64,000 bases of DNA, taken from assembly GCF_003752595.1 (NCBI RefSeq), contig NZ_RKIJ01000014.1, positions 62,001 through 126,000 on the forward strand, read 5' to 3'. The position numbers and the translations under genes are program-made. Positions 1 through 64,000 of the stretch are shown here, piece by piece. Numbering within the stretch: the first letter of the stretch is position 1; each line of letters begins with the position of its first letter. The DNA comes from Cellulomonas sp. PhB143. Its GTDB lineage: Bacteria > Actinomycetota > Actinomycetes > Actinomycetales > Cellulomonadaceae. Under the pieces are notes generated by a model that worked only from the letters and a program-made list of their open reading frames with translations, was not told where the DNA came from and did not search any database.

Positions 1-61
1 CGCGGCGGAGATCGCCGACCGGCTCGACCCGGAGCGCGAGGAGTTCCTCGAACGGGCGTGA
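1..61 (+). CDS. recG: 3' end of upstream gene, probably recG
   Basis: Only the last 19 codons are inside the window, ending at TGA 59-61 (peptide end EEFLERA). The assignment to the RecG branch-migration helicase is inferred from position: recG directly precedes rsmD and coaD in many actinobacteria, and RecG ends with a charged helix of this kind. The sequence alone is too short to prove it. Confidence 0.5.
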   Translation, partial: AAEIADRLDPEREEFLERA

Positions 62-90
62 GCGGGGCGACCGGTCGTTACAGTCGGGGT

Positions 91-696
91 ATGACGAGGA
101 TCGTGGCCGGCGAGTTCGGCGGACGCACGCTGCACGTCCCGCCCCGCGGAACCCGGCCCACCAGCGACCGCGTCCGTGAGGCGATCTTCTCCCGGCTCGA
201 GCACCACGGGGCGCTGCGGGGGGCGCGCGTGCTCGACCTCTACGCGGGCTCCGGCGCGCTCGGCCTGGAGGCCGTCAGCCGCGGTGCCGCGCACGCGACG
301 CTCGTCGACGCCGCCCGCTCGGCGGTGGAGATGGGGCGGCGCAACGCGCGGGACATCGGGGCGCACGGCGTCGAGGTGGTGCACGAGAAGGCGGAGCGGT
401 TCGTCGCGACGCCCCCGGTGAAGAGCTGGGACCTGGTGTTCCTCGACCCGCCGTACGACGTGCGCGACGAGACGGTCGCGTCGGTGCTCGAGCACCTGGC
501 GACCACCCGCGCGGTCACGCGCGACACGCTCGTCGTGGTCGAGCGGGCCACGCGCAGCGCCGAACCGGTCTGGCCCGCGGGCTGGGAGCCCGACACGAGC
601 AAGGCGTACGGCGAGACGACGGTGCACTACGCGTTCGCCGGCGTCGCGGACGGCGGGGACCACGACCGGGCCGTCGGGCGCGCTGTACTACGGTGA
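91..696 (+). CDS. rsmD: 16S rRNA (guanine(966)-N2)-methyltransferase RsmD
   Basis: RsmD methylates G966 of 16S rRNA during 30S assembly, using S-adenosylmethionine. The 201-aa protein has the family N-terminus (MTRIVAGEFGGR), the SAM-binding loop VLDLYAGSGALG at residues 47-58 and the catalytic DPPY at 119-122. ATG 91 is preferred over GTG 58 because homologues begin at this Met and it avoids a long overlap with the upstream gene. The stop at 694-696 overlaps the GTG at 693 and lies just before the coaD start, so the two are probably co-transcribed. About 15 residues at the C-terminus are rich in Asp and Arg and look dispensable. Confidence 0.95.
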   Translation: MTRIVAGEFGGRTLHVPPRGTRPTSDRVREAIFSRLEHHGALRGARVLDLYAGSGALGLEAVSRGAAHATLVDAARSAVEMGRRNARDIGAHGVEVVHEKAERFVATPPVKSWDLVFLDPPYDVRDETVASVLEHLATTRAVTRDTLVVVERATRSAEPVWPAGWEPDTSKAYGETTVHYAFAGVADGGDHDRAVGRAVLR

Positions 697-701
697 CCGA
701 C

Positions 702-1265
702 GTGACCACCGCCGTCTGCCCGGGATCGTTCGACCCCATCACGCTGGGCCACCTCGACGTCGTGCGCCGGGCGCGCGCCGTCGTCGGCGACGTCGTCCTC
801 GGGGTGGCGCGCAACGCCGCCAAGGCCCCGCTGCTCGACGTCGGGGAGCGGGTCTCGCTCGCCCGGGCCGCGCTCGACGGCGCGGGTCTGGGGGACGTGC
901 GGGTCGCCGTCGTCCCCGGCCTGCTCGTCGACTTCTGCCGCGACGTCGGGGCGGGCGTCGTCGTCAAGGGACTGCGCGGCGGCGCGGACTTCGACGCGGA
1001 GCTGCCGATGGCGCTGATGAACCGGCACCTGAGCGGGCTGGAGACGGTGTTCGTCGCGGGCGACGCGGACCTGGCGCACGTCGCGTCGTCGCTCGTCAAG
1101 GACGTCGCGCGGCACGGCGGCCCGGTGGACGACCTCGTGCCGCCGGGGGTGGGTGACGCCGTGCGCGCCGCGCTCGCCCGGCGCGCCGCCGCCGGCCAGC
1201 AGGACGACGCACAGCACGACGACGCACAGCAGGACGAACCACGGACGGAGGGAGACCGGGCATGA
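702..1265 (+). CDS. coaD: Phosphopantetheine adenylyltransferase
   Basis: CoaD transfers AMP from ATP to 4'-phosphopantetheine, the penultimate step of coenzyme A synthesis. The N-terminus has the nucleotidyltransferase signature GSFDPITLGH (about residues 8-17), and the family motif near residue 127 reads ASSLVKD. The core is about 160 residues. The last 25 or so residues are a Gln/Asp/Glu-rich tail (several DDAQ units) not found in most CoaD proteins. GTG 702 gives the usual N-terminus MTTAVCPGSFDP; GTG 693 is an in-frame alternative three codons earlier. The end overlaps the next gene by four bases. Confidence 0.95.
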   Translation: MTTAVCPGSFDPITLGHLDVVRRARAVVGDVVLGVARNAAKAPLLDVGERVSLARAALDGAGLGDVRVAVVPGLLVDFCRDVGAGVVVKGLRGGADFDAELPMALMNRHLSGLETVFVAGDADLAHVASSLVKDVARHGGPVDDLVPPGVGDAVRAALARRAAAGQQDDAQHDDAQQDEPRTEGDRA

Positions 1266-1783
1266 GCGAGCAGCAGCACGGGGACCAGGGACGGAGCACG
1301 CGTCCGCCGGCGGCGACGCCGCTCGACGACCTGAGGCACGTCGTCGAGACGGCACGGACCGTGCCGATGTCCTCCTCCGTCCGCGTCAACCGCGCCGAGG
1401 TGCTCGAGCTCGTGGACCGGGTACGGGGGACGATGCCGGACCAGCTGGCCCAGGCGGACGACGCCCTCGCCGAGGCGCGGCGCGCCCTCGACGGCGCCAG
1501 GGCGCAGGCGGACGAGATCCTCGCGACCGCGCGGACCCGTGCCTACGAGCTCGTCCAGCGCGAGCAGGTCGTCGCCCAGGCGGAGGCGCGCGCGCACGAG
1601 ATCGTCGACGCCGCGCAGCGCTCCGCCGACGAGCTGCGGTCCGACGCCGACGACTACTGCGACCGGGCGCTCGCCCACTTCGAGGGCGACCTCGGCAAGC
1701 TGCTCGCGCAGGTGCAGGCAGGACGGGCGCGGATCGCGGAGCGCAGCGGCCCGCGGCCCGGCCCGCGACCGGACGGGCTGTGA
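1262..1783 (+). CDS. SepIVA-like/DivIVA-related coiled-coil protein
   Basis: This 173-aa protein is almost entirely helical and charged, with heptad-like Ala/Glu/Arg repeats from about residue 60 to 165 and no membrane segment. The position between coaD and the DUF177-rpmF-rnc-mutM cluster matches mycobacterial sepIVA, a septation factor of DivIVA type, and the composition fits. By synteny it probably acts in cell division or polar wall synthesis as a cytoplasmic scaffold; that role is inferred. It starts inside the coaD stop (ATGA overlap), which implies translational coupling. F0F1 subunit-b-like annotations of such proteins reflect composition only. Confidence 0.75.
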   Translation: MSEQQHGDQGRSTRPPAATPLDDLRHVVETARTVPMSSSVRVNRAEVLELVDRVRGTMPDQLAQADDALAEARRALDGARAQADEILATARTRAYELVQREQVVAQAEARAHEIVDAAQRSADELRSDADDYCDRALAHFEGDLGKLLAQVQAGRARIAERSGPRPGPRPDGL

Positions 1784-1909
1784 CGAGCCTCTCGTTCGTC
1801 GCGACCTCCGTGATCGCGTAGGATTGATCTTTGGTCATCGCGCCGATCGCCCCGTCGGGCTGATCGCGCCGACCGCACCGACACCCGTTCACCGACGCTG
1901 GGATTCCCT

Positions 1910-2497
1910 GTGGAGCGCCACCAGACCCTCGACCCGAGGTCGCCTCTCGTGCTGGACACGCACGAGCTGGGCCGACGCCCGGGCTCGATGCGTGCCCTGG
2001 AGCGCACCGTCGCGGCCCCGGCAGATCTCGGGACCGCTGTCATCGGCATCCCCGAGGGTGCCGAGCTCGCGCTCGACCTGCGCCTCGAGGCCGTCATGGA
2101 GGGCGTGCTCGTCTCGGGCACGGTCACCGGCACCGCGACCGGCGAGTGCGGCCGGTGCCTCGACCCGGTCGAGGTCGAGGTCGTCGCCGACGTCCAGGAG
2201 CTGTTCGCCTACCCGGAGCGCGCCGGGGCGGCCGAGGACTCGGGGGACGAGGACGAGGAGGTCTCCGAGCTGGAGGACGACCTCGCCGACCTGGAGCCCT
2301 CGCTTCGGGATGCGGTCGTCATTGGACTACCATTCCAACCGTTGTGCTCGCCGGACTGCCCCGGCCTCTGCTCCGAGTGCGGGGCCAGGCTGGCCGACGA
2401 CCCCGAGCACACCCATGATGTGGTCGACCCTCGCTGGTCGGCGCTAGAGAGCATGTTCGATCCGACGAACGTGTCCGACGAGACGAAAGAGAGCTAG
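1910..2497 (+). CDS. DUF177 (YceD-like) protein
   Basis: DUF177 proteins lie immediately upstream of rpmF in most bacteria and are linked to 23S rRNA and 50S metabolism; the exact role is not settled. The 195-aa protein has the domain core with [14 protein letters not shown] near residues 78-91, an acidic insert ([15 protein letters not shown]) near 110-125, and a C-terminal cysteine cluster [13 protein letters not shown] near 147-159 that could bind zinc. The GTG at 1910 is the first start after the 126-base spacer behind the sepIVA-like gene. The stop is two bases before rpmF, so the pair is surely one operon. Confidence 0.9.
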
Positions 2498-2499
2498 CC

Positions 2500-2694
2500 G
2501 TGGCTGTTCCGAAGCGCAAGATGTCGCGCAGCAACACCCGTGCGCGTCGTTCGCAGTGGAAGACGTCCGCCGCGACCCTCGCCACCTGCCCGCAGTGCAA
2601 GGGCAACAAGCTGTCGCACGCCGCGTGCCCCACCTGCGGCACCTACAAGGGCCGCCAGTACAGCGAGGCGCTGCGCGCCGAGCACGCGGGCTGA
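2500..2694 (+). CDS. rpmF: 50S ribosomal protein L32
   Basis: This 64-aa basic protein has the L32 N-terminus [16 protein letters not shown] and a four-cysteine zinc ribbon (CPQC...CPTC). L32 sits on the 50S subunit near the peptidyl transferase exit region. The four-cysteine form is the zinc-containing type; actinobacteria often carry a second, zinc-free paralogue that replaces it under zinc starvation, and none is in this window. Translation starts at GTG two bases after the DUF177 stop, and rnc follows five bases after the stop. Confidence 0.97.
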
Positions 2695-2699
2695 GTCCC

Positions 2700-3401
2700 G
2701 TGGCGCCGGTCGCGACCGGTCTTCTCGAGAAGCTCGGGGTCCATCTGGACCCCGAGCTTCTCGTGCTCGCCCTGACGCACCGCTCGTTCGCCCACGAGGC
2801 GGGCGGGATCCCGACCAACGAGCGCCTCGAGTTCCTCGGGGACTCGGTGCTCGGCCTGGTCGTCACCGAGGAGCTCTACCGCTCCCACCCGGAGCTGTCC
2901 GAGGGCGACCTCGCCAAGATGCGCGCCGCGACGGTCTCGCAGCGCTCGCTCGCCCTGGTGGCACGGCGGCTGGGCCTCGGGCGGTACATCCTCCTCGGCA
3001 AGGGCGAGATCGGGACCAAGGGTTATGAGAAGGACTCGATCCTCTCGGACACGGTCGAGGCGCTCCTCGGCGCCGTCCACCTGACGCACGGCATCGAGGT
3101 CGCCCGCGAGCTCGTGCTGCGCCTCGTCGGGCCGACGATGCTCGCGGCGGCCGACCTCGGCGCCGGTCTCGACTGGAAGACCTCGCTCCAGGAGGCCGCC
3201 GCCGTGCGCGGTCTCGGCGCGCCCGTGTACCGGGTGGAGGCGGAGGGTCCGGACCACGCGCGGACGTTCACCGCGCGGGCCGAGCTGGACGGCGTCGTGC
3301 GGGGCGAGGGCACGGGGACCGCGAAGAAGCACGCCGAGCAGGCCGCGGCCGAGCAGGCCTATCGCGCGCTCACGGACGAGGACGCGCCCGCGGGTGCCTG
3401 A
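2700..3401 (+). CDS. rnc: Ribonuclease III
   Basis: RNase III cuts double-stranded RNA and processes the 30S rRNA precursor. The 233-aa protein has the signature [12 protein letters not shown] at residues 40-51, with the metal-binding Glu44 and Asp48. The second acidic cluster is DTVEALLGA near 117-125, and a C-terminal dsRNA-binding domain covers about 158-225 (ending [19 protein letters not shown]). GTG 2700, five bases after the rpmF stop, is chosen because the frame upstream runs through rpmF. It overlaps mutM by eight bases. Confidence 0.96.
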
Positions 3402-4344
3402 GCTCCCCGAGGTCGAGACCGTCCGCGACGGGCTGGCCCGGCACGTGCTCGGCCGGACCGTCACCGACATCCGGGTGCTGCGCGACTACTCGGTACGCGC
3501 GCACGCCGGGGGCCCGGGCGGGCTGGCGGACGAGCTCGTCGGGCGCACCCTCGACGCCGCCGTGCGCCGCGGCAAGTTCCTCTGGCTGCTGCTCGGAGAA
3601 CCGGGCGGCGGCGGGTCCCGGGACGCGGGCGGGGCCGGCGACGGGGCCGCCGCCGCGCTGATGGCGCACCTCGGGATGTCGGGCCAGCTGCTGGTGCGCG
3701 CGGGCGGCGCCGTCCACGGGGAGCACCCGCACCTGCGCGTCCGCCTGTCGTTGTCGGGCGCGACGCCCGGGGAGCCGGGCATCGCGCTCGACTTCGTCGA
3801 CCAGCGCACCTTCGGGCACCTGTCGGTCCAGGACCTCGTGCCGACGCCCGACGGCGCCCCGGGCGGCCTGGGTGCGGACCTCGCCGCCGTGCCCGCGCCC
3901 GTCGCGCACATCGCCCGCGACCCGCTCGACCCGGCGTTCCGGGGCGAGGACGTCGCGCGGGCGCTGCGCCGTCGTCGGACGGGAGTGAAGCGGGCGCTGC
4001 TCGACCAGACCCTCGTCTCCGGGATCGGCAACATCTACGCGGACGAGGCGCTGTGGCGGGCGCGGCTGCACCACGCACGGCCGACCGACCGGATGCGCCA
4101 GGGCGACGCCGTGCGCGTGCTGGAGGCGGCCGAGGAGGTCATGCGCGAGGCGCTCGCCCAGGGCGGGACGAGCTTCGACGCGCTGTACGTGAACGTCAAC
4201 GGCGCGTCGGGATACTTCTCGCGCTCGCTCGCGGTCTACGGCCAGGAGGGTGAACCGTGCCGGCGCTGCGGGACGACGATTCGGCGCGAGGCGTTCATGA
4301 ACCGCTCGTCCCACTTTTGCCCGAAGTGCCAACGATTACGCTGA
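3394..4344 (+). CDS. mutM: Formamidopyrimidine-DNA glycosylase with a swapped 3' end
   Basis: MutM (Fpg) removes 8-oxoguanine and formamidopyrimidines and nicks the abasic site by beta,delta-elimination. After the GTG start the protein reads PELPEVE, giving the catalytic Pro and Glu. The helix-two-turn-helix region is [17 protein letters not shown], and a C-terminal zinc finger uses Cys289, Cys292, Cys309 and Cys312. A Gly/Ala-rich insert near residues 70-85 is unusual. The last 20-25 codons use more A/T than the rest, and a second, decayed copy of the tail lies at 9042-9190. The C-terminus was therefore probably supplied by the island that follows, keeping the zinc finger functional. Confidence 0.95.
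4216..4308 (+). repeat. Left copy of the mutM-tail direct repeat (attL-like)
   Basis: Bases 4216-4271 match 9042-9097 with two mismatches in 56. A second block, 4291-4308, is identical to 9104-9121. The spacer between the blocks is 19 bases here and 6 on the right. This copy is in frame and completes mutM. The arrangement fits an element that targets the 3' end of mutM and brings its own coding tail. Confidence 0.8.
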
Positions 4345-4563
4345 TCCCGGGATACCGTGGACGGTCGATTGTTGCCACCACACCTCGGCCTGTAGGCGGA
4401 CGCGGGTGGACGGCCTGGACACGTGAGCGTCACCAGCTGTCCAAGTCGGCGGGGCCGGATCGCGCGGAAGACGACGTTGACGTTTCCAAGCGCCGTGGCC
4501 GGATGAGGGTCGCCGTGTGGCACGGCATTGAGTTGCACAACGTCCTGGGGCTGCAACGAGCGC

Positions 4564-5154
4564 TCACGCTTGCGGCCATGGCCACCAGCACCGGTCGCCT
4601 CCGCGCCATGGTTCCAGGCCGGAGTTGGCGTAGCCGCTGCGCAGCGCGGCCATCGCGGCGTCCCGCTTGGGCCCGTACTCGTAGGGGCCGCCTTCCTCGC
4701 GCTGGGGCTCGGGCTGGAGGACGATGACCGTGGAATCGCGGTCGAGGCGTAGCAGGTAGACCAAATCGGCGAGGATCCGGCCGCTGAGCCGGTGATGCCG
4801 CCAGCGCGGTTCCAGCCACATCCGGTCGACGAGCACGACAGTGTCGACCCACCGCTCGGGGTAAGCCGCGATGATGTCAGCGGCCGTGGCACCGAGTGCC
4901 TCGGCGTCCGAGCTCACAGCGTCGGCGGCACCGTGAACGTCCTCGTCCAGCGCGTCCCAACCGATCCAGCCGCCGACGACGCCGAGCGCGGCCGCCGGCG
5001 TCGTCGGGGAGTCGCCGTCCACCACGACGGCAGAAAAGTCGCGCAAGAACGACGACTCGTCGTCGAGCACCCGGTCGATCCCGGTGATGCGCACCTCGAG
5101 GGCTATGTCGCTGGGGTCGAAGGGTTCCGGGTGGACGTCTCCGTCTGTCGCCAT
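4564..5154 (-). CDS. GNAT-like hypothetical protein
   Basis: This 196-aa acidic protein carries a segment near residues 115-160 that reads like the acetyl-CoA-binding part of GNAT acetyltransferases. A Val-rich strand (VDTVVLVDRMWLEPRWRHH) is followed by a helix (GRILADLVYLL) and a strand ending VIVLQPEP. The pyrophosphate-binding R/QxxGxG/A loop is degenerate (RWRHHRLSG), so activity and substrate are unknown. It is divergent from the methyltransferase operon, with 127 bases between the two starts. ATG 5154 is preferred to an upstream start at 5196 because the extension is short and unremarkable. Confidence 0.65.
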   Translation of the reverse strand: MATDGDVHPEPFDPSDIALEVRITGIDRVLDDESSFLRDFSAVVVDGDSPTTPAAALGVVGGWIGWDALDEDVHGAADAVSSDAEALGATAADIIAAYPERWVDTVVLVDRMWLEPRWRHHRLSGRILADLVYLLRLDRDSTVIVLQPEPQREEGGPYEYGPKRDAAMAALRSGYANSGLEPWRGGDRCWWPWPQA

Positions 5155-5281
5155 GTTGGGCAGTCTCACAGACGCGTGCACGTCCCTCCAGGTCACTGTC
5201 GGACCTCGCCGCTAGAATCGCGCCAGAGCGCGCGCCCCGGATCCGGTGGTGCACTGGACCGGGTGAACGGGGTAGGCACGC

Positions 5282-6490
5282 ATGGCGACGGCTTCGAGGA
5301 ACAGCAGCCTTCAGGCTGCCCGCGACACGAAGAACGACGAGTTCTACACCCAGTGGCCGGACATCGAGCGCGAGATAAACGCCTACCTCGAGTACGACCC
5401 GGACGTATTCCGCGGCCAGGTCATCCTCTGCCCGTGCGACGACCCCGAGTGGTCGAACTTCGCGAAATTCTTCGCCCTGCACTTCACGGACTTCGGCCTC
5501 AAGAAGCTCATCTCAACCTCGTACGCCCCGGACTCCAACCCGGCCCATTTTTCCTACGAGCCAACCTTGTTCGAACTCAACGATCCACGGTTCGATGAGA
5601 CGAAGACGCACGCCAACGGTAAGAAGTTCGTGCTCGAGGCCCAGGACATCAGCGGCGACGGTGCCGTCAACATCGATGACCTGCGGTGGGAGTACCTCGA
5701 GGGCGACGGCGACTTCCGGAGTGCGGAGGTCACGGCTTTGCGCGACGAGGCCGACTTCGTCATCACCAACCCGCCGTTCAGCCTGTTCCGCCAGTTCATG
5801 ACATGGGCCGTGCGGGGCGGTGTGAAATTCTCAGTGATCGGCAACAACAACGCCATCACCTACAACGAAGTATTCCCTCACATGAAGGCGAATGAACTCT
5901 GGAAGGGTGCTACAGCGAACAGCACAGACATGGTGTTCGGTGTCCCGAAAGGTGCGAAGGTCTCTGAGGCTGACCGTCTCAAGGCGGAAAAGCTTGGCTA
6001 CCCCGCGGATAACGAGCGCGACTACACGCGCCTCGGGAACTCGTGCTGGTTCACGAACATCGACCATGGCCGACGCCATGAACCGCTGCAGTTGATGACG
6101 ACCGCCGACAACATCAAGTTCAGTCGCCACAAGGAAGTGCGCGGCGTCGGTTACCTCGACTATGACAACTTTCCGGGCATCGAGGTGCCGTTCGTTGATG
6201 CCATCCCCAGTGATCATGACGGGATCATCGGGGTGCCGATCACCTTCCTGGACAAGTACAACCCCGACCAGTTCGAGATCCTGGGCAGCAGCGAGGGCGA
6301 CTTCCCGCAGACGAAGACGTACGGACCCAAGATGCGCGTCGTTGACGGGGAGCGGATGAAGTCGAACACGGGGTCTTTCGGCTGCTTCGTGCGGGCTGAC
6401 TCGTTCGGGCCCGGGACGTACTTCGACGTCGGATACCCGGTCAAGCGAATCTACAAGCGCATCTTTATCCGACGGAAGGAGGCTTCGTGA
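5282..6490 (+). CDS. EcoRI-type adenine-specific DNA methyltransferase
   Basis: The 402-aa protein has the marks of the EcoRI methylase family (Adenine_MTase EcoRI, PF13651-type), which makes N6-methyladenine at a short target. These are KNDEFYTQ near residues 17-24, the SAM-side segment [13 protein letters not shown] near 49-61, and the catalytic NPPF near 163-166 (within [15 protein letters not shown]). Codon use is markedly less GC-rich than in the flanking genes, a sign of transfer. A TAGAAT box at 5211-5216 could be the -10 of its promoter; no convincing -35 was found. The stop overlaps the next start (GTGA), so the nuclease is translationally coupled. Target specificity cannot be read from sequence. 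Confidence 0.9.
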
Positions 6491-7653
6491 AGACAGACCT
6501 CAAGCACTACACCGTCAGCCAGGTCGTCGAGGGCTTCGTCTACAACGAACTCGAGGGCAAGGGGCTCTTTGGCCTCGCCGGTGCGCTTGTTATCCAGCCG
6601 GAGTACCAGCGAAACTATATCTACAACGACGGCAAGAAGGACGTCGCCGTAATCGACTCCCTGCTCAAGGGATACCCGCTCGGTCTCATCTACTTCAACG
6701 TCGAGGACGACGTGCTCGAGGTGCTCGACGGTCAGCAGCGGATCACGAGCTTCGGCAGATTTGTCACGGGCAAGTTCGCAATCCAAGTTGACGGCAAGGA
6801 GCAGACCTTCTCGTCCCTGTCGAAAGACCAGCAGGCGAAGATCCTCGAGACCGAGCTTGACATCTACGAGTGCGACGGGTCCGAGGTTGAAATCAAGCAG
6901 TGGTTCGAGACGATCAACATCGTCGGCGTCCCGCTCAACGATCAGGAACTACTCAACGCGATCTACTCGGGTCCATTCGTCACCGCGGCCAAGGTTGAGT
7001 TCTCCAACTCGAACAACGCGTACATGCAGAAGTGGCAGTCCTACATCAAGGGCGACCCGAAGCGGCAGGGCATCCTTGCCGTCGCGCTTGGTTGGGTGGC
7101 CTCGTCGCAGGGCAAGACCGTCGACGCCTACCTCGCTGCGCACCGCAACGACACGGCGGTTGTCGAGCTAAAGACCTATTTCACGTCGGTCATCGACTGG
7201 GTCGCCGGCGTCTTCACGCGCCCGCCGGACAAAGAGATGCGCGGGCTGGAATGGGGTCGGCTCTACGAGGAGTACCACGGACAGTCGTACAACGCCGCGA
7301 CGATTGACGCGCGGATCGACGAGCTGCGCGCCGCCCCGGCGGTCCATGTGGCCAAGGGCGTGTACGAGTTCGTGCTCAGCGGCGAGACGAAGCCGCAGCT
7401 CCTCGACATCCGTCTCTTCGAGGACAAGGACAAGCGGGTGGCCTACGACCGGCAGACGAAGAAGGCCAGGGCTGCCGGGGAGTCGAACTGCCCGTTGTGC
7501 GCCCTGGGCACCGACAACAACAAGGCCAAGATCTACACGCTCAAGGAGATGGACGCCGATCACGTGACCGCCTGGTCGAAGGGCGGCGAGACAAAGCTGT
7601 CGAACCTAACGATGCTTTGCCAGACCCACAATCGTGCGAAGGGCAATCGGTAG
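6487..7653 (+). CDS. DUF262 + HNH nuclease fusion
   Basis: This 388-aa protein combines an N-terminal DUF262 (ParB/Srx-like, GmrS-type) domain with a C-terminal HNH nuclease. The DUF262 part shows [12 protein letters not shown] near residue 38, a helix reading [16 protein letters not shown], and the key DGQQRITSF near residue 80. The HNH part (about 335-388) has CPLC, then [14 protein letters not shown], then [15 protein letters not shown]. In GmrSD the DUF262 domain is an NTPase and DUF1524 is the nuclease; here a canonical HNH replaces DUF1524 in one chain. The GTG start lies inside the methyltransferase stop. Being paired with a methyltransferase suggests restriction of unmethylated DNA rather than type IV cutting of modified DNA; this is inference. 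Confidence 0.88.
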
Positions 7654-7726
7654 CAGGCCGCTGTCGGGCTTGTCGGGCAGGATACGGACCAGCAACTCAC
7701 GTCCGGTAATCAGGAGGGCTTCGAGG

Positions 7727-8932
7727 ATGCCGACAGGCAGCGAGCGTTACAGGAAGCACAAGGTCTGGGAGACCCTCAAGCTCAAGCGCGAGGCACTGCA
7801 CGCGGCCCGGTTCGGTGACGCCTCGTTGGAGCAGTGGCGCACGGACATCGTCGAGTGGCTCGACGAGGCCCTCAAGACGCGCGGCGCACGGCAGCCGGCG
7901 CTCTACCTCAGCACCCTGGATCCCCTCAGCGCCGCGCTCAACCAGCTTCCTACGGATGCCAACGCGTTCCAGTCGTACGTGGCGAGGAGCAACGCCCGCA
8001 GCGGCCAGAGTGTCGCGGTCCTCGAGGGCGCCCTGCGCGCTCTGCCCCTGCCTCCACCGAAGGACCTGAAGGCCGACTTCTTCGAGCTGATCGACAAGGA
8101 GGTCAAGGTGCACAATGTGACCCTTGCCGAGCTCGAGCGTCACGTTGCGGAGACCGAAGAGTCCCTGCAGGCTCGGCGCGACGAACTCGCTGCAGTCACC
8201 ACTGCGGTCGAGGCGCTGCACGGGGAGATCCAGCTGGAACGCGAGAAGATTTCCGGGGTCAGCGAGTCGACCGAGGCCACCATGCTGGGGGAGTGGAAGG
8301 ACGCTCTCGACACTTGGAAGCGGCAGCGCGAGGAGACCGATCACCAGCACGACGTCGAGGCTGTGGCTCACATCGGGGCTCTCGCCGCGACGACGAAGGC
8401 AGGGGAGGCGCTGGCGGAGCACGCCGCGGGCGACCTGAGCGCCGCGGACTGGTACGGCCGAGCCAAGCGAGAACGCCGGGCTGCACAGTGGATGCGAGCC
8501 GGAGCGATCGCCGCGTTCGTCTTCGCCGGGGCCGTCGGGTACTTCATCGTGGAAGAGGCGATCAAGAACAACTTCGACATCTCGGTCGGCGGCGGGATCC
8601 TGCGGGCCTCGATCGCCGTCGTCATCGGTGCGTTCGGTGGGCTGCTGCTGCGCGAGTCCGGACGACATTTCCGTGAGGCAGACACGGCTGAGGACGTGGC
8701 CCTCTCGCTCAAGGCGTTGGCCCCGTTCTACGCTAACTCTGACGAAGGTGTTCGCCTTGCGGCCCGGGTCCAGGTCGGGGATGCGGTTCTCGTCAAGAAC
8801 GTGCTGTCCCGGTTCGCAAACCGCGATGCGGCAAAGCATGCCGGGGAGGCCAGCACTGCCGATCTGCCGGGCCTCGTCGCGGAGGCATCGAAGGCGTTGA
8901 ACCTGCCCGGCGGGTCTGACACCAAGGCCTGA
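7727..8932 (+). CDS. Coiled-coil protein with two membrane segments (third gene of the island cassette)
   Basis: I do not recognise this 401-aa protein. A soluble N-terminal part of about 120 residues is followed by a long coiled coil (about 125-215, rich in Glu, Arg, Leu). Two membrane spans lie near 257-275 (AGAIAAFVFAGAVGYFIV) and 287-310 (ILRASIAVVIGAFGGLLL), with a soluble tail of about 90 residues after them. AGGAGG at 7712-7717 sets the start at ATG 7727. It lies 73 bases after the nuclease gene on the same strand. A membrane-anchored helical protein beside a modification/nuclease pair could be a sensor or an abortive-infection effector; that is inference. Confidence 0.75.
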   Translation: MPTGSERYRKHKVWETLKLKREALHAARFGDASLEQWRTDIVEWLDEALKTRGARQPALYLSTLDPLSAALNQLPTDANAFQSYVARSNARSGQSVAVLEGALRALPLPPPKDLKADFFELIDKEVKVHNVTLAELERHVAETEESLQARRDELAAVTTAVEALHGEIQLEREKISGVSESTEATMLGEWKDALDTWKRQREETDHQHDVEAVAHIGALAATTKAGEALAEHAAGDLSAADWYGRAKRERRAAQWMRAGAIAAFVFAGAVGYFIVEEAIKNNFDISVGGGILRASIAVVIGAFGGLLLRESGRHFREADTAEDVALSLKALAPFYANSDEGVRLAARVQVGDAVLVKNVLSRFANRDAAKHAGEASTADLPGLVAEASKALNLPGGSDTKA

Positions 8933-9041
8933 TGGAAGGCAACGACCCGAAGCGCGTAGGCACGATCAGCCAGCGTGCCTGCGAGCTGTCGGATATGTTC
9001 CCTCGTTAGACGGGGTTGGCGAACGTTGTCCCCTGGTTGCT

Positions 9042-9190
9042 TTCTCGCGCTCGCTGGCGGTCTACGGCCAGGAGGGTGAGCCGTGCCGGCGCTGCGGCGC
9101 GACGCGTTCATGAACCGCTCGGCGTACTTCTGCCCGGTGTGCCAGCCGGTGCCCCGGAGGACCGGCCCGGCCCGACCTCCCCGCGCCTGA
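9042..9190 (+). pseudogene. Decayed ancestral 3' end of mutM (right direct repeat, attR-like)
   Basis: This fragment matches the end of mut[20 protein letters not shown] in one frame, then, after loss of 13 bases relative to 4272-4290, [14 protein letters not shown] followed by a Pro/Arg-rich tail ending at TGA 9188-9190 in another frame. The shift kills any continuous reading. It has no start codon and no upstream part of mutM. Its GC-rich codons match the host, so it is probably the chromosome's original mutM end, left behind on the far side of the island. Confidence 0.85.
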
Positions 9191-9227
9191 CCGCGGACCG
9201 TCGACATCTCGGCGGACGGGGCGGGCG

Positions 9228-10178
9228 TCAGCGGTCGACGACGTTGCGCACCGGCTCTCCCGCGCGCAGCGCCGCGAGCTGGTCCTCGAGCAGCCGGTCC
9301 GCGCCCTGCGGCCGCCCGCCCGCGACGTGCGGCGTGAGGGTCGTCCGCGGTGCGTCCCACAGCGGAGAGTCCGCCGGCAGCGGCTCCTTCTCCGTGACGT
9401 CGAGCGCCGCGCCGCCCAGCCGACCCTCGCGCAGCGCCGCCACCAGGGCGTCCTCGTCCAGCGCCGAGCCGCGCCCGACGTTGACCACCAGCGCGTGGTC
9501 GGGCAGCGCGGCGAGGCGCTCGGCGTCGATCGCGTGGTGCGTCGCGGGGGTGGCCGGCAGGAGCGAGACCAGCACGTCCGTCGTGGCGAGGACGCCCGCG
9601 TCGCCGGAGAGGTCCTCCTCGGTGACGACCCGGACGCCGTCGCGCACGCCGGCGGTGCGGGCGACGCCCGTGACGTGTGCGCCGAGGAGCCCGAGCACGG
9701 GCGCCAGCCGCCCGGCGATGGACCCGAACCCCCAGATCGTCACGTTCGCCCCGTCGAGGGTGAACCGGCCCGCGGTCGCCGGGTCGGCCTGCTCGCGCCC
9801 CAGCGCGGCGTCCCAACGGTGCTCGCGCTGTGCGGCGCGGAGCCGGTCGAGCCGCCGGAGGCCGGCGAGCACCAGCGCGAGGGCGTGCTCGGCCACGGGG
9901 CCGTCGTGCAGCGACCGGCCGCTCGCGACCGCGACGTCGGCGGCGAACCCGGCGCCGAGCACGGAGTCCGGCCCGGCGGCGAGGGTCTGCACCAGCCGCA
10001 GCCGGGTGAGCCGCCGGGCGGCGTCCTCGAGGCCCGCCGCAGGGTTGGCCCACGCGACGAGCACGTCCGCGTCGGTGTGCTCGTCGGGGACGGGCTCGTC
10101 CACGGCGTAGCGGACGACGACGTCGTCCGGCCGGGTGGTCGGGTCCAGGTCGATGGTGTCCGGCAGCAGGATCTTCAC
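9228..10178 (-). CDS. D-isomer-specific 2-hydroxyacid dehydrogenase
   Basis: This is an NAD(P)-dependent oxidoreductase that interconverts a 2-keto acid and a D-2-hydroxy acid. In the 316-aa chain the family pattern is clear: the cofactor loop WGFGSIAGRLAP near residue 150 (a GxGxxG variant, GFGSIAG), the LLPATPATHHAID and ALVVNVGRGSALDEDAL segments with the catalytic Arg, the Glu in TEKEPLP, and the catalytic His in TLTPHVAGG near 285. The substrate is not determinable; glyoxylate/hydroxypyruvate or phosphoglycerate-like acids are options. It lies just downstream of cydC (start 10 bases after the cydC stop) and may be read from the cyd operon. Confidence 0.88.
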   Translation of the reverse strand: MKILLPDTIDLDPTTRPDDVVVRYAVDEPVPDEHTDADVLVAWANPAAGLEDAARRLTRLRLVQTLAAGPDSVLGAGFAADVAVASGRSLHDGPVAEHALALVLAGLRRLDRLRAAQREHRWDAALGREQADPATAGRFTLDGANVTIWGFGSIAGRLAPVLGLLGAHVTGVARTAGVRDGVRVVTEEDLSGDAGVLATTDVLVSLLPATPATHHAIDAERLAALPDHALVVNVGRGSALDEDALVAALREGRLGGAALDVTEKEPLPADSPLWDAPRTTLTPHVAGGRPQGADRLLEDQLAALRAGEPVRNVVDR

Positions 10179-10187
10179 CCGACGAAC

Positions 10188-12014
10188 CTACCGCCGCGCC
10201 GTCGCGGAACCGAGGTCGGCGACGGGCGCGGCCGGGTCGCCGGGCTGCTCCTGGGCGAGGGACCAGGCGTATCCGGGGTCGCGCCCGACGAGCTCCGCGT
10301 GGCTGCCGCGCGCGACCACGCCCGCCGGCCCGCCGCCGGGCGGCGTGCCGAGGACGAGGACCTCGTCCACGGCGTCGAGCGCGGTGAGCCGGTGCGTGGC
10401 CAGGACGAGCCCGTGGCCGGTGGCGCGGGCGTCCGCGACCAGGGTCCGCACGAGCTCGTCGGCGGTGGCCGCGTCCAGGTGCTCGGCCGGCTCGTCCACC
10501 AGCACCCACGGCGCGCGGGTGACCAGCGCGCGGGCCGCGAGCAGGCGGCGGCGCTCGCCGCCGGAGACCGTGGCGCCGTCCGGGCCGAGGAGCGTGGCGA
10601 CGCCGTCGGGCAGGGCGTCGAGCCAGGCGGCGAGGCCGACCCGGTCGAGGACCGTGACCGCCTCGGCCTCGTCGAGGTCGCCCCGCGCGACGCGGAGGTT
10701 CTCGAGGACGGTGGTGTCGAAGACGTGCCCGTCCTCCGCGACGAGGACGGCGTCCCCGGGCACGTCGAGCGACCCCGCGACGGGCGGCACGAGCCCCGCC
10801 AACGTGGCCAGCACCGTGGTCTTGCCGACGCCGGAGGGCCCGACGAGCGCGACGGCGGCGCCCACCCCGACGGCGAGGTCGACGCCGACGACCGCCGGCG
10901 TGCCGTCCCAGCCGACGGAGAGGTCGAGCGCGCGCAGGGTCCGCGGGGGAGCGGCGGGAGTCTCGCCGGCGCTCCCCGCCCGCTCGGTGCGGGCCGCGGG
11001 CGCCGAAGGAGCCGCGGGGACTGCCGCCTCCGCCTCGTCGAGCAGGCCCATGATCCGCGCCGCGGCCCGGCGCGAGCGGCGCACCTGGATCGCGGCGGCC
11101 GGCAGCGCGGCGACGCCCTCGAACGCGGCGAGGGGCGTCAGCACGATCACGGAGAGCTCCGTCGGGTCGAGCGTGCCGGCGGCGACCGCGGGGATGCCCA
11201 GGAGCAGCGCTCCGAGCACCGCGAGGCCGACCGCGGCGGACTGGAGAGCGGCGGCGAGCGCCGAGACGCGCGCGCCGTCGTCGGTCGCCGCGGCGAGCTC
11301 CCGGTCCGTGCGCCGCAGCGCGACGAGGCGCTCGTCCATCGCCCCGCCCACCTGGAGCGGTCCGGCGTTCTCGAGGATCTCGAGCGTGCGGGCAGACATC
11401 TCGGCCCGGACGCGGGCGCTCGCGGCCTCCGTGCGTGCCGCCGCCCGTGAGGCGAGCCACGGCGAGAGCACGCCCGCGAGCAGGAGGCAGGCGGCGAGCA
11501 CCAGCGCGGCGGACGGGAGGAAGGCGCCGACGACGACGACGGACAGCACCGAGACGACCACCGCGACGCACGCAGGCACGAACGCGCGGACGACGACGTC
11601 CCCGACGGCGTCGACGTCGGCTCCCACCCGCGCGAGCAGGTCGCCGCGCCGCACCCCCGCGAGGGCCGTGCCGCGCCCCGCGGCGAGCCGCGCGTAGAGG
11701 TTGGCGCGCAGCGCGGTCATCCCGCGCAGCGCGAGGTCGTGGGACGCGAGGCGCTCGAGGTAGCGGGCGACCCCGCGCCCGATGCCGAACGCGCGCACCG
11801 CGACGACGGCGATCGAGACGGCGCCGATCTCGGGCATCTGCGACGCCCGGGCGATGAGCCATGCGGCGACGGCGGCGAGCCCCACCGCGCAGCCGAGCGC
11901 GAGGGAACCCCACGCGACGGCGACGACGAACCCCCGCGCGCGCAGCTCGAGCAGCGGCACGGCGCGGCGCAGCGGGTCGGTCGCGGCACGCCCGGTGCCG
12001 CGCTCGCCGCTCAT
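10188..12014 (-). CDS. cydC: Heterodimeric thiol/heme ABC exporter subunit CydC
   Basis: CydC pairs with CydD to form an inner-membrane ABC transporter linked to cysteine/glutathione export and heme handling, required for assembly of cytochrome bd. The 608-aa protein has an N-terminal six-helix membrane domain (about 25-320), an Ala/Glu-rich linker and a nucleotide-binding domain. Walker A is GPSGVGKTT near residue 393, the signature is VSGGERRRLL, and Walker B leads into DEPAEHLD. ATG 12014 overlaps the cydD stop (ATGA). It is the third part of the cydA-cydB-cydD-cydC order seen in actinobacteria. Confidence 0.93.
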   Translation of the reverse strand: MSGERGTGRAATDPLRRAVPLLELRARGFVVAVAWGSLALGCAVGLAAVAAWLIARASQMPEIGAVSIAVVAVRAFGIGRGVARYLERLASHDLALRGMTALRANLYARLAAGRGTALAGVRRGDLLARVGADVDAVGDVVVRAFVPACVAVVVSVLSVVVVGAFLPSAALVLAACLLLAGVLSPWLASRAAARTEAASARVRAEMSARTLEILENAGPLQVGGAMDERLVALRRTDRELAAATDDGARVSALAAALQSAAVGLAVLGALLLGIPAVAAGTLDPTELSVIVLTPLAAFEGVAALPAAAIQVRRSRRAAARIMGLLDEAEAAVPAAPSAPAARTERAGSAGETPAAPPRTLRALDLSVGWDGTPAVVGVDLAVGVGAAVALVGPSGVGKTTVLATLAGLVPPVAGSLDVPGDAVLVAEDGHVFDTTVLENLRVARGDLDEAEAVTVLDRVGLAAWLDALPDGVATLLGPDGATVSGGERRRLLAARALVTRAPWVLVDEPAEHLDAATADELVRTLVADARATGHGLVLATHRLTALDAVDEVLVLGTPPGGGPAGVVARGSHAELVGRDPGYAWSLAQEQPGDPAAPVADLGSATARR

Positions 12015-13761
12015 GCGGGCACCCCCGTCGCGACCGGCCGGGCGACGACCTCCACGACGTCGTCGGCGAGCGCGACGACGGACGCGCGGTGGGCGACGAC
12101 GACGACGGTGCGCCCCTGGTCGCGCCAGGTGCGCACGGCATCGAGGACGGCCTGCTCGCCGCGCGCGTCGAGGTGGGCGGTGGGCTCGTCGAGCACCACC
12201 AGGGGCACGTCGTCGGGGTCGTCGAGGAGCGCGGCCGCGAGCGCGGCACGCTGTCGCTCGCCGACGCTCAGGCCGGTCCCGCCGCGCCCGACGACGGTGT
12301 CCCAGCCGTGGGGGAGCCTCGCCACGACCGCGTCGAGGCCGCTCGTGCGCGCCGCGGCGTCGATCGCTGCGTCGGTGACGTCACGCTCGTCGCGGACGAC
12401 GTCGCGCAGCCGGCCGGGCGCCAGCGCGGGGCGCTGCGGGACCCAGGCGACCTGCGACCACCACGACGCGGGGTCGATCTCCGCCAGGTCCGTGCCGGCC
12501 GCTCCGTCCGTCCCCGTCCCCGCTCCCACGACGCCGCCGCGGACCGTGACCCGCCCGGCGTCGGGCCGCAGGAGCCCCAGGAGCACGAGGACGGCGGTGG
12601 ACTTGCCGGCGCCGCTGGGCCCGGTCAGCGCGAGCACGCGCCCGGTCGCGCCGCCCGCGCGCGCGGGCAGGTCGAGCGTCAGCGAGAGGCCCGCCGGGGC
12701 GTCGGTCGCGCGGTCCCCGGCGCGCACGCTGACGCCGTCGAGCTCGATGCGCGACCCGCGCAGCGGCGGCGCCGGCGTCGTGCCCCGGGCGTGCACGGGG
12801 GTGTCGAGCACCGCGAAGGCCTGCTCGGCGGCGGCGAGACCGTCGGTCGAGGCGTGGAACTGCGCGCCGACCTGGCGCAGCGGGAGGTAGACCTCTGGGG
12901 CGAGGACGAGGACCGCGAGGCCCGCCTCGAGGTCGATCCCCTCGCCGCGCAGGAGCCGCAGCCCGATCCCGACCGCGACGACGGCGACCGAGAGCGTCGT
13001 GAGCAGCTCGAGGACCATCCCGGACAGGAACGCCACGCGCAGGGTCCCCATGGTCGCCCGGCGGTTCGCGTCCCCGAGCGCCCGCACGCGCGCCTGCGGG
13101 CCGATCTCGCGGCCGAAGGCCTTGAGCGTCGGCAGCCCGGTCAGCAGGTCGAGCACCTGGGACCCGAGCCGCTGGACGACGACGAGGCGGCGCTGCGCGG
13201 TCCCCGCCGTGAGCTGCCCGACCAGGACCATGAAGAGCGGGATCAGCGGGATCGTGCACACGACGATCACGGCGGAGACCCAGTCGAGCCCGAGCACGAC
13301 GAGGATGGCCAGCGGGGTCACGGTCGCCGCGAGCAGCAGCTGGGGCAGGTAGCGCACCAGGTACGGCTCGAGGGCGTCCAGCCCGCGGGTGGCGAGGGTC
13401 GCGACCTCGGGCCCGCGCCCGGAGGCGAGCCGGCGCGGACCGAGCGCGGTCGCGTGCACGACGACGGCCTCGCGCAGCTCAGCGATCGTGCGGGCCGCGG
13501 CGCGCAGCGCGAACCGCTCCTGCGCCCACGCGGTGCCTGCCCGGGCCAGCACCACGGCGGCCAGCAGGAGGAGCGAGGCGCCCTCCGGCCCGGACGACCA
13601 CGAACCGTCGACGGTGCCCTCGATCGCCGGGGCGAGCGCGCGCGCGATCAGCAGTGCCTGCGCCACGACGAGGACGGCGGTCAGCAGCCCGAGGAGCGTG
13701 GTGAGCACGACGTAGCCGCGCGCGGCGCGGGCGTGTCGCAGGAGGCGCGGGTCGAGCGGTC

Positions 13762-13765
<4 letters not shown>
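12011..13765 (-). CDS. cydD: Thiol reductant ABC exporter subunit CydD
   Basis: This is the partner of CydC in the exporter needed for cytochrome bd maturation. The 584-aa chain has a membrane domain starting GYVVLTTLLGLLTAVLVV, Walker A GPSGAGKST near residue 385, the signature LSVGERQR near 500, and Walker B followed by DEPTAHLDARG. The GTG at 13765 sits in the cydB stop (GTGA), giving the N-terminus VRPLDPRLLRHARAARG; the open frame runs much further upstream but across cydB and cydA, so the long version is rejected. The tight overlap implies coupled synthesis of CydB, CydD and CydC. Confidence 0.93.
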
Positions 13766-14904
<1,139 letters not shown>

Positions 14905-14928
14905 GGTGACTTCTCCTCGATGCTCGCG

Positions 14929-16425
14929 TCAGTACGCGAAGGACAGGGGGCGTTCGGCGTCGTCGGTCTGCGCCTCGGGCGACTCGTCGCGCACGGTCAG
15001 CGGGACGCCCTCGCGGGCATAGCGCCGCATGAGCCGGAACCAGACGACGGCGAGCACGGCGTACAGCAGCGTGAACGCGATCATCGACGTCAGGACGAAC
15101 CCGGGCCCGACGGCGGTGGACACGCCTCGCTCGGTCAGCAGCCGCACCTCGTCGATCCCGGTCGGGTTGGGGGCCACGACCCACGGCTGACGTCCGGTCT
15201 CGGTGAAGATCCAGCCGAACGAGGCGGCGAGGAACGGCATCGGCAGGCTGACGAGCGCGAGCGTGGAGACCCAGCGGCTCGACGTCACGCGCCCCTTGCG
15301 GGTGACCCACAGCGCCACGACGGCGAGGGCGGCCGAGAAGACGGCGAGGCCGATCATCAGCCGGAAGCTCCAGTAGCTGAGGAAGAGGTTCGGCGTGTAC
15401 TGGACGGGGTTGCCCGCCGCGTCGGTGTCCCCGTACTTCGCGCTGTACTCGCGCTGCACGTCGTAGACACCGGGCAGATAGCTGTCGGGGCCGGTGAAGT
15501 GGTTGGTGCCGAGGAAGCTCGCGAGATAGGGGATCTTGAGCTCGTGGCTCACGCCCTCGCAGGAGTTGGTCAGGTCGCCGATGGTCAGCAGGGAGAACCC
15601 GGCGCCCTCCTCGCCCTCGCAGAGGGACTCGGCGGACGACATCTTGCCGGGCTGCTGGTCGTACATGAGCTTGCCCTGGGTGTCGCCGGTGATCCCGACG
15701 CCGGCTCCGGCGATCAGCAGCACGATCGCGCCGACGATGATCCCGGGCCGGTAGACGTCACGGGCCAGCTCGATGTTCTCGGGCCGCCTGGTCCGCACGA
15801 GCCGGACCATCCACCACGCGCTGATCCCGGTGACGAAGGTGCCAGCGGTGACGAACGCGGCCGTGACCGTGTGCGGGAACGCGGCGAGCAGGGTGTTGTT
15901 GGACAGCACCGCCCAGATGTCGACGAGCTCCGCCCGCCCCTTCTCGGCGTTGTACTCGGTGCCGACCGGGTGCTGCATCCAGGAGTTCGCCGCGAGGATG
16001 AAGAACGCCGAGAGGTTCACGGACACCGCGACCGCCCAGATGCACGCGAGGTGCACCTTCTTGTTGAGCTTGTCCCAGCCGAAGATCCACAGCCCGAGGA
16101 ACGTGGACTCGATGAAGAACGCGGCGAGCGCCTCCATGGCGAGCGGCGCGCCGAAGACGTCGCCGACGAAGCGGGAGTACTCGGACCAGTTCATGCCGAA
16201 CTGGAACTCCTGGACGATCCCGGTGGCGACGCCGAGCGCGAAGTTGATGAGCAGGAGCTTGCCGAAGAACTTCGTCAGCCGCAGCCACCGCTCGTTGCCG
16301 GTGCGCACCCACGCGGTCTGCATGATCGCGACGATGGGCGCGAGACCGATCGTGAGCGGCACGAAGATGAAGTGGTAGACGGTGACGATGCCGAACTGCC
16401 ACCGTGCGAGGTCGAGTGCTTCCAC
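14929..16425 (-). CDS. cydA: Cytochrome bd ubiquinol/menaquinol oxidase subunit I
   Basis: CydA carries the b558, b595 and d hemes and oxidises quinol, reducing oxygen to water under low oxygen. GTG 16425 gives the expected N-terminus (EALDLARWQFGIVTVYHFIFVPLTIG) with His18 as a heme ligand candidate. The signature GRQPWVV occurs near residue 425, preceded by FGWIFTETG, and the Q-loop region is of the short actinobacterial kind. Upstream codons in the same frame are rejected as a Pro/Arg-rich artefact. A Rex-like palindrome lies about 100 bases upstream, so redox (NADH/NAD+) control of the whole cydABDC operon is likely. Confidence 0.95.
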   Translation of the reverse strand: MEALDLARWQFGIVTVYHFIFVPLTIGLAPIVAIMQTAWVRTGNERWLRLTKFFGKLLLINFALGVATGIVQEFQFGMNWSEYSRFVGDVFGAPLAMEALAAFFIESTFLGLWIFGWDKLNKKVHLACIWAVAVSVNLSAFFILAANSWMQHPVGTEYNAEKGRAELVDIWAVLSNNTLLAAFPHTVTAAFVTAGTFVTGISAWWMVRLVRTRRPENIELARDVYRPGIIVGAIVLLIAGAGVGITGDTQGKLMYDQQPGKMSSAESLCEGEEGAGFSLLTIGDLTNSCEGVSHELKIPYLASFLGTNHFTGPDSYLPGVYDVQREYSAKYGDTDAAGNPVQYTPNLFLSYWSFRLMIGLAVFSAALAVVALWVTRKGRVTSSRWVSTLALVSLPMPFLAASFGWIFTETGRQPWVVAPNPTGIDEVRLLTERGVSTAVGPGFVLTSMIAFTLLYAVLAVVWFRLMRRYAREGVPLTVRDESPEAQTDDAERPLSFAY

Positions 16426-16866
16426 GGGAGGGCTCCCTGTCTCGGACGTGCTGCCTGCGTTCCCTGGGACGAACTTAGGCGCACTCTGCACCGACGGCGC
16501 GCGCGAGCACCAGCCCCGGAGGCAAATTGTGAAGTGATTCACGAAGTCGAGCGCTGCGGATCCTCCGAGCGGTCGCGTCGGCCTCCACCGCCGGCGAGGC
16601 CCGCTGTGCGATACTGGGGCCACCGGGAGGATCCACACTCCTTCCGCCAGAACGAGCTCGCACCACCTGCTTCCGCGGCAGAGGGAGCGCCGCCGGCCCG
16701 GACCTCGTCCGAGACGGCGTGCCGCCCCCGCCGCGCGCAGACGGTGCCGGGCCGTCCACGACGACTTCCGCCGCCGGGGCCGGTGCAACGCACCCCTCGA
16801 GCGACGACCGACCGCCCCAGGGGCTGCCAGGTGTGGGGTGGCCGCTCGGGTGACAGGAGTACCCGC
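16426..16866. other. 441-base intergenic region between divergent cydA and rne
   Basis: This region contains the cyd control region (Rex-like site at 16527-16545) and the rne leader. Possible reading frames are Arg/Pro/Gly-rich artefacts. A GATACT hexamer at 16610-16615 could be a -10 for rne, which would give an untranslated leader of about 250 bases; its -35 is poor, so this is tentative. A purine-rich site ending at 16858 (ACAGGAG) serves the rne start. Confidence 0.5.
16527..16545. promoter_or_regulatory. Rex-type redox operator upstream of cydA
   Basis: The sequence TTGTGAA-GTGA-TTCACGAA forms a near-perfect inverted repeat matching the actinobacterial Rex consensus (TGTGAA, short spacer, TTCACA) with one mismatch in the right arm. 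It sits 102 bases before the cydA GTG. Rex represses cydABCD in Streptomyces when NADH is low; the same control is inferred here. Confidence 0.8.
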
Positions 16867-19800
16867 GTGACCCTCGACAACACCACCGGATCAGCCGACG
16901 GAACCGCTCCGAAGAAGGCACCCCGGCGCCGCGTGACCCGCACGACCGAGTCTCTGCGCGGAGCGGCTCAGGCCACGGCGGACGTGCCCGCCACGGCGCC
17001 CGAGCCCGCGCGAGGAACCGCCGAGACCCCGGTCGTCGCGCCGCCGGCCGCCCCGGCCGAGACCCCGGAGCCCGCTCGGCGCAGCCGTTCGCGCCGGGTC
17101 GTGCGTGAGACCGGCGGCACGCCCGAGCCCGCGGCGACCGCGGCAGCGCCCCGGACGGCGCCCGAGACCGCGATCGCACCTGAGACGGCAGAGGCGCCGG
17201 CCGCAGAGCCCGCGGCCGCAAGAACGCCGGCGAAGAAGGCCCCGGCCCGCCGGGCGACGAAGAAGGCGGCCGCTCCCGAGGCGGTCGTCGAGCAGACGCC
17301 CGCCGACCAGGCACCCGCCACCCAGGCACCCACGGAGCAGGCGCCCACGGAGCAGGCGCCGGCGGTGGCGAAGCGCACCACGCGCTCGCGCCGTGCGACG
17401 AAGGCGGCCGCGCCCGCCGAGGCGCCCGCGACCGAGCCTGTCGCGGAGCCCGCCGCCGCGCCTGCCGCCGAGGACGCTGCCGCACCGAAGAGCGCGAAGG
17501 CCCCGGCCCGCCGCGCCAAGGCCCCGGCGAAGCAGCCCTCCCGCGAGACGACGCCCCCGGCCCGGGGCGGCCGTCCGCCGCGAGACGCCGGAGCAGGCGA
17601 GACCGACGCACCCTCCGTGGTGGCACCCCGGCTCGCGACCACCGCGCTGCTCTTCCAGGCCCCCGAGTCGACCGGCCGGCGCTCGCGCCGGGTCCAGGCG
17701 CCAGCGGGACCGCCGCGCGCCGGCCAGCCGACGTTCGCGTCGGCCGCCTCCACGCGGGTCGCCGGCACCGACGCGTCCGCCGAGGCGCCGGCGGAGCAGG
17801 CCGGGCCGACCGCCGGCGCACAGCGCGCCGCCGAGGCTCCCGCCCCGGCGAAGCGTTCGCGCGGCGGCCAGAAGAAGAGCGGCGGCCGCACGAGGGGCCC
17901 TCGCGCGACGGCGCAGGAGTCCGCCGACGCCGAGACCCCGACCGTCGAGACCCCGACCATCGAGACCCGGGCCGTCGAGCCCGGGACGGTCGAGGAGGAC
18001 GCCACGATCGAGCCCGCGCAGGCCGAGCCCGCGCAGGCGTCGCTGAGCGAGGACGACGCAGCCGCGGTCGAGGAGGTCGGCCACATCGAGTCCGAGCTCG
18101 TCGCCGAGGGCGTCGAGGTCCCGGACGACGAGCTCGAGCCGGAGACCGACGAGGACGCCGACGACGAGGACGCCGACGACGAGGAGCGCGGCGGCACGCC
18201 GCGGCGCCGTCGTCGCCGTGGCGGACGCGGACGCCGCCGTGGCGGCGAGGGCCGCTCCGGCGACTCGCCCGCGAGCGACGAGGACGAGGCGGACGAGCCC
18301 GAGGGCGCGGCCGAGCCCGTCCCGGCCTCGGACGAGAGCGAGCCGGGCGCGCCCGTGGGCGGCGAGGCGGGCTCCGCCGACGCCGCCCGGGCCGACGCGG
18401 GCTCCGCGGACGCCGAGGCGGACTCGGACGACTCCGAGGAGGGCTCGTCCTCGAGCCGTCGCCGGCGCCGTCGTCGCCGTGGCGGACGCGGCGAGAGCAC
18501 GGGCGAGAGCGGCGGCCGTGGCGAGCGGGCCGAGCGCGGCGCCCGCACCCGGAGCATCACCGACGAGGTCACGGCGCTCAAGGGCTCCACGCGGCTCGAG
18601 GCGAAGCGCCAGCGTCGCCGCGACGGCCGCGACGCCGGCCGGCGCCGCCAGATCATCACCGAGGCGGAGTTCCTCGCGCGCCGCGAGTCCGTCGAGCGCT
18701 CGATGGTCGTGCGCGAGAAGGACGGGCGCACGCAGATCGCCGTGCTCGAGGACGGGATCCTCGTCGAGCACTACGTCTCGCAGCAGTCCGCCGCGTCGAT
18801 GGTGGGCAACGTCTACCTCGGCCGCGTGCAGAACGTGCTGCCCAGCATGGAGGCCGCGTTCGTCGACGTCGGCAAGGGGCGCAACGCCGTCCTGTACGCC
18901 GGCGAGGTGAACTGGGACGCCGCGGGCCTGGACGGCAAGCCGCGGCGCATCGAGTCGGCGCTCAAGTCCGGCGACAGCGTGCTGGTCCAGGTGACCAAGG
19001 ACCCGATCGGCCACAAGGGCGCCCGCCTGACCTCGCAGGTCACGCTCGCGGGGCGCTACCTGGTCTACGTGCCCGGCGGCGGCATGACGGGCATCTCCCG
19101 CAAGCTCCCCGACACCGAGCGCGCGCGCCTGAAGAAGATCCTCAAGGAGGTCGTCCCCGACGGCTCGGGCGTCATCGTCCGCACGGCCGCCGAGGGCGCG
19201 AGCGAGGACGACCTGCGCGCCGACGTCGAGCGCCTGCAGAAGCAGTGGGAGTCCATCGAGAAGAAGTCGAAGAGCGCGTCGGCGCCGGCCCTGCTGCAGG
19301 GCGAGCCCGACATGGCGATCCGCGTCGTGCGCGACATCTTCAACGACGACTTCAGCTCGCTCGTCGTGGCGGGCTCCGCCGCGTGGGAGGAGATCTCCGG
19401 CTACGTCGGCGACCTCGCGCCCGACCTGGTCGACCGCGTGCAGCGGTGGACCTCGGAGCAGGACGTGTTCGCGGTGCACCGCGTCGACGAGCAGCTCGCC
19501 AAGGGCCTCGACCGCAAGGTCTGGCTCCCCTCCGGCGGCTCGCTCGTCATCGACCGGACCGAGGCCATGACGGTCGTCGACGTCAACACCGGCAAGTTCA
19601 CGGGCTCGGGCGGCACGCTCGAGGAGACGGTGACGAAGAACAACATCGAGGCCGCGGAGGAGATCGTCCGCCAGCTCCGGCTGCGCGACATCGGCGGCAT
19701 CATCGTCGTCGACTTCATCGACATGGTGCTCGAGTCCAACCGCGACCTCGTGCTGCGCCGCCTGGTCGAGTGCCTGGGCCGCGACCGCACCAAGCACCAG

Positions 19801-20517
19801 GTCGCCGAGGTCACCTCGCTCGGGCTCGTGCAGATGACCCGCAAGCGGGTCGGCCAGGGGCTCGTCGAGGCCTTCAGCGAGACGTGCGAGCACTGCAACG
19901 GGCGCGGCTTCGTCGTGCACAGCGACCCGATCGAGAAGAACGGCTCCGGCCGCTCCACCGGTCGCGGCGGCGAGCACGGGCCGGACGCGGGGCGTCCGTC
20001 GCGCAACGCCCAGACCGCCTCCCCGGACCGCGGCGAGGACGACGACGAGCAGGACGGCGACGCGTCGCGGTCCTCGCGCGGGCGTCGTCGACGCAGCGGC
20101 AGGGGCGAGGGCTCGAGCGAGTCGCCCGCCGTCCCGGTGCTGCCGGAGCCGACGTCGGAGGCCCGCGAGGCCGTGAAGGCCACGCTCGCCACGATCGCCG
20201 CGGCCGCGGCGCACGCCCACGAGCACGACGGCGAGCACCCGGACGCCGCGGACGGGCCGGCGCGTGCCGCGGCCGCCGCGGCGGCGGTCGACGAGGCCGT
20301 CCAGAGCGCCGTCGGCGACCTCGGCATCGTGCTCCCGGAGCGCTCGACCCCCCCGGCGGCCTCGCCGGAGCCGGAGACCGCGGCCGAGCCGGAGGCACCC
20401 GCGGAGCCCCAGGCCTCGCCGGAGCCCGAGCCGGACAAAGGAGCCGAGGCCGCGCAGGTCTCGGAGCCTGCTGGACCGGCTGACGGGTCGCCGTCCGAGG
20501 TGAGCCCGGCCTCCTGA
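16867..20517 (+). CDS. rne: Ribonuclease E/G family endoribonuclease with very long disordered arms
   Basis: RNase E/G processes rRNA and starts mRNA decay. This 1216-aa protein has about 590 N-terminal residues of low complexity (Ala/Pro/Glu, with several KKAPARR and KAPARRAK units, then acidic stretches and GRRRGG boxes). The S1-containing sensor and catalytic region covers about 610-1010: YLGRVQNVLPSMEAAFVDVG, then DRTEAMTVVDVNTGKFTG, then VVDFIDM with the metal-binding Asp, then the CEHCNGRG zinc-link. A disordered C-terminus of about 190 residues follows. GTG 16867 has CAGGAG upstream; the frame is open for 2.4 kb further upstream, but that stretch is antisense to cydA/cydB and is rejected. 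Confidence 0.94.
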   Translation: MTLDNTTGSADGTAPKKAPRRRVTRTTESLRGAAQATADVPATAPEPARGTAETPVVAPPAAPAETPEPARRSRSRRVVRETGGTPEPAATAAAPRTAPETAIAPETAEAPAAEPAAARTPAKKAPARRATKKAAAPEAVVEQTPADQAPATQAPTEQAPTEQAPAVAKRTTRSRRATKAAAPAEAPATEPVAEPAAAPAAEDAAAPKSAKAPARRAKAPAKQPSRETTPPARGGRPPRDAGAGETDAPSVVAPRLATTALLFQAPESTGRRSRRVQAPAGPPRAGQPTFASAASTRVAGTDASAEAPAEQAGPTAGAQRAAEAPAPAKRSRGGQKKSGGRTRGPRATAQESADAETPTVETPTIETRAVEPGTVEEDATIEPAQAEPAQASLSEDDAAAVEEVGHIESELVAEGVEVPDDELEPETDEDADDEDADDEERGGTPRRRRRRGGRGRRRGGEGRSGDSPASDEDEADEPEGAAEPVPASDESEPGAPVGGEAGSADAARADAGSADAEADSDDSEEGSSSSRRRRRRRRGGRGESTGESGGRGERAERGARTRSITDEVTALKGSTRLEAKRQRRRDGRDAGRRRQIITEAEFLARRESVERSMVVREKDGRTQIAVLEDGILVEHYVSQQSAASMVGNVYLGRVQNVLPSMEAAFVDVGKGRNAVLYAGEVNWDAAGLDGKPRRIESALKSGDSVLVQVTKDPIGHKGARLTSQVTLAGRYLVYVPGGGMTGISRKLPDTERARLKKILKEVVPDGSGVIVRTAAEGASEDDLRADVERLQKQWESIEKKSKSASAPALLQGEPDMAIRVVRDIFNDDFSSLVVAGSAAWEEISGYVGDLAPDLVDRVQRWTSEQDVFAVHRVDEQLAKGLDRKVWLPSGGSLVIDRTEAMTVVDVNTGKFTGSGGTLEETVTKNNIEAAEEIVRQLRLRDIGGIIVVDFIDMVLESNRDLVLRRLVECLGRDRTKHQVAEVTSLGLVQMTRKRVGQGLVEAFSETCEHCNGRGFVVHSDPIEKNGSGRSTGRGGEHGPDAGRPSRNAQTASPDRGEDDDEQDGDASRSSRGRRRRSGRGEGSSESPAVPVLPEPTSEAREAVKATLATIAAAAAHAHEHDGEHPDAADGPARAAAAAAAVDEAVQSAVGDLGIVLPERSTPPAASPEPETAAEPEAPAEPQASPEPEPDKGAEAAQVSEPAGPADGSPSEVSPAS

Positions 20518-20542
20518 CGGGGGTGCGTGCTGTACTGACCCG

Positions 20543-21154
20543 GTGACGGGTGGACGCGTCGAGGCGATCGTCGGGCCGATGTTCGCGGGCAAGAGCGAGG
20601 AGCTCCTGCGCCGCGTGCGTCGCCTGCAGGTCGCCGGGCGCGCGGTCGACGTCGTCACCCACGCCCTCGACACCCGTCGGGGCGTGGGTGCGGTCACCTC
20701 GCACGCCGGCGCTCGCCTCGACGCGAGGACGGTCGCCTCGGCGTCCGCCCTCGCGGCGGGGGTGCCCGACGACGTCGGGGCCGTCGCGGTGGACGAGGCC
20801 CAGTTCTTCGGTCCCGGGCTCGTCGACGCGGTCGAGGGCCTCGCGGACCGTGGCCTGGTGGTGATCGTCGCCGGTCTCGACGTCACGTACGACGCGCGGC
20901 CCTTCGAGCCGATGGTCTCCCTCGCGGCCCTCGCGGAGCGGGTCGACCGGCTCACGGCGGTCTGCGCGGTCTGCGGTCGCGACGCCCCGTTCCACGTCCG
21001 CGCGGACGCACCCCCGTCCGCGGGCGGGGGAGCGGACGCGCTCGCGCCGGTGGCGGAGCACGTCGGCGGGTCCGAGACCTACGAGGCGCGCTGCCGCGAC
21101 CACCTGGGCGACGCGCCCTGGCGTCAGGGCCGGCGCAGCGGGACGAACGTGTAG
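20543..21154 (+). CDS. tdk: Thymidine kinase
   Basis: Phosphorylates thymidine to dTMP for salvage. The 203-aa protein has the P-loop GPMFAGKSEELLRRVRR near residues 11-27, the Walker-B-like VDEAQFF near 83-89 that holds the catalytic Glu, the lasso/thymidine-binding region GLDVTYDARPFEPM near 112-125, and a partial cysteine set (CAVCGR ... C). The fourth zinc ligand is not in the usual CxxC pair, as in several actinobacterial members. It starts at GTG 26 bases after rne. Its last 31 bases overlap the convergent PCMT-like gene. Confidence 0.92.
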   Translation: MTGGRVEAIVGPMFAGKSEELLRRVRRLQVAGRAVDVVTHALDTRRGVGAVTSHAGARLDARTVASASALAAGVPDDVGAVAVDEAQFFGPGLVDAVEGLADRGLVVIVAGLDVTYDARPFEPMVSLAALAERVDRLTAVCAVCGRDAPFHVRADAPPSAGGGADALAPVAEHVGGSETYEARCRDHLGDAPWRQGRRSGTNV

Positions 21155-21738
21155 GTCCCGTGCTCCGAGGTCCGGAGCTGTTCGCCGTCGCGCTCCACGA
21201 GCACCAGGACGTGCCGCACGGGGGCGACCATGCGCCCGCCGTCGGCCAGCTGGTCGACGAGGTCCGCGGGGAGCGTCTCCGCCGCGGCCGAGACGAGGAT
21301 CCGGTCCCAGCCGCCCGGGCGGGGGCTGCCGAGCACGCCGGGCGCCGCCTGCTGCACGCTCGCCCACGGCGTCTCGCAGGCGGCGAGCGCCTGCGCGGAG
21401 CGGTCCACGAGCTCGGGGACGAGCTCGACGCCGAGCACCTCGCCCGTGGGCCCGACGAGGTGGGCGAGCAGCGCCGTCGTCCACCCGGACCCCGAGCCGA
21501 CGTCCAGCGCCCACGCGCCGGGCGGGACCTCCAGGAGCCGGAGCATCTCGGCGACCGTCGACGGCTGCGAGCACGTGGCCCCGAAGCCGATGTCGATCGG
21601 GTGGTCCTCGCCCGCGCGGGAACGGGCCGACGCCGGCAGGAAGGCGGCGCGGTCCACCGCGCGGACGGCGTCCCCGACGCGGTCCGGACCGGGGACGGGC
21701 GTGCCGGCGTCGTCGGACGTGCCAGGACCGTCGGGCAT
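21124..21738 (-). CDS. Protein-L-isoaspartate O-methyltransferase family protein
   Basis: PCMT enzymes methylate isoaspartyl residues in damaged proteins so that they can be repaired. The 204-aa protein shows the family core: IGFGATCSQPSTVAEMLRLL near residues 50-69 (substrate side), the SAM loop ALDVGSGSGWTTALLA near 77-92, LGVELVPELV, and WDRILVSAAAETLP near 148-161. AGGAGG lies nine bases before ATG 21738. The C-terminal strand region is ordinary. It is the downstream neighbour of a BCCT transporter, with no obvious functional link. Confidence 0.9.
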   Translation of the reverse strand: MPDGPGTSDDAGTPVPGPDRVGDAVRAVDRAAFLPASARSRAGEDHPIDIGFGATCSQPSTVAEMLRLLEVPPGAWALDVGSGSGWTTALLAHLVGPTGEVLGVELVPELVDRSAQALAACETPWASVQQAAPGVLGSPRPGGWDRILVSAAAETLPADLVDQLADGGRMVAPVRHVLVLVERDGEQLRTSEHGTYTFVPLRRP

Positions 21739-21821
21739 CACGTGCCTCCTCGCGACCGTGTCCACCGACAGTACGACGGGCAGGTCGTGCACGACACGCG
21801 AGCGCCGCGCCGGCGTGCGGT

Positions 21822-23753
21822 TCAGGAGCGCGTGGGCACCGGTTCGTGCACGGCGTCCCCGTGGCCGTCCGGCTCGCCCGCGGCAGGTTCCTCCTCGTGC
21901 GGGCTGTACCAGTCGCTGAGGGCGGGGTCCTCGGAGTCGAGCCACGCGCCTGCGCCGTCCTCGTGGGCCGCGGACACGACGCCCACGACGAAGTCGTCCC
22001 CGTGCTCCTCGATGCCGCTGCGTACCCCGCGGCTGAGGGCCTCGCGCGCATAGCGCCGCCGCAGCGTCTGCGGGTCCCGGGCGAGGTCCTTCGCCCACGC
22101 GACCATGATGAGCATCACCACGAAGGCGAAGGGGAGCGCGGTGATGATCACCAGGCTCTGCAGTCCGCTGAGGGCGACCGCGCCTCCCGCGACGAGCAGC
22201 ACCCCCGCGATGGCCGCCAGCGCGACGCCCCACACGATGGTCGTCCAGCGGCTGGGTGTGGGGTTGCCGTGCTGGGACTGCGAGGACATCACGATCGACG
22301 CGGAGTCGGCGCTCGTGACGAAGAAGATGACGATCGAGACCATCGCGACGACGGACGTGAGCGTCCCCGCGGGGAGCTGGTGCAGGAGCGTGAACAGCAT
22401 GTCCTGCGGGGACTCGGCCGAGCTGAGGGCGCCCGTGGTCTGCTCCAGCCACATCGCCGTGCCGCCGAGGACGGTGAACCAGACCAGGCACACGGTCGAC
22501 GGGACGACGATGACGGTCACCACGAACTCGCGGAGCGTGCGCCCGCGGCTGATCCGGGCGATGAAGAGCCCGACGAAGGGCGTCCACGAGACCCACCACG
22601 CCCAGTAGTACGTGGTCCACGAGTCCATGAACGACTGGGCGTCCGGGCTCGTCGCGCCGGACTGCGCCATGAGGGTGAACCCCTCGGCGAGGAACGTCAT
22701 GAACGCGCCGGGTATCAGGTTGAGGATGAGGACGGTCGGCCCGGCGACGAACACGAAGAGCCCGAGCAGCCCTGCGACGACCATGTTGATGTTGGACAGG
22801 GCGCGGATGCCGCGCTTGACGCCCGAGACCGCCGAGAAGATGAAGCCGATCGCGAGGATCGCGATGATCGCCACGAGCGCGCCGTTGGTCATCGGCCCGG
22901 CGCCGCTGACGATCTCGATGCCACGCCCGATCTGCAGGGCGCCGATGCCGAGGGAGACCGCCGTGCCGAACAGCGTCACGATGATCGCGAAGGCGTCGAC
23001 CACGCCGCCGAGCCCGCCCTTGGTGCGCTCACCGAAGATGGGCTCGAGCAGCGAGGAGATGAGCGGCGAGCGCCCCTTGCGGTAGGCGGCGTAGGCGACT
23101 GCGCCACCGACGAGCGCGTAGTAGGCCCACGCGACCGGGCCCCAGTGGAACAGGGTCTGCGCGATCGCGACGTGCATCGCGTGATCGGACTCCGCCGGGA
23201 CGTCGGCGAATGCCGGTGGCAGGTCCAGGAAGTAGGTGATCGGCTCGTACGGTCCGTAGAAGAGCAGGCCGATCCCCATGCCTGCGGAGAAGAGCATCGC
23301 GACCCACGAGCCCGTGGAGAACTCGGGCTTCTCGTGGTCCTGGCCGAGGCGGACGGCCCGGTACCGGCCGAATCCGAGCCACATCATGAACACGAACACG
23401 GTGACGGTGAGCAGCCCGAACATCCAGCCGAACGAGCGGCTGACCCACGCGAGTCCTGCGGTGGAGGCGCTCGAGAGGCTCTCCGGTGCCACCACGCCCC
23501 ACCCGAGAAGGCCGACCACGAAGACGGCGGCGATCGCGAACACCGGCCAGCTGGTGCGGAAGGTGCTGTGCGTCTGCTCCACGCCGAGGCCAGGAAGCAG
23601 GGCGGGATGGACGCCCTCGGCGGTCGAGGGGTCCGTCACCTCCTGGATCACCCGCTCGGCGTCGTCCGCGACGCGGCGTGCAGCGGAGTGGCCGTCGCGG
23701 GCGGGGGGCGGCGGCTCGGCGGCGGTCTCGGGCGTGCGTCGGGGGGTCTTCAT
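21822..23753 (-). CDS. BCCT family betaine/choline/carnitine transporter
   Basis: Secondary transporter for compatible solutes such as glycine betaine, driven by Na+ or H+. The 643-aa protein has about 12 helices. The glycine-rich helix GMGIGLLFYGPYEPI lies near residue 160, and the Trp-rich BCCT signature YYWAWWVSWTPFVGLFIARIS lies near 375-395, followed by RGRTLREF. Hydrophilic N- and C-terminal extensions (about 60 and 90 residues, the last acidic) may sense osmotic strength as in BetP. AAGGA upstream favours ATG 23753 over an earlier Met. Substrate specificity is not determinable. Confidence 0.93.
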   Translation of the reverse strand: MKTPRRTPETAAEPPPPARDGHSAARRVADDAERVIQEVTDPSTAEGVHPALLPGLGVEQTHSTFRTSWPVFAIAAVFVVGLLGWGVVAPESLSSASTAGLAWVSRSFGWMFGLLTVTVFVFMMWLGFGRYRAVRLGQDHEKPEFSTGSWVAMLFSAGMGIGLLFYGPYEPITYFLDLPPAFADVPAESDHAMHVAIAQTLFHWGPVAWAYYALVGGAVAYAAYRKGRSPLISSLLEPIFGERTKGGLGGVVDAFAIIVTLFGTAVSLGIGALQIGRGIEIVSGAGPMTNGALVAIIAILAIGFIFSAVSGVKRGIRALSNINMVVAGLLGLFVFVAGPTVLILNLIPGAFMTFLAEGFTLMAQSGATSPDAQSFMDSWTTYYWAWWVSWTPFVGLFIARISRGRTLREFVVTVIVVPSTVCLVWFTVLGGTAMWLEQTTGALSSAESPQDMLFTLLHQLPAGTLTSVVAMVSIVIFFVTSADSASIVMSSQSQHGNPTPSRWTTIVWGVALAAIAGVLLVAGGAVALSGLQSLVIITALPFAFVVMLIMVAWAKDLARDPQTLRRRYAREALSRGVRSGIEEHGDDFVVGVVSAAHEDGAGAWLDSEDPALSDWYSPHEEEPAAGEPDGHGDAVHEPVPTRS

Positions 23754-23935
23754 GAGAAGGATCCTTCGGGCGTTCGCGGATGCCGCTGTCGACCGGCGGG
23801 GCATGACGGTCAGGAACCATACAGGTAGCCTCGACCGGGGCTTGACCTGGCGGTGCGAGTTCCTGGTCCGTCGATCAGGGCTGGGTCACGTGTTCGGTGT
23901 GCGCGACGCCACTGCCCGCGCGGGCGGCACCGGGA

Positions 23936-23964
23936 TTGACCCGGGCGTCGGCATTCCGTAATCT
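23936..23964 (+). promoter_or_regulatory. Sigma-70-type promoter of rplU-rpmA(-obgE)
   Basis: TTGACC at 23936-23941 and TAATCT at 23959-23964 are separated by exactly 17 bases, a very good match to the housekeeping consensus in a GC-rich genome. Transcription would start near 23971, leaving a leader of about 130 bases before rplU. That is long enough for autoregulation, although no named leader motif was recognised. Confidence 0.75.
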
Positions 23965-24100
23965 TGGACGTCGGTGCGCTTCGCGCGCGCCTTTCCGGTG
24001 TGCCCCCGGACCAGATCGCACTCCTGCACCGCGGTGTACCGAGTCACCAAGACGGTCGGGCGGGCGAGCACACGACATGGCGAGAGAGATGAGCAGCAAC

Positions 24101-24409
24101 GTGGTGTACGCAGTGGTGAAGGCCGGAGGCCGCCAGGAGAAGGTGTCCGTCGGCGATATCGTCGTCGTCGACCGTCTGAAGGCGACCGAGGGTGCGTCCG
24201 TCGAGCTTCCTGCTCTCCTCCTCGTCGACGGGGAGAAGGTGACCACCGACGCCGAGAAGCTCGCGAAGGTCGTCGTCACCGCCGAGGTCGTCCGGGACGA
24301 GAAGGGCCCGAAGATCACGATCCTCCGGTACAAGAACAAGACCGGCTACCGCCGTCGTCAGGGCCACCGTCAGCAGCTGACGCGCCTGAAGGTCACCGGC
24401 ATCAAGTGA
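24101..24409 (+). CDS. rplU: 50S ribosomal protein L21
   Basis: L21 binds 23S rRNA on the 50S subunit. The 102-aa protein has [18 protein letters not shown] at the N-terminus and the basic end [22 protein letters not shown]. The start is uncertain: GTG 24101 gives the usual family length, while in-frame ATGs at 24077 and 24089 would add eight and four residues and have only weak ribosome-binding sites. It is followed by rpmA and then obgE, the standard order. Confidence 0.95.
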
Positions 24410-24474
24410 TCCTCCCGCCGGCTCTCGGCCGGCGCGGGACTCCCTCGACACTCTTCGTACGAAAGCAGGACTGA

Positions 24475-26397
<1,923 letters not shown>

Positions 26398-26470
26398 GCC
26401 CGGCCGGCCCGCCCGACCCACGTGCCGGACGCCGCTGCGCCGCCCGCGCGCCGCGCGCCATGATGTCCCC

Positions 26471-27604
26471 GTGACTCCCGGCTCCCGCGCGCAGGCGGCC
26501 GACGCGGCCCGCGTCGTCGTCAAGATCGGCTCCTCCTCCCTGACCGGGCCGGACGGCCGCCTCGCCCCCGAGGCGGTCACGGCGCTCGTCGACGTGCTCG
26601 CCGCGCGGCGCGCCGCGGGCCAGCAGGTGGTCCTCGTGACCAGCGGCTCGATCGCCGCGGGCATCGACCCCCTCGGCCTCGCCGCACGCCCGCGCGACCT
26701 CGCCACCGCCCAGGCGGCGGCATCCGTGGGCCAGGGGATGCTCGTGGCCCGGTACACGGCGGCGTTCGCCGCGCACGGCCTGCGCGTCGGCCAGGTGCTC
26801 CTGACCGCGGAGGACACGGTGCGCCGCGGCCACTACCGCAACGCCCAGCGCGCGCTCGAGCGCCTGCTCGCCCTCGGCGTGGTGCCGATCGTCAACGAGA
26901 ACGACGCGGTGGCGACCGACGAGATCCGGTTCGGCGACAACGACCGCCTCGCCGCCCTCGTCTCCCACCTGGTGCGCGCCGACGTGCTGGTGCTGCTCAC
27001 CGACGTCGACGGCCTGTACACGGGCCCGCCGGACCTGCCGGGCTCCGTCCGGGTGCCCGTCGTCTCGGGCCCCGCGGACCTCGAGGGCATCGAGGTCACC
27101 GCCCGGGGCAGCTCTGTGGGGACCGGGGGCATGGTCACCAAGCTCGAGGCCGCGGCGCTGGCGACGACGTCCGGCGTCCCGGTGGTGCTCACGCTCGCCG
27201 AGAACGCCGCCGCCGCGCTGGCGGGGGAGGACGTCGGCACCTGGTTCGCCGCGACCGGGCGGCGCACGTCGCGGCGCCGCCTGTGGCTCGCGCACGCCGC
27301 CCGCACGCGGGGCACGCTCGTGCTCGACGACGGCGCGGTGGCGGCGGTGCGCGCCGGGCGCGCCTCCCTGCTCCCCGCCGGGGTCACGGGCGTCGCCGGC
27401 GACTTCGACGCGGGCGACCCGGTCGACCTCGTCGGGCCCGACGGCGTCGTCGTCGCGCGCGGGCTCGTCGCCTTCGACTCGGGCGAGATCCCGGGGCTGA
27501 TGGGCCGCTCGACGCACGCCCTGCGCGACGAGCTGGGGGAGGGCTACGACCGCGAGGTCGTGCACCGCGACGACCTGGTGCTGGTGCGCGCCCGCCGCCG
27601 GTGA
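26471..27604 (+). CDS. proB: Glutamate 5-kinase with C-terminal PUA domain
   Basis: Catalyses the first step of proline synthesis, phosphorylating L-glutamate. The 377-aa protein has the amino-acid kinase fold: [10 protein letters not shown] near residues 16-25, [11 protein letters not shown] near 56-66, the substrate segment [17 protein letters not shown] near 140-156, and the nucleotide-side [12 protein letters not shown] near 218-229. A PUA domain covers about 285-370. It starts at GTG 73 bases after obgE and is followed by proA, so feedback control by proline is expected from the family. Confidence 0.95.
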
Positions 27605-27671
27605 GGCCCGCGCCGGACCGGAGGGCGGACGCCCCTGCCCGCTGTCGCCCGGCGGTCGTAGGCTCGGCGTC

Positions 27672-28958
27672 ATGACAGCACAGAACGTGCCCGACGACGT
27701 CCGCGCGGCCGTCGAGGACGTCGCCCGGCGGGCCAAGTTCGCCTCGCGCACCCTGGCGACGGCGACCCGCGCGACCAAGGACGCGGCGCTCGGCGCGCTC
27801 GCGGACGCCCTGGTCGCGCAGGCCGACGCGATCGTCGCGGCGAACGCGCAGGACCTGGACCGGGGCCGGGCCGGCGGCATGAGCGACGGGCTGCTCGACC
27901 GGCTCGCCCTGACGCCGGAGCGCATCGGGGCGATCGCCGACGCCCTGCGCGAGCTCGCCGCGCTGCCCGACCCGGTGGGCGAGGTCGTGCGCGGCTCGAC
28001 CCTGCCCAACGGCCTGCGGCTGCGCCAGGTGCGCGTGCCCATGGGCGTGGTCGGCATGATCTACGAGGCCCGCCCCAACGTGACCGTGGACGCCGCCGGG
28101 CTCGCCCTGAAGTCCGGCAACGCGGTGATCCTGCGCGGCGGCTCGGCCGCGGCGAGCTCGAACGAGGTGATCGTCGGGGTGCTGGCCGCCGCCCTCGAGA
28201 AGCAGGGGCTGCCGGGGGACCTGGTGCAGTCGATCGACGCGCACGGGCGCCCGGGCGGCGTCGCGCTGATGCGCGCGCGAGGCCTCGTGGACGTGCTCGT
28301 CCCGCGCGGCGGGGCGGAGCTCATCCGGACCGTCGTGCGGGAGTCGACCGTGCCCGTCATCGAGACCGGCGTCGGCAACTGCCACGTCTTCGTCGACGCG
28401 AGCGCCGACCCGATGACGGCGCTCGAGATCGTGCTGAACTCCAAGACGCACCGGGTCGGCGTGTGCAACGCCGCGGAGACGCTGCTCGTGCACGCCGAGG
28501 CGGCCGAGGAGGTGCTGCCTGCGATCCTCGACGCGCTCGACGCGGCCGGCGTCGTCCTGCACGGTGACGAGGCCACGGCACGGCTCGCCCCCGAGGGGGT
28601 CGTGGTGGTCCCCGCCACGGACGAGGACTGGGCGCGCGAGTACCTGGCACCCGAGATCGCGGTCCGGGTCGTCGACGACCTCGACGGCGCGATCGAGCAC
28701 GTCCGGGCCTGGACGTCGGGGCACACCGAGGCGATCGTCACGCGCGACCTCGCGAGCAGCGAGCGGTTCGTGGCCGAGCTCGACTCCGCCGCGATCATGG
28801 TCAACGCCAGCACGCGGTTCACGGACGGCGGGCAGTTCGGCCTCGGCGCCGAGATCGGCATCTCCACGCAGAAGCTGCACGCCCGCGGCCCGATGGGCCT
28901 CGGGGAGCTGACCACGACCAAGTGGATCGTGCACGGCGACGGCCACGTGCGTGTCTGA
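27672..28958 (+). CDS. proA: Glutamate-5-semialdehyde dehydrogenase (gamma-glutamyl phosphate reductase)
   Basis: Reduces gamma-glutamyl phosphate with NADPH, the second step of proline synthesis. The 428-aa aldehyde-dehydrogenase-fold protein has [21 protein letters not shown] near residues 121-141, [10 protein letters not shown] near 154-163, the catalytic-Cys segment [15 protein letters not shown] near 260-274, and a C-terminal [20 protein letters not shown]. It begins 67 bases after proB with ATG 27672 and completes the pathway step with it. Confidence 0.96.
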
Positions 28959-29079
28959 CGCGCTCGTGAGGACGCCGGCGCGGGCGCCCGCGGAGGGTGC
29001 GCCCGGGCGATCGTGCAAGAATTGACCATCTCTTCCGCCCCCCGGTCCGCCGGCGGGCGGGGCACCGGAGGAACGACCC

Positions 29080-29250
29080 ATGGAGGACACCGTGCTTGCA
29101 GCAGCCCTGACCGTCGCCGAGAAGGCCGCCGAGCCTGTCGTCAACGAGCTCCCCATGCCCCCGATCGTGTTCGGGATCCTCGCGTTCGCGGGCCTGTGCA
29201 CGCTGCTGCTCGTGGCCTACGCCTTCCGGAGCATCGGCACGCGTCACTGA
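29080..29250 (+). CDS. Small single-span membrane protein between proA and nadD
   Basis: This 56-aa protein has an amphipathic start ([19 protein letters not shown]), a single membrane helix near residues 29-50 ([20 protein letters not shown]) and a short basic end RSIGTRH. GGAGG at 29067-29071 is an excellent ribosome-binding site. Short membrane proteins at this position upstream of nadD are common in actinobacteria; no function is known to me. Confidence 0.75.
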
Positions 29251-29282
29251 CGCGGGCCACCCCGACGGACGCCGCAGGACCA

Positions 29283-29891
29283 GTGACCGCTCCGCGCACG
29301 CCCCGCCTGGGCGTCATGGGCGGCACGTTCGACCCGATCCACCACGGTCACCTCGTCGCCGCGAGCGAGGCTGCGGCCCGGTTCGACCTGGACGAGGTCG
29401 TCTTCGTGCCCACGGGGCACCCGTCGTTCAAGCAGGACCAGCAGGTCAGCGACGCCGAGCACCGCTACCTGATGACGGTCGTCGCGACCGCGTCGAACCC
29501 GCGGTTCACCGTCAGCCGCGTCGACGTCGACCGTCCCGGCCTGACGTACACGATCGACACGCTGCGCGACCTGCGCGCGCAGCGCCCCGGCACCGAGCTG
29601 TACTTCATCTCCGGCGCCGACGCGATCGAGCAGATCCTGCGCTGGAAGGACGCCGACGACCTGTGGGGGATGGCCCACTTCGTCGCCGTGACGCGGCCCG
29701 GGCACGAGCTCGACCTCGCGCACCTGCCCCCTGGCGTGGTCACGCGCCTCGAGGTCCCCGCGCTGTCCATCTCGTCGACGGACTGTCGCGAGAGGGCCCG
29801 GATGGGGCACCCTGTCTGGTATCTGGTCCCGGACGGCGTGGTCCAGTACATCGCCAAGTACCGTCTGTATCGAGGTAGTCCTGATGAGTGA
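29283..29891 (+). CDS. nadD: Nicotinate-nucleotide adenylyltransferase
   Basis: Adenylates nicotinate mononucleotide to make deamido-NAD in NAD synthesis. The 202-aa protein has [12 protein letters not shown] near residues 13-24 (the HxGH catalytic motif), [13 protein letters not shown] near 43-55, and the C-terminal [27 protein letters not shown] 29283 with AGGA upstream is preferred; longer in-frame starts would overlap the small membrane protein. It overlaps the next gene by eight bases. Confidence 0.95.
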
Positions 29892-31107
29892 ACCGACGGG
29901 TGATCCCGTGCGACCGCTGACCCGGCGCGAGCTGCGCGAGCGCGAGCAGGCCGCGGCGGTACCGCAGCCGCCGGCGCCGGCCCGCCCGGCGGTGCCGCCT
30001 CCCGCGCCGGTCTCGCGGCGCTCCATGCGCGAGCCGCAGGCGCCCTCCGGTGCGCCGGACCGGTCGCAGACGACGACCTCGACGCCCAGCGTGCGCACGG
30101 TCCGCCCGCCGGCGGCCAGCGCGGGGGTCCGGCGGCTCGACGAGACCGGCCGCCTGTCGCCGGTCGAGGACAGCGGCCGGTTCACCGGCACGTCGCGCAG
30201 CGTCGCGCACCCCGGCTCGCAGGCGACGGCGGCGCAGGGCCGTCCGAGCGCGCAGAGCCCTGCACCGACGGCGTGGGGGAGCGCGTCCTCGCGTCCGGCC
30301 AGGTCGCCCGAGGTCGCCGCGAGCCCCATGTACCGGGCGGCTCCCGCCCCCCAGGGCACGACGGCGCAGTCCCCGGCCCAGGCGCCGACCCGTACCTCGC
30401 GCCTGGCACCGCAGCAGGCGCCGTCCTCGGGCCGCGTCGAGAACCGCGGGTGGGGCGCCGCGACGGCCGACCCGTCGGCGACCGCACCGTTCACCCCCGC
30501 GGAGCGGAGCGCCGCGACCTCGCCCGCGACTCCTGCCTCGCCCTCCGCATCGTCGGGCCCTGCCGTGCCGACCCCCTCCTCGCCGGCGCGGACCTCGATC
30601 CGCCGGGCTCCGTCGTCGGCCGACCCCCAGCGCTCGCCGCACACGCCCGCGCCGGCCGCCGCCGCGGCGCCGCTGCCGTGGGGATCGGCGAGCGCCGCGG
30701 CGGCGCAGCCTGCCAGCGCCCGCCCCGCCGACCCGCAGGCCGCTGACCCGCAGCCCGCCGCCGCGCCGGTGCTGCCGTGGGCGAGCGCCGCCGGGGCCTC
30801 GCGCGCGAGCGACGAGGGCCCGTTCGGGCTCCAGGCGCACCTCGAGAACGAGGCGTTCCCGCGCGTCGGCGCCGGGTCGCCGGACCGGCGCGACGACGTG
30901 GACGACGACGCCCGCGAGGCGCACCCGCCCGCCAAGCGGCACTCCTACACCTGGCTGCACTACCTGATCCTCGTCGCGGTCGCCTTCGTGCTGGGCCTGC
31001 TCGTGTGGCAGCTCGCCGACACCTCCGCGGACGCGGGTGCCGCGGGCGCCGCGGGCGCCTCCGCCCCGACACTCACCACCGCGCACGCGCGCGGCCCCTC
31101 GCTCTGA
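29884..31107 (+). CDS. Large Pro/Ala-rich protein with one C-terminal membrane span
   Basis: This 407-aa protein starts with a conserved-looking basic motif ([12 protein letters not shown], residues 11-22). It continues as about 330 residues of low-complexity Ala/Pro/Ser sequence with repeats of the form LPWGSAS / LPWASAA. A single membrane helix lies near 358-378 ([19 protein letters not shown]) and a short Ala-rich outside end follows. Its place between nadD and rsfS is frequent in actinobacteria. Function is unknown; a cytoplasmic disordered domain anchored by a tail helix is what the sequence shows. Confidence 0.75.
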
Positions 31108-31159
31108 CCCCCACCAGCGGGCGCCGCACCGGCGCCCCGGACGAACGGAAGACCCCCAC

Positions 31160-31609
31160 GTGACTGCCACCGAGCGCGCCACAGAGCTCGCCATCATCGC
31201 CGCGCGCGCGGCCTCCGGCCTCAAGGCCGAGGAGATCATCGCGCTGGACGTCAGCGAGCAGCTCGTGCTCACCGACGTCTTCCTCATCGCCTCCGGCACC
31301 AACGAGCGCCAGGTGTCCGCGATCGTCGACGCGGTCGAGGAGGTCCTGCACAAGGAGGGCGTCAAGCCGCTGCGCCGCGAGGGCAAGAGCGAGGCCCGCT
31401 GGGTGCTCATCGACTTCGGCGACGTCGTCGTGCACGTGCAGCACTCCGAGGACCGCACGTACTACGCGCTCGAGCGGCTCTGGAAGGACTGCCCGAGCAT
31501 CGAGCTGCCGCAGGACGCGCGCGGCGAGGCGGCGACGACGCTCGGGCGGCCGTCGGCCCCCGACGGCTCGGACGGCGCGATCTACCTGTCCCAGGACCCG
31601 GACGCGTGA
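31160..31609 (+). CDS. rsfS: Ribosome silencing factor RsfS
   Basis: RsfS binds L14 and blocks subunit joining in starved cells. The 149-aa protein has the domain core LAIIAARAASGLKAEEIIALDVSE, then TDVFLIASGTNERQVSAI, then EARWVLIDFGDVVVHVQHSEDRTYYALERLW. A C-terminal 35-residue tail is acidic and Gly-rich. Start GTG 31160. It overlaps the phosphatase gene by four bases (GTGA), the usual nadD-rsfS-phosphatase operon. Confidence 0.95.
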   Translation: MTATERATELAIIAARAASGLKAEEIIALDVSEQLVLTDVFLIASGTNERQVSAIVDAVEEVLHKEGVKPLRREGKSEARWVLIDFGDVVVHVQHSEDRTYYALERLWKDCPSIELPQDARGEAATTLGRPSAPDGSDGAIYLSQDPDA

Positions 31610-32295
31610 GCGCCGGGACCCTCGTCCTCCTGCGGCACGGCCGGACGGCCTACAACGCCGCGCTGCGCCTGCAGGGGCAGGTGGACATCCCGCTCGACGA
31701 CATCGGCGTCTGGCAGGCGGAGCAGGGCGGGCGGGCGCTCGCGACGTCCCACCGGGCCGACAAGATCGTCGCCTCCGACCTGTCGCGCGCCTACGCGACC
31801 GCCCAGGGGTATGCGGTGGCGCTCGGCGGCATGGAGATCACACGCGACGCACGGCTGCGCGAGCGCGGCTTCGGCGTGTGGGAAGGGCTGAACGACGCCG
31901 AGATGGCGGAGGGCTGGCCGCAGGAGCACGCCGCGTGGAAGCGCGGCGCCGAGCCGACGTCGACCGGGGCCGAGCTCAAGGTCGACGTCGCCGCGCGCAT
32001 GGTCGAGGCGATCGCCGAGCACGCCGAGCCGATGGGGGAGCGGGACACGCTCGTCGTCGTCTCCCACGGGGCGGCCATCACGCTGGCCGTGACGGGGCTG
32101 CTCGGGCTGGACACGTCGTCGTGGCGGGGCATCTCCGGCATGCACAACGTGCACTGGTCCCACCTGCACCGCTCGCGCCCCGGGGCGACGCCCGCGTGGC
32201 GGCTCGTGGCACACAACGTGGGCGCCGGCTTCCCGCTCGACGAGTGGAACACGGGGCCGGACTGGAATTTGGAGCCCAGCGAGGATTCTGCGTAG
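31606..32295 (+). CDS. Histidine phosphatase (phosphoglycerate-mutase-like) protein
   Basis: The 229-aa protein has the catalytic LLRHGRT at residues 6-12 and the second His in VVSHGAAI near 148-155, with Glu in the RGFGVWEGL region near 87-95. This is the two-histidine phosphatase branch, not a dedicated glycolytic mutase. Downstream of rsfS in actinobacteria such genes are often annotated as phosphoglycerate mutase; the substrate (glucosyl-3-phosphoglycerate or another phosphoester) is not determinable here. Confidence 0.88.
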   Translation: MSAGTLVLLRHGRTAYNAALRLQGQVDIPLDDIGVWQAEQGGRALATSHRADKIVASDLSRAYATAQGYAVALGGMEITRDARLRERGFGVWEGLNDAEMAEGWPQEHAAWKRGAEPTSTGAELKVDVAARMVEAIAEHAEPMGERDTLVVVSHGAAITLAVTGLLGLDTSSWRGISGMHNVHWSHLHRSRPGATPAWRLVAHNVGAGFPLDEWNTGPDWNLEPSEDSA

Positions 32296-32364
32296 ACTGG
32301 CAACGCTCCGGACGAGGGAAACCTCGGACGGGGACGCGGATCAGCCGTACTCCGGCGGGTCCTC

Positions 32365-32437
32365 GGGGCTGTGGCGCAGCTGGTAGCGCACCTGCATGGC
32401 ATGCAGGGGGTCAGGGGTTCGAGTCCCCTCAGCTCCA
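32365..32437 (+). tRNA. tRNA-Ala (anticodon GGC)
   Basis: The cloverleaf reads GGGGCTG acceptor, GCGC-type D arm, an anticodon stem CCTGC/GCAGG with loop ATGGCAT (anticodon GGC), a GGTTCGAGT T-loop, and acceptor return CAGCTCC with discriminator A. Position 3-70 is the G-U wobble that identifies alanine tRNA. The 3' CCA is not encoded. It is followed by a strong hairpin. Confidence 0.96.
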
Positions 32438-32442
32438 CTCTT

Positions 32443-32481
32443 GACGAAGCGGGACACCGGTCATCGGTGTCCCGCTTCGTC
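32443..32481 (+). terminator. Hairpin after tRNA-Ala
   Basis: GACGAAGCGGGACACCG, a five-base loop and its exact reverse complement give a 17-bp stem starting six bases after the tRNA. There is no long U-run, but its position and strength make it the tRNA terminator. Confidence 0.85.
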
Positions 32482-32628
32482 GTTCCCGCATCCCACCACT
32501 TTCGCCGGCGTCCGTCATGGCCGACACTTGCGCCCAAGAGGTCTGCCCGAGCGAGCAGGTGATGCCATGAGACGTGCAGCCGTACGCGATGCCGCTGCGC
32601 CTCCCCGGGGTCCGTCGGGTCGTCTGCC

Positions 32629-33597
32629 GTGAACGTGCTGCTGGACACCCGGGCCGTCCCCGCACACGAGCGGGTCGACGCCTTCGGATCGGCGTTCAAC
32701 GCGGCGAGCAGGCCGACGGACGTGTCCGTGACGTCCGACGTCGTCGGGGTCGTGCAGGCCTGGGAGATGAGCACGGGTGTCCGGATGGTGCGGTTGGACG
32801 TCCGTGCGACGGAAGTTCGCGTGAACCGCTCGAGCCGGCATCTGCGGCTGGCAGGACCGGAGCGGTTGTCGGTGGCGTCGAGCATGCTGGGTACGTGCCT
32901 GACCACCAACCACGGGCGACAGGAGACGAGCAACGACGCGCTGCGACTCACCGACATGACGGCGACCTACGGGATCGTGCAGCAGGGACGCTGTCGCGCG
33001 GTCGCCGTCGAGATCGACTACGCCGATCTCGGGCTCTCCGTCGACGAGGTCAGACGAGCGCTGCCGCACACCGCCGCGAGCCCGTTGCACGCGCTGGTCC
33101 GTCGCCATCTGGCAGACGTCGCGGGGACCGTGTCGAGCGTCGACGTGGCGGCACGCTCGGCGCTGGCCGCCGCCAAGGTCCATCTCGTGCGCGGCATGCT
33201 GACGTCCGTGGCAGGACGTGGTGCGGACCGTCGCGAGGCAGAGCCGGCGACGCTGCGCCTGCGGATCGAGGACTACGTGCGGCGCCACCTCGCGGAACCC
33301 GGGCTGACGCCGGCCAGCATCGCAGCGGCGCACCACATCTCCCTGCGGCACCTCTACGCCGTCCTCGCCGATCTGGAGCACGCCCCGGCAGAGTGGGTCA
33401 TGCGACTCCGGCTCGATGCGGCGCGTCGGGCGCTGGTCGTGCCTGGCGCGACCGTCGCCGACGTCGCCCGGCGGTGGGGGTTCAAGGACCCTTCCCACTT
33501 CACGCGTCGGTTCAAGGACTGTTATGGCGCTCCGCCGCGCGACTACGCGGTGCGCGCCGTGCGGTTGGCGACCCAGCGCGAGCGCCCCGACGCCTGA
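32629..33597 (+). CDS. AraC family transcriptional regulator
   Basis: This 322-aa protein has a variable N-terminal domain (resembling the AraC-binding-like domain in HTH proteins that start with a DXXXVXXFXSXF helix) and a C-terminal double helix-turn-helix over about 215-315: LTPASIAAAHHISLRHLYAVL, then VADVARRWGFKDPSHFTRRFKDCYGAPPRDYA. It is convergent with the hydrolase gene, 26 bases apart. It probably regulates neighbouring catabolic genes in response to an unidentified ligand. The GTG start lacks a clear ribosome-binding site. Confidence 0.88.
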   Translation: MNVLLDTRAVPAHERVDAFGSAFNAASRPTDVSVTSDVVGVVQAWEMSTGVRMVRLDVRATEVRVNRSSRHLRLAGPERLSVASSMLGTCLTTNHGRQETSNDALRLTDMTATYGIVQQGRCRAVAVEIDYADLGLSVDEVRRALPHTAASPLHALVRRHLADVAGTVSSVDVAARSALAAAKVHLVRGMLTSVAGRGADRREAEPATLRLRIEDYVRRHLAEPGLTPASIAAAHHISLRHLYAVLADLEHAPAEWVMRLRLDAARRALVVPGATVADVARRWGFKDPSHFTRRFKDCYGAPPRDYAVRAVRLATQRERPDA

Positions 33598-33623
33598 GGA
33601 ATCCTCGCTCCGCTCGTGACGCG

Positions 33624-34487
33624 TCAGGCCTGGGTCGTGACCGGAAGATGAGCCTGGACGAACCGCAGGGCCGTGTCGGCGACCTCTGCCCAGCCGTGAT
33701 CGATGGTCAACGAGTGCCCCCGGTCGGGGAGCTCCACGTACTCGGTCACCGCCGCCTTGTTGCGCCGCTGCTTCTTGTACTCGGCCTTGATGACCGACGG
33801 GGGCAGCGTGTGGTCCTTCTGGCCGGCGATCAGCAGCATCGGGCCGCGGTCCTTGGCCTTGGTCCTGACCTTGATCTCGGTGAACGGGTTGAGGTTCGCC
33901 GCGACGTCCTGGAAGATCGGCCGGCCCGCCGCCGCGACGTGGAACTCCTCGTAGAGCTGTGCCGCCTCCGACTCGTCCAACGCGTTCGCCCACCCGTACA
34001 TGAACTGCTCGATCGTCAGCGTGACGGCCCTGTCGGCGTTCGTCGGGTGCGCCACGACCGCGGAGCTCGATCTCAGCGACGAGAACGGCACCGGCAGGAT
34101 CCCGCGGTACGGAGCCGCGTCGATCGCTACGGTCACGGCGGCAACGCCTTCGCCGGCCAGCTTCTGGGCGATGAGGCCCCCGAAGGAGTGCCCGACGACC
34201 GCGGGCCTGGCGCTCAGCGTCCTGGCGGCCTCGAGGTAGTGGTCGGTGACCTGACCGACGCGCTTCTTCGCGAACGCTTCGGGGTGCTCTCGCGCTTCCT
34301 CGACGGTTGCCGGGTCGTCAGGCCATGCCGGTGCCACGGTCGCATAGCCCGCAGCCTCGTACCGGGCGCGCCAACGGTCCCAGCTGCTCGACAGGAGCCA
34401 CAGTCCGTGCACCAGCATGATGACGGGCCGGCCGGACCGGTTCGCGTCCTCGATCTCGTTCCGCTCGTTCTCGGTCAGTGTCGTCAT
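33624..34487 (-). CDS. Alpha/beta hydrolase
   Basis: The 287-aa protein has the oxyanion-side VIMLVHGLW near residues 22-30, the nucleophile elbow VGHSFGG near 98-104, and a late His in DRGHSLTIDHGWAEVA near 258-273; an Asp near LLIAGQKDHT completes a triad. The fold is that of esterases and lipases with a cap of about 80 residues. The start ATG 34487 avoids the cysteine/arginine-rich frame upstream. Substrate is unknown. It lies tail-to-tail with the AraC regulator. Confidence 0.87.
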   Translation of the reverse strand: MTTLTENERNEIEDANRSGRPVIMLVHGLWLLSSSWDRWRARYEAAGYATVAPAWPDDPATVEEAREHPEAFAKKRVGQVTDHYLEAARTLSARPAVVGHSFGGLIAQKLAGEGVAAVTVAIDAAPYRGILPVPFSSLRSSSAVVAHPTNADRAVTLTIEQFMYGWANALDESEAAQLYEEFHVAAAGRPIFQDVAANLNPFTEIKVRTKAKDRGPMLLIAGQKDHTLPPSVIKAEYKKQRRNKAAVTEYVELPDRGHSLTIDHGWAEVADTALRFVQAHLPVTTQA

Positions 34488-34604
34488 ACGGCGACGGTAC
34501 GAATCGTCCCCGGCGATGTCCGTGCACCTCCGTGCACGGGCCGAGGACGAGCGTGCACAGCTGAGCCTGCACAGCTGTGCCTGCACCGCGACGGCGCTGA
34601 TGCC

Positions 34605-35477
34605 CTACCCGCGCCCCGGGCGGGGGTCGATCTCGTGCAGCCGTTCCTCGCGCAGCGCGCGCAGGAGGACCGCGCCCCAGGTCCGGAACGGGCGCCACGC
34701 CTCGCTGACCTCGGCGAGCACCGCGCCCCGCCCGTACCGCTCGGCGATCTCGGCCTCCAGCCTCCGCTCGCGTGCCGGCAGCGCGTCCGGGGCGTTGGCG
34801 CCGCGCAGCACGATCAGCTCGGCCGCGAACGGACCGATGCCCGTGACGTCCTGCACGGAACGCATCGCCTCCTCCGGGGCCGCAGCCCGCAGCGCCCGGC
34901 CGTCGAGCCGGCCCTCGAGCGCGGCCCGCGCCACGGCGTGCAGGTACTCGGTCTTGCGCCCCGGCAGGTCCAGGTCGAGCCCGGCGAGCACGGCGGGCGC
35001 GGGGAACGCCCCGTCCTCGCCGTGGCGGGCGACGAGGTCCCGGCTCAGGGCCGCCGCCTGGACGATGCGGGTGCGCTGGGAGAGCACCGACCACGCCGCC
35101 GCCTCGTACGGCGAGTAGAAGCCGCACGGCCGGAAGTCCGGGAGGGCCGCCTGCGCGTCGGCGATCACCGGGTCCCGGTCGCCCACGGCGGGCCAGCCGG
35201 TGGCGTCCACGTCCAGGGCGAGGAAGCAGGCGACCTGGCCGGTCGCCGCGTCCAGGTCGCCGTCCCCGCGGACGGTGACCTGCGCCGTCGTCCCCACCTG
35301 GGTGACGAGGGCCGACGCCGCGGACCAGTCCGCGTCCACCCGGAACGTGGCGCGCAGGGAGTCCTCGGGCGCCCCGGACCCGGGAAGCGCGGCCGGGGTG
35401 AAGCCCTCCCAGAATCTCCGGCTCGTCGCGAGGGACCATGGTCCGCGCACCTCGAGCGTGCGGGTCAGCTCGCGCAC
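34605..35477 (-). CDS. AlkA-like DNA-3-methyladenine glycosylase family protein
   Basis: This 290-aa protein has the AlkA layout: an N-terminal beta domain (about 1-110), the helical core with FYSPYEAAAWSVLSQRTRIVQAA near 123-145, and the helix-hairpin-helix VTGIGPFAAELIVLRGANAPDALPARE near 216-242. In E. coli AlkA the catalytic residue is Asp238; the ungapped alignment puts a Glu here, so activity is less certain. Start GTG 35477 overlaps an upstream 25-codon frame with a good ribosome-binding site (AGGAG before ATG 35542, stop 35465), perhaps a leader peptide. Confidence 0.8.
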   Translation of the reverse strand: MRELTRTLEVRGPWSLATSRRFWEGFTPAALPGSGAPEDSLRATFRVDADWSAASALVTQVGTTAQVTVRGDGDLDAATGQVACFLALDVDATGWPAVGDRDPVIADAQAALPDFRPCGFYSPYEAAAWSVLSQRTRIVQAAALSRDLVARHGEDGAFPAPAVLAGLDLDLPGRKTEYLHAVARAALEGRLDGRALRAAAPEEAMRSVQDVTGIGPFAAELIVLRGANAPDALPARERRLEAEIAERYGRGAVLAEVSEAWRPFRTWGAVLLRALREERLHEIDPRPGRG

Positions 35478-35656
35478 GTCGGGCCGCAGGCGTCGGTGCT
35501 CGACGGGACCTGGGCCAGCCGACCGTCGATCTCGACCTGCATCGTCGTCTCCTGTCGCCGCGGCGTTCTCGGGGCTCGTCCGAGGGTGATGTCGAGCACA
35601 TCCTGCCAGTCCCGTGGCTACCGTGGAGGTCCGTGCGCGATGCCGGGGAGGTGACC

Positions 35657-36361
35657 GTGGTGGCTCCCGTGGTCCTCGCGCTGCCCTTCCGCGGCCGCTG
35701 GCTGGTGCAGAACAGCCCGGCCCGGCGGGTGCCGAGCCACGGCGTCGACGTCCTCGGGGAACGCTACGCGATCGACTTCGTCGGCGTGGACGAGCGGGGC
35801 CGGACCGCCCCGCACCGGGACTGGCGCACGTTGCTCGCGACCGAGCCGCCGGAGCGGTTCGTCGCGTTCGGGCGCCCGGTCCTCGCGCCGGTGGAGGGGA
35901 CGGTCGTCGCGGTGCACGACGGCGAGGAGGACCACGCGGCGCGGCGCTCGCAGCTCGCCCTCGTCCCCTACGTGCTCGGGCAGGCCGCGCGCCTGCGGCG
36001 GGGGCCGGACGCCGTCGCGGGCAACCACCTCGTGCTCCGCGACCGGGCGAGCGGGGCGTTCGTCGCGCTGGTGCACCTGCGCCGCGGCTCGCTCCGCGTG
36101 GCGGTGGGCGACGACGTCGTCGTGGGTGGGCAGGTGGCCGCGTGCGGCAGCTCGGGGAACTCGACCCAGCCGCACCTGCACGTGCAGGCCATGGATGCCA
36201 CGGACCTCACGGTCGCGCGCGGGCTGCCGATCGTGTTCACCGGGTACCGGGAGCACGTCCCGGGCCGGCGCGGCTCGGGACGGCGCGGCGCGCGCGAGGT
36301 CGCCTCGGGCGTCCCGGGCGAGGGGACGGTCGTCGAACCCCTCGACCGGGACGCGCCGTGA
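35657..36361 (+). CDS. M23-family (LytM-like) metallopeptidase
   Basis: This 234-aa protein has the M23 zinc pattern: SHGVDVLGERYAIDF near residues 23-37 (His...Asp) and a final NSTQPHLHVQ with HxH near 168-177. A beta-sandwich with GNHLVLRD and ALVHLRRGSLRVAVGDDV lies between. M23 enzymes cut peptidoglycan cross-bridges. No signal peptide is visible, so export is uncertain. GTG 35657 is chosen because GGGGAGG lies six bases upstream; an earlier in-frame GTG at 35633 is an alternative. Confidence 0.8.
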   Translation: MVAPVVLALPFRGRWLVQNSPARRVPSHGVDVLGERYAIDFVGVDERGRTAPHRDWRTLLATEPPERFVAFGRPVLAPVEGTVVAVHDGEEDHAARRSQLALVPYVLGQAARLRRGPDAVAGNHLVLRDRASGAFVALVHLRRGSLRVAVGDDVVVGGQVAACGSSGNSTQPHLHVQAMDATDLTVARGLPIVFTGYREHVPGRRGSGRRGAREVASGVPGEGTVVEPLDRDAP

Positions 36362-36386
36362 CGCGCGGTCGTCCTCGGAGGACGTC

Positions 36387-36812
36387 TCAGCAGGCCCGGG
36401 CGGCGTAGGCGGCGGCGAGCGTCGTCGTCGGTCCGTCGCCTCCCGAGGCGCGGGCCGAGACGGTCGCCGCGCCGGCGCCCGGCGTGCCGCGCACCGTGAA
36501 GCTCTGGTACGCCGAGGCGCCCGGCGCGACGTCGTCCACCGTCCGGGTGCCGTACGGGGTGTCGAGGGTGACGTCCACGGGCCCGTCGGCGCCGTCGGAA
36601 ACGCCACCTGGCGCACCTGCTGGCCGTTCGCGTACAGCGAGAACGTCCTCGGGGCGCTGCCGTTCGCGTAGCGGACCCGCAGCGTCGCCGTGCCCGGCTC
36701 CGCCGTCGGGCGGTAGACGGGGATCGTCACCGAGTCGCCCTGGTTCCACAGCGTGCCGACGAAGCCGGTGCCCTGGTACCCGGAGTGGTCGTCGCCGCCG
36801 ACGGCCGACAGG
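36387..36812 (-). pseudogene. Remnant of a carbohydrate-binding (CBM6/35-like) domain, 5'-truncated and frameshifted
   Basis: One frame gives GTGFVGTLWNQGDSVTIPVY and RYANGSAPRTFSLYANGQQV, typical beta-sandwich CBM35/CBM6 text. About 70 residues later, after VAFPTG, the continuation is in another frame (ADGPVDVTLDTPYGTRTVDD ... AAYAARAC). Restoring one G in the run near 36595 joins the frames. The 5' part is missing: the piece starts right at the stop of the PPOX gene, without start codon or signal. It is probably the tail of a secreted glycoside hydrolase lost by deletion. Confidence 0.75.
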
Positions 36813-37301
36813 TCAGCGACCGGCGCGCTCGGCCAGCTCCTGCAGGAACTTCGGGACCCGGCCGGTGCCGAAGTCGTAGTAGCGGGCCCAGCGCGGCGTG
36901 ATCGCGATGCGCGCCATCCGGTCGTACATCGCGCGGCAGCCGTTCTCGAACTCGGCGGCCGCCTCGGGGGTCATGCTCTTGCGGGCGGCGGCGAGGAACT
37001 CCTCGACCACACCGTCGACGATGCGGATGTCCGCCCGCCCGCGGACCGACAGCGACCGGGCACCCGCCGGGGAGTCGCCGGCATCGATGGCGACCGCAAC
37101 CTCGGGACGTGCCGTCAGAGCCGCGACCTTGGGAGCCGTGGCGGCCGTGGAGACCACGAGCTCCTCGCCGGTCCACCAGATGCCGACCGGGACCACCCGC
37201 GGGCTGCCGTCGCTCGCGGTGTAGGCGAGGTGGGCGGCCGAGGTGGAGTCGAGCAGCTCCCGTGCGCTCGCGAGCTCGCTGTCGATCTCGTGCTGGTCCA
37301 T
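36813..37301 (-). CDS. Pyridoxamine 5'-phosphate oxidase-like flavin-binding protein
   Basis: This 162-aa split-barrel protein has AHLAYTASDGSPRVVPVGIWWTG near residues 24-46, the flavin-side KVAALTARPEVAVAID near 58-73, and WARYYDFGTGRVPKFL near 138-153. The family includes F420- and FMN-binding reductases and heme-handling proteins; the sequence does not allow a choice. Start ATG 37301. The next gene upstream (DUF3817) is on the same strand, 73 bases away. Confidence 0.8.
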   Translation of the reverse strand: MDQHEIDSELASARELLDSTSAAHLAYTASDGSPRVVPVGIWWTGEELVVSTAATAPKVAALTARPEVAVAIDAGDSPAGARSLSVRGRADIRIVDGVVEEFLAAARKSMTPEAAAEFENGCRAMYDRMARIAITPRWARYYDFGTGRVPKFLQELAERAGR

Positions 37302-37374
37302 CAGCCCATCGTGCTCTCCGCGGTGCTGTCGCGCAGCATCCCGGACCGGTCGGCGGAGGGCGCGACGTGCGGAG

Positions 37375-37839
37375 CTACCCGCGTCCCCCGGGCGGCCCGA
37401 CCGCGAGCAGGACCACGAAGACCGCCACGACCGCGACGGCGAGCGACCCGGCGGAGCGCCACGGCGACGACAGCAGCGTGCGCAGCAGCCGGTCGTGCCA
37501 CGTGGCGTCGCGCGGGTCGTCGCCCGCGGCCCGGCGCCAGTCGCCGTCCAGCCGGCCGGTGCGGTGCAGCCAGATCTCGGTGGGGACGCTCGCGTAGGGG
37601 ACGACGGCGCTGACGAGCGCCACCGTCGTCGGGCCCGCGCGCCATCGCTGGTTCTTGGCGACGAGGACGACGGTGAGGCCGTAGCAGAGGAAGACGAAAC
37701 CGTGGATCCCGCCGCCGATCGACACGGCGACGTCGAGCCCCGCCGTGGCCCGCAGGATCATCCCGACGATCAGCAGGGTCCAGGAGGCGGCCTCGGCGAG
37801 CGCGAGGGCGCGGAACAGCGACAGGGGGGTGCGGGCCAC
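37375..37839 (-). CDS. DUF3817 integral membrane protein
   Basis: The 154-aa protein has three or four helices, beginning FRALALAEAASWTLLIVGMIL, then GGGIHGFVFLCYGLTVVLVA, then VALVSAVVPYASVPTEIWLH, with a final helix SAGSLAVAVVAVFVVLLAV. The family is actinobacterial and uncharacterised. A hydrophilic loop of about 40 residues lies between helices three and four. It follows lpdA on the same strand, with 16 bases between stop and start. Confidence 0.85.
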   Translation of the reverse strand: MARTPLSLFRALALAEAASWTLLIVGMILRATAGLDVAVSIGGGIHGFVFLCYGLTVVLVAKNQRWRAGPTTVALVSAVVPYASVPTEIWLHRTGRLDGDWRRAAGDDPRDATWHDRLLRTLLSSPWRSAGSLAVAVVAVFVVLLAVGPPGGRG

Positions 37840-37855
37840 GGCGGTTCTCGGTCGG

Positions 37856-39256
37856 TCAGAGGTTGATCATGTGCCCGGTGAGCCCGTGGAAGCCCTCCTG
37901 GAGGGCCTCGCTGAGCGTCGGGTGGGTGTGCACGTTGCGCGCGAGCTCGGTGGCCGTGAGGTCCCACTTCTGCGCGAGCGTCAGCTCGGGGAGCAGCTCG
38001 GAGACGTCGGGACCGATGAGGTGCCCGCCGAGCAGCTCGCCGTACTGGGAGTCGGCGATGAGCTTGACGAACCCGGTGGGCTCGCCGAGGCCGTGCGCCT
38101 TGCCGTTGGCCATGAACGGGAAGGTCGTGACCTTGATGTCGTGGCCCTCGTCCTTGGCCTGCTGCTCGGTGAGCCCGAAGCTCGCGACCTGCGGCTGGCA
38201 GAAGGTGGCGCGCGGCATCATGCGGTAGTCGCCGAGCGTCTGGGTCTCGGCGCCGCCGATGGTCTCGGCCGCGACGACGCCCTGGGCCTCGGCCACGTGC
38301 GCGAGCATCAGCTTGGCGGTGACGTCGCCGATGGCGTAGACGCCGTCGACGTTGGTGCGCATGTGGTCGTCGATCGCGATGGCGCCGCGCTCGGTGAGCT
38401 CGACGCCGGTGTTCTCGAGGCCGAAGTTCTCGACGTTCGGGGCGAAGCCCACGGACATCAGGACGCGGTCGACCTCGAGGGTCTCCTTGGCGCCGCTCTT
38501 GTCCGTGTACTCGACGGTGACGGACGAGCCGTTGTCGGTGACCGTGTCGACTCGGGTCGAGGTGAGGATCGGCACGCCGATCTTCTTGTACTGCTTGGTG
38601 ATCTCCTTGGAGACCTCCGGGTCCTCGTTCGGCAGCGCGCGGTCGAGGAACTCGATGATCGTGACCTCGACGCCGTAGTTGCGCAGCACGTACGCGAACT
38701 CCATGCCGATCGCGCCGGCGCCGACGATCGCCATCGTCTTGGGCAGGTCGCGCGTGAGGATCTGCTTCTCGTAGGTGACGACGTTGTCCGACAGCTCGAC
38801 GCCGGGCAGCAGGCGGACCTTCGAGCCGGTCGCGATGATGACGTTCTCGAACGTGACGGTCTGCGTGGCGCCGTCGGGCCCCGTGACCTCGATCGTCTTC
38901 GCGTCGCGGAACGTGCCGCGGCCGTCCAGCTCGGTGATCTTGTTCTTCTTCATGAGGAAGTGCACGCCCTTGACGCGGCCGTCGGCCACTGTGCGCGAGC
39001 GGTCGAACGCGGCGCCGAAGTCGAACGACGCCTCCCCGCTGATCCCGAACGTCTTCGCCTGGTGCGTGAAGATGTGCGCGAGCTCCGCGTTGCGCAGGAG
39101 CGCCTTGGACGGGATGCAGCCCACGTTGAGGCAGACACCGCCCCAGTACTTCTCCTCGATGACGGCCACGGACAGGCCGAGCTGGGCTGCGCGGATGGCG
39201 GCGACGTAGCCACCAGGGCCCGCACCGAGGACGACGACGTCGAAGTGGTTGCTCAT
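37856..39256 (-). CDS. lpdA: Dihydrolipoyl dehydrogenase
   Basis: E3 of the 2-oxo acid dehydrogenase complexes; re-oxidises dihydrolipoamide with NAD+. The 466-aa protein has the FAD loop [17 protein letters not shown] near residues 11-27, the redox disulfide [15 protein letters not shown] (Cys41/Cys46 region), the NAD loop [11 protein letters not shown] near 177-187, and the C-terminal His-Glu pair in [11 protein letters not shown] near 447-457. Downstream, DUF3817 is on the same strand. No E1/E2 genes are in the window, as is common for actinobacterial lpdA. Confidence 0.96.
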
Positions 39257-39364
39257 GCTCTGAGCCTAGGCCGTCCGCGGGCCCCGGACCCGCCCGCGCC
39301 CGCATGATGGCACGGCGGGGGGTATGAGTTGCGCCACGCGGCAGAGGCCGCGGGCTAGCGATCT

Positions 39365-39384
39365 GGTAGACGCAACGGTCTACC
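39365..39384. promoter_or_regulatory. Inverted repeat upstream of the mazEF-type operon
   Basis: GGTAGAC, six bases, GTCTACC lies 32 bases before the antitoxin ATG. A plausible -10 (TAGACT, 39404-39409) places the repeat at the -35 position, where binding by the ribbon-helix-helix antitoxin would repress its own operon. Confidence 0.6.
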
Positions 39385-39415
39385 GTGCGGGAATGCCGGT
39401 CGATAGACTCGAAGG

Positions 39416-39673
39416 ATGGACACCACGACGATCAAGGTGCGGACCAGCACGCGCGACCGGCTGAGGAAGTATGCGGAGAGCCAGAGCGTCACGTTCGACG
39501 GCGCTGTCGACCGCCTGCTGGCGGAGCACGCCGAACGGGAGTTCTGGGCGGCGATGGGGACGGTGACTCCTGCAGAGTACGAGGCGGCGATGCGCGAGGA
39601 CGGCACCTGGCCCGGCGACGACGACAGCTCGGTCGAGGAGGCCATGATCCGGGCGGAGGAGGCGCGTGGCTGA
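39416..39673 (+). CDS. Ribbon-helix-helix antitoxin of a MazEF/PemIK-type module
   Basis: The 85-aa protein has a short strand (TTTIKVRTSTRDRL, residues 3-16) followed by two helices, as in Arc/MetJ-type antitoxins, and an acidic C-terminal half (EDGTWPGDDDSSVEEAMI) that would bind the toxin. GAAGG lies directly before the ATG. Its stop overlaps the toxin start by eight bases, the usual toxin-antitoxin layout. Confidence 0.85.
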   Translation: MDTTTIKVRTSTRDRLRKYAESQSVTFDGAVDRLLAEHAEREFWAAMGTVTPAEYEAAMREDGTWPGDDDSSVEEAMIRAEEARG

Positions 39674-39983
39674 CGGCGTGATCCACCGCGGTGACGTCGT
39701 GTGGGCGAGCATGGACCCGGTCGTGGGGCACGAGCGGTCCGGGCACCGGCCCTACCTGGTGCTGTCCGAGGAGCGCTTTCATCGTTCGCGCGGGCTGCTC
39801 CTGGTGGTGCCGATGACGTCGCGCCGTCGCGACCTGCCGACCTGGGTGGAGCTCGGGCCGGAGTCCTTCGCCATCGCGGAGCAGCCCAAGACCATGTCGG
39901 CGAAGCGCGTCACGCGGGTCGACCGCGCCGGCCACGACGTGCGCGAGGTCGCGCGCCTGGTGGCCTACCTCGTCGGGGCGTAG
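39666..39983 (+). CDS. MazF/PemK-type endoribonuclease toxin
   Basis: This 105-aa basic protein has the MazF hallmarks: HRGDVVWASMDPVVGHERSGHRPYLVLS at the N-terminus (the RGDVV and GHE/RP motifs, with the Arg in RP of the active site), VVPMTSRRR in the middle and SAKRVTRVDR near the end. MazF toxins cut mRNA or rRNA at short sequences. The GTG start lies inside the antitoxin gene. The protein looks intact and full length. Confidence 0.9.
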   Translation: MADGVIHRGDVVWASMDPVVGHERSGHRPYLVLSEERFHRSRGLLLVVPMTSRRRDLPTWVELGPESFAIAEQPKTMSAKRVTRVDRAGHDVREVARLVAYLVGA

Positions 39984-39994
39984 CCGCCGACGCG

Positions 39995-40036
39995 GACGGG
40001 CCCGCGCCGGACCTGTCGGTCCAGCACGGGCCCGTC
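39995..40036. terminator. Nested hairpin between mazF and the convergent GH2 gene
   Basis: GACGGGCCCG at 39995-40004 pairs with CGGGCCCGTC at 40027-40036, and a second inverted repeat (GGACC/GGTCC) lies inside. It falls between two convergent genes, so it probably ends transcripts from both sides. Confidence 0.65.
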
Positions 40037-40060
40037 ACACCAGGCGCGGAGCGGGAACGC

Positions 40061-42763
40061 CTACGAACCGGCCGGCGTCGTCGGACCCGAGGCCACCGGC
40101 GCTCCGGAGCCCGCCGCGATGACCTTCTCGTTGATCGCCCGGACCCGCGAGACGTCCATCTTCGCGACCCGGCGGTCGTAGGTGTAGAACCCGTTGGTCT
40201 CGCCCTCGATGTCGGTCAGCTGGGTGTAGACCGAGCCTGAGAGGCGGTCCTTGGCGAGGCCGACGAGGTCGGTGCTGTTCTGCACATAGGCGTCGGTCAA
40301 CGCCTCAGCGCTCGGGTACGCCGTGTACGGGCTGACGGAGTTCGACCAGATGTGGCCGAGGATCGTCATCGACAGGCCACCGTGCTCGCCGTCGATCGCC
40401 GCGCGTGTTGCGTCCGGGAACGGTGCCGCGGGACCGGCGTACGTGTGCCAGTCGATGATGTCGCCGGCGTTCGTGTCGCCGGGCATGTCGCAGCAGTTCA
40501 GCCCCGAGCGGGCGTCCACCAGGCGCGAGGGGTCCTGGGCCTTGACCGAGGCGGCCACCTGCGCCGCCCCGTCCATGCTCCACTGGCCCCAGCCCTCGTT
40601 GAACGGGACCCACCCGATGATCGCGGTGTCCGAGTCGTGCTGGTCGATCATGCGGTGCAGCTCGGACTTCCAGTCGCTCTGCTGTGCGGCGGTCTGGTTG
40701 CTCCCCGACGGCATGTCCTGCCAGACCATCATTCCGGCCTTCGCCGCGTCGTAGTACCACCGCTGCGGCTCGACCTTGATGTGCTTGCGGATCGTGTTGA
40801 ACCCGAGGTCCTTCGTGGTCTGGATGTCCCAGTTCAGGGCCTCCTCGGTCGGAGCGGTGTAGATGCCGTCCGGCCAGAAGCCCTGGTCCAGCGTCGCCAG
40901 GAGGAACGTCTGCTCGCCGTTCAGGACGATCCGGCTCTTGCCGTCGATCTGCTTGATCCCGACGGACCGGATCCCCACGTAGCTGCCCACCGCGTCCTTC
41001 GACGGGCCGTCCTTCAGCGTCGCCTTCAGCGTGTACAGGTACGGGTCGTCCGGGGTCCAGCGATGGGCCTTCGGCACCGCCACGGTCAGCCGCTCGTTCG
41101 CGGTCCCGCTCGTCTCACCCGCGCGGTGACCTGCCTTGTCGTAGGCCGTGACCTGCACGCGCGCGTGCTTCGAGGCGCCCGGCGCCTGCACCGTCACCGC
41201 GAGCGAGTCGCCCGCGTCCGAAAGCTGCGGCGTCACCTCGAGGGAGTCCACGTGCACCGGCTGCACCGGCTCCAGCCACACCGTCTGCCAGATGCCCGAC
41301 GTCGAGGTGTACGAGAGACCGGTGGGATGGGCCATCTGCTTGCCCTTGGGCTGGTCCCCGGTCGTGTCGGTCACGATGACCGTGACGTCGTTGGAGCCCT
41401 TGCGCAGCGCGTCGGTGACGTCGGCGCTGAACGCGTCGTACCCGCCCGTGTGCTCGGCGACCTTCGTGCCGTTCACCAGGACCGTGGTCTGGTAGTCGAC
41501 CGCCCCGAAGTTGAGCTTGAGGCGCTGCTGGTTCTTCTTGTCGCCCACGTGCCACGACGCCGGCACGGTGAACGTGCGGTGATAGGCGAAGTGGTCGTAG
41601 CGCTTGTCGATGCCGGACAGCGTGGACTCGATCGGGTACGGCACCACCGCGGTCTGGGCCTTCGCCCAGGACGTCGGCGTCGCGCTCCGCGAGGCCAGCG
41701 GCTGGAAGTCCCACTTGCCGTTGAGGTTCTGCCAGGTGGTGCGCGTGAGCTGCGGGCGCGGGTACTCCGGCAGGGGGTGGTTCGGGTCGACGTCCTTCGC
41801 GAACGTGGTGCTGATCCGGAAGGTCGAGTCGTTCGTCGCGTACGCGGCGATCCCCGGCACCTCCTCGCCGCCGGCGGTCACGCCGCCCTTGCCGTCGTAG
41901 GCGACGATGGCGCTCGTCTCACGCGGCGCCGTGGCACCGAGACCCACGACGACGTCCGACGACGTCGCGCCGCTGGTCACGTCCGAGATGGGGTAGTCGA
42001 TCCCACCGATCGACACCCTGAGGTGGTCGGTGAGCCCGGCCTCGTTCTCGACCTCGCCGGGGAACTTCAGGTCGACGGCCGTGCCGTCCTCGGGGATCGT
42101 CGCCGTCATGGCGTACGGCTGGTAGCCGGCGGGCAGCGTGAACGCGGACGCCGGTATGGACTCCTTGGCGATGCCGGCGTCGGCGGAGGCCCAGCGCAGG
42201 TGCACGTTCGCGCCACCGCCCGCCTGGAACTGCTCGAACGTGATCGGCACCGGCTGGCCCGCGGTCAGGTGCACCGTGCGGGTGGCGGTCTGCTCCTGGT
42301 CCCACTGGTTCTGCCACCAGTCGATCAGCTGGTCGTCGTCCGACGACCCGCCGACCCACAGGCGGAAGCCGTTGTCGCCGATGGCGCTGAACGTGTAGTC
42401 GCCCGTGGCGGGGGCGGTGACCTGACCGGTCCACCGCACTCCGGCGTCGTCCGTCTGGCCGGTCATCGCCCGGTAGACGGGGGTCATGTCGTCGACGTCG
42501 GCGTCCGGGTCGACGATGGTGGACTGCAGGTTCTTCGCGTCGAGCGCGAAGCTGTCGGTGTCCGTGATCGTGTAGTACCGGGCCTCCAGGCCCGGCGCGG
42601 TCTGCTGGTCCGACGCTGCGGGGTTGACCTTCGCGTGCGTCGCTGGGGCGGCGTCGGCTGCGCCGACACAACCGACGGCGGTCAGGGATGCGGCCGCGGT
42701 CGTGACCACGACGAGGCGCCAGAGACGTGTGCCTCCAGCAACTGGCGGGGTAGGGAAAGCCAT
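40061..42763 (-). CDS. Secreted glycoside hydrolase family 2 protein with PA14 domain
   Basis: This 900-aa protein starts with a Sec signal (RLWRLVVVTTAAASLTAVG, then AADAAPA). A PA14-like carbohydrate-binding domain follows (about 50-190, with FSAIGDNGFRLWVGG), a linker, and the GH2 modules: sugar-binding sandwich, immunoglobulin-like domain and TIM barrel. Barrel marks are GFNTIRKHIKVEP, the acid/base Glu in FNEGWGQW near residue 722, and a candidate nucleophile Glu in IDGEHGG near 790. ATG 42763 has a purine-rich site before it. Substrate is likely a plant beta-glycoside (galactoside, glucuronide or mannoside type). Confidence 0.88.
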   Translation of the reverse strand: MAFPTPPVAGGTRLWRLVVVTTAAASLTAVGCVGAADAAPATHAKVNPAASDQQTAPGLEARYYTITDTDSFALDAKNLQSTIVDPDADVDDMTPVYRAMTGQTDDAGVRWTGQVTAPATGDYTFSAIGDNGFRLWVGGSSDDDQLIDWWQNQWDQEQTATRTVHLTAGQPVPITFEQFQAGGGANVHLRWASADAGIAKESIPASAFTLPAGYQPYAMTATIPEDGTAVDLKFPGEVENEAGLTDHLRVSIGGIDYPISDVTSGATSSDVVVGLGATAPRETSAIVAYDGKGGVTAGGEEVPGIAAYATNDSTFRISTTFAKDVDPNHPLPEYPRPQLTRTTWQNLNGKWDFQPLASRSATPTSWAKAQTAVVPYPIESTLSGIDKRYDHFAYHRTFTVPASWHVGDKKNQQRLKLNFGAVDYQTTVLVNGTKVAEHTGGYDAFSADVTDALRKGSNDVTVIVTDTTGDQPKGKQMAHPTGLSYTSTSGIWQTVWLEPVQPVHVDSLEVTPQLSDAGDSLAVTVQAPGASKHARVQVTAYDKAGHRAGETSGTANERLTVAVPKAHRWTPDDPYLYTLKATLKDGPSKDAVGSYVGIRSVGIKQIDGKSRIVLNGEQTFLLATLDQGFWPDGIYTAPTEEALNWDIQTTKDLGFNTIRKHIKVEPQRWYYDAAKAGMMVWQDMPSGSNQTAAQQSDWKSELHRMIDQHDSDTAIIGWVPFNEGWGQWSMDGAAQVAASVKAQDPSRLVDARSGLNCCDMPGDTNAGDIIDWHTYAGPAAPFPDATRAAIDGEHGGLSMTILGHIWSNSVSPYTAYPSAEALTDAYVQNSTDLVGLAKDRLSGSVYTQLTDIEGETNGFYTYDRRVAKMDVSRVRAINEKVIAAGSGAPVASGPTTPAGS

Positions 42764-43014
42764 ACGTACCTCTCTCTTCATCGAGATGCTCGTCACTGAG
42801 GTAGTGCGAGGTGCGTGCTGCGATCGTGCGGCGCCGGTCCAGTGGCACCGCGCCGCAGGACTCTCTGCAGTCTGACAGCCGAATGAACACCGAGCAAACA
42901 CTGTCACTCAAATACGATCACAGATTGTGCAGATTTGTTGACTTTCCCACGGCCTGCTCGCGTTGCCGTCAAGGGCGGCATGGCCCGTCGGTGGCGGGCG
43001 TTAGCGTCGCGGGC

Positions 43015-43725
43015 ATGAGCGACGACAAGACCCTCGACCTCGTGCGCACCCTCCTCGCGATCGCCGACGGCGGCTCCCCGTACCCCGAGGAGCGGGCGCG
43101 GGCGCGCGAGCGCGCGGAGCGGCTCATGCTGCGCCACTCGATCGACGAGGCGACGGCCGCCATGTCCGCCGAGGCAGCGAGCGAGCCCGTCAGCGCCGAG
43201 TTCGAGGTGGGCGGGTCCTACGTCCTGGACCAGATCGGCCTGATCGGCGCGGTGTACGACGCGTTCGGCTGCCGCACGGTCCGCTCGCGCGAGGTCGCGA
43301 CCGGTCGGGTCCGCGTGCACGCCTATGGGTTCGCTCACGACATGGCGCTCGCCTCGACGCTCGCCGACGCGCTCGTGCCGCAGATGCTCGCCGAGATGCA
43401 CGCCCACGGCGGCAGCACCAGCACCAAGAAGTCGTTCGCGGCGTCGTTCGCCGGGACGGTCGCGCGCCGGCTGCGCGAGTTCTACGCGCAGGCGCTCGTC
43501 GAGGCCGAGGCGCAGGGCACCGGCTCGAGCCTGGTCCTGGCGGACCGCGACGAGCGGGTCGACGCCACGGTCGCCCGCGCCCACCCCGGCCTGCGCACGG
43601 CGCGCCGGCGGCCGGTCGGCGACCTCGGCGGGTGGCTCGCGGGCGACGCGGCGGGCAGGCGCGCGGACATCACGGTGTCCGGCCGCCGGGTGGGGGACGG
43701 GTCGCCGATCGGCATCGGGCGGTAG
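43015..43725 (+). CDS. DUF2786 domain protein
   Basis: The 236-aa protein begins with the DUF2786 helix pair (TLDLVRTLLAIADGGSPYPEE... AERLMLRHSIDEATA, residues 5-50), then a domain of mixed strands and helices with TKKSFAASFAGTVARRLREFY near 140-160. The family occurs in actinobacteria and phages and has no firm function; a nucleic-acid role has been suggested only by composition. ATG 43015. It is 48 bases before the next plus-strand gene. Confidence 0.8.
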   Translation: MSDDKTLDLVRTLLAIADGGSPYPEERARARERAERLMLRHSIDEATAAMSAEAASEPVSAEFEVGGSYVLDQIGLIGAVYDAFGCRTVRSREVATGRVRVHAYGFAHDMALASTLADALVPQMLAEMHAHGGSTSTKKSFAASFAGTVARRLREFYAQALVEAEAQGTGSSLVLADRDERVDATVARAHPGLRTARRRPVGDLGGWLAGDAAGRRADITVSGRRVGDGSPIGIGR

Positions 43726-43773
43726 CCGCCCGCGCCCCGGCCGTAGGCCGTCTCCCCGTGCCAGGATGGCGCC

Positions 43774-44256
43774 ATGACCGACGACGTGGCCGCCCAGATC
43801 GCCGAGCTCGAGCAGCAGGAGCGCGCGCTCGTCCTCGACTCGTTCACCGCCGACGACGCCTGGCACCTGGGGTGCCTGGTCGTCGAGCTCGCCCGCGAGC
43901 GCGCGCTGCCGATCGTGGTCGACGTGCGCCGCGGCCCGCAGCAGATGTTCCACGCGGCGCTGGAGGGCTCGAGCGCGGACAACGACTCCTGGGTGCAGCG
44001 CAAGGTGCGGGTCGTGGAGAGGTTCGCGACGTCGTCGTACCTCGCCGGGCTGCGCTCGCGGGCGCGCGGGCAGACGTTCAGCGAGCAGCACCAGCTGCCG
44101 TTCCAGGAGTACGCGGCCGCGGGCGGCGGGTTCCCGGTCCGGGTCGCGGGCGTCGGTGTCGTCGGGGTCCTGACGGTCTCGGGGCTGACGCAGGCCGACG
44201 ACCACGCGCTGGTCGTCGAGGCGCTCGCGGCGTTCCGCGACACCGCCGGGGCATGA
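43774..44256 (+). CDS. UPF0303/heme-degrading-domain-like protein
   Basis: This 160-aa protein matches the GlcG/UPF0303 (YBR137W-like) fold: DDAWHLGCLVVELARERALPIVVDVRR near residues 27-53, HAALEGSSADNDSWVQRKVRVVERF near 60-85, and a C-terminal GVGVVGVLTVSGLTQADDHALVVEAL. Members bind heme or small ligands; activity here is not evident. The stop overlaps the metallo-hydrolase start (ATGA). Confidence 0.8.
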   Translation: MTDDVAAQIAELEQQERALVLDSFTADDAWHLGCLVVELARERALPIVVDVRRGPQQMFHAALEGSSADNDSWVQRKVRVVERFATSSYLAGLRSRARGQTFSEQHQLPFQEYAAAGGGFPVRVAGVGVVGVLTVSGLTQADDHALVVEALAAFRDTAGA

Positions 44257-45293
44257 CCGGCCACGCCCGACCGTCAGCCTTCGAGCCGACCGCCCCCGCC
44301 CAGCACGCGAAGGCGCGGGCGCGCCGGCTCCCCGAGACGGACGAGGTGCGCGACGGCATCTGGTCCGTGCCGCTGCCCATGCCCGGCGGGAACATCCCGT
44401 TCAGCCTGTGCTACCTGGTCCTCGACGCCGAGGGCGGGGTGCACGTCATCGACCCGGGCGTGGTGTCCGACGACGGCTGGCGGCTCCTCGAGGACGCGCT
44501 CGCCCGGGCGGGACGCAGCCTGGAGGACGTGCGGTCGGTGGTGTGCACGCACCTGCACGCCGACCACACCGCGATGGCGGCGGGCCTGCGTGAGCGCAGC
44601 GGCGCCCGCGTCGTGATGCACGAGGCCGAGGCCGCGGCGATGACCGCGCTGCGCTCCGGTGGCGTCGGGATCCTCGGCGGCCGGCAGGCCGAGGCGTGGG
44701 GCGTGCCGGCCGCGCGGCGCGGCGAGGTCGAGGACGTGCTGCAGATGACGGGGCCGGCGCCGTTCGTCGAGGTGGACGCGACCGTGCGCGCGGGGGACCT
44801 GCTCGACGTGCCCGGCCGCGAGCTCGAGGTGCTGTGGACGCCGGGGCACACCGGCGGGCACGTGTGCCTGCGCGAGCGCGGCGAGAGGCTGCTGTTCACG
44901 GGTGACCACGTGCTGCCGATGATCAACTCCGGCCTGGGGCTCGGCGGCCCGACGGCGACGAACCCGCTGGCCGACTACCTCGCCTCCCTGACCGCGGTCG
45001 CAGCGTTCGACGACCACGAGGTCTGCCCCGGGCACGGCTACCGCTTCCGGGGGCTCGCCCGGCGGTGCGCCGAGCTGGCCGCGCACCAGACGCGACGCGC
45101 CCGCGAGGTCGAGGCGGTGCTGGCCGGGGACGGCGGCGACGGCACGACCGGTGCAGCCGCGCCGAGCGTCTGGGCCGTCGCGTCGCGGCTCACCTGGACC
45201 GCCGGGTGGGACGGCCTGACCGGGTTCTATCTCGCCTCGGCGCTCGCGCAGACGGCGATGCTCGCGGAGTATGCGTCACTTCAACAGCGGTGA
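44253..45293 (+). CDS. MBL-fold metallo-hydrolase
   Basis: The 346-aa protein has the metallo-beta-lactamase zinc motif THLHADH near residues 99-105, further ligands in WTPGHTGGH near 195-203 and FTGDHVLP near 217-224, and a last His in CPGHGYRF near 259-266. The N-terminus places the substrate region with LPMPGGNIPFSLCYLVLD. The C-terminal helical part (about 270-346) resembles the lactamase-B-like thioesterase/glyoxalase relatives. Function within the hydrolase superfamily is not determinable. Confidence 0.88.
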   Translation: MTGHARPSAFEPTAPAQHAKARARRLPETDEVRDGIWSVPLPMPGGNIPFSLCYLVLDAEGGVHVIDPGVVSDDGWRLLEDALARAGRSLEDVRSVVCTHLHADHTAMAAGLRERSGARVVMHEAEAAAMTALRSGGVGILGGRQAEAWGVPAARRGEVEDVLQMTGPAPFVEVDATVRAGDLLDVPGRELEVLWTPGHTGGHVCLRERGERLLFTGDHVLPMINSGLGLGGPTATNPLADYLASLTAVAAFDDHEVCPGHGYRFRGLARRCAELAAHQTRRAREVEAVLAGDGGDGTTGAAAPSVWAVASRLTWTAGWDGLTGFYLASALAQTAMLAEYASLQQR

Positions 45294-45306
45294 GCCTTGT
45301 TGAAGT
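45278..45306. promoter_or_regulatory. Inverted repeat in front of the Fic gene
   Basis: ACTTCAACA at 45278-45286 and TGTTGAAGT at 45298-45306 are exact reverse complements, 11 bases apart, and span the stop of the metallo-hydrolase gene. Further TTCAA and TTGAA copies follow at 45321-45325 and about 45342. This cluster, with its A/T-rich core, is a likely operator and promoter for the Fic gene, 52 bases downstream. Confidence 0.55.
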
Positions 45307-45357
45307 AAACTCACGTTTGGTTCAATAGTCCGGGCCGTCGTTGAAGGGAGGCCGACC

Positions 45358-46587
45358 ATGGGCGTCCCCGACGGCGACGGCACCGAGCGTGTCTGGGATC
45401 GCACCGGACGATGGCCGGCGCTCGAGCTCGAGGATCGGGAGTGGGTGTCGACGATCGAGCCCGGGCACCTGTCGGTCTTCGAGCGCACGCGGATCGAGCG
45501 CCCCTATCGAGCCGCGGTCGTCCCGGAGATTGCCGAGGCCTCGGTCCGCCTGGCTCCCGAGACGAGAGAGATCGTCGAAGCAGCGACGCAGGACGTCGTC
45601 AGGTTCGACGAGCAGATGGCCTCGCTCCCGGTGCCGATGCCGGCGGTCCTCTTGCGCAGCGAGTCGGCGTCGTCGTCCCAGATCGAACATCTCACTACCA
45701 ACGCGCGCAACCTCGCCATGGCCAGCATCGGGGTCGACTCGAAGCAGAACGCCGAGCTGGTCGCCGCCAATGTCCGCGCCATGTCTCTGGCCACCGCTGC
45801 GGGGGGTGACCGCGTCGATGTGGAGACGATTCTCGCGGTGCACCGTGCCCTGATGGCCGAGTCCGAGCCTGACGTCGCCGGGAGGTGGCGGGCCGAGCAG
45901 GTCTGGATCGGGTCGCACGCCGCCTATCCGCACGGCGCCGACTTCATCCCGCCGCACCACGAGCGGCTCCCGGCCGCGATCGACGATCTCGTACTCTTTT
46001 CCCGCCGCGCCGACGTTCCCGCGCTGGCGCACGCCGCGATCGTGCACGCACAGTTCGAGACCATCCACCCGTTCACGGACGGCAACGGCCGCACGGGCCG
46101 TGTCGTTCTCCAGTCCGTGCTCCGCGGGCGTGGCGTCATTCGCGCCACGACCGTCCCGATCTCTGCTGGGCTGCTGCGCGATCCGGACCGTTACTTCCGT
46201 GCGCTCACCGCCTACCGGGACGGCGACGTCGATCGGATCGTCGCCGACGTCTCCGAGGCCGCGCTCAGTGCCACAGCTGGTGGCCGTTCGCTCGCAGCAG
46301 CAATCGGGGAGATCCGCGAACGATGGCGCGAACAGATCAGAGCGCGATCGAACTCGTCGGCGTGGCTCCTGTCCGACGCCTTGTTCGCCCAGCCTGTCGT
46401 CACCGCGGAGCACGTCGCCCGGGTGCTCGGCCTCTCGGACCGCGGCGCACGCAACACCATCGACGTGCTGGTGCGGGACGGGATCCTTACGGCCGCCACG
46501 ACCGCTCAGCGGATGCGGTACTGGCAGGCGCCGGAGGTGCTGGCAGCCATGGACGAGTTCTCTCGCAGGTCCGGGCGCCGCGCCTGA
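45358..46587 (+). CDS. Fic family AMP/phospho-transferase
   Basis: Fic proteins transfer AMP or another nucleotide part to target proteins. The 409-aa protein has a Fic_N region carrying the autoinhibitory-type motif SASSSQIEH near residues 101-109, the catalytic HPFTDGNGRTGR near 236-247, and a C-terminal winged helix (VVTAEHVARVLGLSDRGARNTIDVLVRDG near 345-373). The layout is that of stand-alone class II Fic regulators. GGGAGG precedes ATG 45358. The winged helix could bind the inverted repeats in front of the gene. Confidence 0.92.
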   Translation: MGVPDGDGTERVWDRTGRWPALELEDREWVSTIEPGHLSVFERTRIERPYRAAVVPEIAEASVRLAPETREIVEAATQDVVRFDEQMASLPVPMPAVLLRSESASSSQIEHLTTNARNLAMASIGVDSKQNAELVAANVRAMSLATAAGGDRVDVETILAVHRALMAESEPDVAGRWRAEQVWIGSHAAYPHGADFIPPHHERLPAAIDDLVLFSRRADVPALAHAAIVHAQFETIHPFTDGNGRTGRVVLQSVLRGRGVIRATTVPISAGLLRDPDRYFRALTAYRDGDVDRIVADVSEAALSATAGGRSLAAAIGEIRERWREQIRARSNSSAWLLSDALFAQPVVTAEHVARVLGLSDRGARNTIDVLVRDGILTAATTAQRMRYWQAPEVLAAMDEFSRRSGRRA

Positions 46588-46637
46588 GGCAGATGCCGGC
46601 GTTGGTGCCAATAGTCGGGAAGCGTTCGCTGGGCCGG

Positions 46638-47680
46638 TCAGAGGTCGCTGGAGCGCGAGGCCCAGATGTTGATCCCGGCGTCGCCCCGCTGGGCGTCGAC
46701 GGCGGCGAGCTCCTCCTCGGTGAGCGGGGGCTCGTCGAGCGCGCCGAGGCTGTCCGCGAGCTGGGCCACGGTCCGGGCGCCGACCAGGACGGACGTGACC
46801 CGCCGGTCGCGCAACGTCCACGCGAGCGCCAGCCGGGCGAGCGACGTGCCGCGGGCCTCTGCCACGGCGTGCAGCGCGCGCACCCGAGCGAGGTTCTCCT
46901 CGGACAGGAAGCCCTCCCGCAGCGGCCCGCCGCGGGCGGCGCGGGAGCCCGCCGGGACGCCGTGCAGGTACTTGTCCGTGAGCATGCCCTGCGCGAGCGG
47001 CGAGAAGGCCACGAGGCCCAGGCCCGCGTCGTCGGCCACCTCGAGGACGGACCCGCCCGAGGCGTCGGGCTTCTCGATCCACCGGTTGAGCATCGAGTAC
47101 GACGACTGGTGCAGGGTCAGCTCGATGCCCAGGTCCGCCGCGACGGCGAGCGCCTCGCGGGTGCGCGTGGCCGAGTAGGACGAGATGCCGACGTAGCGGG
47201 CGCGGCCCGAGCGCAGCGCCGTGGCGAGGCGCCGACCGTCTCGGTCAGCGGCGTCGTCGGGTCGTAGCGGTGGCTGTAGAAGACGTCGACGGCGTCGATG
47301 CCCAGGCAGGCGAGCGAGCGGTCGAGCGAGGCCAGCAGGTACTTGCGCGAGCCGCCCTCGCCGTACGGGCCGGGCCACGCGCGGTAGCCGGCCTTGGTGG
47401 TCAGGACCAGCTCGTCGCGCCGGTGGCGCAGGTCGCGGCGCAGCAGGTCCCCGACGAACGCCTCGGCGGCGAACGGCGGCGGGCCGTAGTTGTTGGCGAG
47501 GTCGAGCTGGACGACGCCGCGCTCCAGCGCCGCCAGGACGATGTCGCGCTGGGTGGCGCGCGGGTCGGCCTCGCCGAAGTTCTGCCAGAGCCCGAGGGAG
47601 ATCGCGGGCAGGTCGAGGCCGGAGCGTCCCGCGCGGCGGAACGGGACGGGCAGGGTCTCGGGCGGGGTGGCGTCGCTCAT
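46638..47680 (-). pseudogene. Aldo/keto reductase with one frameshift
   Basis: Two frames together give one aldo/keto reductase: SGLDLPAISLGLWQNFG, DLANNYGPPP, the catalytic-region TKAGYRAWPGPYGEGGSRKYL and LGIDAVDVFYSHRYDP in the first, and YVGISSYSATRTREAL, AFSPLAQGMLTDKYL and TSVLVGARTV in the second. The total length is one base short of a multiple of three. Replacing one C in the CC of the run near 47230 restores TETVGALATALRSGRARYVG. The relatives are YghZ/Gpr-type reductases. Without the missing base the reductase is not made. Confidence 0.85.
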
Positions 47681-47702
47681 CTCCCGACCGTAGCCGAGCG
47701 GG

Positions 47703-47921
47703 TCAGATCAGGGTCATCAGGCCGAGGACGCCGACGGCGAGGCCGAGCGCGAGCGAGACCGCGATGAGCACGGAGTGCACGGCGTAGAAGCGGGTGGGGC
47801 GACCGGCGTCGTCGCGCGAGCGCGGGTCCTTCGCGATCCGCTGCCAGAAGCGCGGCCAGATGAGCAGGTTCCAGAGGGCGGTGACGACGAGGAGCAGCGA
47901 CCAGCCGAGGGGGAGATCCAT
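47703..47921 (-). CDS. SCO4848-type small membrane protein
   Basis: The 72-aa protein has two spans (WSLLLVVTALWNLLIWPRFW near residues 7-26 and VLIAVSLALGLAVGVLGLM near 51-69) joined by a charged loop containing RSRDDAGRPTRFYAVH. It matches the small actinobacterial family SCO4848 in size and layout; its function is not known. It lies between the aldo/keto reductase and the LLM oxidoreductase on the same strand. Confidence 0.8.
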   Translation of the reverse strand: MDLPLGWSLLLVVTALWNLLIWPRFWQRIAKDPRSRDDAGRPTRFYAVHSVLIAVSLALGLAVGVLGLMTLI

Positions 47922-47931
47922 GCGTCCATTC

Positions 47932-48975
47932 TCACGCGCCGGCGAGCATGTCCCGGACGAGCGGCGCGACGCGTGTGCCGTAGAGCTCGATGCTGCGCAG
48001 CATCGCGTCGTGGGGCAGGGTGCCGTGCGAGTACTTGAGGTCGAACCGCTGCAGGCCCAGGGAGCGCACGGTCGCGGCGATCTTGCGGGCGACGGTCTCC
48101 GGCGACCCGGCGAACAGCGCGCCGTCCGGCCCGGCGGCCGTCTCGAACTGGTCGCGGGTCATCGGCGGCCAGCCGCGCTCGCGGCCGAGGCGCGCCATCA
48201 CCTCGCGGTAGTGCGGCCACAGCTCCTCGAGTGCCTGCTCGTCGGTCGGGGCGACGTGCCCGTGCGAGTGCACGCCGGCGGGCTGCGGCGCCTGGTCGAG
48301 CTCGTCGAGCGCGCGCCGGTAGAGGTCGGCGTAGGGCAGGAACTGCTGCGGGCTGCCGCCGATGATCGCGAACATGATCGGCAGCCCGTGCCGGGCGGTG
48401 CGGACCACGGACTCGGGGCTGCCGCCCACGGCGACCCAGGTCGTCAGCGGCGGGTTCTCGACCGTGGGGAAGACGCTCTGGTCGCGCAGCGCCGAGCGCA
48501 GGGCGCCGGACCACGTGACGGGCTGCTGGGTGCGCAGCCGGGCGAACAGCTCCAGCTTCTCCTCGAAGAGCTGCTCGTAGTCGCCCAGGTCGAGGCCGAA
48601 CAGGGCGAAGGACTCCACGAAGGAGCCGCGCCCCAGCATCGCCTCGGCGCGCCCCGAGGAGAGCGCATCGAGGGTCGAGAACCGCTGGAAGACGCGCACC
48701 GGGTCGTCGGAGCTGAGGATCGTCACGGCCGAGCCGAGGCGGATGCGCTGCGTGCGGCTCGCGATCGCGGCGAGCACGACGTCGGGCGCCGAGACCGCGT
48801 AGTCCTCGCGGTGGTGCTCGCCGATCCCGAGGACGTCGATGCCCACCTGATCGGCCAGGACGGCCTGGTCCACGAGGTCGCGGATCACCTGGGCGTGGGG
48901 GACGGGGGCGCCGTCGGGCGTGGTGGTGACGTCGCCGAACGTGTCGACGCCGAGCTCGAGCGTGGCGGGTTCCAT
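47932..48975 (-). CDS. LLM-class flavin-dependent oxidoreductase
   Basis: The 347-aa protein has the luciferase-like TIM barrel: DVLGIGEHHREDYAVSAP near residues 47-64, RIRLGSAVTILSSDDPVRVFQRFSTLD near 77-103, MLGRGSFVESFALFG near 113-127, and a terminal LGLQRFDLKYS. It resembles the Atu2307/SP_0267 branch, whose substrates are unknown. FMN is the likely cofactor. A terminator separates it from mqo upstream; the downstream gene begins 11 bases after its stop. Confidence 0.88.
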   Translation of the reverse strand: MEPATLELGVDTFGDVTTTPDGAPVPHAQVIRDLVDQAVLADQVGIDVLGIGEHHREDYAVSAPDVVLAAIASRTQRIRLGSAVTILSSDDPVRVFQRFSTLDALSSGRAEAMLGRGSFVESFALFGLDLGDYEQLFEEKLELFARLRTQQPVTWSGALRSALRDQSVFPTVENPPLTTWVAVGGSPESVVRTARHGLPIMFAIIGGSPQQFLPYADLYRRALDELDQAPQPAGVHSHGHVAPTDEQALEELWPHYREVMARLGRERGWPPMTRDQFETAAGPDGALFAGSPETVARKIAATVRSLGLQRFDLKYSHGTLPHDAMLRSIELYGTRVAPLVRDMLAGA

Positions 48976-49028
48976 GGGACCGAGTGTTCCATGGCGGGTC
49001 GGGGACGGCCGTGCCCCCGCCTGGGACG

Positions 49029-49070
49029 TGTCAGACCCCCGATCCGCCAGGGCGGAGCGAGGGTCTGACA
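49029..49070 (-). terminator. Terminator after mqo
   Basis: TGTCAGACCC and GGGTCTGACA form a 10-bp stem with a nested TCCGCC/GGCGGA hairpin in the loop. It lies 20 bases after the mqo stop and before the LLM gene start, so it probably ends mqo mRNA. Confidence 0.75.
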
Positions 49071-49089
49071 GGTGGGGCGGGGGTGCGCG

Positions 49090-50595
49090 TCAGGCGTTCG
49101 CGCCGACCTCGCCCGAGATGCCGTCCGGGCCGGCCGAGGACAGCTGGCCGAGCTCCTCGTGCTCCCAGGGCGCGAGGCCGAGGCTCGGGACCATCGTCGC
49201 GAGCGGAGCACGCCAGGTCTCGAACCGCTCCGGGAAGCAGCGCTGCAGGACGTCGACCATCGCGGAGACCGCGGTCGAGGCGCCCGGCGAGGCGCCGAGC
49301 AGGCCCGCGATCGAGCCGTCGGCGGCCGAGATGACCTCGGTGCCGAACTCGAGCACGCCGCCCTTGACCGGGTCCTTCTTGATGACCTGGACGCGCTGGC
49401 CCGCGGTGATCGTCTCCCAGTGGTACGGCTTCGCCTCGGGGTAGAAGGCCTGCAGGGCGCTGAACTTGGTCTCGGGCCGGGCCACGAGCTGGCTGACGAG
49501 GTATTGGGTCAGCGGGATGTTCTTCAGGCCGGCGCCGAGCATCGAGCCGATGTTCCCGGGCCGGACCGAGCTGACGAGGTCGGTCAGCTTGCCCTTCTTG
49601 AGGTACTTGGGGCTGAACCCCGCATACGGGCCGAACATCAGGTAGCTCTTGCCGTCGACGACGCGGGTGTCGAGGTGCGGCACGGACATGGGCGGGGAGC
49701 CGACGTCGGCCTTGCCGTACACCTTGGCCTGGTGCTGGGCGACGATCTCCGGGTCGGATGTGCGCAGGAACTCGCCGCTGATCGGGAAGCCGCCGTAGCC
49801 CTTGATCTCGGGGATGCCGGCCTTCTGCAGGAGGGGCAGCGCGCCGCCGCCGGCACCGACGAACACGAAGCGCGCGTTGACCGTCGTCGGGCGCGGGTCG
49901 GCGTTCCAGGAGACGTCCTTGACCTTCAGGCGCCAGGTGCCGTCGGCGCGCTTCTTCAGGCTCTTGACCTCGTGCTGGAGGTGGAGCTGGGCGCCGCTCG
50001 CGGTGAGGAACTCGGTGAGCTGGCGGGTGAGCGACCCGAAGTCGACGTCGGTGCCGGACTCGGCACGGGTCGCGGCGATCGGCTCGGCCGGGTCGCGGCC
50101 CTCGACGAGCAGCGGGGCCCACCCGCGGATCGTCGCCGGGTCGTCGGAGTACACCAGGTCGCTGAACAGCGGGTGCTGGACGAGCGCGGCGTGGCGCCGG
50201 CGCAGGTAGTCGACGTTCTCCGCGCCGCGCACGAGCGTCATGTGCGGCGTGCGGGAGAGGAACGTCTGCGCGCCGTCGAGGTGGCCCGCGGAGGTCAGGT
50301 GGTGCCAGAACTCGCGCGAGGCCTCGAACTGCTCGTTGATCGTCACGGCCTTGGACGTGTCGATCGAGCCGTCCGCGCGCTCGGGCGTGTAGTTCAGCTC
50401 GCACAGGGCGGCGTGACCGGTGCCGGCGTTGTTCCAGGGGTTGGACGACTCCTGGGCGACCTCGTCGAGGCGCTCGTAGATCCGTACCGTCCATGTCGGC
50501 TCGAGGAGCGTGATCATCGCCCCCAGGGTCGAGGACATGATGCCGCCGCCGACGAGCGCGACATCGACCGTCTCTTCCGCGTGAGATTTCGACAT
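49090..50595 (-). CDS. mqo: Malate:quinone oxidoreductase
   Basis: Membrane-associated flavoprotein that oxidises malate to oxaloacetate in the TCA cycle and passes electrons to quinone. The 501-aa protein has the FAD loop VALVGGGIMSSTLG near residues 10-23, NPWNNAGTGHAALCELNYTP near 50-69, FVGAGGGALPLLQKAGIPE near 245-263, and FGPYAGFSPKYLKKGK near 318-333. ATG 50595 gives the short N-terminus MSKSHAEETVDVALVGGG; an earlier start at 50646 lacks support. It can replace malate dehydrogenase in this group. Confidence 0.95.
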   Translation of the reverse strand: MSKSHAEETVDVALVGGGIMSSTLGAMITLLEPTWTVRIYERLDEVAQESSNPWNNAGTGHAALCELNYTPERADGSIDTSKAVTINEQFEASREFWHHLTSAGHLDGAQTFLSRTPHMTLVRGAENVDYLRRRHAALVQHPLFSDLVYSDDPATIRGWAPLLVEGRDPAEPIAATRAESGTDVDFGSLTRQLTEFLTASGAQLHLQHEVKSLKKRADGTWRLKVKDVSWNADPRPTTVNARFVFVGAGGGALPLLQKAGIPEIKGYGGFPISGEFLRTSDPEIVAQHQAKVYGKADVGSPPMSVPHLDTRVVDGKSYLMFGPYAGFSPKYLKKGKLTDLVSSVRPGNIGSMLGAGLKNIPLTQYLVSQLVARPETKFSALQAFYPEAKPYHWETITAGQRVQVIKKDPVKGGVLEFGTEVISAADGSIAGLLGASPGASTAVSAMVDVLQRCFPERFETWRAPLATMVPSLGLAPWEHEELGQLSSAGPDGISGEVGANA

Positions 50596-50842
50596 ACGGA
50601 AGAGACTATGACTCGTGAAACCTCGCACAAACGTGATCCCGGTCACGCCGGCAGTTCACATCGTTGCCGTGGGCGATCCTGTCGTCGCAGGTCATTCGCG
50701 GTTTCGCGGGCGAGGTGAGACCGGGTGCCAGACGCCGTCTCGAGTTTGTGCAGTACGTCACATTCGCCCGGGTGGGGTTGTCGTCGCCGACGCCTCGCGG
50801 GGGCGAGCATCGTGCCGTGCCGTTGTTCCTCACCGCCATCAG

Positions 50843-50861
50843 GTCTACCCTTGCTGTAGAC
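50843..50861. promoter_or_regulatory. Inverted repeat upstream of abiEi-like gene
   Basis: GTCTAC, seven bases, GTAGAC ends 16 bases before the antitoxin ATG and just before its TAGGAGG ribosome-binding site. AbiEi proteins repress their own operon through inverted repeats. The core GTCTAC/GTAGAC is the same as in the mazEF-type operator at 39365-39384, although the arms face the other way. Confidence 0.6.
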
Positions 50862-50877
50862 ACTTAGGAGGTGCGGG

Positions 50878-51432
50878 ATGGCGGTCCTGACGCTGGCGTC
50901 GGCCCGTGCAGCAGGGCTGCGCAAGGACGAGGTCTACCGCATGGCTCGGTCCGGTGAGCTGGAGAGGATCGGGCGCGGCGTGTATGCCCGGGCCGGTGAG
51001 CTCGACCCTGCCGTAGCGCCGCTGTCGGGCGCGACCGCGCTCAAGCCGTCCGCGACGATGTGTCTGACGAGCGCGCTGGTGCACCACGGGCTGAGCGACG
51101 AGATCCCGCATGCGACCGACATCGCTCTGCCGCGCGGCACCAGGTTCCCCGCGGGCTTCGACCACGTGACGTGGCATGCCTTCGCGCCGGAGACCTTCGA
51201 GGTCGGACGCGTCACCATGCCCGAGCACCCGGACTTGACGATGTACTCAGCCGAGCGGTCCGTCGTGGACGCTTTCCGGACCGCCCATCTCGAGGGGATC
51301 GACCAGGCCAACGAGGCGCTGCGTCGGTGGGTGCGGCGCCCGGGGAGCTCGCCTGCCGAGCTCCTGCGCACCGCCGGACGTTTTCCCCGAACCGTCACTG
51401 CCATCCGCCATGCGCTCCAGGTGCTGCTGTGA
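50878..51432 (+). CDS. AbiEi-type antitoxin of a type IV toxin-antitoxin system
   Basis: The 184-aa protein starts with a winged-helix DNA-binding part (LASARAAGLRKDEVYRMARSGELERIGRGVYAR, residues 7-39) and continues with the AbiEi C-terminal domain (SERSVVDAFRTAHLEG near 122-137). AbiEi represses the operon and counters the AbiEii nucleotidyltransferase without binding it. An excellent TAGGAGG precedes ATG 50878. It overlaps the toxin gene by four bases. Confidence 0.88.
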   Translation: MAVLTLASARAAGLRKDEVYRMARSGELERIGRGVYARAGELDPAVAPLSGATALKPSATMCLTSALVHHGLSDEIPHATDIALPRGTRFPAGFDHVTWHAFAPETFEVGRVTMPEHPDLTMYSAERSVVDAFRTAHLEGIDQANEALRRWVRRPGSSPAELLRTAGRFPRTVTAIRHALQVLL

Positions 51433-52225
51433 GTCCGAACCCGACACGCGAGACCCCCGCGGGTCGCGCGTACAACGACCTGCGCAACCTCGCCAAGGCA
51501 CAGGGCCGCGATCCGGCGGAGCTCCTGACGCTGTACGCGCTCGAGGGCCTTCTCACCCGGCTCGCGGCCTCGGACCAGCGCGAAGACTTCGTGCTCAAGG
51601 GCGGCGTGCTCCTCGCGGCCTTCGCAGCGCGTCGTCCCACCCGGGACATCGACCTGGCCGCGTCGGGATTCTCGAACGACGTCGACGACGTCGAGCGCCG
51701 GGTGCGGAAGATCGTGTCGATCGAGGTCGCCGACGGTCTGGACTTCGATACCGCCGCGATCCGCAGCGAGACCATCCGCGAGGAGTCGGAGTACGCCGGC
51801 GTGCGGGTCCACCTGCTCGCAGCGGTGTCGAAGGCGCGGATCCCGATCCACGCCGACGTCAACTTCGGTGACCCGATCTGGCCGGCGCCACGAGCCCGAC
51901 GGTGCCCCTGCTCCTCGGTGGTGAGGTAACGCTGCAGGGATACCCGGCACACATGGTCCTCGCGGAGAAGATCGTCACCGCAATCGACCGGGGCGTGGCG
52001 AACACACGATGGCGTGACTTCGTCGACATCGCCTCGATCAGTCGGACTCAGGCTATCGGCGCAGACGATCTCGTCGCCGCGATAAGAGTCGTGGCGGATC
52101 ACCGGCACGTCGAGCTCCGAAGTCTCGATGAGTCGCTCGCCGGCATGGGCGAGGTTGCGCAGCCGCGATGGGGCGCTTGGCGGCGGAAGCAGCGCCTTGC
52201 CAGCAGCACGCCGGAGAGCTTTTAA
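51429..52225 (+). pseudogene. AbiEii-type nucleotidyltransferase toxin with one frameshift
   Basis: The first frame gives VLKGGVLLAAFAARRPTRDIDLAASG (GG...DxD of the nucleotidyltransferase) and IHADVNFGDPIWPAP. It then runs into a wrong frame and stops at 51929. The continuation is in another frame: PLLLGGEVTLQGYPAHMVLAEKIVTAIDRG, RWRDFVDIASI. Adding one C to the CC near 51889 restores PAPTSPTVPLLL. Length is one base short of a multiple of three. The toxin carries all expected motifs apart from this shift; whether it is dead or misassembled is open. Confidence 0.85.
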
Positions 52226-52303
52226 GCCCTGGTCGACGAGGTCAGAGAGTTTGCCAGCCCCATCCTGAGCGGCGCGGCTGATGGGCTCACTTGGCAACCG
52301 TCC

Positions 52304-52330
52304 GTGCGCACGTGCGCACGTGCGCACGTG
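52304..52330. repeat. Three tandem copies of the palindrome GTGCGCAC
   Basis: GTGCGCAC occurs three times in a row, followed by GTG, in the 256-base gap between the AbiEii gene and the DUF3024 gene. Each unit is its own reverse complement, so the array could be a binding site or cruciform-prone slippage. The rest of the gap holds no credible ORF. Confidence 0.6.
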
Positions 52331-52481
52331 GTCGCGTGAACCGTCCGTCCGAGGCGCGCCCGGCGACCCCGCACGTGGAAAAAACTCCACCGGGGTCGAT
52401 CGAGCGTGCGTGCTTTGTATCGACGCCGAGGGCGCATCGTCCAACTGCTGCTGAGTTCCTCGAAGGGCGCCGCCCGAGGCC

Positions 52482-52814
52482 TCATCCCCAGAAGGTCGGG
52501 TCCTCGTGATTGCCGATGTAGTGGAGCAAGACCTGGATGTCTTTCGTCGGCCGTTTCCGCTTGTACTCGTGGAACCTCAGGTTCCGGTCGCGCCAGTAGA
52601 TGCTCCACTGGCCCGTCGTGGCGGTGTAGCGCAGTCGAGCGATCGGGAAGCGTGTCCAGTCGCCCTGGCCGTCCCACGGCGGATGTGTCTCGATGATCGT
52701 CACGTGCCGGTCGGCGATCTCGGCCTCGACCCGAACCTGGTCCCACAGGTGCTCCGGAACCTGCTCCCGGCACCACCGTCCGATGCGCAACAGGTCGGCG
52801 TCGGGCATCGTCAT
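52482..52814 (-). CDS. DUF3024 protein
   Basis: The 110-aa protein matches DUF3024: RIGRWCREQVPEHLWDQVRVEAEI near residues 9-32, ETHPPWDGQGDWTRFPIARLRY near 42-63, WSIYWRDRNLRFHEYKRK near 71-88, and a final LLHYIGNHEDPTFWG. The family is uncharacterised, short, and common in accessory DNA. ATG 52814 has AGGA upstream; longer starts at 52823 or 52937 add unconserved residues. Confidence 0.82.
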   Translation of the reverse strand: MTMPDADLLRIGRWCREQVPEHLWDQVRVEAEIADRHVTIIETHPPWDGQGDWTRFPIARLRYTATTGQWSIYWRDRNLRFHEYKRKRPTKDIQVLLHYIGNHEDPTFWG

Positions 52815-52906
52815 GCTCGTCATCCTGGACGACGGCGCCGCCGGCCCGCGCAAGTACGCGCCGCCTCGCGACATGATGGTGATGACGGACCACTTCGGGA
52901 GGAGCG

Positions 52907-53380
52907 ATGGCGCCATCCGACAGTGACCGACCGGCACCGGAGCGCTCGCGGCGTCAGCGGCTGCCGCTCTGGGCAGCGGTGGCGGCGCTCGGCATCGTCG
53001 CGCTCACCGTCGCCGCCGTCGTCGTGGCACCCGACGTGCCCGGGACACAACGGGCGTGCCCGGCGATCGGCTACTCCAGCGTGCTCGAGGTGACGCTCGA
53101 CGGGGACACGTCCGAGGTGGCCGTCCTCCAGGTGCGCGACGGCGACCACTGGCAGCCGCCGTACCCGCCGGACGCGGAGGTCCCCGCGATTCCGACGTCG
53201 CACGACGGTGACACGTGGACCTTCACGTTTTTCTATCCGCCGAACCCGATCGCGCTCCGTGCGCTGGACGACCACGGGGACGTGCTCGAGCGGACGGAGG
53301 TCGACGTCGGCTGGGTGCGCGTCGGCGGGAGTGTCGAGTGCGGTGGCCCGATGGAGGCCGACGTCAGCTGGGTGCTGTGA
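52907..53380 (+). CDS. Membrane-anchored hypothetical protein
   Basis: The 157-aa protein has a basic start (RSRRQRLPL), one membrane helix near residues 21-43 (WAAVAALGIVALTVAAVVVAP) and an exported part with two cysteines (Cys51, Cys146 region) that may form a disulfide. The rest is beta-rich (LEVTLDGDTSEVAVLQV, WTFTFFYPPNPIALRAL). GGGAGGAG precedes ATG 52907. I do not recognise a family. Confidence 0.65.
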   Translation: MAPSDSDRPAPERSRRQRLPLWAAVAALGIVALTVAAVVVAPDVPGTQRACPAIGYSSVLEVTLDGDTSEVAVLQVRDGDHWQPPYPPDAEVPAIPTSHDGDTWTFTFFYPPNPIALRALDDHGDVLERTEVDVGWVRVGGSVECGGPMEADVSWVL

Positions 53381-53465
53381 CGCCGTGGGTGACCGAACGA
53401 CGGCCCCGCACCGACCGTCCGGGTACTTCGCGCTGCCGGTGCGTGGCTCTCGTTGACTGACAGGT

Positions 53466-53747
53466 GTGACACGGGCTCCGCAGTTGCGAGGTCAGCGGGT
53501 CCCGTCCATCGAGGACGTGTCAGCAGGAGGATTGCTTCGTGGGATATCTGAGTTCGTCATCGAGACTCCGGACGGCGACGTCGGGTTCGCCAGCGCCGGA
53601 CCGGCGGCGGAGTTCCTCTTCGGCTCCGGGTTCGCGAACCCGAACCGTGAGCCGCACTGGCACCTGCGCTGGTGTCTCGACCGCATGGTGGTCGGCGAGT
53701 CGATGGACGTCGGCCACGTCCGCGTTGTCCGCGAGGCGACGCCCTGA
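53466..53747 (+). CDS. Small hypothetical protein (93 aa)
   Basis: The reading is mixed and protein-like (GGLLRGISEFVIETPDGDVGFA, REPHWHLRWCLDRMVVGESMDVGHVRVVREATP), with balanced composition rather than the Arg/Pro bias of shadow frames. GTG 53466 follows a weak purine site. It overlaps, on the opposite strand, the Arg-rich tail of the MarR gene, so one of the two ends is misjudged; I favour this ORF as real and the MarR tail as read-through. Confidence 0.45.
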   Translation: MTRAPQLRGQRVPSIEDVSAGGLLRGISEFVIETPDGDVGFASAGPAAEFLFGSGFANPNREPHWHLRWCLDRMVVGESMDVGHVRVVREATP

Positions 53748-54216
53748 AGCGACGCGGCAGCTGCGAGAGCGTGCGCGTCACGTGCTCGAGCCAGCGGCTC
53801 ACGGTGGCTAGCTCGTCGGGGGTGAAGCCGTCGGTCAGGCGGTCGTTCAGCTCGGCCAGCGCGGCGCGGACGTCGTCCAGCGCGGCGGTGCCAGCGGACG
53901 TGAGGTCCAGGCGGACAGCGCGCCGGTCGTTCGGGTCGGCACGACGGCGCACGAGCTCGGCGCGCTCCATCCGGGCCAGCAGGCCGCTGGCGCCCGCGGG
54001 GGAGGCCTGTAGCGCGGCCGTCACCTCGCCGATCGTCGCGCCGGGGTGGTCCGCGAGGTGGAGCAGTACCCCGGCGGCCGGGGCGCCGATGCCGTGTCCG
54101 TTCCCGGGGGCGCCGGAGTGCCCGGTGGCGCGCCGCGCGATCCATCGCCGCATCTGGCGCTCCGCCGCGGTGGTGAGGAACACCAGCCGCGGCGTCCGCT
54201 GCCAGTCGTCCGTCAT
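53557..54216 (-). CDS. MarR family regulator with an Arg-rich tail
   Basis: Residues 1-155 are a MarR winged helix: LLHLADHPGATIGEVTAALQASPAGASGLLARMERAELVRRRADPNDRRAVRLDLTSAG carries the helix-turn-helix and wing near 50-110. The remaining 60 residues are Arg/Gly/Ser/Thr-rich and look like a frame read past a lost stop. ATG 54216 overlaps the hydrolase stop by four bases, so it is the second gene of an operon with that hydrolase and may regulate it. Confidence 0.8.
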   Translation of the reverse strand: MTDDWQRTPRLVFLTTAAERQMRRWIARRATGHSGAPGNGHGIGAPAAGVLLHLADHPGATIGEVTAALQASPAGASGLLARMERAELVRRRADPNDRRAVRLDLTSAGTAALDDVRAALAELNDRLTDGFTPDELATVSRWLEHVTRTLSQLPRRFRASPRGQRGRGRRPSTRRPPCGRDTSAGASAAHGSGSRTRSRRGTPPPVRRWRTRRRRPESR

Positions 54217-55157
54217 CGGCGGGACTTCTTGCCCCGGAAGCGGACTGCCGAGTCCTGCTGTGCGGGGGCGGCCTCGGCCCGCGCGTCGAGCCACGCGAGC
54301 AGCTCCGGCCACAGGGTCTCGCGCAGCCCGCGGCGGAAGAACCCGGTGTGCCCGATCGTCGAGACGCCGCCGTCGGCTGGGCTCCACGTGCGCCGCTCGA
54401 CCCGGGCGCCGGTCAGGTGGTCGGTGATCGCATCGATCTGCGCGGGCGTGGCCCACGGGTCGTCGGTGAATCCGACAGCGAGCACGTCGCCCGTGACGCG
54501 CGCGGCGTCCGCGGCGGCGGTCATGGTCGGGTCGTCGAAGAAGTACCCGGGCAGCCTCGACCAGCGGCCCCACTCGCGCATCGCCGCGGCGGGCATGTCC
54601 TCCCCGAGGCCCAGGCGGCGGCCGGGCACGTAGCCCAGCAGCTTCGCCGTCGCAGGGCCGAGCGCCCGCAGGATCAGCCCGACGCGCGCCCGCTCGCGGC
54701 GGTCGGGGATGGTGGCCGTCACGCCAGCGTGCGACGCGACCGTGACAAACCCGGCCAGGCCGCGCGACCCGTGACGGAGCGCCAGCGCGTGCCCGCCGAT
54801 GCTGTGCCCGACCGCCAGCTGCGGCACGTCGCCGAACCGCGGGCGCGCCCACGCGGCGACCGCGGGCACGTCGTCGGCCATCCAGTCCCGCATGCGCAGG
54901 CCACGATGGTCGCGCGGGCTGCCCGACCGGCCCGTGCCGCGGTAGTCGTACGTGACTGCCACGTACCCGCTGGAGGCGAGGAACTCCGCGGACCCCGTGC
55001 ACAGGCGCTCGGGGACCGCCGTCGCGGGGTGGATCACCACGACGCCGCGAGGCGACTCGTCGGCGGGCTTGCGCACCGTGCCGACGACCCACCCGCCCGC
55101 CGGGATCTGGATCCGCAGCTCCTCGGCGTCCAGCGTCGCCGTGTCGTCACTTCGCAT
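54213..55157 (-). CDS. Alpha/beta hydrolase, serine-aminopeptidase-like
   Basis: The 314-aa protein has GVVVIHPATAVPERL near residues 35-49, TYDYRGTGRSGSP near 70-82, the nucleophile elbow VGHSIGGHALAL near 112-123, and GFTDDPWATPAQIDAIT plus STIGHTGFFRRGL with the late Asp and His. The group includes uncharacterised lysophospholipase-like enzymes. GAGGT lies seven bases before ATG 55157; the in-frame extension to 55493 is unsupported. Confidence 0.87.
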   Translation of the reverse strand: MRSDDTATLDAEELRIQIPAGGWVVGTVRKPADESPRGVVVIHPATAVPERLCTGSAEFLASSGYVAVTYDYRGTGRSGSPRDHRGLRMRDWMADDVPAVAAWARPRFGDVPQLAVGHSIGGHALALRHGSRGLAGFVTVASHAGVTATIPDRRERARVGLILRALGPATAKLLGYVPGRRLGLGEDMPAAAMREWGRWSRLPGYFFDDPTMTAAADAARVTGDVLAVGFTDDPWATPAQIDAITDHLTGARVERRTWSPADGGVSTIGHTGFFRRGLRETLWPELLAWLDARAEAAPAQQDSAVRFRGKKSRR

Positions 55158-55236
55158 GCGAAATACCTCAACGGCCCGTGCACCGGGCCCATGGTCGGGC
55201 GGCCAGGGAACGCGTCGCGCGTGGCACTCTTCGGTC

Positions 55237-55503
55237 GTGAACCTGTCGAACCGGCCGCGACGGGGCTTCTGGTACCAGGTGTGGCGACCGTTCCGCGCCT
55301 TGGGGCGCGGCAACGACCGAGTCCTGGAGTTCTTCGACCTCATCAGCATCGTCGTGAACGTCGGGCGCGCCGTCCTCTGGCTCTTCGTGGCGTGGGGAGC
55401 GTCGCGGCGCGCGTCTTCGACTGGTGACGTTCGCCCGTGGTCCGGAAATCGCCCCCTCGCACTGATGACGAAGCTGACGGACACAGCGTCCATGACGCTA
55501 TGA
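55237..55503 (+). CDS. Small hypothetical membrane protein
   Basis: The GTG start gives 88 aa with an aromatic, basic N-terminus (RRGFWYQVWRPFRALG), one hydrophobic helix near residues 37-53 (LISIVVNVGRAVLWLFVAW) and a Ser/Thr-rich end. The upstream region is divergent to the hydrolase. The ribosome-binding site is weak, and the second half is of low complexity. It may be a real short membrane protein or a chance frame. Confidence 0.4.
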   Translation: MNLSNRPRRGFWYQVWRPFRALGRGNDRVLEFFDLISIVVNVGRAVLWLFVAWGASRRASSTGDVRPWSGNRPLALMTKLTDTASMTL

Positions 55504-55552
55504 ACCCTGTGCGCTACTCGGTCGCCGACACGCCGGGGCTACCGTGACGGCC

Positions 55553-55772
55553 ATGGCTCTCCCTGGCCAGTTCAAGTTCCAGGCCGTGTGCGCTGGCCTC
55601 TTCGCGGTGCTCGGTCTGGTGCTGCTCATCACCGCGGACTCGACGACGACCAGAGTCATCGCGATCGGCGCAGGTGGCATGCGGAATCGGCCTGGTGCTG
55701 CTCGCCTATCGCGACGGACGGCGGGCGAACGCTCGTCGCGACGAGGTGGACGCCGAGGACCGCCAGGCCTGA
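55553..55772 (+). pseudogene. Two-span membrane protein with one frameshift
   Basis: The first frame gives FQAVCAGLFAVLGLVLLITA then TRVIAIGAG. After one extra base near 55676 the sequence continues as ACGIGLVLLAYRDGRRANARRDE, ending at TGA 55770-55772. Joined, the product is a 72-residue protein with two helices and a basic tail. The total is one base longer than a multiple of three. Confidence 0.6.
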
Positions 55773-55813
55773 TCGGGCGAGGCCTGATTTGGGCGAGGCG
55801 ACCATCCGACGGT

Positions 55814-56125
55814 TCAGGCCGTCGGGCTCCTGGGGTAGTCGATTCTCGACCAGTCGCCGCCATTCGGGTGCTCGATGCTGTCAGACCGTATGTACGCGCG
55901 GACCCGGCGTGGCTGCCCTACGGCGACGTAGCCCTCGTACGGCGGGATCCAGAACTGCTCGCCCGCCCAGGCCGCGCGCCCGTAAAGCGAGTCGATCGTC
56001 CCGGCGAGCCAGCCGCGCAGCCATGGGTCGTCGATTCCGAACTCGCGCAGGGCGGCGTCGAAGGTCTGCGGTCCATGGTCGTACCGCGGCGTCGTGCCGG
56101 TGACGGAGTGGAGGGCGAGGCTCAT
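55814..56125 (-). CDS. Hypothetical protein (103 aa)
   Basis: The protein is rich in aromatic residues and Gly (GIDDPWLRGWLAGTIDSLYGRAAWAGEQFWIPPYEGYVAVGQP). No domain is recognised and there is no signal or membrane helix. The start ATG 56125 is preferred over a Pro/Arg-rich extension to 56239. Low-to-moderate support as coding. Confidence 0.5.
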   Translation of the reverse strand: MSLALHSVTGTTPRYDHGPQTFDAALREFGIDDPWLRGWLAGTIDSLYGRAAWAGEQFWIPPYEGYVAVGQPRRVRAYIRSDSIEHPNGGDWSRIDYPRSPTA

Positions 56126-56379
56126 CGCCACATCGTCGCTGGATGGAGGACCACCGTCACCATAGGGAGCGGGCGAAGTTCTCGTAGGCCACGGCGGTCG
56201 TCGGTGGGTATGGTCCCGACCACTTGTCGTGTGACCCACCGGCCGCGAGTTTCACCCGTCCGCGACCAGCCTGGTTGCCCGCTGCATAGATAGCCTCGAT
56301 GCAGCCCGGCGCCGGGGGCGCTTGAAGGTGAAGCCCGAGGTGCCGACCCCACCACGCACCGAGAGCGAGACCCATCGAA

Positions 56380-57186
56380 GTGAAGCGCATCCTCACCCTT
56401 GTCACCGCCGCGGCGATCGCCCTGAGCCTCGCGGCGTGCTCCGGCGCGGAGGCCCCTGCCGAGCAGCCGGCGACCGCCGGGGCGGCCGAGTCGGAGACCG
56501 CCAGCCCGACGCCTACCGAGGAGCCGGACCCGGTCGCCGAGAACTGGGACGACATCGTCGCGTTCGTCGAAGCGACCCACGTCAACGACACCGACACAGC
56601 GATGGCCGTCACGGCGAAGGACAGCCCGGCGGTGGAGTACGTCGCCTATATCCGCGACAATGCACTCGCTGACCAGACTGCCGGGTTCGACCCGCACATG
56701 TTCGACGACGGGTACTCGTTCGATGGCGACAAGAAGAAGCAGGAAGTCGCCATCTCCTTCCGGGACACCACGGGTAATGGCAGCGACCCGCAGGACTACA
56801 CCTGGTCCGATTGGAAGGTGACCGAGGACGGCAAGATCGAGTCGTGGACCGGAGCGTCTGGCTCGATCAGCAAGGTGCTCGGCAAGGAGCACGACTCGAA
56901 GAAGGCCAAGGGCCAGACGGTCACTGTCGCCCACGCGTACAAGGCGAACTCGGGCGCGGTCATCATCGTTCTGAAGGTCGACTCCAACGTCAGTGAGTAC
57001 CCAGACACCGCCCCCGTCTACGTCGGTCCGGACGGCGTCGCGCGCAAGCCTGCACAGGTGAGCACGACAGACCTTGTCGAGGGCGCCACCTCGTACCTGT
57101 CGTACGTGTACACGGACGCCGACTTCGGCGGGAAGTTGAAGTACCTCGTCGACTACGAGACCCCGGTGACGCTCACGATCAAGTGA
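56380..57186 (+). CDS. Lipoprotein of unknown function
   Basis: The 268-aa protein begins with a lipoprotein signal (MKRILTLVTAAAIALSLAAC, lipobox LAAC with Cys20). A Glu/Pro/Thr-rich linker (about 21-50) comes next, then a beta-rich domain with FDDGYSFDGDKKKQEVAISFRDT, TVAHAYKANSGAVIIVLKVDS and a terminal YLVDYETPVTLTI. No Cys other than the lipid-anchored one is evident. A surface-anchored binding protein is likely; the ligand is unknown. Confidence 0.8.
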   Translation: MKRILTLVTAAAIALSLAACSGAEAPAEQPATAGAAESETASPTPTEEPDPVAENWDDIVAFVEATHVNDTDTAMAVTAKDSPAVEYVAYIRDNALADQTAGFDPHMFDDGYSFDGDKKKQEVAISFRDTTGNGSDPQDYTWSDWKVTEDGKIESWTGASGSISKVLGKEHDSKKAKGQTVTVAHAYKANSGAVIIVLKVDSNVSEYPDTAPVYVGPDGVARKPAQVSTTDLVEGATSYLSYVYTDADFGGKLKYLVDYETPVTLTIK

Positions 57187-57565
57187 CCCCACAGCTGCCG
57201 CCCCTGTTCCCTATCGGAGCCGGGGCGTCGGCGTCCCACCCTTCCGGACACTGTCCGGTGCTGAGAGCGAGGAAGCGCGGCGCAGTCCGCCGCGTTCGAC
57301 GTCCTCGCCGCCGGCCTCGTCGGGCCCTGACACAGGTACGACGTCGAAACTCTGTCGTGGGCGGCCACACGAGAATGCCGCCGTGGTCACAATCGGTCGG
57401 CTCGGGTGCCGGCTGGTTCACACGCCCGAGCGGCGAGGGCTCGATTTCTTCTGCGGCATCCATCCGTGCGGCCGGCCCTCGGTATTCGAACCCGGCGCGT
57501 CGCGCGCCCCCGAGTCCCCGAACACCCAACCGTCCTGGGCTGCGCCCGGAGCATACGATCATTCG
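57187..57565 (+). other. Non-coding stretch with a small palindrome
   Basis: The 379 bases between the lipoprotein and the next gene contain no convincing start-to-stop frame. CCGGACA-C-TGTCCGG at 57244-57258 could be a weak terminator for the lipoprotein. A TACGAT box near 57553, about seven bases before ATG 57566, could be a -10 for a leaderless mRNA. Confidence 0.45.
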
Positions 57566-58690
57566 ATGGTGCACGTTCCGGCCTATGTCGCCGACCGGAT
57601 CCGGCAGCCCGTTCCTGACGGGTGCTCGGTCGTGCCGGGATCCACTCCGGTCGTCGTCTTTGGCGATCTGCGCACGGCCACCGTGGCGACCCTCGGCTTC
57701 AATCCGAGCGAGAACGAGTTTGTCACCAACGACGGTGCGCCGGTCGACCCGCGCCGACTCGCGACCTACGAGTCCCTCGGTGTCGGGACGCTCACGACGG
57801 CGACAGACGAGCAGGTCGCCCAGGTGCTGACCGAGTGCTACGAGTACTTTAGGTACCATCCGTACTGGACCTACTTCAAGCCGTCGGAGAACCTGCTGCA
57901 GACGACGGTAGGAGCCTCGTACCTCGACGGCACCGCCGTCCACCTCGATCTCATCCAATGGGCGACCGATCCCGTCTTCGGCATGCTGCAAGGCCCGGTC
58001 CGCAAGAAGCTCGTTGCTGCTGATCAGGAGTTCCTCCGCCAGCAGCTCCTCTCCGAGAGCGTCCGCCTGGTCCTCCTCAACGGTGCTGGCGTGATCGATG
58101 CCGTGAGGAAGATGGGCGTGGACCTCGTCGAGGCCGAGCCCGCTGCTGCGGAGGACAAGTCCGCGAAGATCGTCGTCGGGGAAGAGTACGGGGCCTGCTT
58201 CATCGGCTGGAACAGGTTTCTCCCGAGTGCCCACGGCGTGACGAACGCGCTCAAGCAAGCGATCTACGCGCGGGTCAAGGACGAAGCCCGGAAGGCAAAG
58301 TTCACCCTTCACCCCGAGCCCGTGGCGCCGTCTGACGGCTTCATCGAGCGCGACGCGATCGTGACCACAGGGGGTGAGTTGCACGCGCTCCTCAAGGCCT
58401 GGACCGAGACGTCAACCGCCGCCACGATCGGCGACGTCGGCACTTTCGGTGGCAAGGCGTGGCTGTCCTGGCAGCACGGTGCCCAGACGATCGTTCTCAA
58501 CGCCGACACGAGCCGCGCCGCAGTGCTCGAGTACCTCGCTTTCGCTGCCGAGCACGGAGTCGAAGAACCGTGGCGCGTCGTGGCCAACGCGAAGGGCAAG
58601 GTGAACCGTGTCGTCTACCGTGACGACCTGAAGTTGACCGGTTGGTACTGCTACACGCCAAAGCCGTGGACGACACCGGGCGATCTTTGA
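57566..58690 (+). CDS. Hypothetical protein with uracil-DNA-glycosylase-like motifs
   Basis: The 374-aa protein has TLGFNPSENEF near residues 42-52, which resembles motif A of the MUG/TDG uracil glycosylase class (GxNPS/G), then WATDPVFG near 135 and VLLNGAGVID near 172-181, the place of a second glycosylase loop. A C-terminal domain (about 270-374) is beta-rich with KAWLSWQHGAQTIVLNAD. I do not recognise the family; the fold assignment is a guess from motifs. The ATG at 57566 is preferred to one at 57383 because the extension is Arg/Pro-rich. Confidence 0.7.
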   Translation: MVHVPAYVADRIRQPVPDGCSVVPGSTPVVVFGDLRTATVATLGFNPSENEFVTNDGAPVDPRRLATYESLGVGTLTTATDEQVAQVLTECYEYFRYHPYWTYFKPSENLLQTTVGASYLDGTAVHLDLIQWATDPVFGMLQGPVRKKLVAADQEFLRQQLLSESVRLVLLNGAGVIDAVRKMGVDLVEAEPAAAEDKSAKIVVGEEYGACFIGWNRFLPSAHGVTNALKQAIYARVKDEARKAKFTLHPEPVAPSDGFIERDAIVTTGGELHALLKAWTETSTAATIGDVGTFGGKAWLSWQHGAQTIVLNADTSRAAVLEYLAFAAEHGVEEPWRVVANAKGKVNRVVYRDDLKLTGWYCYTPKPWTTPGDL

Positions 58691-58851
58691 ACGCCGCCCA
58701 GGTGTGCTCACAGGCGTTCGCCCCGCGCCGCTCACGTGCTGCGGCGACCCTGTCAAAGTTCACCCGGTGACAGAGGCATTACGCGAGCTCGGAGGCGTGG
58801 ACGTCCTCGATGAGGTCCTACGCTTCGGGCAGCAGACGAACAGGAGGGCCC

Positions 58852-60174
58852 GTGGGCGCCGAGCTTGAGCTGGTCAGTGACGGCAGTGGTCTCGCTGTCG
58901 TCGGTGCGGAAGACGCGATCGAGCAGTTCCTGCTCGATATCGACCTCGTCGTCACGAACTCGCGGCCTCTGGCGCAGGCGGCCGTGGAGGGTGTCCACGC
59001 TGGAAGCGGCCTTGGCGGCCTGGCGCTGCAGGCTGGCGGACAGATCGCTGCTGAGTCGGGACGCTGGCTCAAGCTCACGGAGGAATCTGCGGCAAAGGTC
59101 CGCGAGTTCGGCTTGCAGGCGACCAAGGACAATCCGGCGATCAGTCACGCGATGATCGGTAAGCCGGGCGACGTGCAGTCCTGGATCCAGGTGGTCAACT
59201 CGCCGGCCGCGCTCTTCACGAACCCTGCAGCCCTCGCCTCGATCGGGACGATGATGGCCCAGCGCGAGCTGCAGCGGTCGATTGATGAGCTCCGTGAGTA
59301 CCTCGCGCAGATCGACAAGAAGGTCGACGACATCCTGCGTGCGCAGAAGGACGGGATTTTCGCTGAGATGATCGGGGTGTCCCTCCTGGTCGACGACGCC
59401 AACACGGTCCGCGACGAGGTCGGTCGGGTTCCGGAGATCACCTGGTCGAAGATCCAGGGCGGTGCGGCGACCATTGCCAGCACTCAGGCGTATGCGGTGC
59501 GGCGGCTCGATGCTCTGGCTGACGGGCTCGAGTCCGAGCAGGACCTCGGAGACCTGGTCAAGGCGACGCAGAGTGCCCGCACCTCCGTCTCGGAATGGCT
59601 CGCGGTGATCGCCCGCTCGGTCCACGTGCAGGATGCGATCGACGTCCTCGAGCTCGACCGCGTCGCCGATGCGAACCCCGAAGAACTTGACCGGCATCGT
59701 GCCGGGCTGCGCCTGGCGCGTCAGAAGCGCCTGGACGTGATCGCCAGAGCGTGCGGCCAGCTCGTCGATCGCATGAACGAAGCATCGAGCAGGGCCAACC
59801 AGAAGGTGCTCTTCAACCCGTTCGCGTCACCGAAGGTCGTGGGCGCCAGCAACGAAGTGGTCGGCGCTGTCCTTGAGCTCGAGAGGCGCCTCGATCTCGT
59901 GACGGAGTCGGAGACCGCCGAGGCGCGTCGTTGGCTCGCCGCCCTTGTGGACACCCGGGACCAGGCGGTCGAATCCGGGCAGGATGCGCTCGTCGCCGCA
60001 CGACGGCGGAGCGCACAGGCAGCTGAGAAGACAAGCGATCTGCGGGTCAAGGCGTTCGAGGCAGGGAGCGATGGCGTCGCTCGTGCGAGCGAGGCCACTA
60101 GCAGGTTCTTCGGTGGTCTCGCCGACCGGGCCCGTCGCCGACAGGGCGTTGGTGACGAAGCTCGGATCGACTGA
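58852..60174 (+). CDS. Long helical/coiled-coil protein
   Basis: This 440-aa protein is largely helical. A Gly/Ala-rich segment lies at about 45-75, REFGLQATKDNPAISHAM follows, then heptad-rich helices (LQRSIDELREYLAQIDKKVDDIL near 145-167; many Ala/Glu/Arg turns to the end). No membrane segment or enzyme motif is seen. AGGAGG lies four bases before GTG 58852. It is followed by a GIY-YIG nuclease gene and may form a complex with it; that is inferred from adjacency only. Confidence 0.7.
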   Translation: MGAELELVSDGSGLAVVGAEDAIEQFLLDIDLVVTNSRPLAQAAVEGVHAGSGLGGLALQAGGQIAAESGRWLKLTEESAAKVREFGLQATKDNPAISHAMIGKPGDVQSWIQVVNSPAALFTNPAALASIGTMMAQRELQRSIDELREYLAQIDKKVDDILRAQKDGIFAEMIGVSLLVDDANTVRDEVGRVPEITWSKIQGGAATIASTQAYAVRRLDALADGLESEQDLGDLVKATQSARTSVSEWLAVIARSVHVQDAIDVLELDRVADANPEELDRHRAGLRLARQKRLDVIARACGQLVDRMNEASSRANQKVLFNPFASPKVVGASNEVVGAVLELERRLDLVTESETAEARRWLAALVDTRDQAVESGQDALVAARRRSAQAAEKTSDLRVKAFEAGSDGVARASEATSRFFGGLADRARRRQGVGDEARID

Positions 60175-60207
60175 GATGATGGCGAGCCTTCCTGGAGACC
60201 TGCACTC

Positions 60208-61020
60208 ATGTCGCTGACGCTCGACCCGATCCTGCGTAGCGGAGGTATCGATCCCCACGGGGCCCTCGTGATCAGGCACGCGTACGTCAAGGAGCATGAG
60301 GACACGGGCCTGCCCGGCATCCACGCCGACTCCACCGACGAGGAAATCCTCGCGTACACCCGCAGACAGTCGGCATCCCCCCGGATCTTCCCCGCCGCAC
60401 CGCCTGCCATCTGGGTGGTGTTCGTCCGCGAGGGAGGCGATCGGGCGCGCCTATGGTCGGTGCTAGAGAACCGGGGCGAGGTTGCGTACGACGGCGCGTT
60501 CCGCACCTTCGACCTGGTCGTGTCCGAGCGACTTGCGGACCTGAGGGACCGGCTGGTGATCGGGTGGCGCTCCCCGCGCACGTGGCGGCTCAACGGCCCC
60601 ACGGCCGCGGGCTACCCGGTGATGGAGATCTCCGACGCGCAGCCGGTGCCGTTTCCGGGTTTCGACCGACTCGTACTCGACCACGCGCAGCTCCAGGCGG
60701 TGATGCGCGAGCACCGCTACGCCGCGTGGCGCACCGCGCTCGCGTCCGTCGTCGGTGTCTACCTGATCACCGATACCTGCGATGGGCGGCACTACGTCGG
60801 CAAGGCCGATGGCGCGGAGAGCATTCGGCAGCGCTGGACCGCCTACGCGACCAATGGCCACGGTGGCAACGTCGAACTGCGCACCAGCGACCCGACGAGC
60901 TTCCGCTTCTCTCTGCTGCGGGTGTTTGACCCGTCAACACCTACGAGGGTGATCGACGAGGCTGAGAGTCACTTCAAGGTCGCCCTGGACTCGCGGACGC
61001 ATGGATTGAATCGAAACTGA
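60208..61020 (+). CDS. GIY-YIG nuclease family protein
   Basis: The 270-aa protein carries a C-terminal GIY-YIG domain: GVYLITDT at 182-189, HYVGKADG near 194-201 (the YIG element as YVG), a basic IRQRWTAYATNGHGGN near 205-220 with the conserved Arg, and a terminal VIDEAESHFKVALDSRTHGLNRN supplying the late acidic residue. The N-terminal 170 residues form a separate domain (IWVVFVREGGDRARLWSVL; FDLVVSERLADL) that may set DNA specificity. It resembles nucleases of bacterial defence or homing type. ATG 60208. Confidence 0.85.
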   Translation: MSLTLDPILRSGGIDPHGALVIRHAYVKEHEDTGLPGIHADSTDEEILAYTRRQSASPRIFPAAPPAIWVVFVREGGDRARLWSVLENRGEVAYDGAFRTFDLVVSERLADLRDRLVIGWRSPRTWRLNGPTAAGYPVMEISDAQPVPFPGFDRLVLDHAQLQAVMREHRYAAWRTALASVVGVYLITDTCDGRHYVGKADGAESIRQRWTAYATNGHGGNVELRTSDPTSFRFSLLRVFDPSTPTRVIDEAESHFKVALDSRTHGLNRN

Positions 61021-61098
61021 TCTCCGGCGGTGCATTGCAAACGCCGCGCTGACTCCGGCGAACGGTCCGTGCTGGGGTGAACTGCACACCTCCCAGGT

Positions 61099-61173
61099 AT
61101 GACGGTCTCGCTACGAGTGATCTCCGCCGGGCAGGGGTACGCATACCTGCTGCGGTCGGTCGTGACCGGCGAC
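61099..61173 (+). pseudogene. 5' stub of a MobF-family conjugative relaxase
   Basis: The peptide MTVSLRVISAGQGYAYLLRS (followed by VVTGD) matches the start of actinobacterial TrwC/TraA-type relaxases, which normally continue into a catalytic tyrosine region. Here the match ends after 25 codons and the next gene begins in a different frame. The start has a possible ribosome-binding site (CCCAGG). It marks a former integrative-conjugative or mobilisable element in this region. Confidence 0.6.
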
Positions 61174-61204
61174 GAAACTGGCAGACGGCCGCCACCTGGA
61201 CGAT

Positions 61205-61600
61205 GTGCGGGCGCAGTTCACGGGGGAGAAACCCACCACCGGCATGCTGTACGACTGGTCCGGGCTGCATGCCATCCTGGAGGAGCTCCCCGAGGGGCAC
61301 TGGACCACCTACGGGAGCCTGGCGGCTGCCATCGGCACCGCTTCGCAAGCGGTGGGGAATCACCTGCCGCAGTGCCCTCAATGCGCGAACGGCTACCGCG
61401 TCCTCAAATGCGACGGAACCATCTCGCCGGGCTTCGTATGGACGGACGCGGACGACAACAACCGGGATCCGGTTGCCGTGTTGCAGGAGGAAGGACTCGC
61501 GTTCGTCGACAGCAAGGCTGACCCTGAACGCGAGCTTCGAGAGCCGGCTGTGCTGGAGCTGGTCGGGACGAGCTCGGAGGGCTCGGCGCTGCCCGACTGA
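61205..61600 (+). CDS. Alkyltransferase-like (MGMT DNA-binding domain) protein, probably 5'-truncated
   Basis: The 131-aa protein has the alkyltransferase-like helix-turn-helix region LHAILEELPEGHWTTYGSLAAAIGTASQAVGNHL near residues 21-54, but lacks the PCHRV acceptor cysteine (the place reads PQCPQCANGYRVL), as in DNA-binding ATL proteins that flag alkylated bases. The frame continues upstream past the GTG without a good start (ADGRHLDDV) until a stop near 61161. The beginning is therefore probably lost at the junction with the relaxase stub. Confidence 0.7.
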   Translation: MRAQFTGEKPTTGMLYDWSGLHAILEELPEGHWTTYGSLAAAIGTASQAVGNHLPQCPQCANGYRVLKCDGTISPGFVWTDADDNNRDPVAVLQEEGLAFVDSKADPERELREPAVLELVGTSSEGSALPD

Positions 61601-61895
61601 ATTCACTCTGGCGCGGAGTCCGTAGGCTTGTCGAGACACATGTCACCATGTGGTTTCGCACCCGTTTCGAGTGGCACGCGAGTTGCACGACTGCTCGACG
61701 CGAGGGCAATAACCGCGGAATTTCAACGATCCTGAGACCTCGGACTACACGATCAATTTATATCAAGCGGCGCAAATGGGCGAGATCGCAGCGAGGCGCG
61801 TACGCCTCGACCTAGAACGGCCAGCGCCCGACGCGTAGCCGCTGCGTCCCGGCTCACGAGCGGCCCCCGCCATCCCCGCCCCCTACCGTTGACCC
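61601..61895. other. A/T-richer intergenic stretch at the right edge of the accessory block
   Basis: Bases about 61620-61800 are clearly richer in A/T than the surroundings (for example ATCAATTTATATCAAG near 61750). No ORF, tRNA or clear repeat is found. It could be promoter DNA, a former element end or an origin of transfer; the sequence shows none of these decisively. Confidence 0.4.
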
Positions 61896-63293
61896 GTGCC
61901 CTCCGCCACCACGCAGCGCCGCGTCCTCCTCGTCGCGATCCTCGCCTCGTTCGTCTCCTTCCTCGACGGCACCGTCGTCAACGTCGCGCTCCCGGCCATC
62001 GCCGACGACCTCGCGGCCGGCCCCGCCGACGCCCTGGCCCTGCAGCAGTGGGTGGTCGACGCGTACCTGATCACCCTCGGCGCCCTGATCCTCGTGGCCG
62101 GCTCGGTCTCCGACGTGCACGGCCGCCGACGCGTGCTGTGGTGGGGGCTGATCGGGTTCGCCGTCGCCTCCGTGCTGTGCGCCCTCGCGCCCACCGGCCC
62201 GTTCCTCATCGGCGCCCGCGCGCTGCAGGGCGTCGCCGGCGCGCTGCTCGTCCCGAGCTCCCTCGCGCTCATCGTCTCGACGTTCACCGGCCCCGCGCAG
62301 GGCCGCGCCATCGGGCGGTGGACGGCATGGTCCGGCACCGCGATGCTCGTCGGGCCGCTCCTCGGCGGCCTCTTCGTCGACACCCTGTCGTGGCGCTGGG
62401 TGTTCGGCATCAACGTCCTGCCCGTGGCGGTCACGCTCTGGCTGCTGCGCGGCATCGACGACGTCCCCGAGCCCAGCGGCCGCCGCATCGACGTGCGCGG
62501 CGCGGTGCTCGCCGCCGTCGGGCTCGCCGGACCCGTCTACGCGCTCATCGAGAGCTCCCGCTACGGCTGGGGGGACCCGGCCGTGTGGATACCGCTCGTC
62601 GTCGGCCTGGCCTGCCTCGCCGGGTTCCTCGCCTGGGAGCGCGCCGCCCCGGACCCGATGCTGCCGCTGCGCCTGTTCGCAGTGCGCAACTTCGCGGTCG
62701 GGAACGTCGCGACCGCCGCGATCTACGGCGCGCTCGGGTTCGGGCAGTTCGTCATCATCCTGTTCGTGCAGCAGGTCGCCGGGTACACCGCCACGGCGGC
62801 GGGCCTGTCCATGCTGCCCGTGACCATCCTCATGCTGCTCGTCTCCGGGCGGGCGGGAGCCCTGGCGGGCCGCTACGGGCCGCGGTTCTTCATGTCTGTC
62901 GGCCCCCTCGTCGGCGCCGCCGGCTACCTGCTGATGCTCACGACGACGGAGGACGCCGACTACTGGACGCAGCTGTTCCCCGGCGTCGCCGTCTTCGGCC
63001 TCGGCCTGGCCATGACGGTCTCCCCGCTGACCTCCGCGATCCTCGGGTTCATCCCCGCGGCCGACGCCGGCATCGGCTCCGCCACGAACAACGCCGTCTC
63101 GCGCATCGCCGGGCTCGTCGTCGTGGCGTTCGCCGGCGTGATCGTCGGGTCGCGGCTCGACGTCGACAGCTTCCACCGCGCGCTCGTCGTGACCGCCGCG
63201 CTGCTCGTCGTCGGAGGCCTCGTCAGCTGGGCGGGCATCCGCAACGCCCAGGTGACGGCGGCGCCCGACGACGCGGACGCCGTCGGGCAGTGA
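61896..63293 (+). CDS. MFS transporter, DHA2 (drug:H+ antiporter) type
   Basis: The 465-aa protein has about 13-14 helices. It begins RRVLLVAILASFVSFLDGTVVNVALPAI (the family motif in helix 1), has the loop motif GSVSDVHGRRRVLWWG near 69-84, and ALQGVAGALLVPSSLALI near 108-125. DHA2 proteins export drugs and cations with proton exchange. A GTG start; substrate unknown. It is convergent with the ABC-F gene. Confidence 0.9.
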   Translation: MPSATTQRRVLLVAILASFVSFLDGTVVNVALPAIADDLAAGPADALALQQWVVDAYLITLGALILVAGSVSDVHGRRRVLWWGLIGFAVASVLCALAPTGPFLIGARALQGVAGALLVPSSLALIVSTFTGPAQGRAIGRWTAWSGTAMLVGPLLGGLFVDTLSWRWVFGINVLPVAVTLWLLRGIDDVPEPSGRRIDVRGAVLAAVGLAGPVYALIESSRYGWGDPAVWIPLVVGLACLAGFLAWERAAPDPMLPLRLFAVRNFAVGNVATAAIYGALGFGQFVIILFVQQVAGYTATAAGLSMLPVTILMLLVSGRAGALAGRYGPRFFMSVGPLVGAAGYLLMLTTTEDADYWTQLFPGVAVFGLGLAMTVSPLTSAILGFIPAADAGIGSATNNAVSRIAGLVVVAFAGVIVGSRLDVDSFHRALVVTAALLVVGGLVSWAGIRNAQVTAAPDDADAVGQ

Positions 63294-63380
63294 CGCTCGC
63301 ACCCGCTGTCGACCACGTCCTGTGTGCTGTTCCCGGACGCGGGAACGGTACTGATGACGTGCTCGGCACGGAAACCGGAG

Positions 63381-64000
63381 TCAGCGGGCCCGGGCGACCC
63401 GCTCGACGTCCCACACGGGCTCGGCCGTCTCGACCACGCGGCCGTCGGCCCCGAAGACCAGGAACCGGTCGAAGCCGCGCGCGAACCAGCGGTCGTGCGT
63501 GACGGTCACGACAGTGCCGTCGAACCCGGCCAGGCCCGCCTCGAGGGCCTCCGCGGAGTGCAGGTCGAGGTTGTCCGTCGGCTCGTCGAGCAGCAGCAGC
63601 GTGGCGCCGCCCAGCTCGAGCAGCAGGATCTGCAGCCGCGCCTGCTGCCCGCCGGACAGGGTCTCGTAGCGCTGCTCGGCCTGGCTCACGAGCCCGTAGC
63701 GGTCCAGCACCTTGGACGCCTGCTCGCGGCCCATGCCGGAGCGGTGGCCCTCGCCGCGGTGCAGGATCTCCAGCAGCGTGCGGCCCTCGAGCTCGGCGTG
63801 CCCGTGGTTCTGCGCGAACCAGCCCGGGCGCACGCGCGAGCCGAGCGCCGCCCGGCCCGTGTGGGTGACCGGCGCGATCGCCGGCGACCCCTCCGCGGGC
63901 TCGTGCTCCTTGTCGGGGTCGGATCCGCCGCGCGCGAGCAGCCGCATGAAGTGGCTCTTGCCGGACCCGTTGGACCCCAGCACCGCGACCCGCTCGCCGT
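63381..64000 (-). CDS. ABC-F type ATP-binding protein, 5' part outside the window
   Basis: The C-terminal part of an ABC-F protein: Walker A GSNGSGKS at the window edge, FAQNHGHAELEGRTLLEIL, the signature LSGGQQARLQILLLEL, Walker B with LLLLDEPTDNLDLHSAE, and THDRWFARGFDRFLVFG. ABC-F proteins act on ribosomes (translation factors or antibiotic resistance) rather than as transporters. No membrane segments are seen. The N-terminal half, including the first ATPase domain, is beyond base 64000. Confidence 0.9.
   Translation of the reverse strand, partial: GERVAVLGSNGSGKSHFMRLLARGGSDPDKEHEPAEGSPAIAPVTHTGRAALGSRVRPGWFAQNHGHAELEGRTLLEILHRGEGHRSGMGREQASKVLDRYGLVSQAEQRYETLSGGQQARLQILLLELGGATLLLLDEPTDNLDLHSAEALEAGLAGFDGTVVTVTHDRWFARGFDRFLVFGADGRVVETAEPVWDVERVARAR

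What the first reader, a model, noticed from the sequence alone, without database searches (positions are those of the whole stretch)
57566..61020. Uncharacterised cluster: glycosylase-like protein, helical protein, GIY-YIG nuclease
Three plus-strand genes of unfamiliar type sit next to a relaxase remnant, in DNA less GC-rich than the core. A base-recognising protein with a GxNPS motif and a GIY-YIG nuclease could together attack modified phage DNA.
Basis: inference. Interest (0 to 1): 0.6.

Follow-up and report, generated by a model that had tools for sequence, protein, structure and literature searches.

The report
Defence hotspot with glycosylase-fold gene
Three neighbouring genes in an actinobacterial genome turn out to be separately moving parts of a phage-defence hotspot: a known defence nuclease, an unnamed protein found among defence genes, and a rare protein with the fold of DNA-repair glycosylases that may cut altered bases out of invading DNA.

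Summary
The genes are real but not one system. ORF3 (60208-61020) is a full-length UzuA, the protein of the known Uzume defence system. ORF2 (58852-60174) belongs to an unnamed family found in 34 of 221 family genomes, in several beside known defence genes. ORF1 (57566-58690) has two domains. Its N-domain, without Pfam match, is predicted to have the uracil-DNA-glycosylase (UDG) fold: pLDDT 77; all 17 PDB hits at E<=0.001 are UDG superfamily; Z 14.2 to T. maritima UDG. Unexpectedly, relatives of ORF1 sit in a mobile cassette, thymidylate-synthase homolog / ORF1-like / aGPT-Pplase3-ADDT, followed by an HTH-ImmA/IrrE gene and a small gene, on a Leptospira plasmid, an actinobacterial chromosome and viral contigs; the synthase homologs mostly show the Asp of dCMP hydroxymethylase. 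The window's genome has no ADDT. Best reading: ORF1 is a Brig-like glycosylase aimed at a modified, perhaps cytosine-type, base of foreign DNA, independent of UzuA. No activity has been tested.

The parts
54213..55157 (-). alpha/beta hydrolase gene that marks the left border of the hotspot
   Evidence: Pfam Hydrolase_4 E 1.4e-8; flank shared with G050 and G205 at about 85% DNA identity
55242..58781 (.). segment absent from the same site in G205 (in G050 the shared flank runs on to 55429); holds a putative lipoprotein gene 56380-57186 and ORF1
   Evidence: blastn blocks; lipoprotein matches only below cut-offs
57566..58690 (+). ORF1, two-domain protein of 374 aa
   Evidence: start at 57566 rather than 57383 judged from the relatives
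57566..58306 (+). ORF1 N-domain, predicted UDG fold; N46, E51, H126 and D128 invariant in 10 of 10 aligned rows; F218 and P220 where the 9 relatives have N and Q
58355..58687 (+). ORF1 C-domain, a module without Pfam or PDB match, also found fused to proteins with a DRSGSM (MIDAS-like) motif
58852..60174 (+). ORF2, unnamed family (first possible start 58810)
60208..61020 (+). UzuA (Uzume), GIY-YIG nuclease; Y185, Y196, R209, E253, N268 kept
61205..61600 (+). alkyltransferase-like DNA-binding domain (Pfam DNA_binding_1); 4 of 5 relatives in other genomes lie in open frames of 685-1051 aa

Best explanation
The locus is a variable defence hotspot beside a hydrolase gene, filled with separately acquired parts. 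ORF1 belongs to an unnamed subfamily of the UDG superfamily. Most likely it flips a base out of DNA and cuts the base-sugar bond of a 5-substituted pyrimidine in invading DNA, leaving abasic sites that stop replication, as Brig1 and Brig3 do. Invariant D128 stands at the end of a core strand, about where UDGs carry the base-reading Asn, which suggests a base with a 4-amino group (cytosine type). UzuA is an independent GIY-YIG defence nuclease, ORF2 an independent defence-island protein of unknown action. Shown here: the genes, the predicted fold, the separable parts, the links of the family, absence of ADDT in the genome. Inferred: catalysis, substrate, target, any anti-phage effect.
For: Fold: AlphaFold2 with 7 sequences pLDDT 77.4, pTM 0.79; 17 of 17 Foldseek PDB hits at E<=1e-3 are UDG superfamily; VIA-align Z 14.2, rmsd 3.0, 176 residues to T. 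maritima UDG. Motif A in register with 25 family-4 UDGs, hhalign score 29.1, P 0.0017, 0 of 100 column shuffles reach 29. Separate parts: same site as hydrolase-UzuA in G050 and hydrolase-ORF2-UzuA in G205. UzuA: PADLOC E 1.1e-89. ORF2 beside Azaca, Zorya-like and GmrSD genes. ORF1 relatives lie beside TS and ADDT genes, but this genome and three others with ORF1-like genes lack ADDT, so here ORF1 does not serve such a modification pathway. Precedent: Brig1 and Brig3 excise modified cytosines of phage DNA (PMC11078745, PMC13160076, passages).
Against: No activity data. hhalign probability is only 15% and global alignment failed; the rest of the domain cannot be aligned to UDGs by sequence, so the place of D128 rests on strand order. 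Neither the family nor the window has the classical HPS motif B. The window protein alone departs from its 9 relatives at S107, V125, F138, F218 and P220, which could mean a changed substrate or decay. The family is also found in phage-like contigs and in a DNA-modification-type cassette, so an original role other than defence is possible.
Confidence: 0.5

Rival explanations
1. One reading: the three genes form one system in which ORF1 marks or opens modified bases and the GIY-YIG nuclease cuts the resulting sites.
For: Adjacent, same strand, 33 bp between ORF2 and uzuA; ORF2 and uzuA travel as one 2.2 kb block in G205; ORF1 and ORF2 also lie 4.6 kb apart in G127; both nuclease and glycosylase fold are real.
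Against: Co-occurrence near chance: ORF1-UzuA 1 against 0.29 expected, P 0.26; ORF2-UzuA 6 against 3.2, P 0.08; ORF1-ORF2 2 against 0.46, P 0.06. The ORF1 segment is absent at the same site in G050 and G205. UzuA is usually found without either.
Confidence: 0.08
2. ORF1 is a writer-side protein: in the TS/ADDT cassette it helps to make or proofread a hypermodified cytosine, and the window copy is a stray relic of such a pathway.
For: Middle gene of TS / X / ADDT in four distinct loci (Leptospira plasmid, viral contig L099 with its near-duplicate L100, viral contig L103, chromosome G703); window protein departs from its relatives at five otherwise constant positions.
Against: Six of six further plasmid cassettes opened have TS and ADDT without it, so it is not needed for writing; the host genomes G000, G141, G127 and G368 keep it without ADDT.
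Confidence: 0.2
3. ORF1 is an ordinary repair glycosylase (uracil or damaged pyrimidines).
For: UDG fold.
Against: N-domain in only 3 of 221 family genomes, 2 of 396 phylum genomes and 2 of 396 order genomes, this one counted each time; it lies in a variable insert; this genome already has two UDG-family matches elsewhere.
Confidence: 0.12

Closest known systems
Brig1 / Brig3 anti-phage DNA glycosylases (PMC11078745, PMC13160076; passages read)
   Same: UDG-superfamily fold; found in mobile or defence surroundings, Brig1 homologues mostly in Actinobacteria; Brig3 uses E55, W100, N127 and inserts N225, with similar order and spacing of E51, aromatic residues, D128 and the 218 loop in the ORF1 family (inference)
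   Different: Sequences not compared (not at hand); Asp instead of Asn/Gln at the presumed base-reading place; extra C-domain; no BapA-like partner seen; activity unknown
Family 4 UDG, UdgX, TDG/Mug, SMUG1 (repair enzymes)
   Same: Fold and motif A
   Different: 8-14% identity in the top structural hits; no Pfam UDG match; about 50 residues more between motif A and the next core strand; no HPS motif; rare and mobile
Uzume (UzuA)
   Same: ORF3 matches the whole PADLOC model with GIY-YIG residues kept
   Different: Nothing notable; mechanism listed as unknown in PMC10482375 and PMC12926258 (passages)
Phage pyrimidine hypermodification enzymes (TS/dCMP hydroxymethylase, aGPT-Pplase/ADDT)
   Same: Same enzyme families stand beside ORF1-like genes in relatives
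   Different: HTH-ImmA/IrrE and a small gene attached; plasmid and chromosomal; the ADDT query has no match in 50,697 phage records; none of it in the window's genome apart from one distant TS match
Predicted and validated nucleotide-modifying defence systems of DefensePredictor (PMC13092281; passages read)
   Same: A TS-containing system was validated there; aGPT-Pplase and UDG are named among predicted systems
   Different: Whether aGPT-Pplase and UDG are in one system, or related to ORF1, I could not see

Membership tests
UDG superfamily (ORF1 N-domain) | UDG fold | tested here: met
   (predicted model)
UDG superfamily (ORF1 N-domain) | motif A, G-x-x-P-[GS] after the first core strand | tested here: met
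   GFNPS; G44, P47, E51 shared with 25 of 25 family-4 sequences
UDG superfamily (ORF1 N-domain) | Pfam UDG (PF03167) match over cut-off | tested here: not met
   no match for ORF1 or relatives
UDG superfamily (ORF1 N-domain) | motif B (HPS-like) with intercalation loop | tested here: inconclusive
   family has N-x-Q-[SA]-x-x-G instead, window F-L-P-S-A-H-G
UDG superfamily (ORF1 N-domain) | base excision activity | not testable with these tools
   needs an enzyme assay
Brig glycosylases | sequence homology to Brig1/2/3 | not tested
   their sequences were not at hand
Brig glycosylases | protection against phages with modified bases | not testable with these tools
   needs phage assays
Uzume | full-length UzuA | tested here: met
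   PDLC03973 positions 1-278 of 278, E 1.1e-89
Uzume | intact GIY-YIG residues | tested here: met
   Y185, Y196, R209, E253, N268 in 7 of 7 aligned proteins (which residues matter is recalled)
TS / X / ADDT cassette | TS homolog and ADDT beside the ORF1-like gene | tested here: not met
   none in the window; no ADDT in the genome; the one TS match is distant, 24% identity on another contig
One three-gene defence system | the three genes co-occur and stay together | tested here: not met

The most novel reading that the evidence does not exclude
ORF1-like proteins are the restriction arm of a new mobile kind of system, a base-excision restriction and hypermodification cassette: a dCMP-hydroxymethylase-type TS and an amino-acid:DNA transferase write a cytosine hypermodification, and a UDG-fold glycosylase excises cytosine-type bases that lack or wrongly bear it, with an HTH-ImmA/IrrE pair as guard. 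The window's ORF1 is a freed copy, fitted with a C-domain and turned against modified invaders.
Probability: 0.15. Interest if true: 0.85.

Novelty: new variant of a known kind. Interest (0 to 1): 0.55.

Why it matters
Base-excising phage defence is young (Brig1 in 2024, Brig2 and Brig3 since). If the reading is right, this adds a subfamily that Pfam and PADLOC models miss, with a concrete substrate prediction (cytosine-type base, D128) and a genetic link to a mobile TS/ADDT cassette. It also flags ORF2 as an unnamed defence-island family and shows how single defence genes are shuffled in one hotspot.

Tried and rejected
Three-gene system: rejected on co-occurrence and on comparison of the site.

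AlphaFold2 of whole ORF1 with 3 sequences gave pLDDT 42 and was not used. ORF1 against Pfam, PADLOC, NCBIfam, PHROGs and PDB sequences gave nothing above chance (best PDB E 0.046 to an unrelated protein). hhalign with few UDG sequences was weak (best probability 6%, P 0.006). Global hhalign against family 4 failed, and the first shuffle control read an odd constant value; it is replaced. The merged full-length alignment does not place D128; its place is inferred from the strands of the model.

Not found: ORF1 by single-sequence pattern in genome contigs or in annotated phages (Leptospira relative); ORF2 and UzuA in viral contigs; ORF2 among PDB sequences; C-domain among PDB sequences better than E 0.3. 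Absence of a family from the fold lists excludes nothing; no Brig entry was seen among the rows shown.

A 114-121-aa neighbour of ORF1 in two Cellulomonas genomes looks by eye like a D...ExK nuclease; Pfam gave nothing.

Literature: one search returned unrelated uses of 'ADDT'. The lists showed no paper on a TS / UDG-like / ADDT cassette; that is a statement about those lists only. One search found Brig2 only in two papers that cite it. The mapping of N46 to TDG N140, the base-reading Asn of UDGs and the GIY-YIG catalytic residues are recalled, except UNG N204D (PMC11289083, passages).
Full report
What is there. The window lies on contig 6 of a 3.2 Mb genome. Genes at the place: a putative lipoprotein 56380-57186, ORF1 57566-58690, ORF2 58852-60174 (or from 58810), UzuA 60208-61020, an alkyltransferase-like DNA-binding domain 61205-61600, then an MFS transporter. 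GC of ORF1, ORF2 and UzuA is 65.0, 66.5 and 67.3%, against 72.0% for the window.

ORF3 is UzuA. PADLOC's UzuA model matches over its whole length (E 1.1e-89). The GIY-YIG residues Y185, Y196, R209, E253 and N268 are kept in 7 of 7 aligned proteins. Relatives: 21 of 221 family genomes and 394 plasmid records at E<=1e-5, of which 123 cover 80% of the query. In print Uzume is listed with unknown mechanism (PMC10482375, PMC12926258; passages).

ORF2 is an unnamed defence-island family. 34 of 221 family genomes have a match, some partial; 27 sequences align. It has no match in Pfam or PADLOC, only chance-level ones in NCBIfam and PHROGs and none among PDB sequences. I scanned ten chosen neighbours from five ORF2 loci with PADLOC. 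Three loci have clear hits: L065 (Azaca ZacA, ZacB, ZacC and a UvrD helicase), L071 (GmrSD-type and ZorA), L070 (SNF2-type helicase of the DpdE/ZorD kind). L069 (mads_2, E 1.6e-12) and L072 (AAA protein, type II REase model, E 1.9e-13) are weaker. In a sixth locus, L066, a transposase and transporter genes were found beside it. The neighbours were chosen by me, without a background rate.

ORF1 has two domains. The N-domain stands alone on Leptospira interrogans plasmid p1 and in G368, where the C-domain is a separate gene 12 bp away on the other strand. Of 19 family genomes with any ORF1 match, 3 cover the N-domain (G000, G141, G127), 15 only the C-domain, and one is a weak 72-residue match. 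In 12 of 14 C-domain loci looked at, the same frame carries a D-x-SGSM motif. The N-domain is rare: 2 of 396 phylum genomes and 2 of 396 order genomes with a profile, this genome counted each time; 0 of 16 and then 2 of 44 pattern hits in genome contigs; in viral contigs five records in all, L098, L099, L100, L103 and L104, of which L100 is a near-duplicate of L099 (12 mismatches over 16.7 kb).

Fold. AlphaFold2 of residues 1-247 with 7 sequences gives pLDDT 77.4 and pTM 0.79. Foldseek finds 17 PDB chains at E<=1e-3, all UDG superfamily: family 4, TDG, UdgX, SMUG1; the TM-scores are modest (0.39-0.48 by query). VIA-align gives Z 14.2 (rmsd 3.0, 176 residues, 12% identity) to T. maritima UDG; the tool quotes a typical best Z of 7-8 for models without a clear match. 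By sequence only the motif-A region agrees: hhalign against 25 family-4 UDGs aligns 46 columns, score 29.1, P 0.0017, probability 15%; 0 of 100 column shuffles reach 29, the best scores 22.5.

Active-site reading (inference). N46 of GFNPS stands where TDG has its catalytic Asn (recalled). In the model, strand 124-128 ends in the invariant HLD; by strand order D128 falls about where UDGs carry the base-reading Asn. UNG N204D excises cytosine (PMC11289083, passages). The window protein alone departs from its 9 aligned relatives at S107, V125, F138, F218 and P220. Positions 218 and 220 lie in the loop before the last helix, where I place Brig3's inserted N225 (PMC13160076, passages). This may mark another insertion residue or decay.

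A cassette in relatives. On Leptospira plasmid p1, in viral contig L099 (and its near-duplicate L100), in viral contig L103 and on the chromosome of G703, the ORF1-like gene stands between a TS homolog and an aGPT-Pplase3/ADDT gene (Pfam; L103 by similarity; L100). In the three distinct loci with sequence beyond ADDT, an HTH-ImmA/IrrE-type gene and a 126-138-aa gene follow on the other strand (Pfam finds the HTH in two of the three, L109 and L099). TS, X and ADDT are 37-53% identical between the four distinct loci. Three of these TS homologs, aligned with E. coli ThyA and T4 gp42, have Asp in the N177 column, as T4's dCMP hydroxymethylase does. Of ten cassette TS proteins eight show GLPHD, the Roseomonas one fits a looser pattern and the Pantoea one fits neither. 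Eight plasmid records hold ADDT relatives. Besides Leptospira I opened six of the other seven: six of six have TS directly before ADDT, five an annotated ImmA/IrrE gene after it (in Neorhizobium a hypothetical gene stands there), and none an ORF1-like gene. No record of 50,697 phages matches this ADDT. The first four loci were found through X, so the share of cassettes with X is not known.

The window's genome and G141, G127 and G368 have no ADDT. They have no close cassette TS either: G000, G141 and G127 show one match each at 24-27% identity on other contigs, and G368 none. So ORF1-like genes live without this pathway in four hosts.

History of the site. Two genomes of another genus share the hydrolase flank (window 53757-55429, about 85% DNA identity). 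In G050 UzuA follows directly. In G205 ORF2+UzuA follow as one block, 81% identical to window 58782-61021. Only the window has the stretch from about 55.2 to 58.8 kb with ORF1 between. ORF2 alone (58788-60179, 87%) stands beside Azaca in G003, of the same genus. Counts over 221 genomes: ORF1-UzuA 1 (expected 0.29, P 0.26), ORF2-UzuA 6 (3.2, P 0.08), ORF1-ORF2 2 of 3 (0.46, P 0.06); these tests ignore relatedness. In G127 ORF1 and ORF2 lie 4.6 kb apart.

Verdict. ORF1 is most likely a Brig-like base-excising defence protein with a predicted taste for a cytosine-type modified base; the step from fold to activity is untested. UzuA is a known defence gene, ORF2 an unnamed one of defence islands. 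The TS / X / ADDT cassette met on the way is the most interesting lead.

Noticed in passing
L077:4982-9155; L099:6900-11228; L109:8290-12552; L103:6947-9681: Mobile cassette: TS homolog with Asp of dCMP-hydroxymethylase type, UDG-like protein, aGPT-Pplase3/ADDT, then HTH-ImmA/IrrE gene and a 126-138-aa gene on the other strand (L103 ends after ADDT). Six of six other plasmid versions opened lack the UDG-like gene.
   Followed up: partly
58852-60174: ORF2 family without Pfam name, in 34 of 221 family genomes, in three of five scanned loci beside clear defence genes (Azaca, Zorya-like, GmrSD).
   Followed up: partly
61205-61600: Stand-alone alkyltransferase-like DNA-binding domain after uzuA; 4 of 5 relatives elsewhere are in open frames of 685-1051 aa, and in L071 such a domain is fused to GmrSD. 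It could be a fragment or a freed reader domain.
   Followed up: partly
50878-52225: AbiEi/AbiEii toxin-antitoxin pair; AbiEii is split over two overlapping ORFs in different frames that match positions 2-117 and 129-226 of the Pfam model.
   Followed up: no
5282-8932: EcoRI-type adenine methyltransferase, GmrSD_N-HNH protein and a 401-aa gene without Pfam match in a GC-poor stretch: a restriction-modification-like locus.
   Followed up: no
L071:6533-13484: GmrSD fused to an alkyltransferase-like domain and DUF4268, beside an ORF2 relative and a ZorA-like gene.
   Followed up: no
L063:2318-8297; L064:9314-12607: In two Cellulomonas genomes ORF1 is next to a 114-121-aa gene (no Pfam match) and a NERD-UvrD helicase gene (L063 copy: Pfam NERD E 2.9e-8); in L063 also a second UvrD-type helicase.
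   Followed up: partly
L078:4986-5354: The ORF1 C-domain is a gene of its own on Synechocystis plasmid pSYSA, after a DUF262 gene and near a VWA-like / MoxR pair.
   Followed up: no
L098:7347-8645; L104:4346-5101: Two phage-like contigs carry the UDG-like domain without TS or ADDT in the DNA held; in L098 it is fused to another C-terminal region of about 175 aa without Pfam match.
   Followed up: partly
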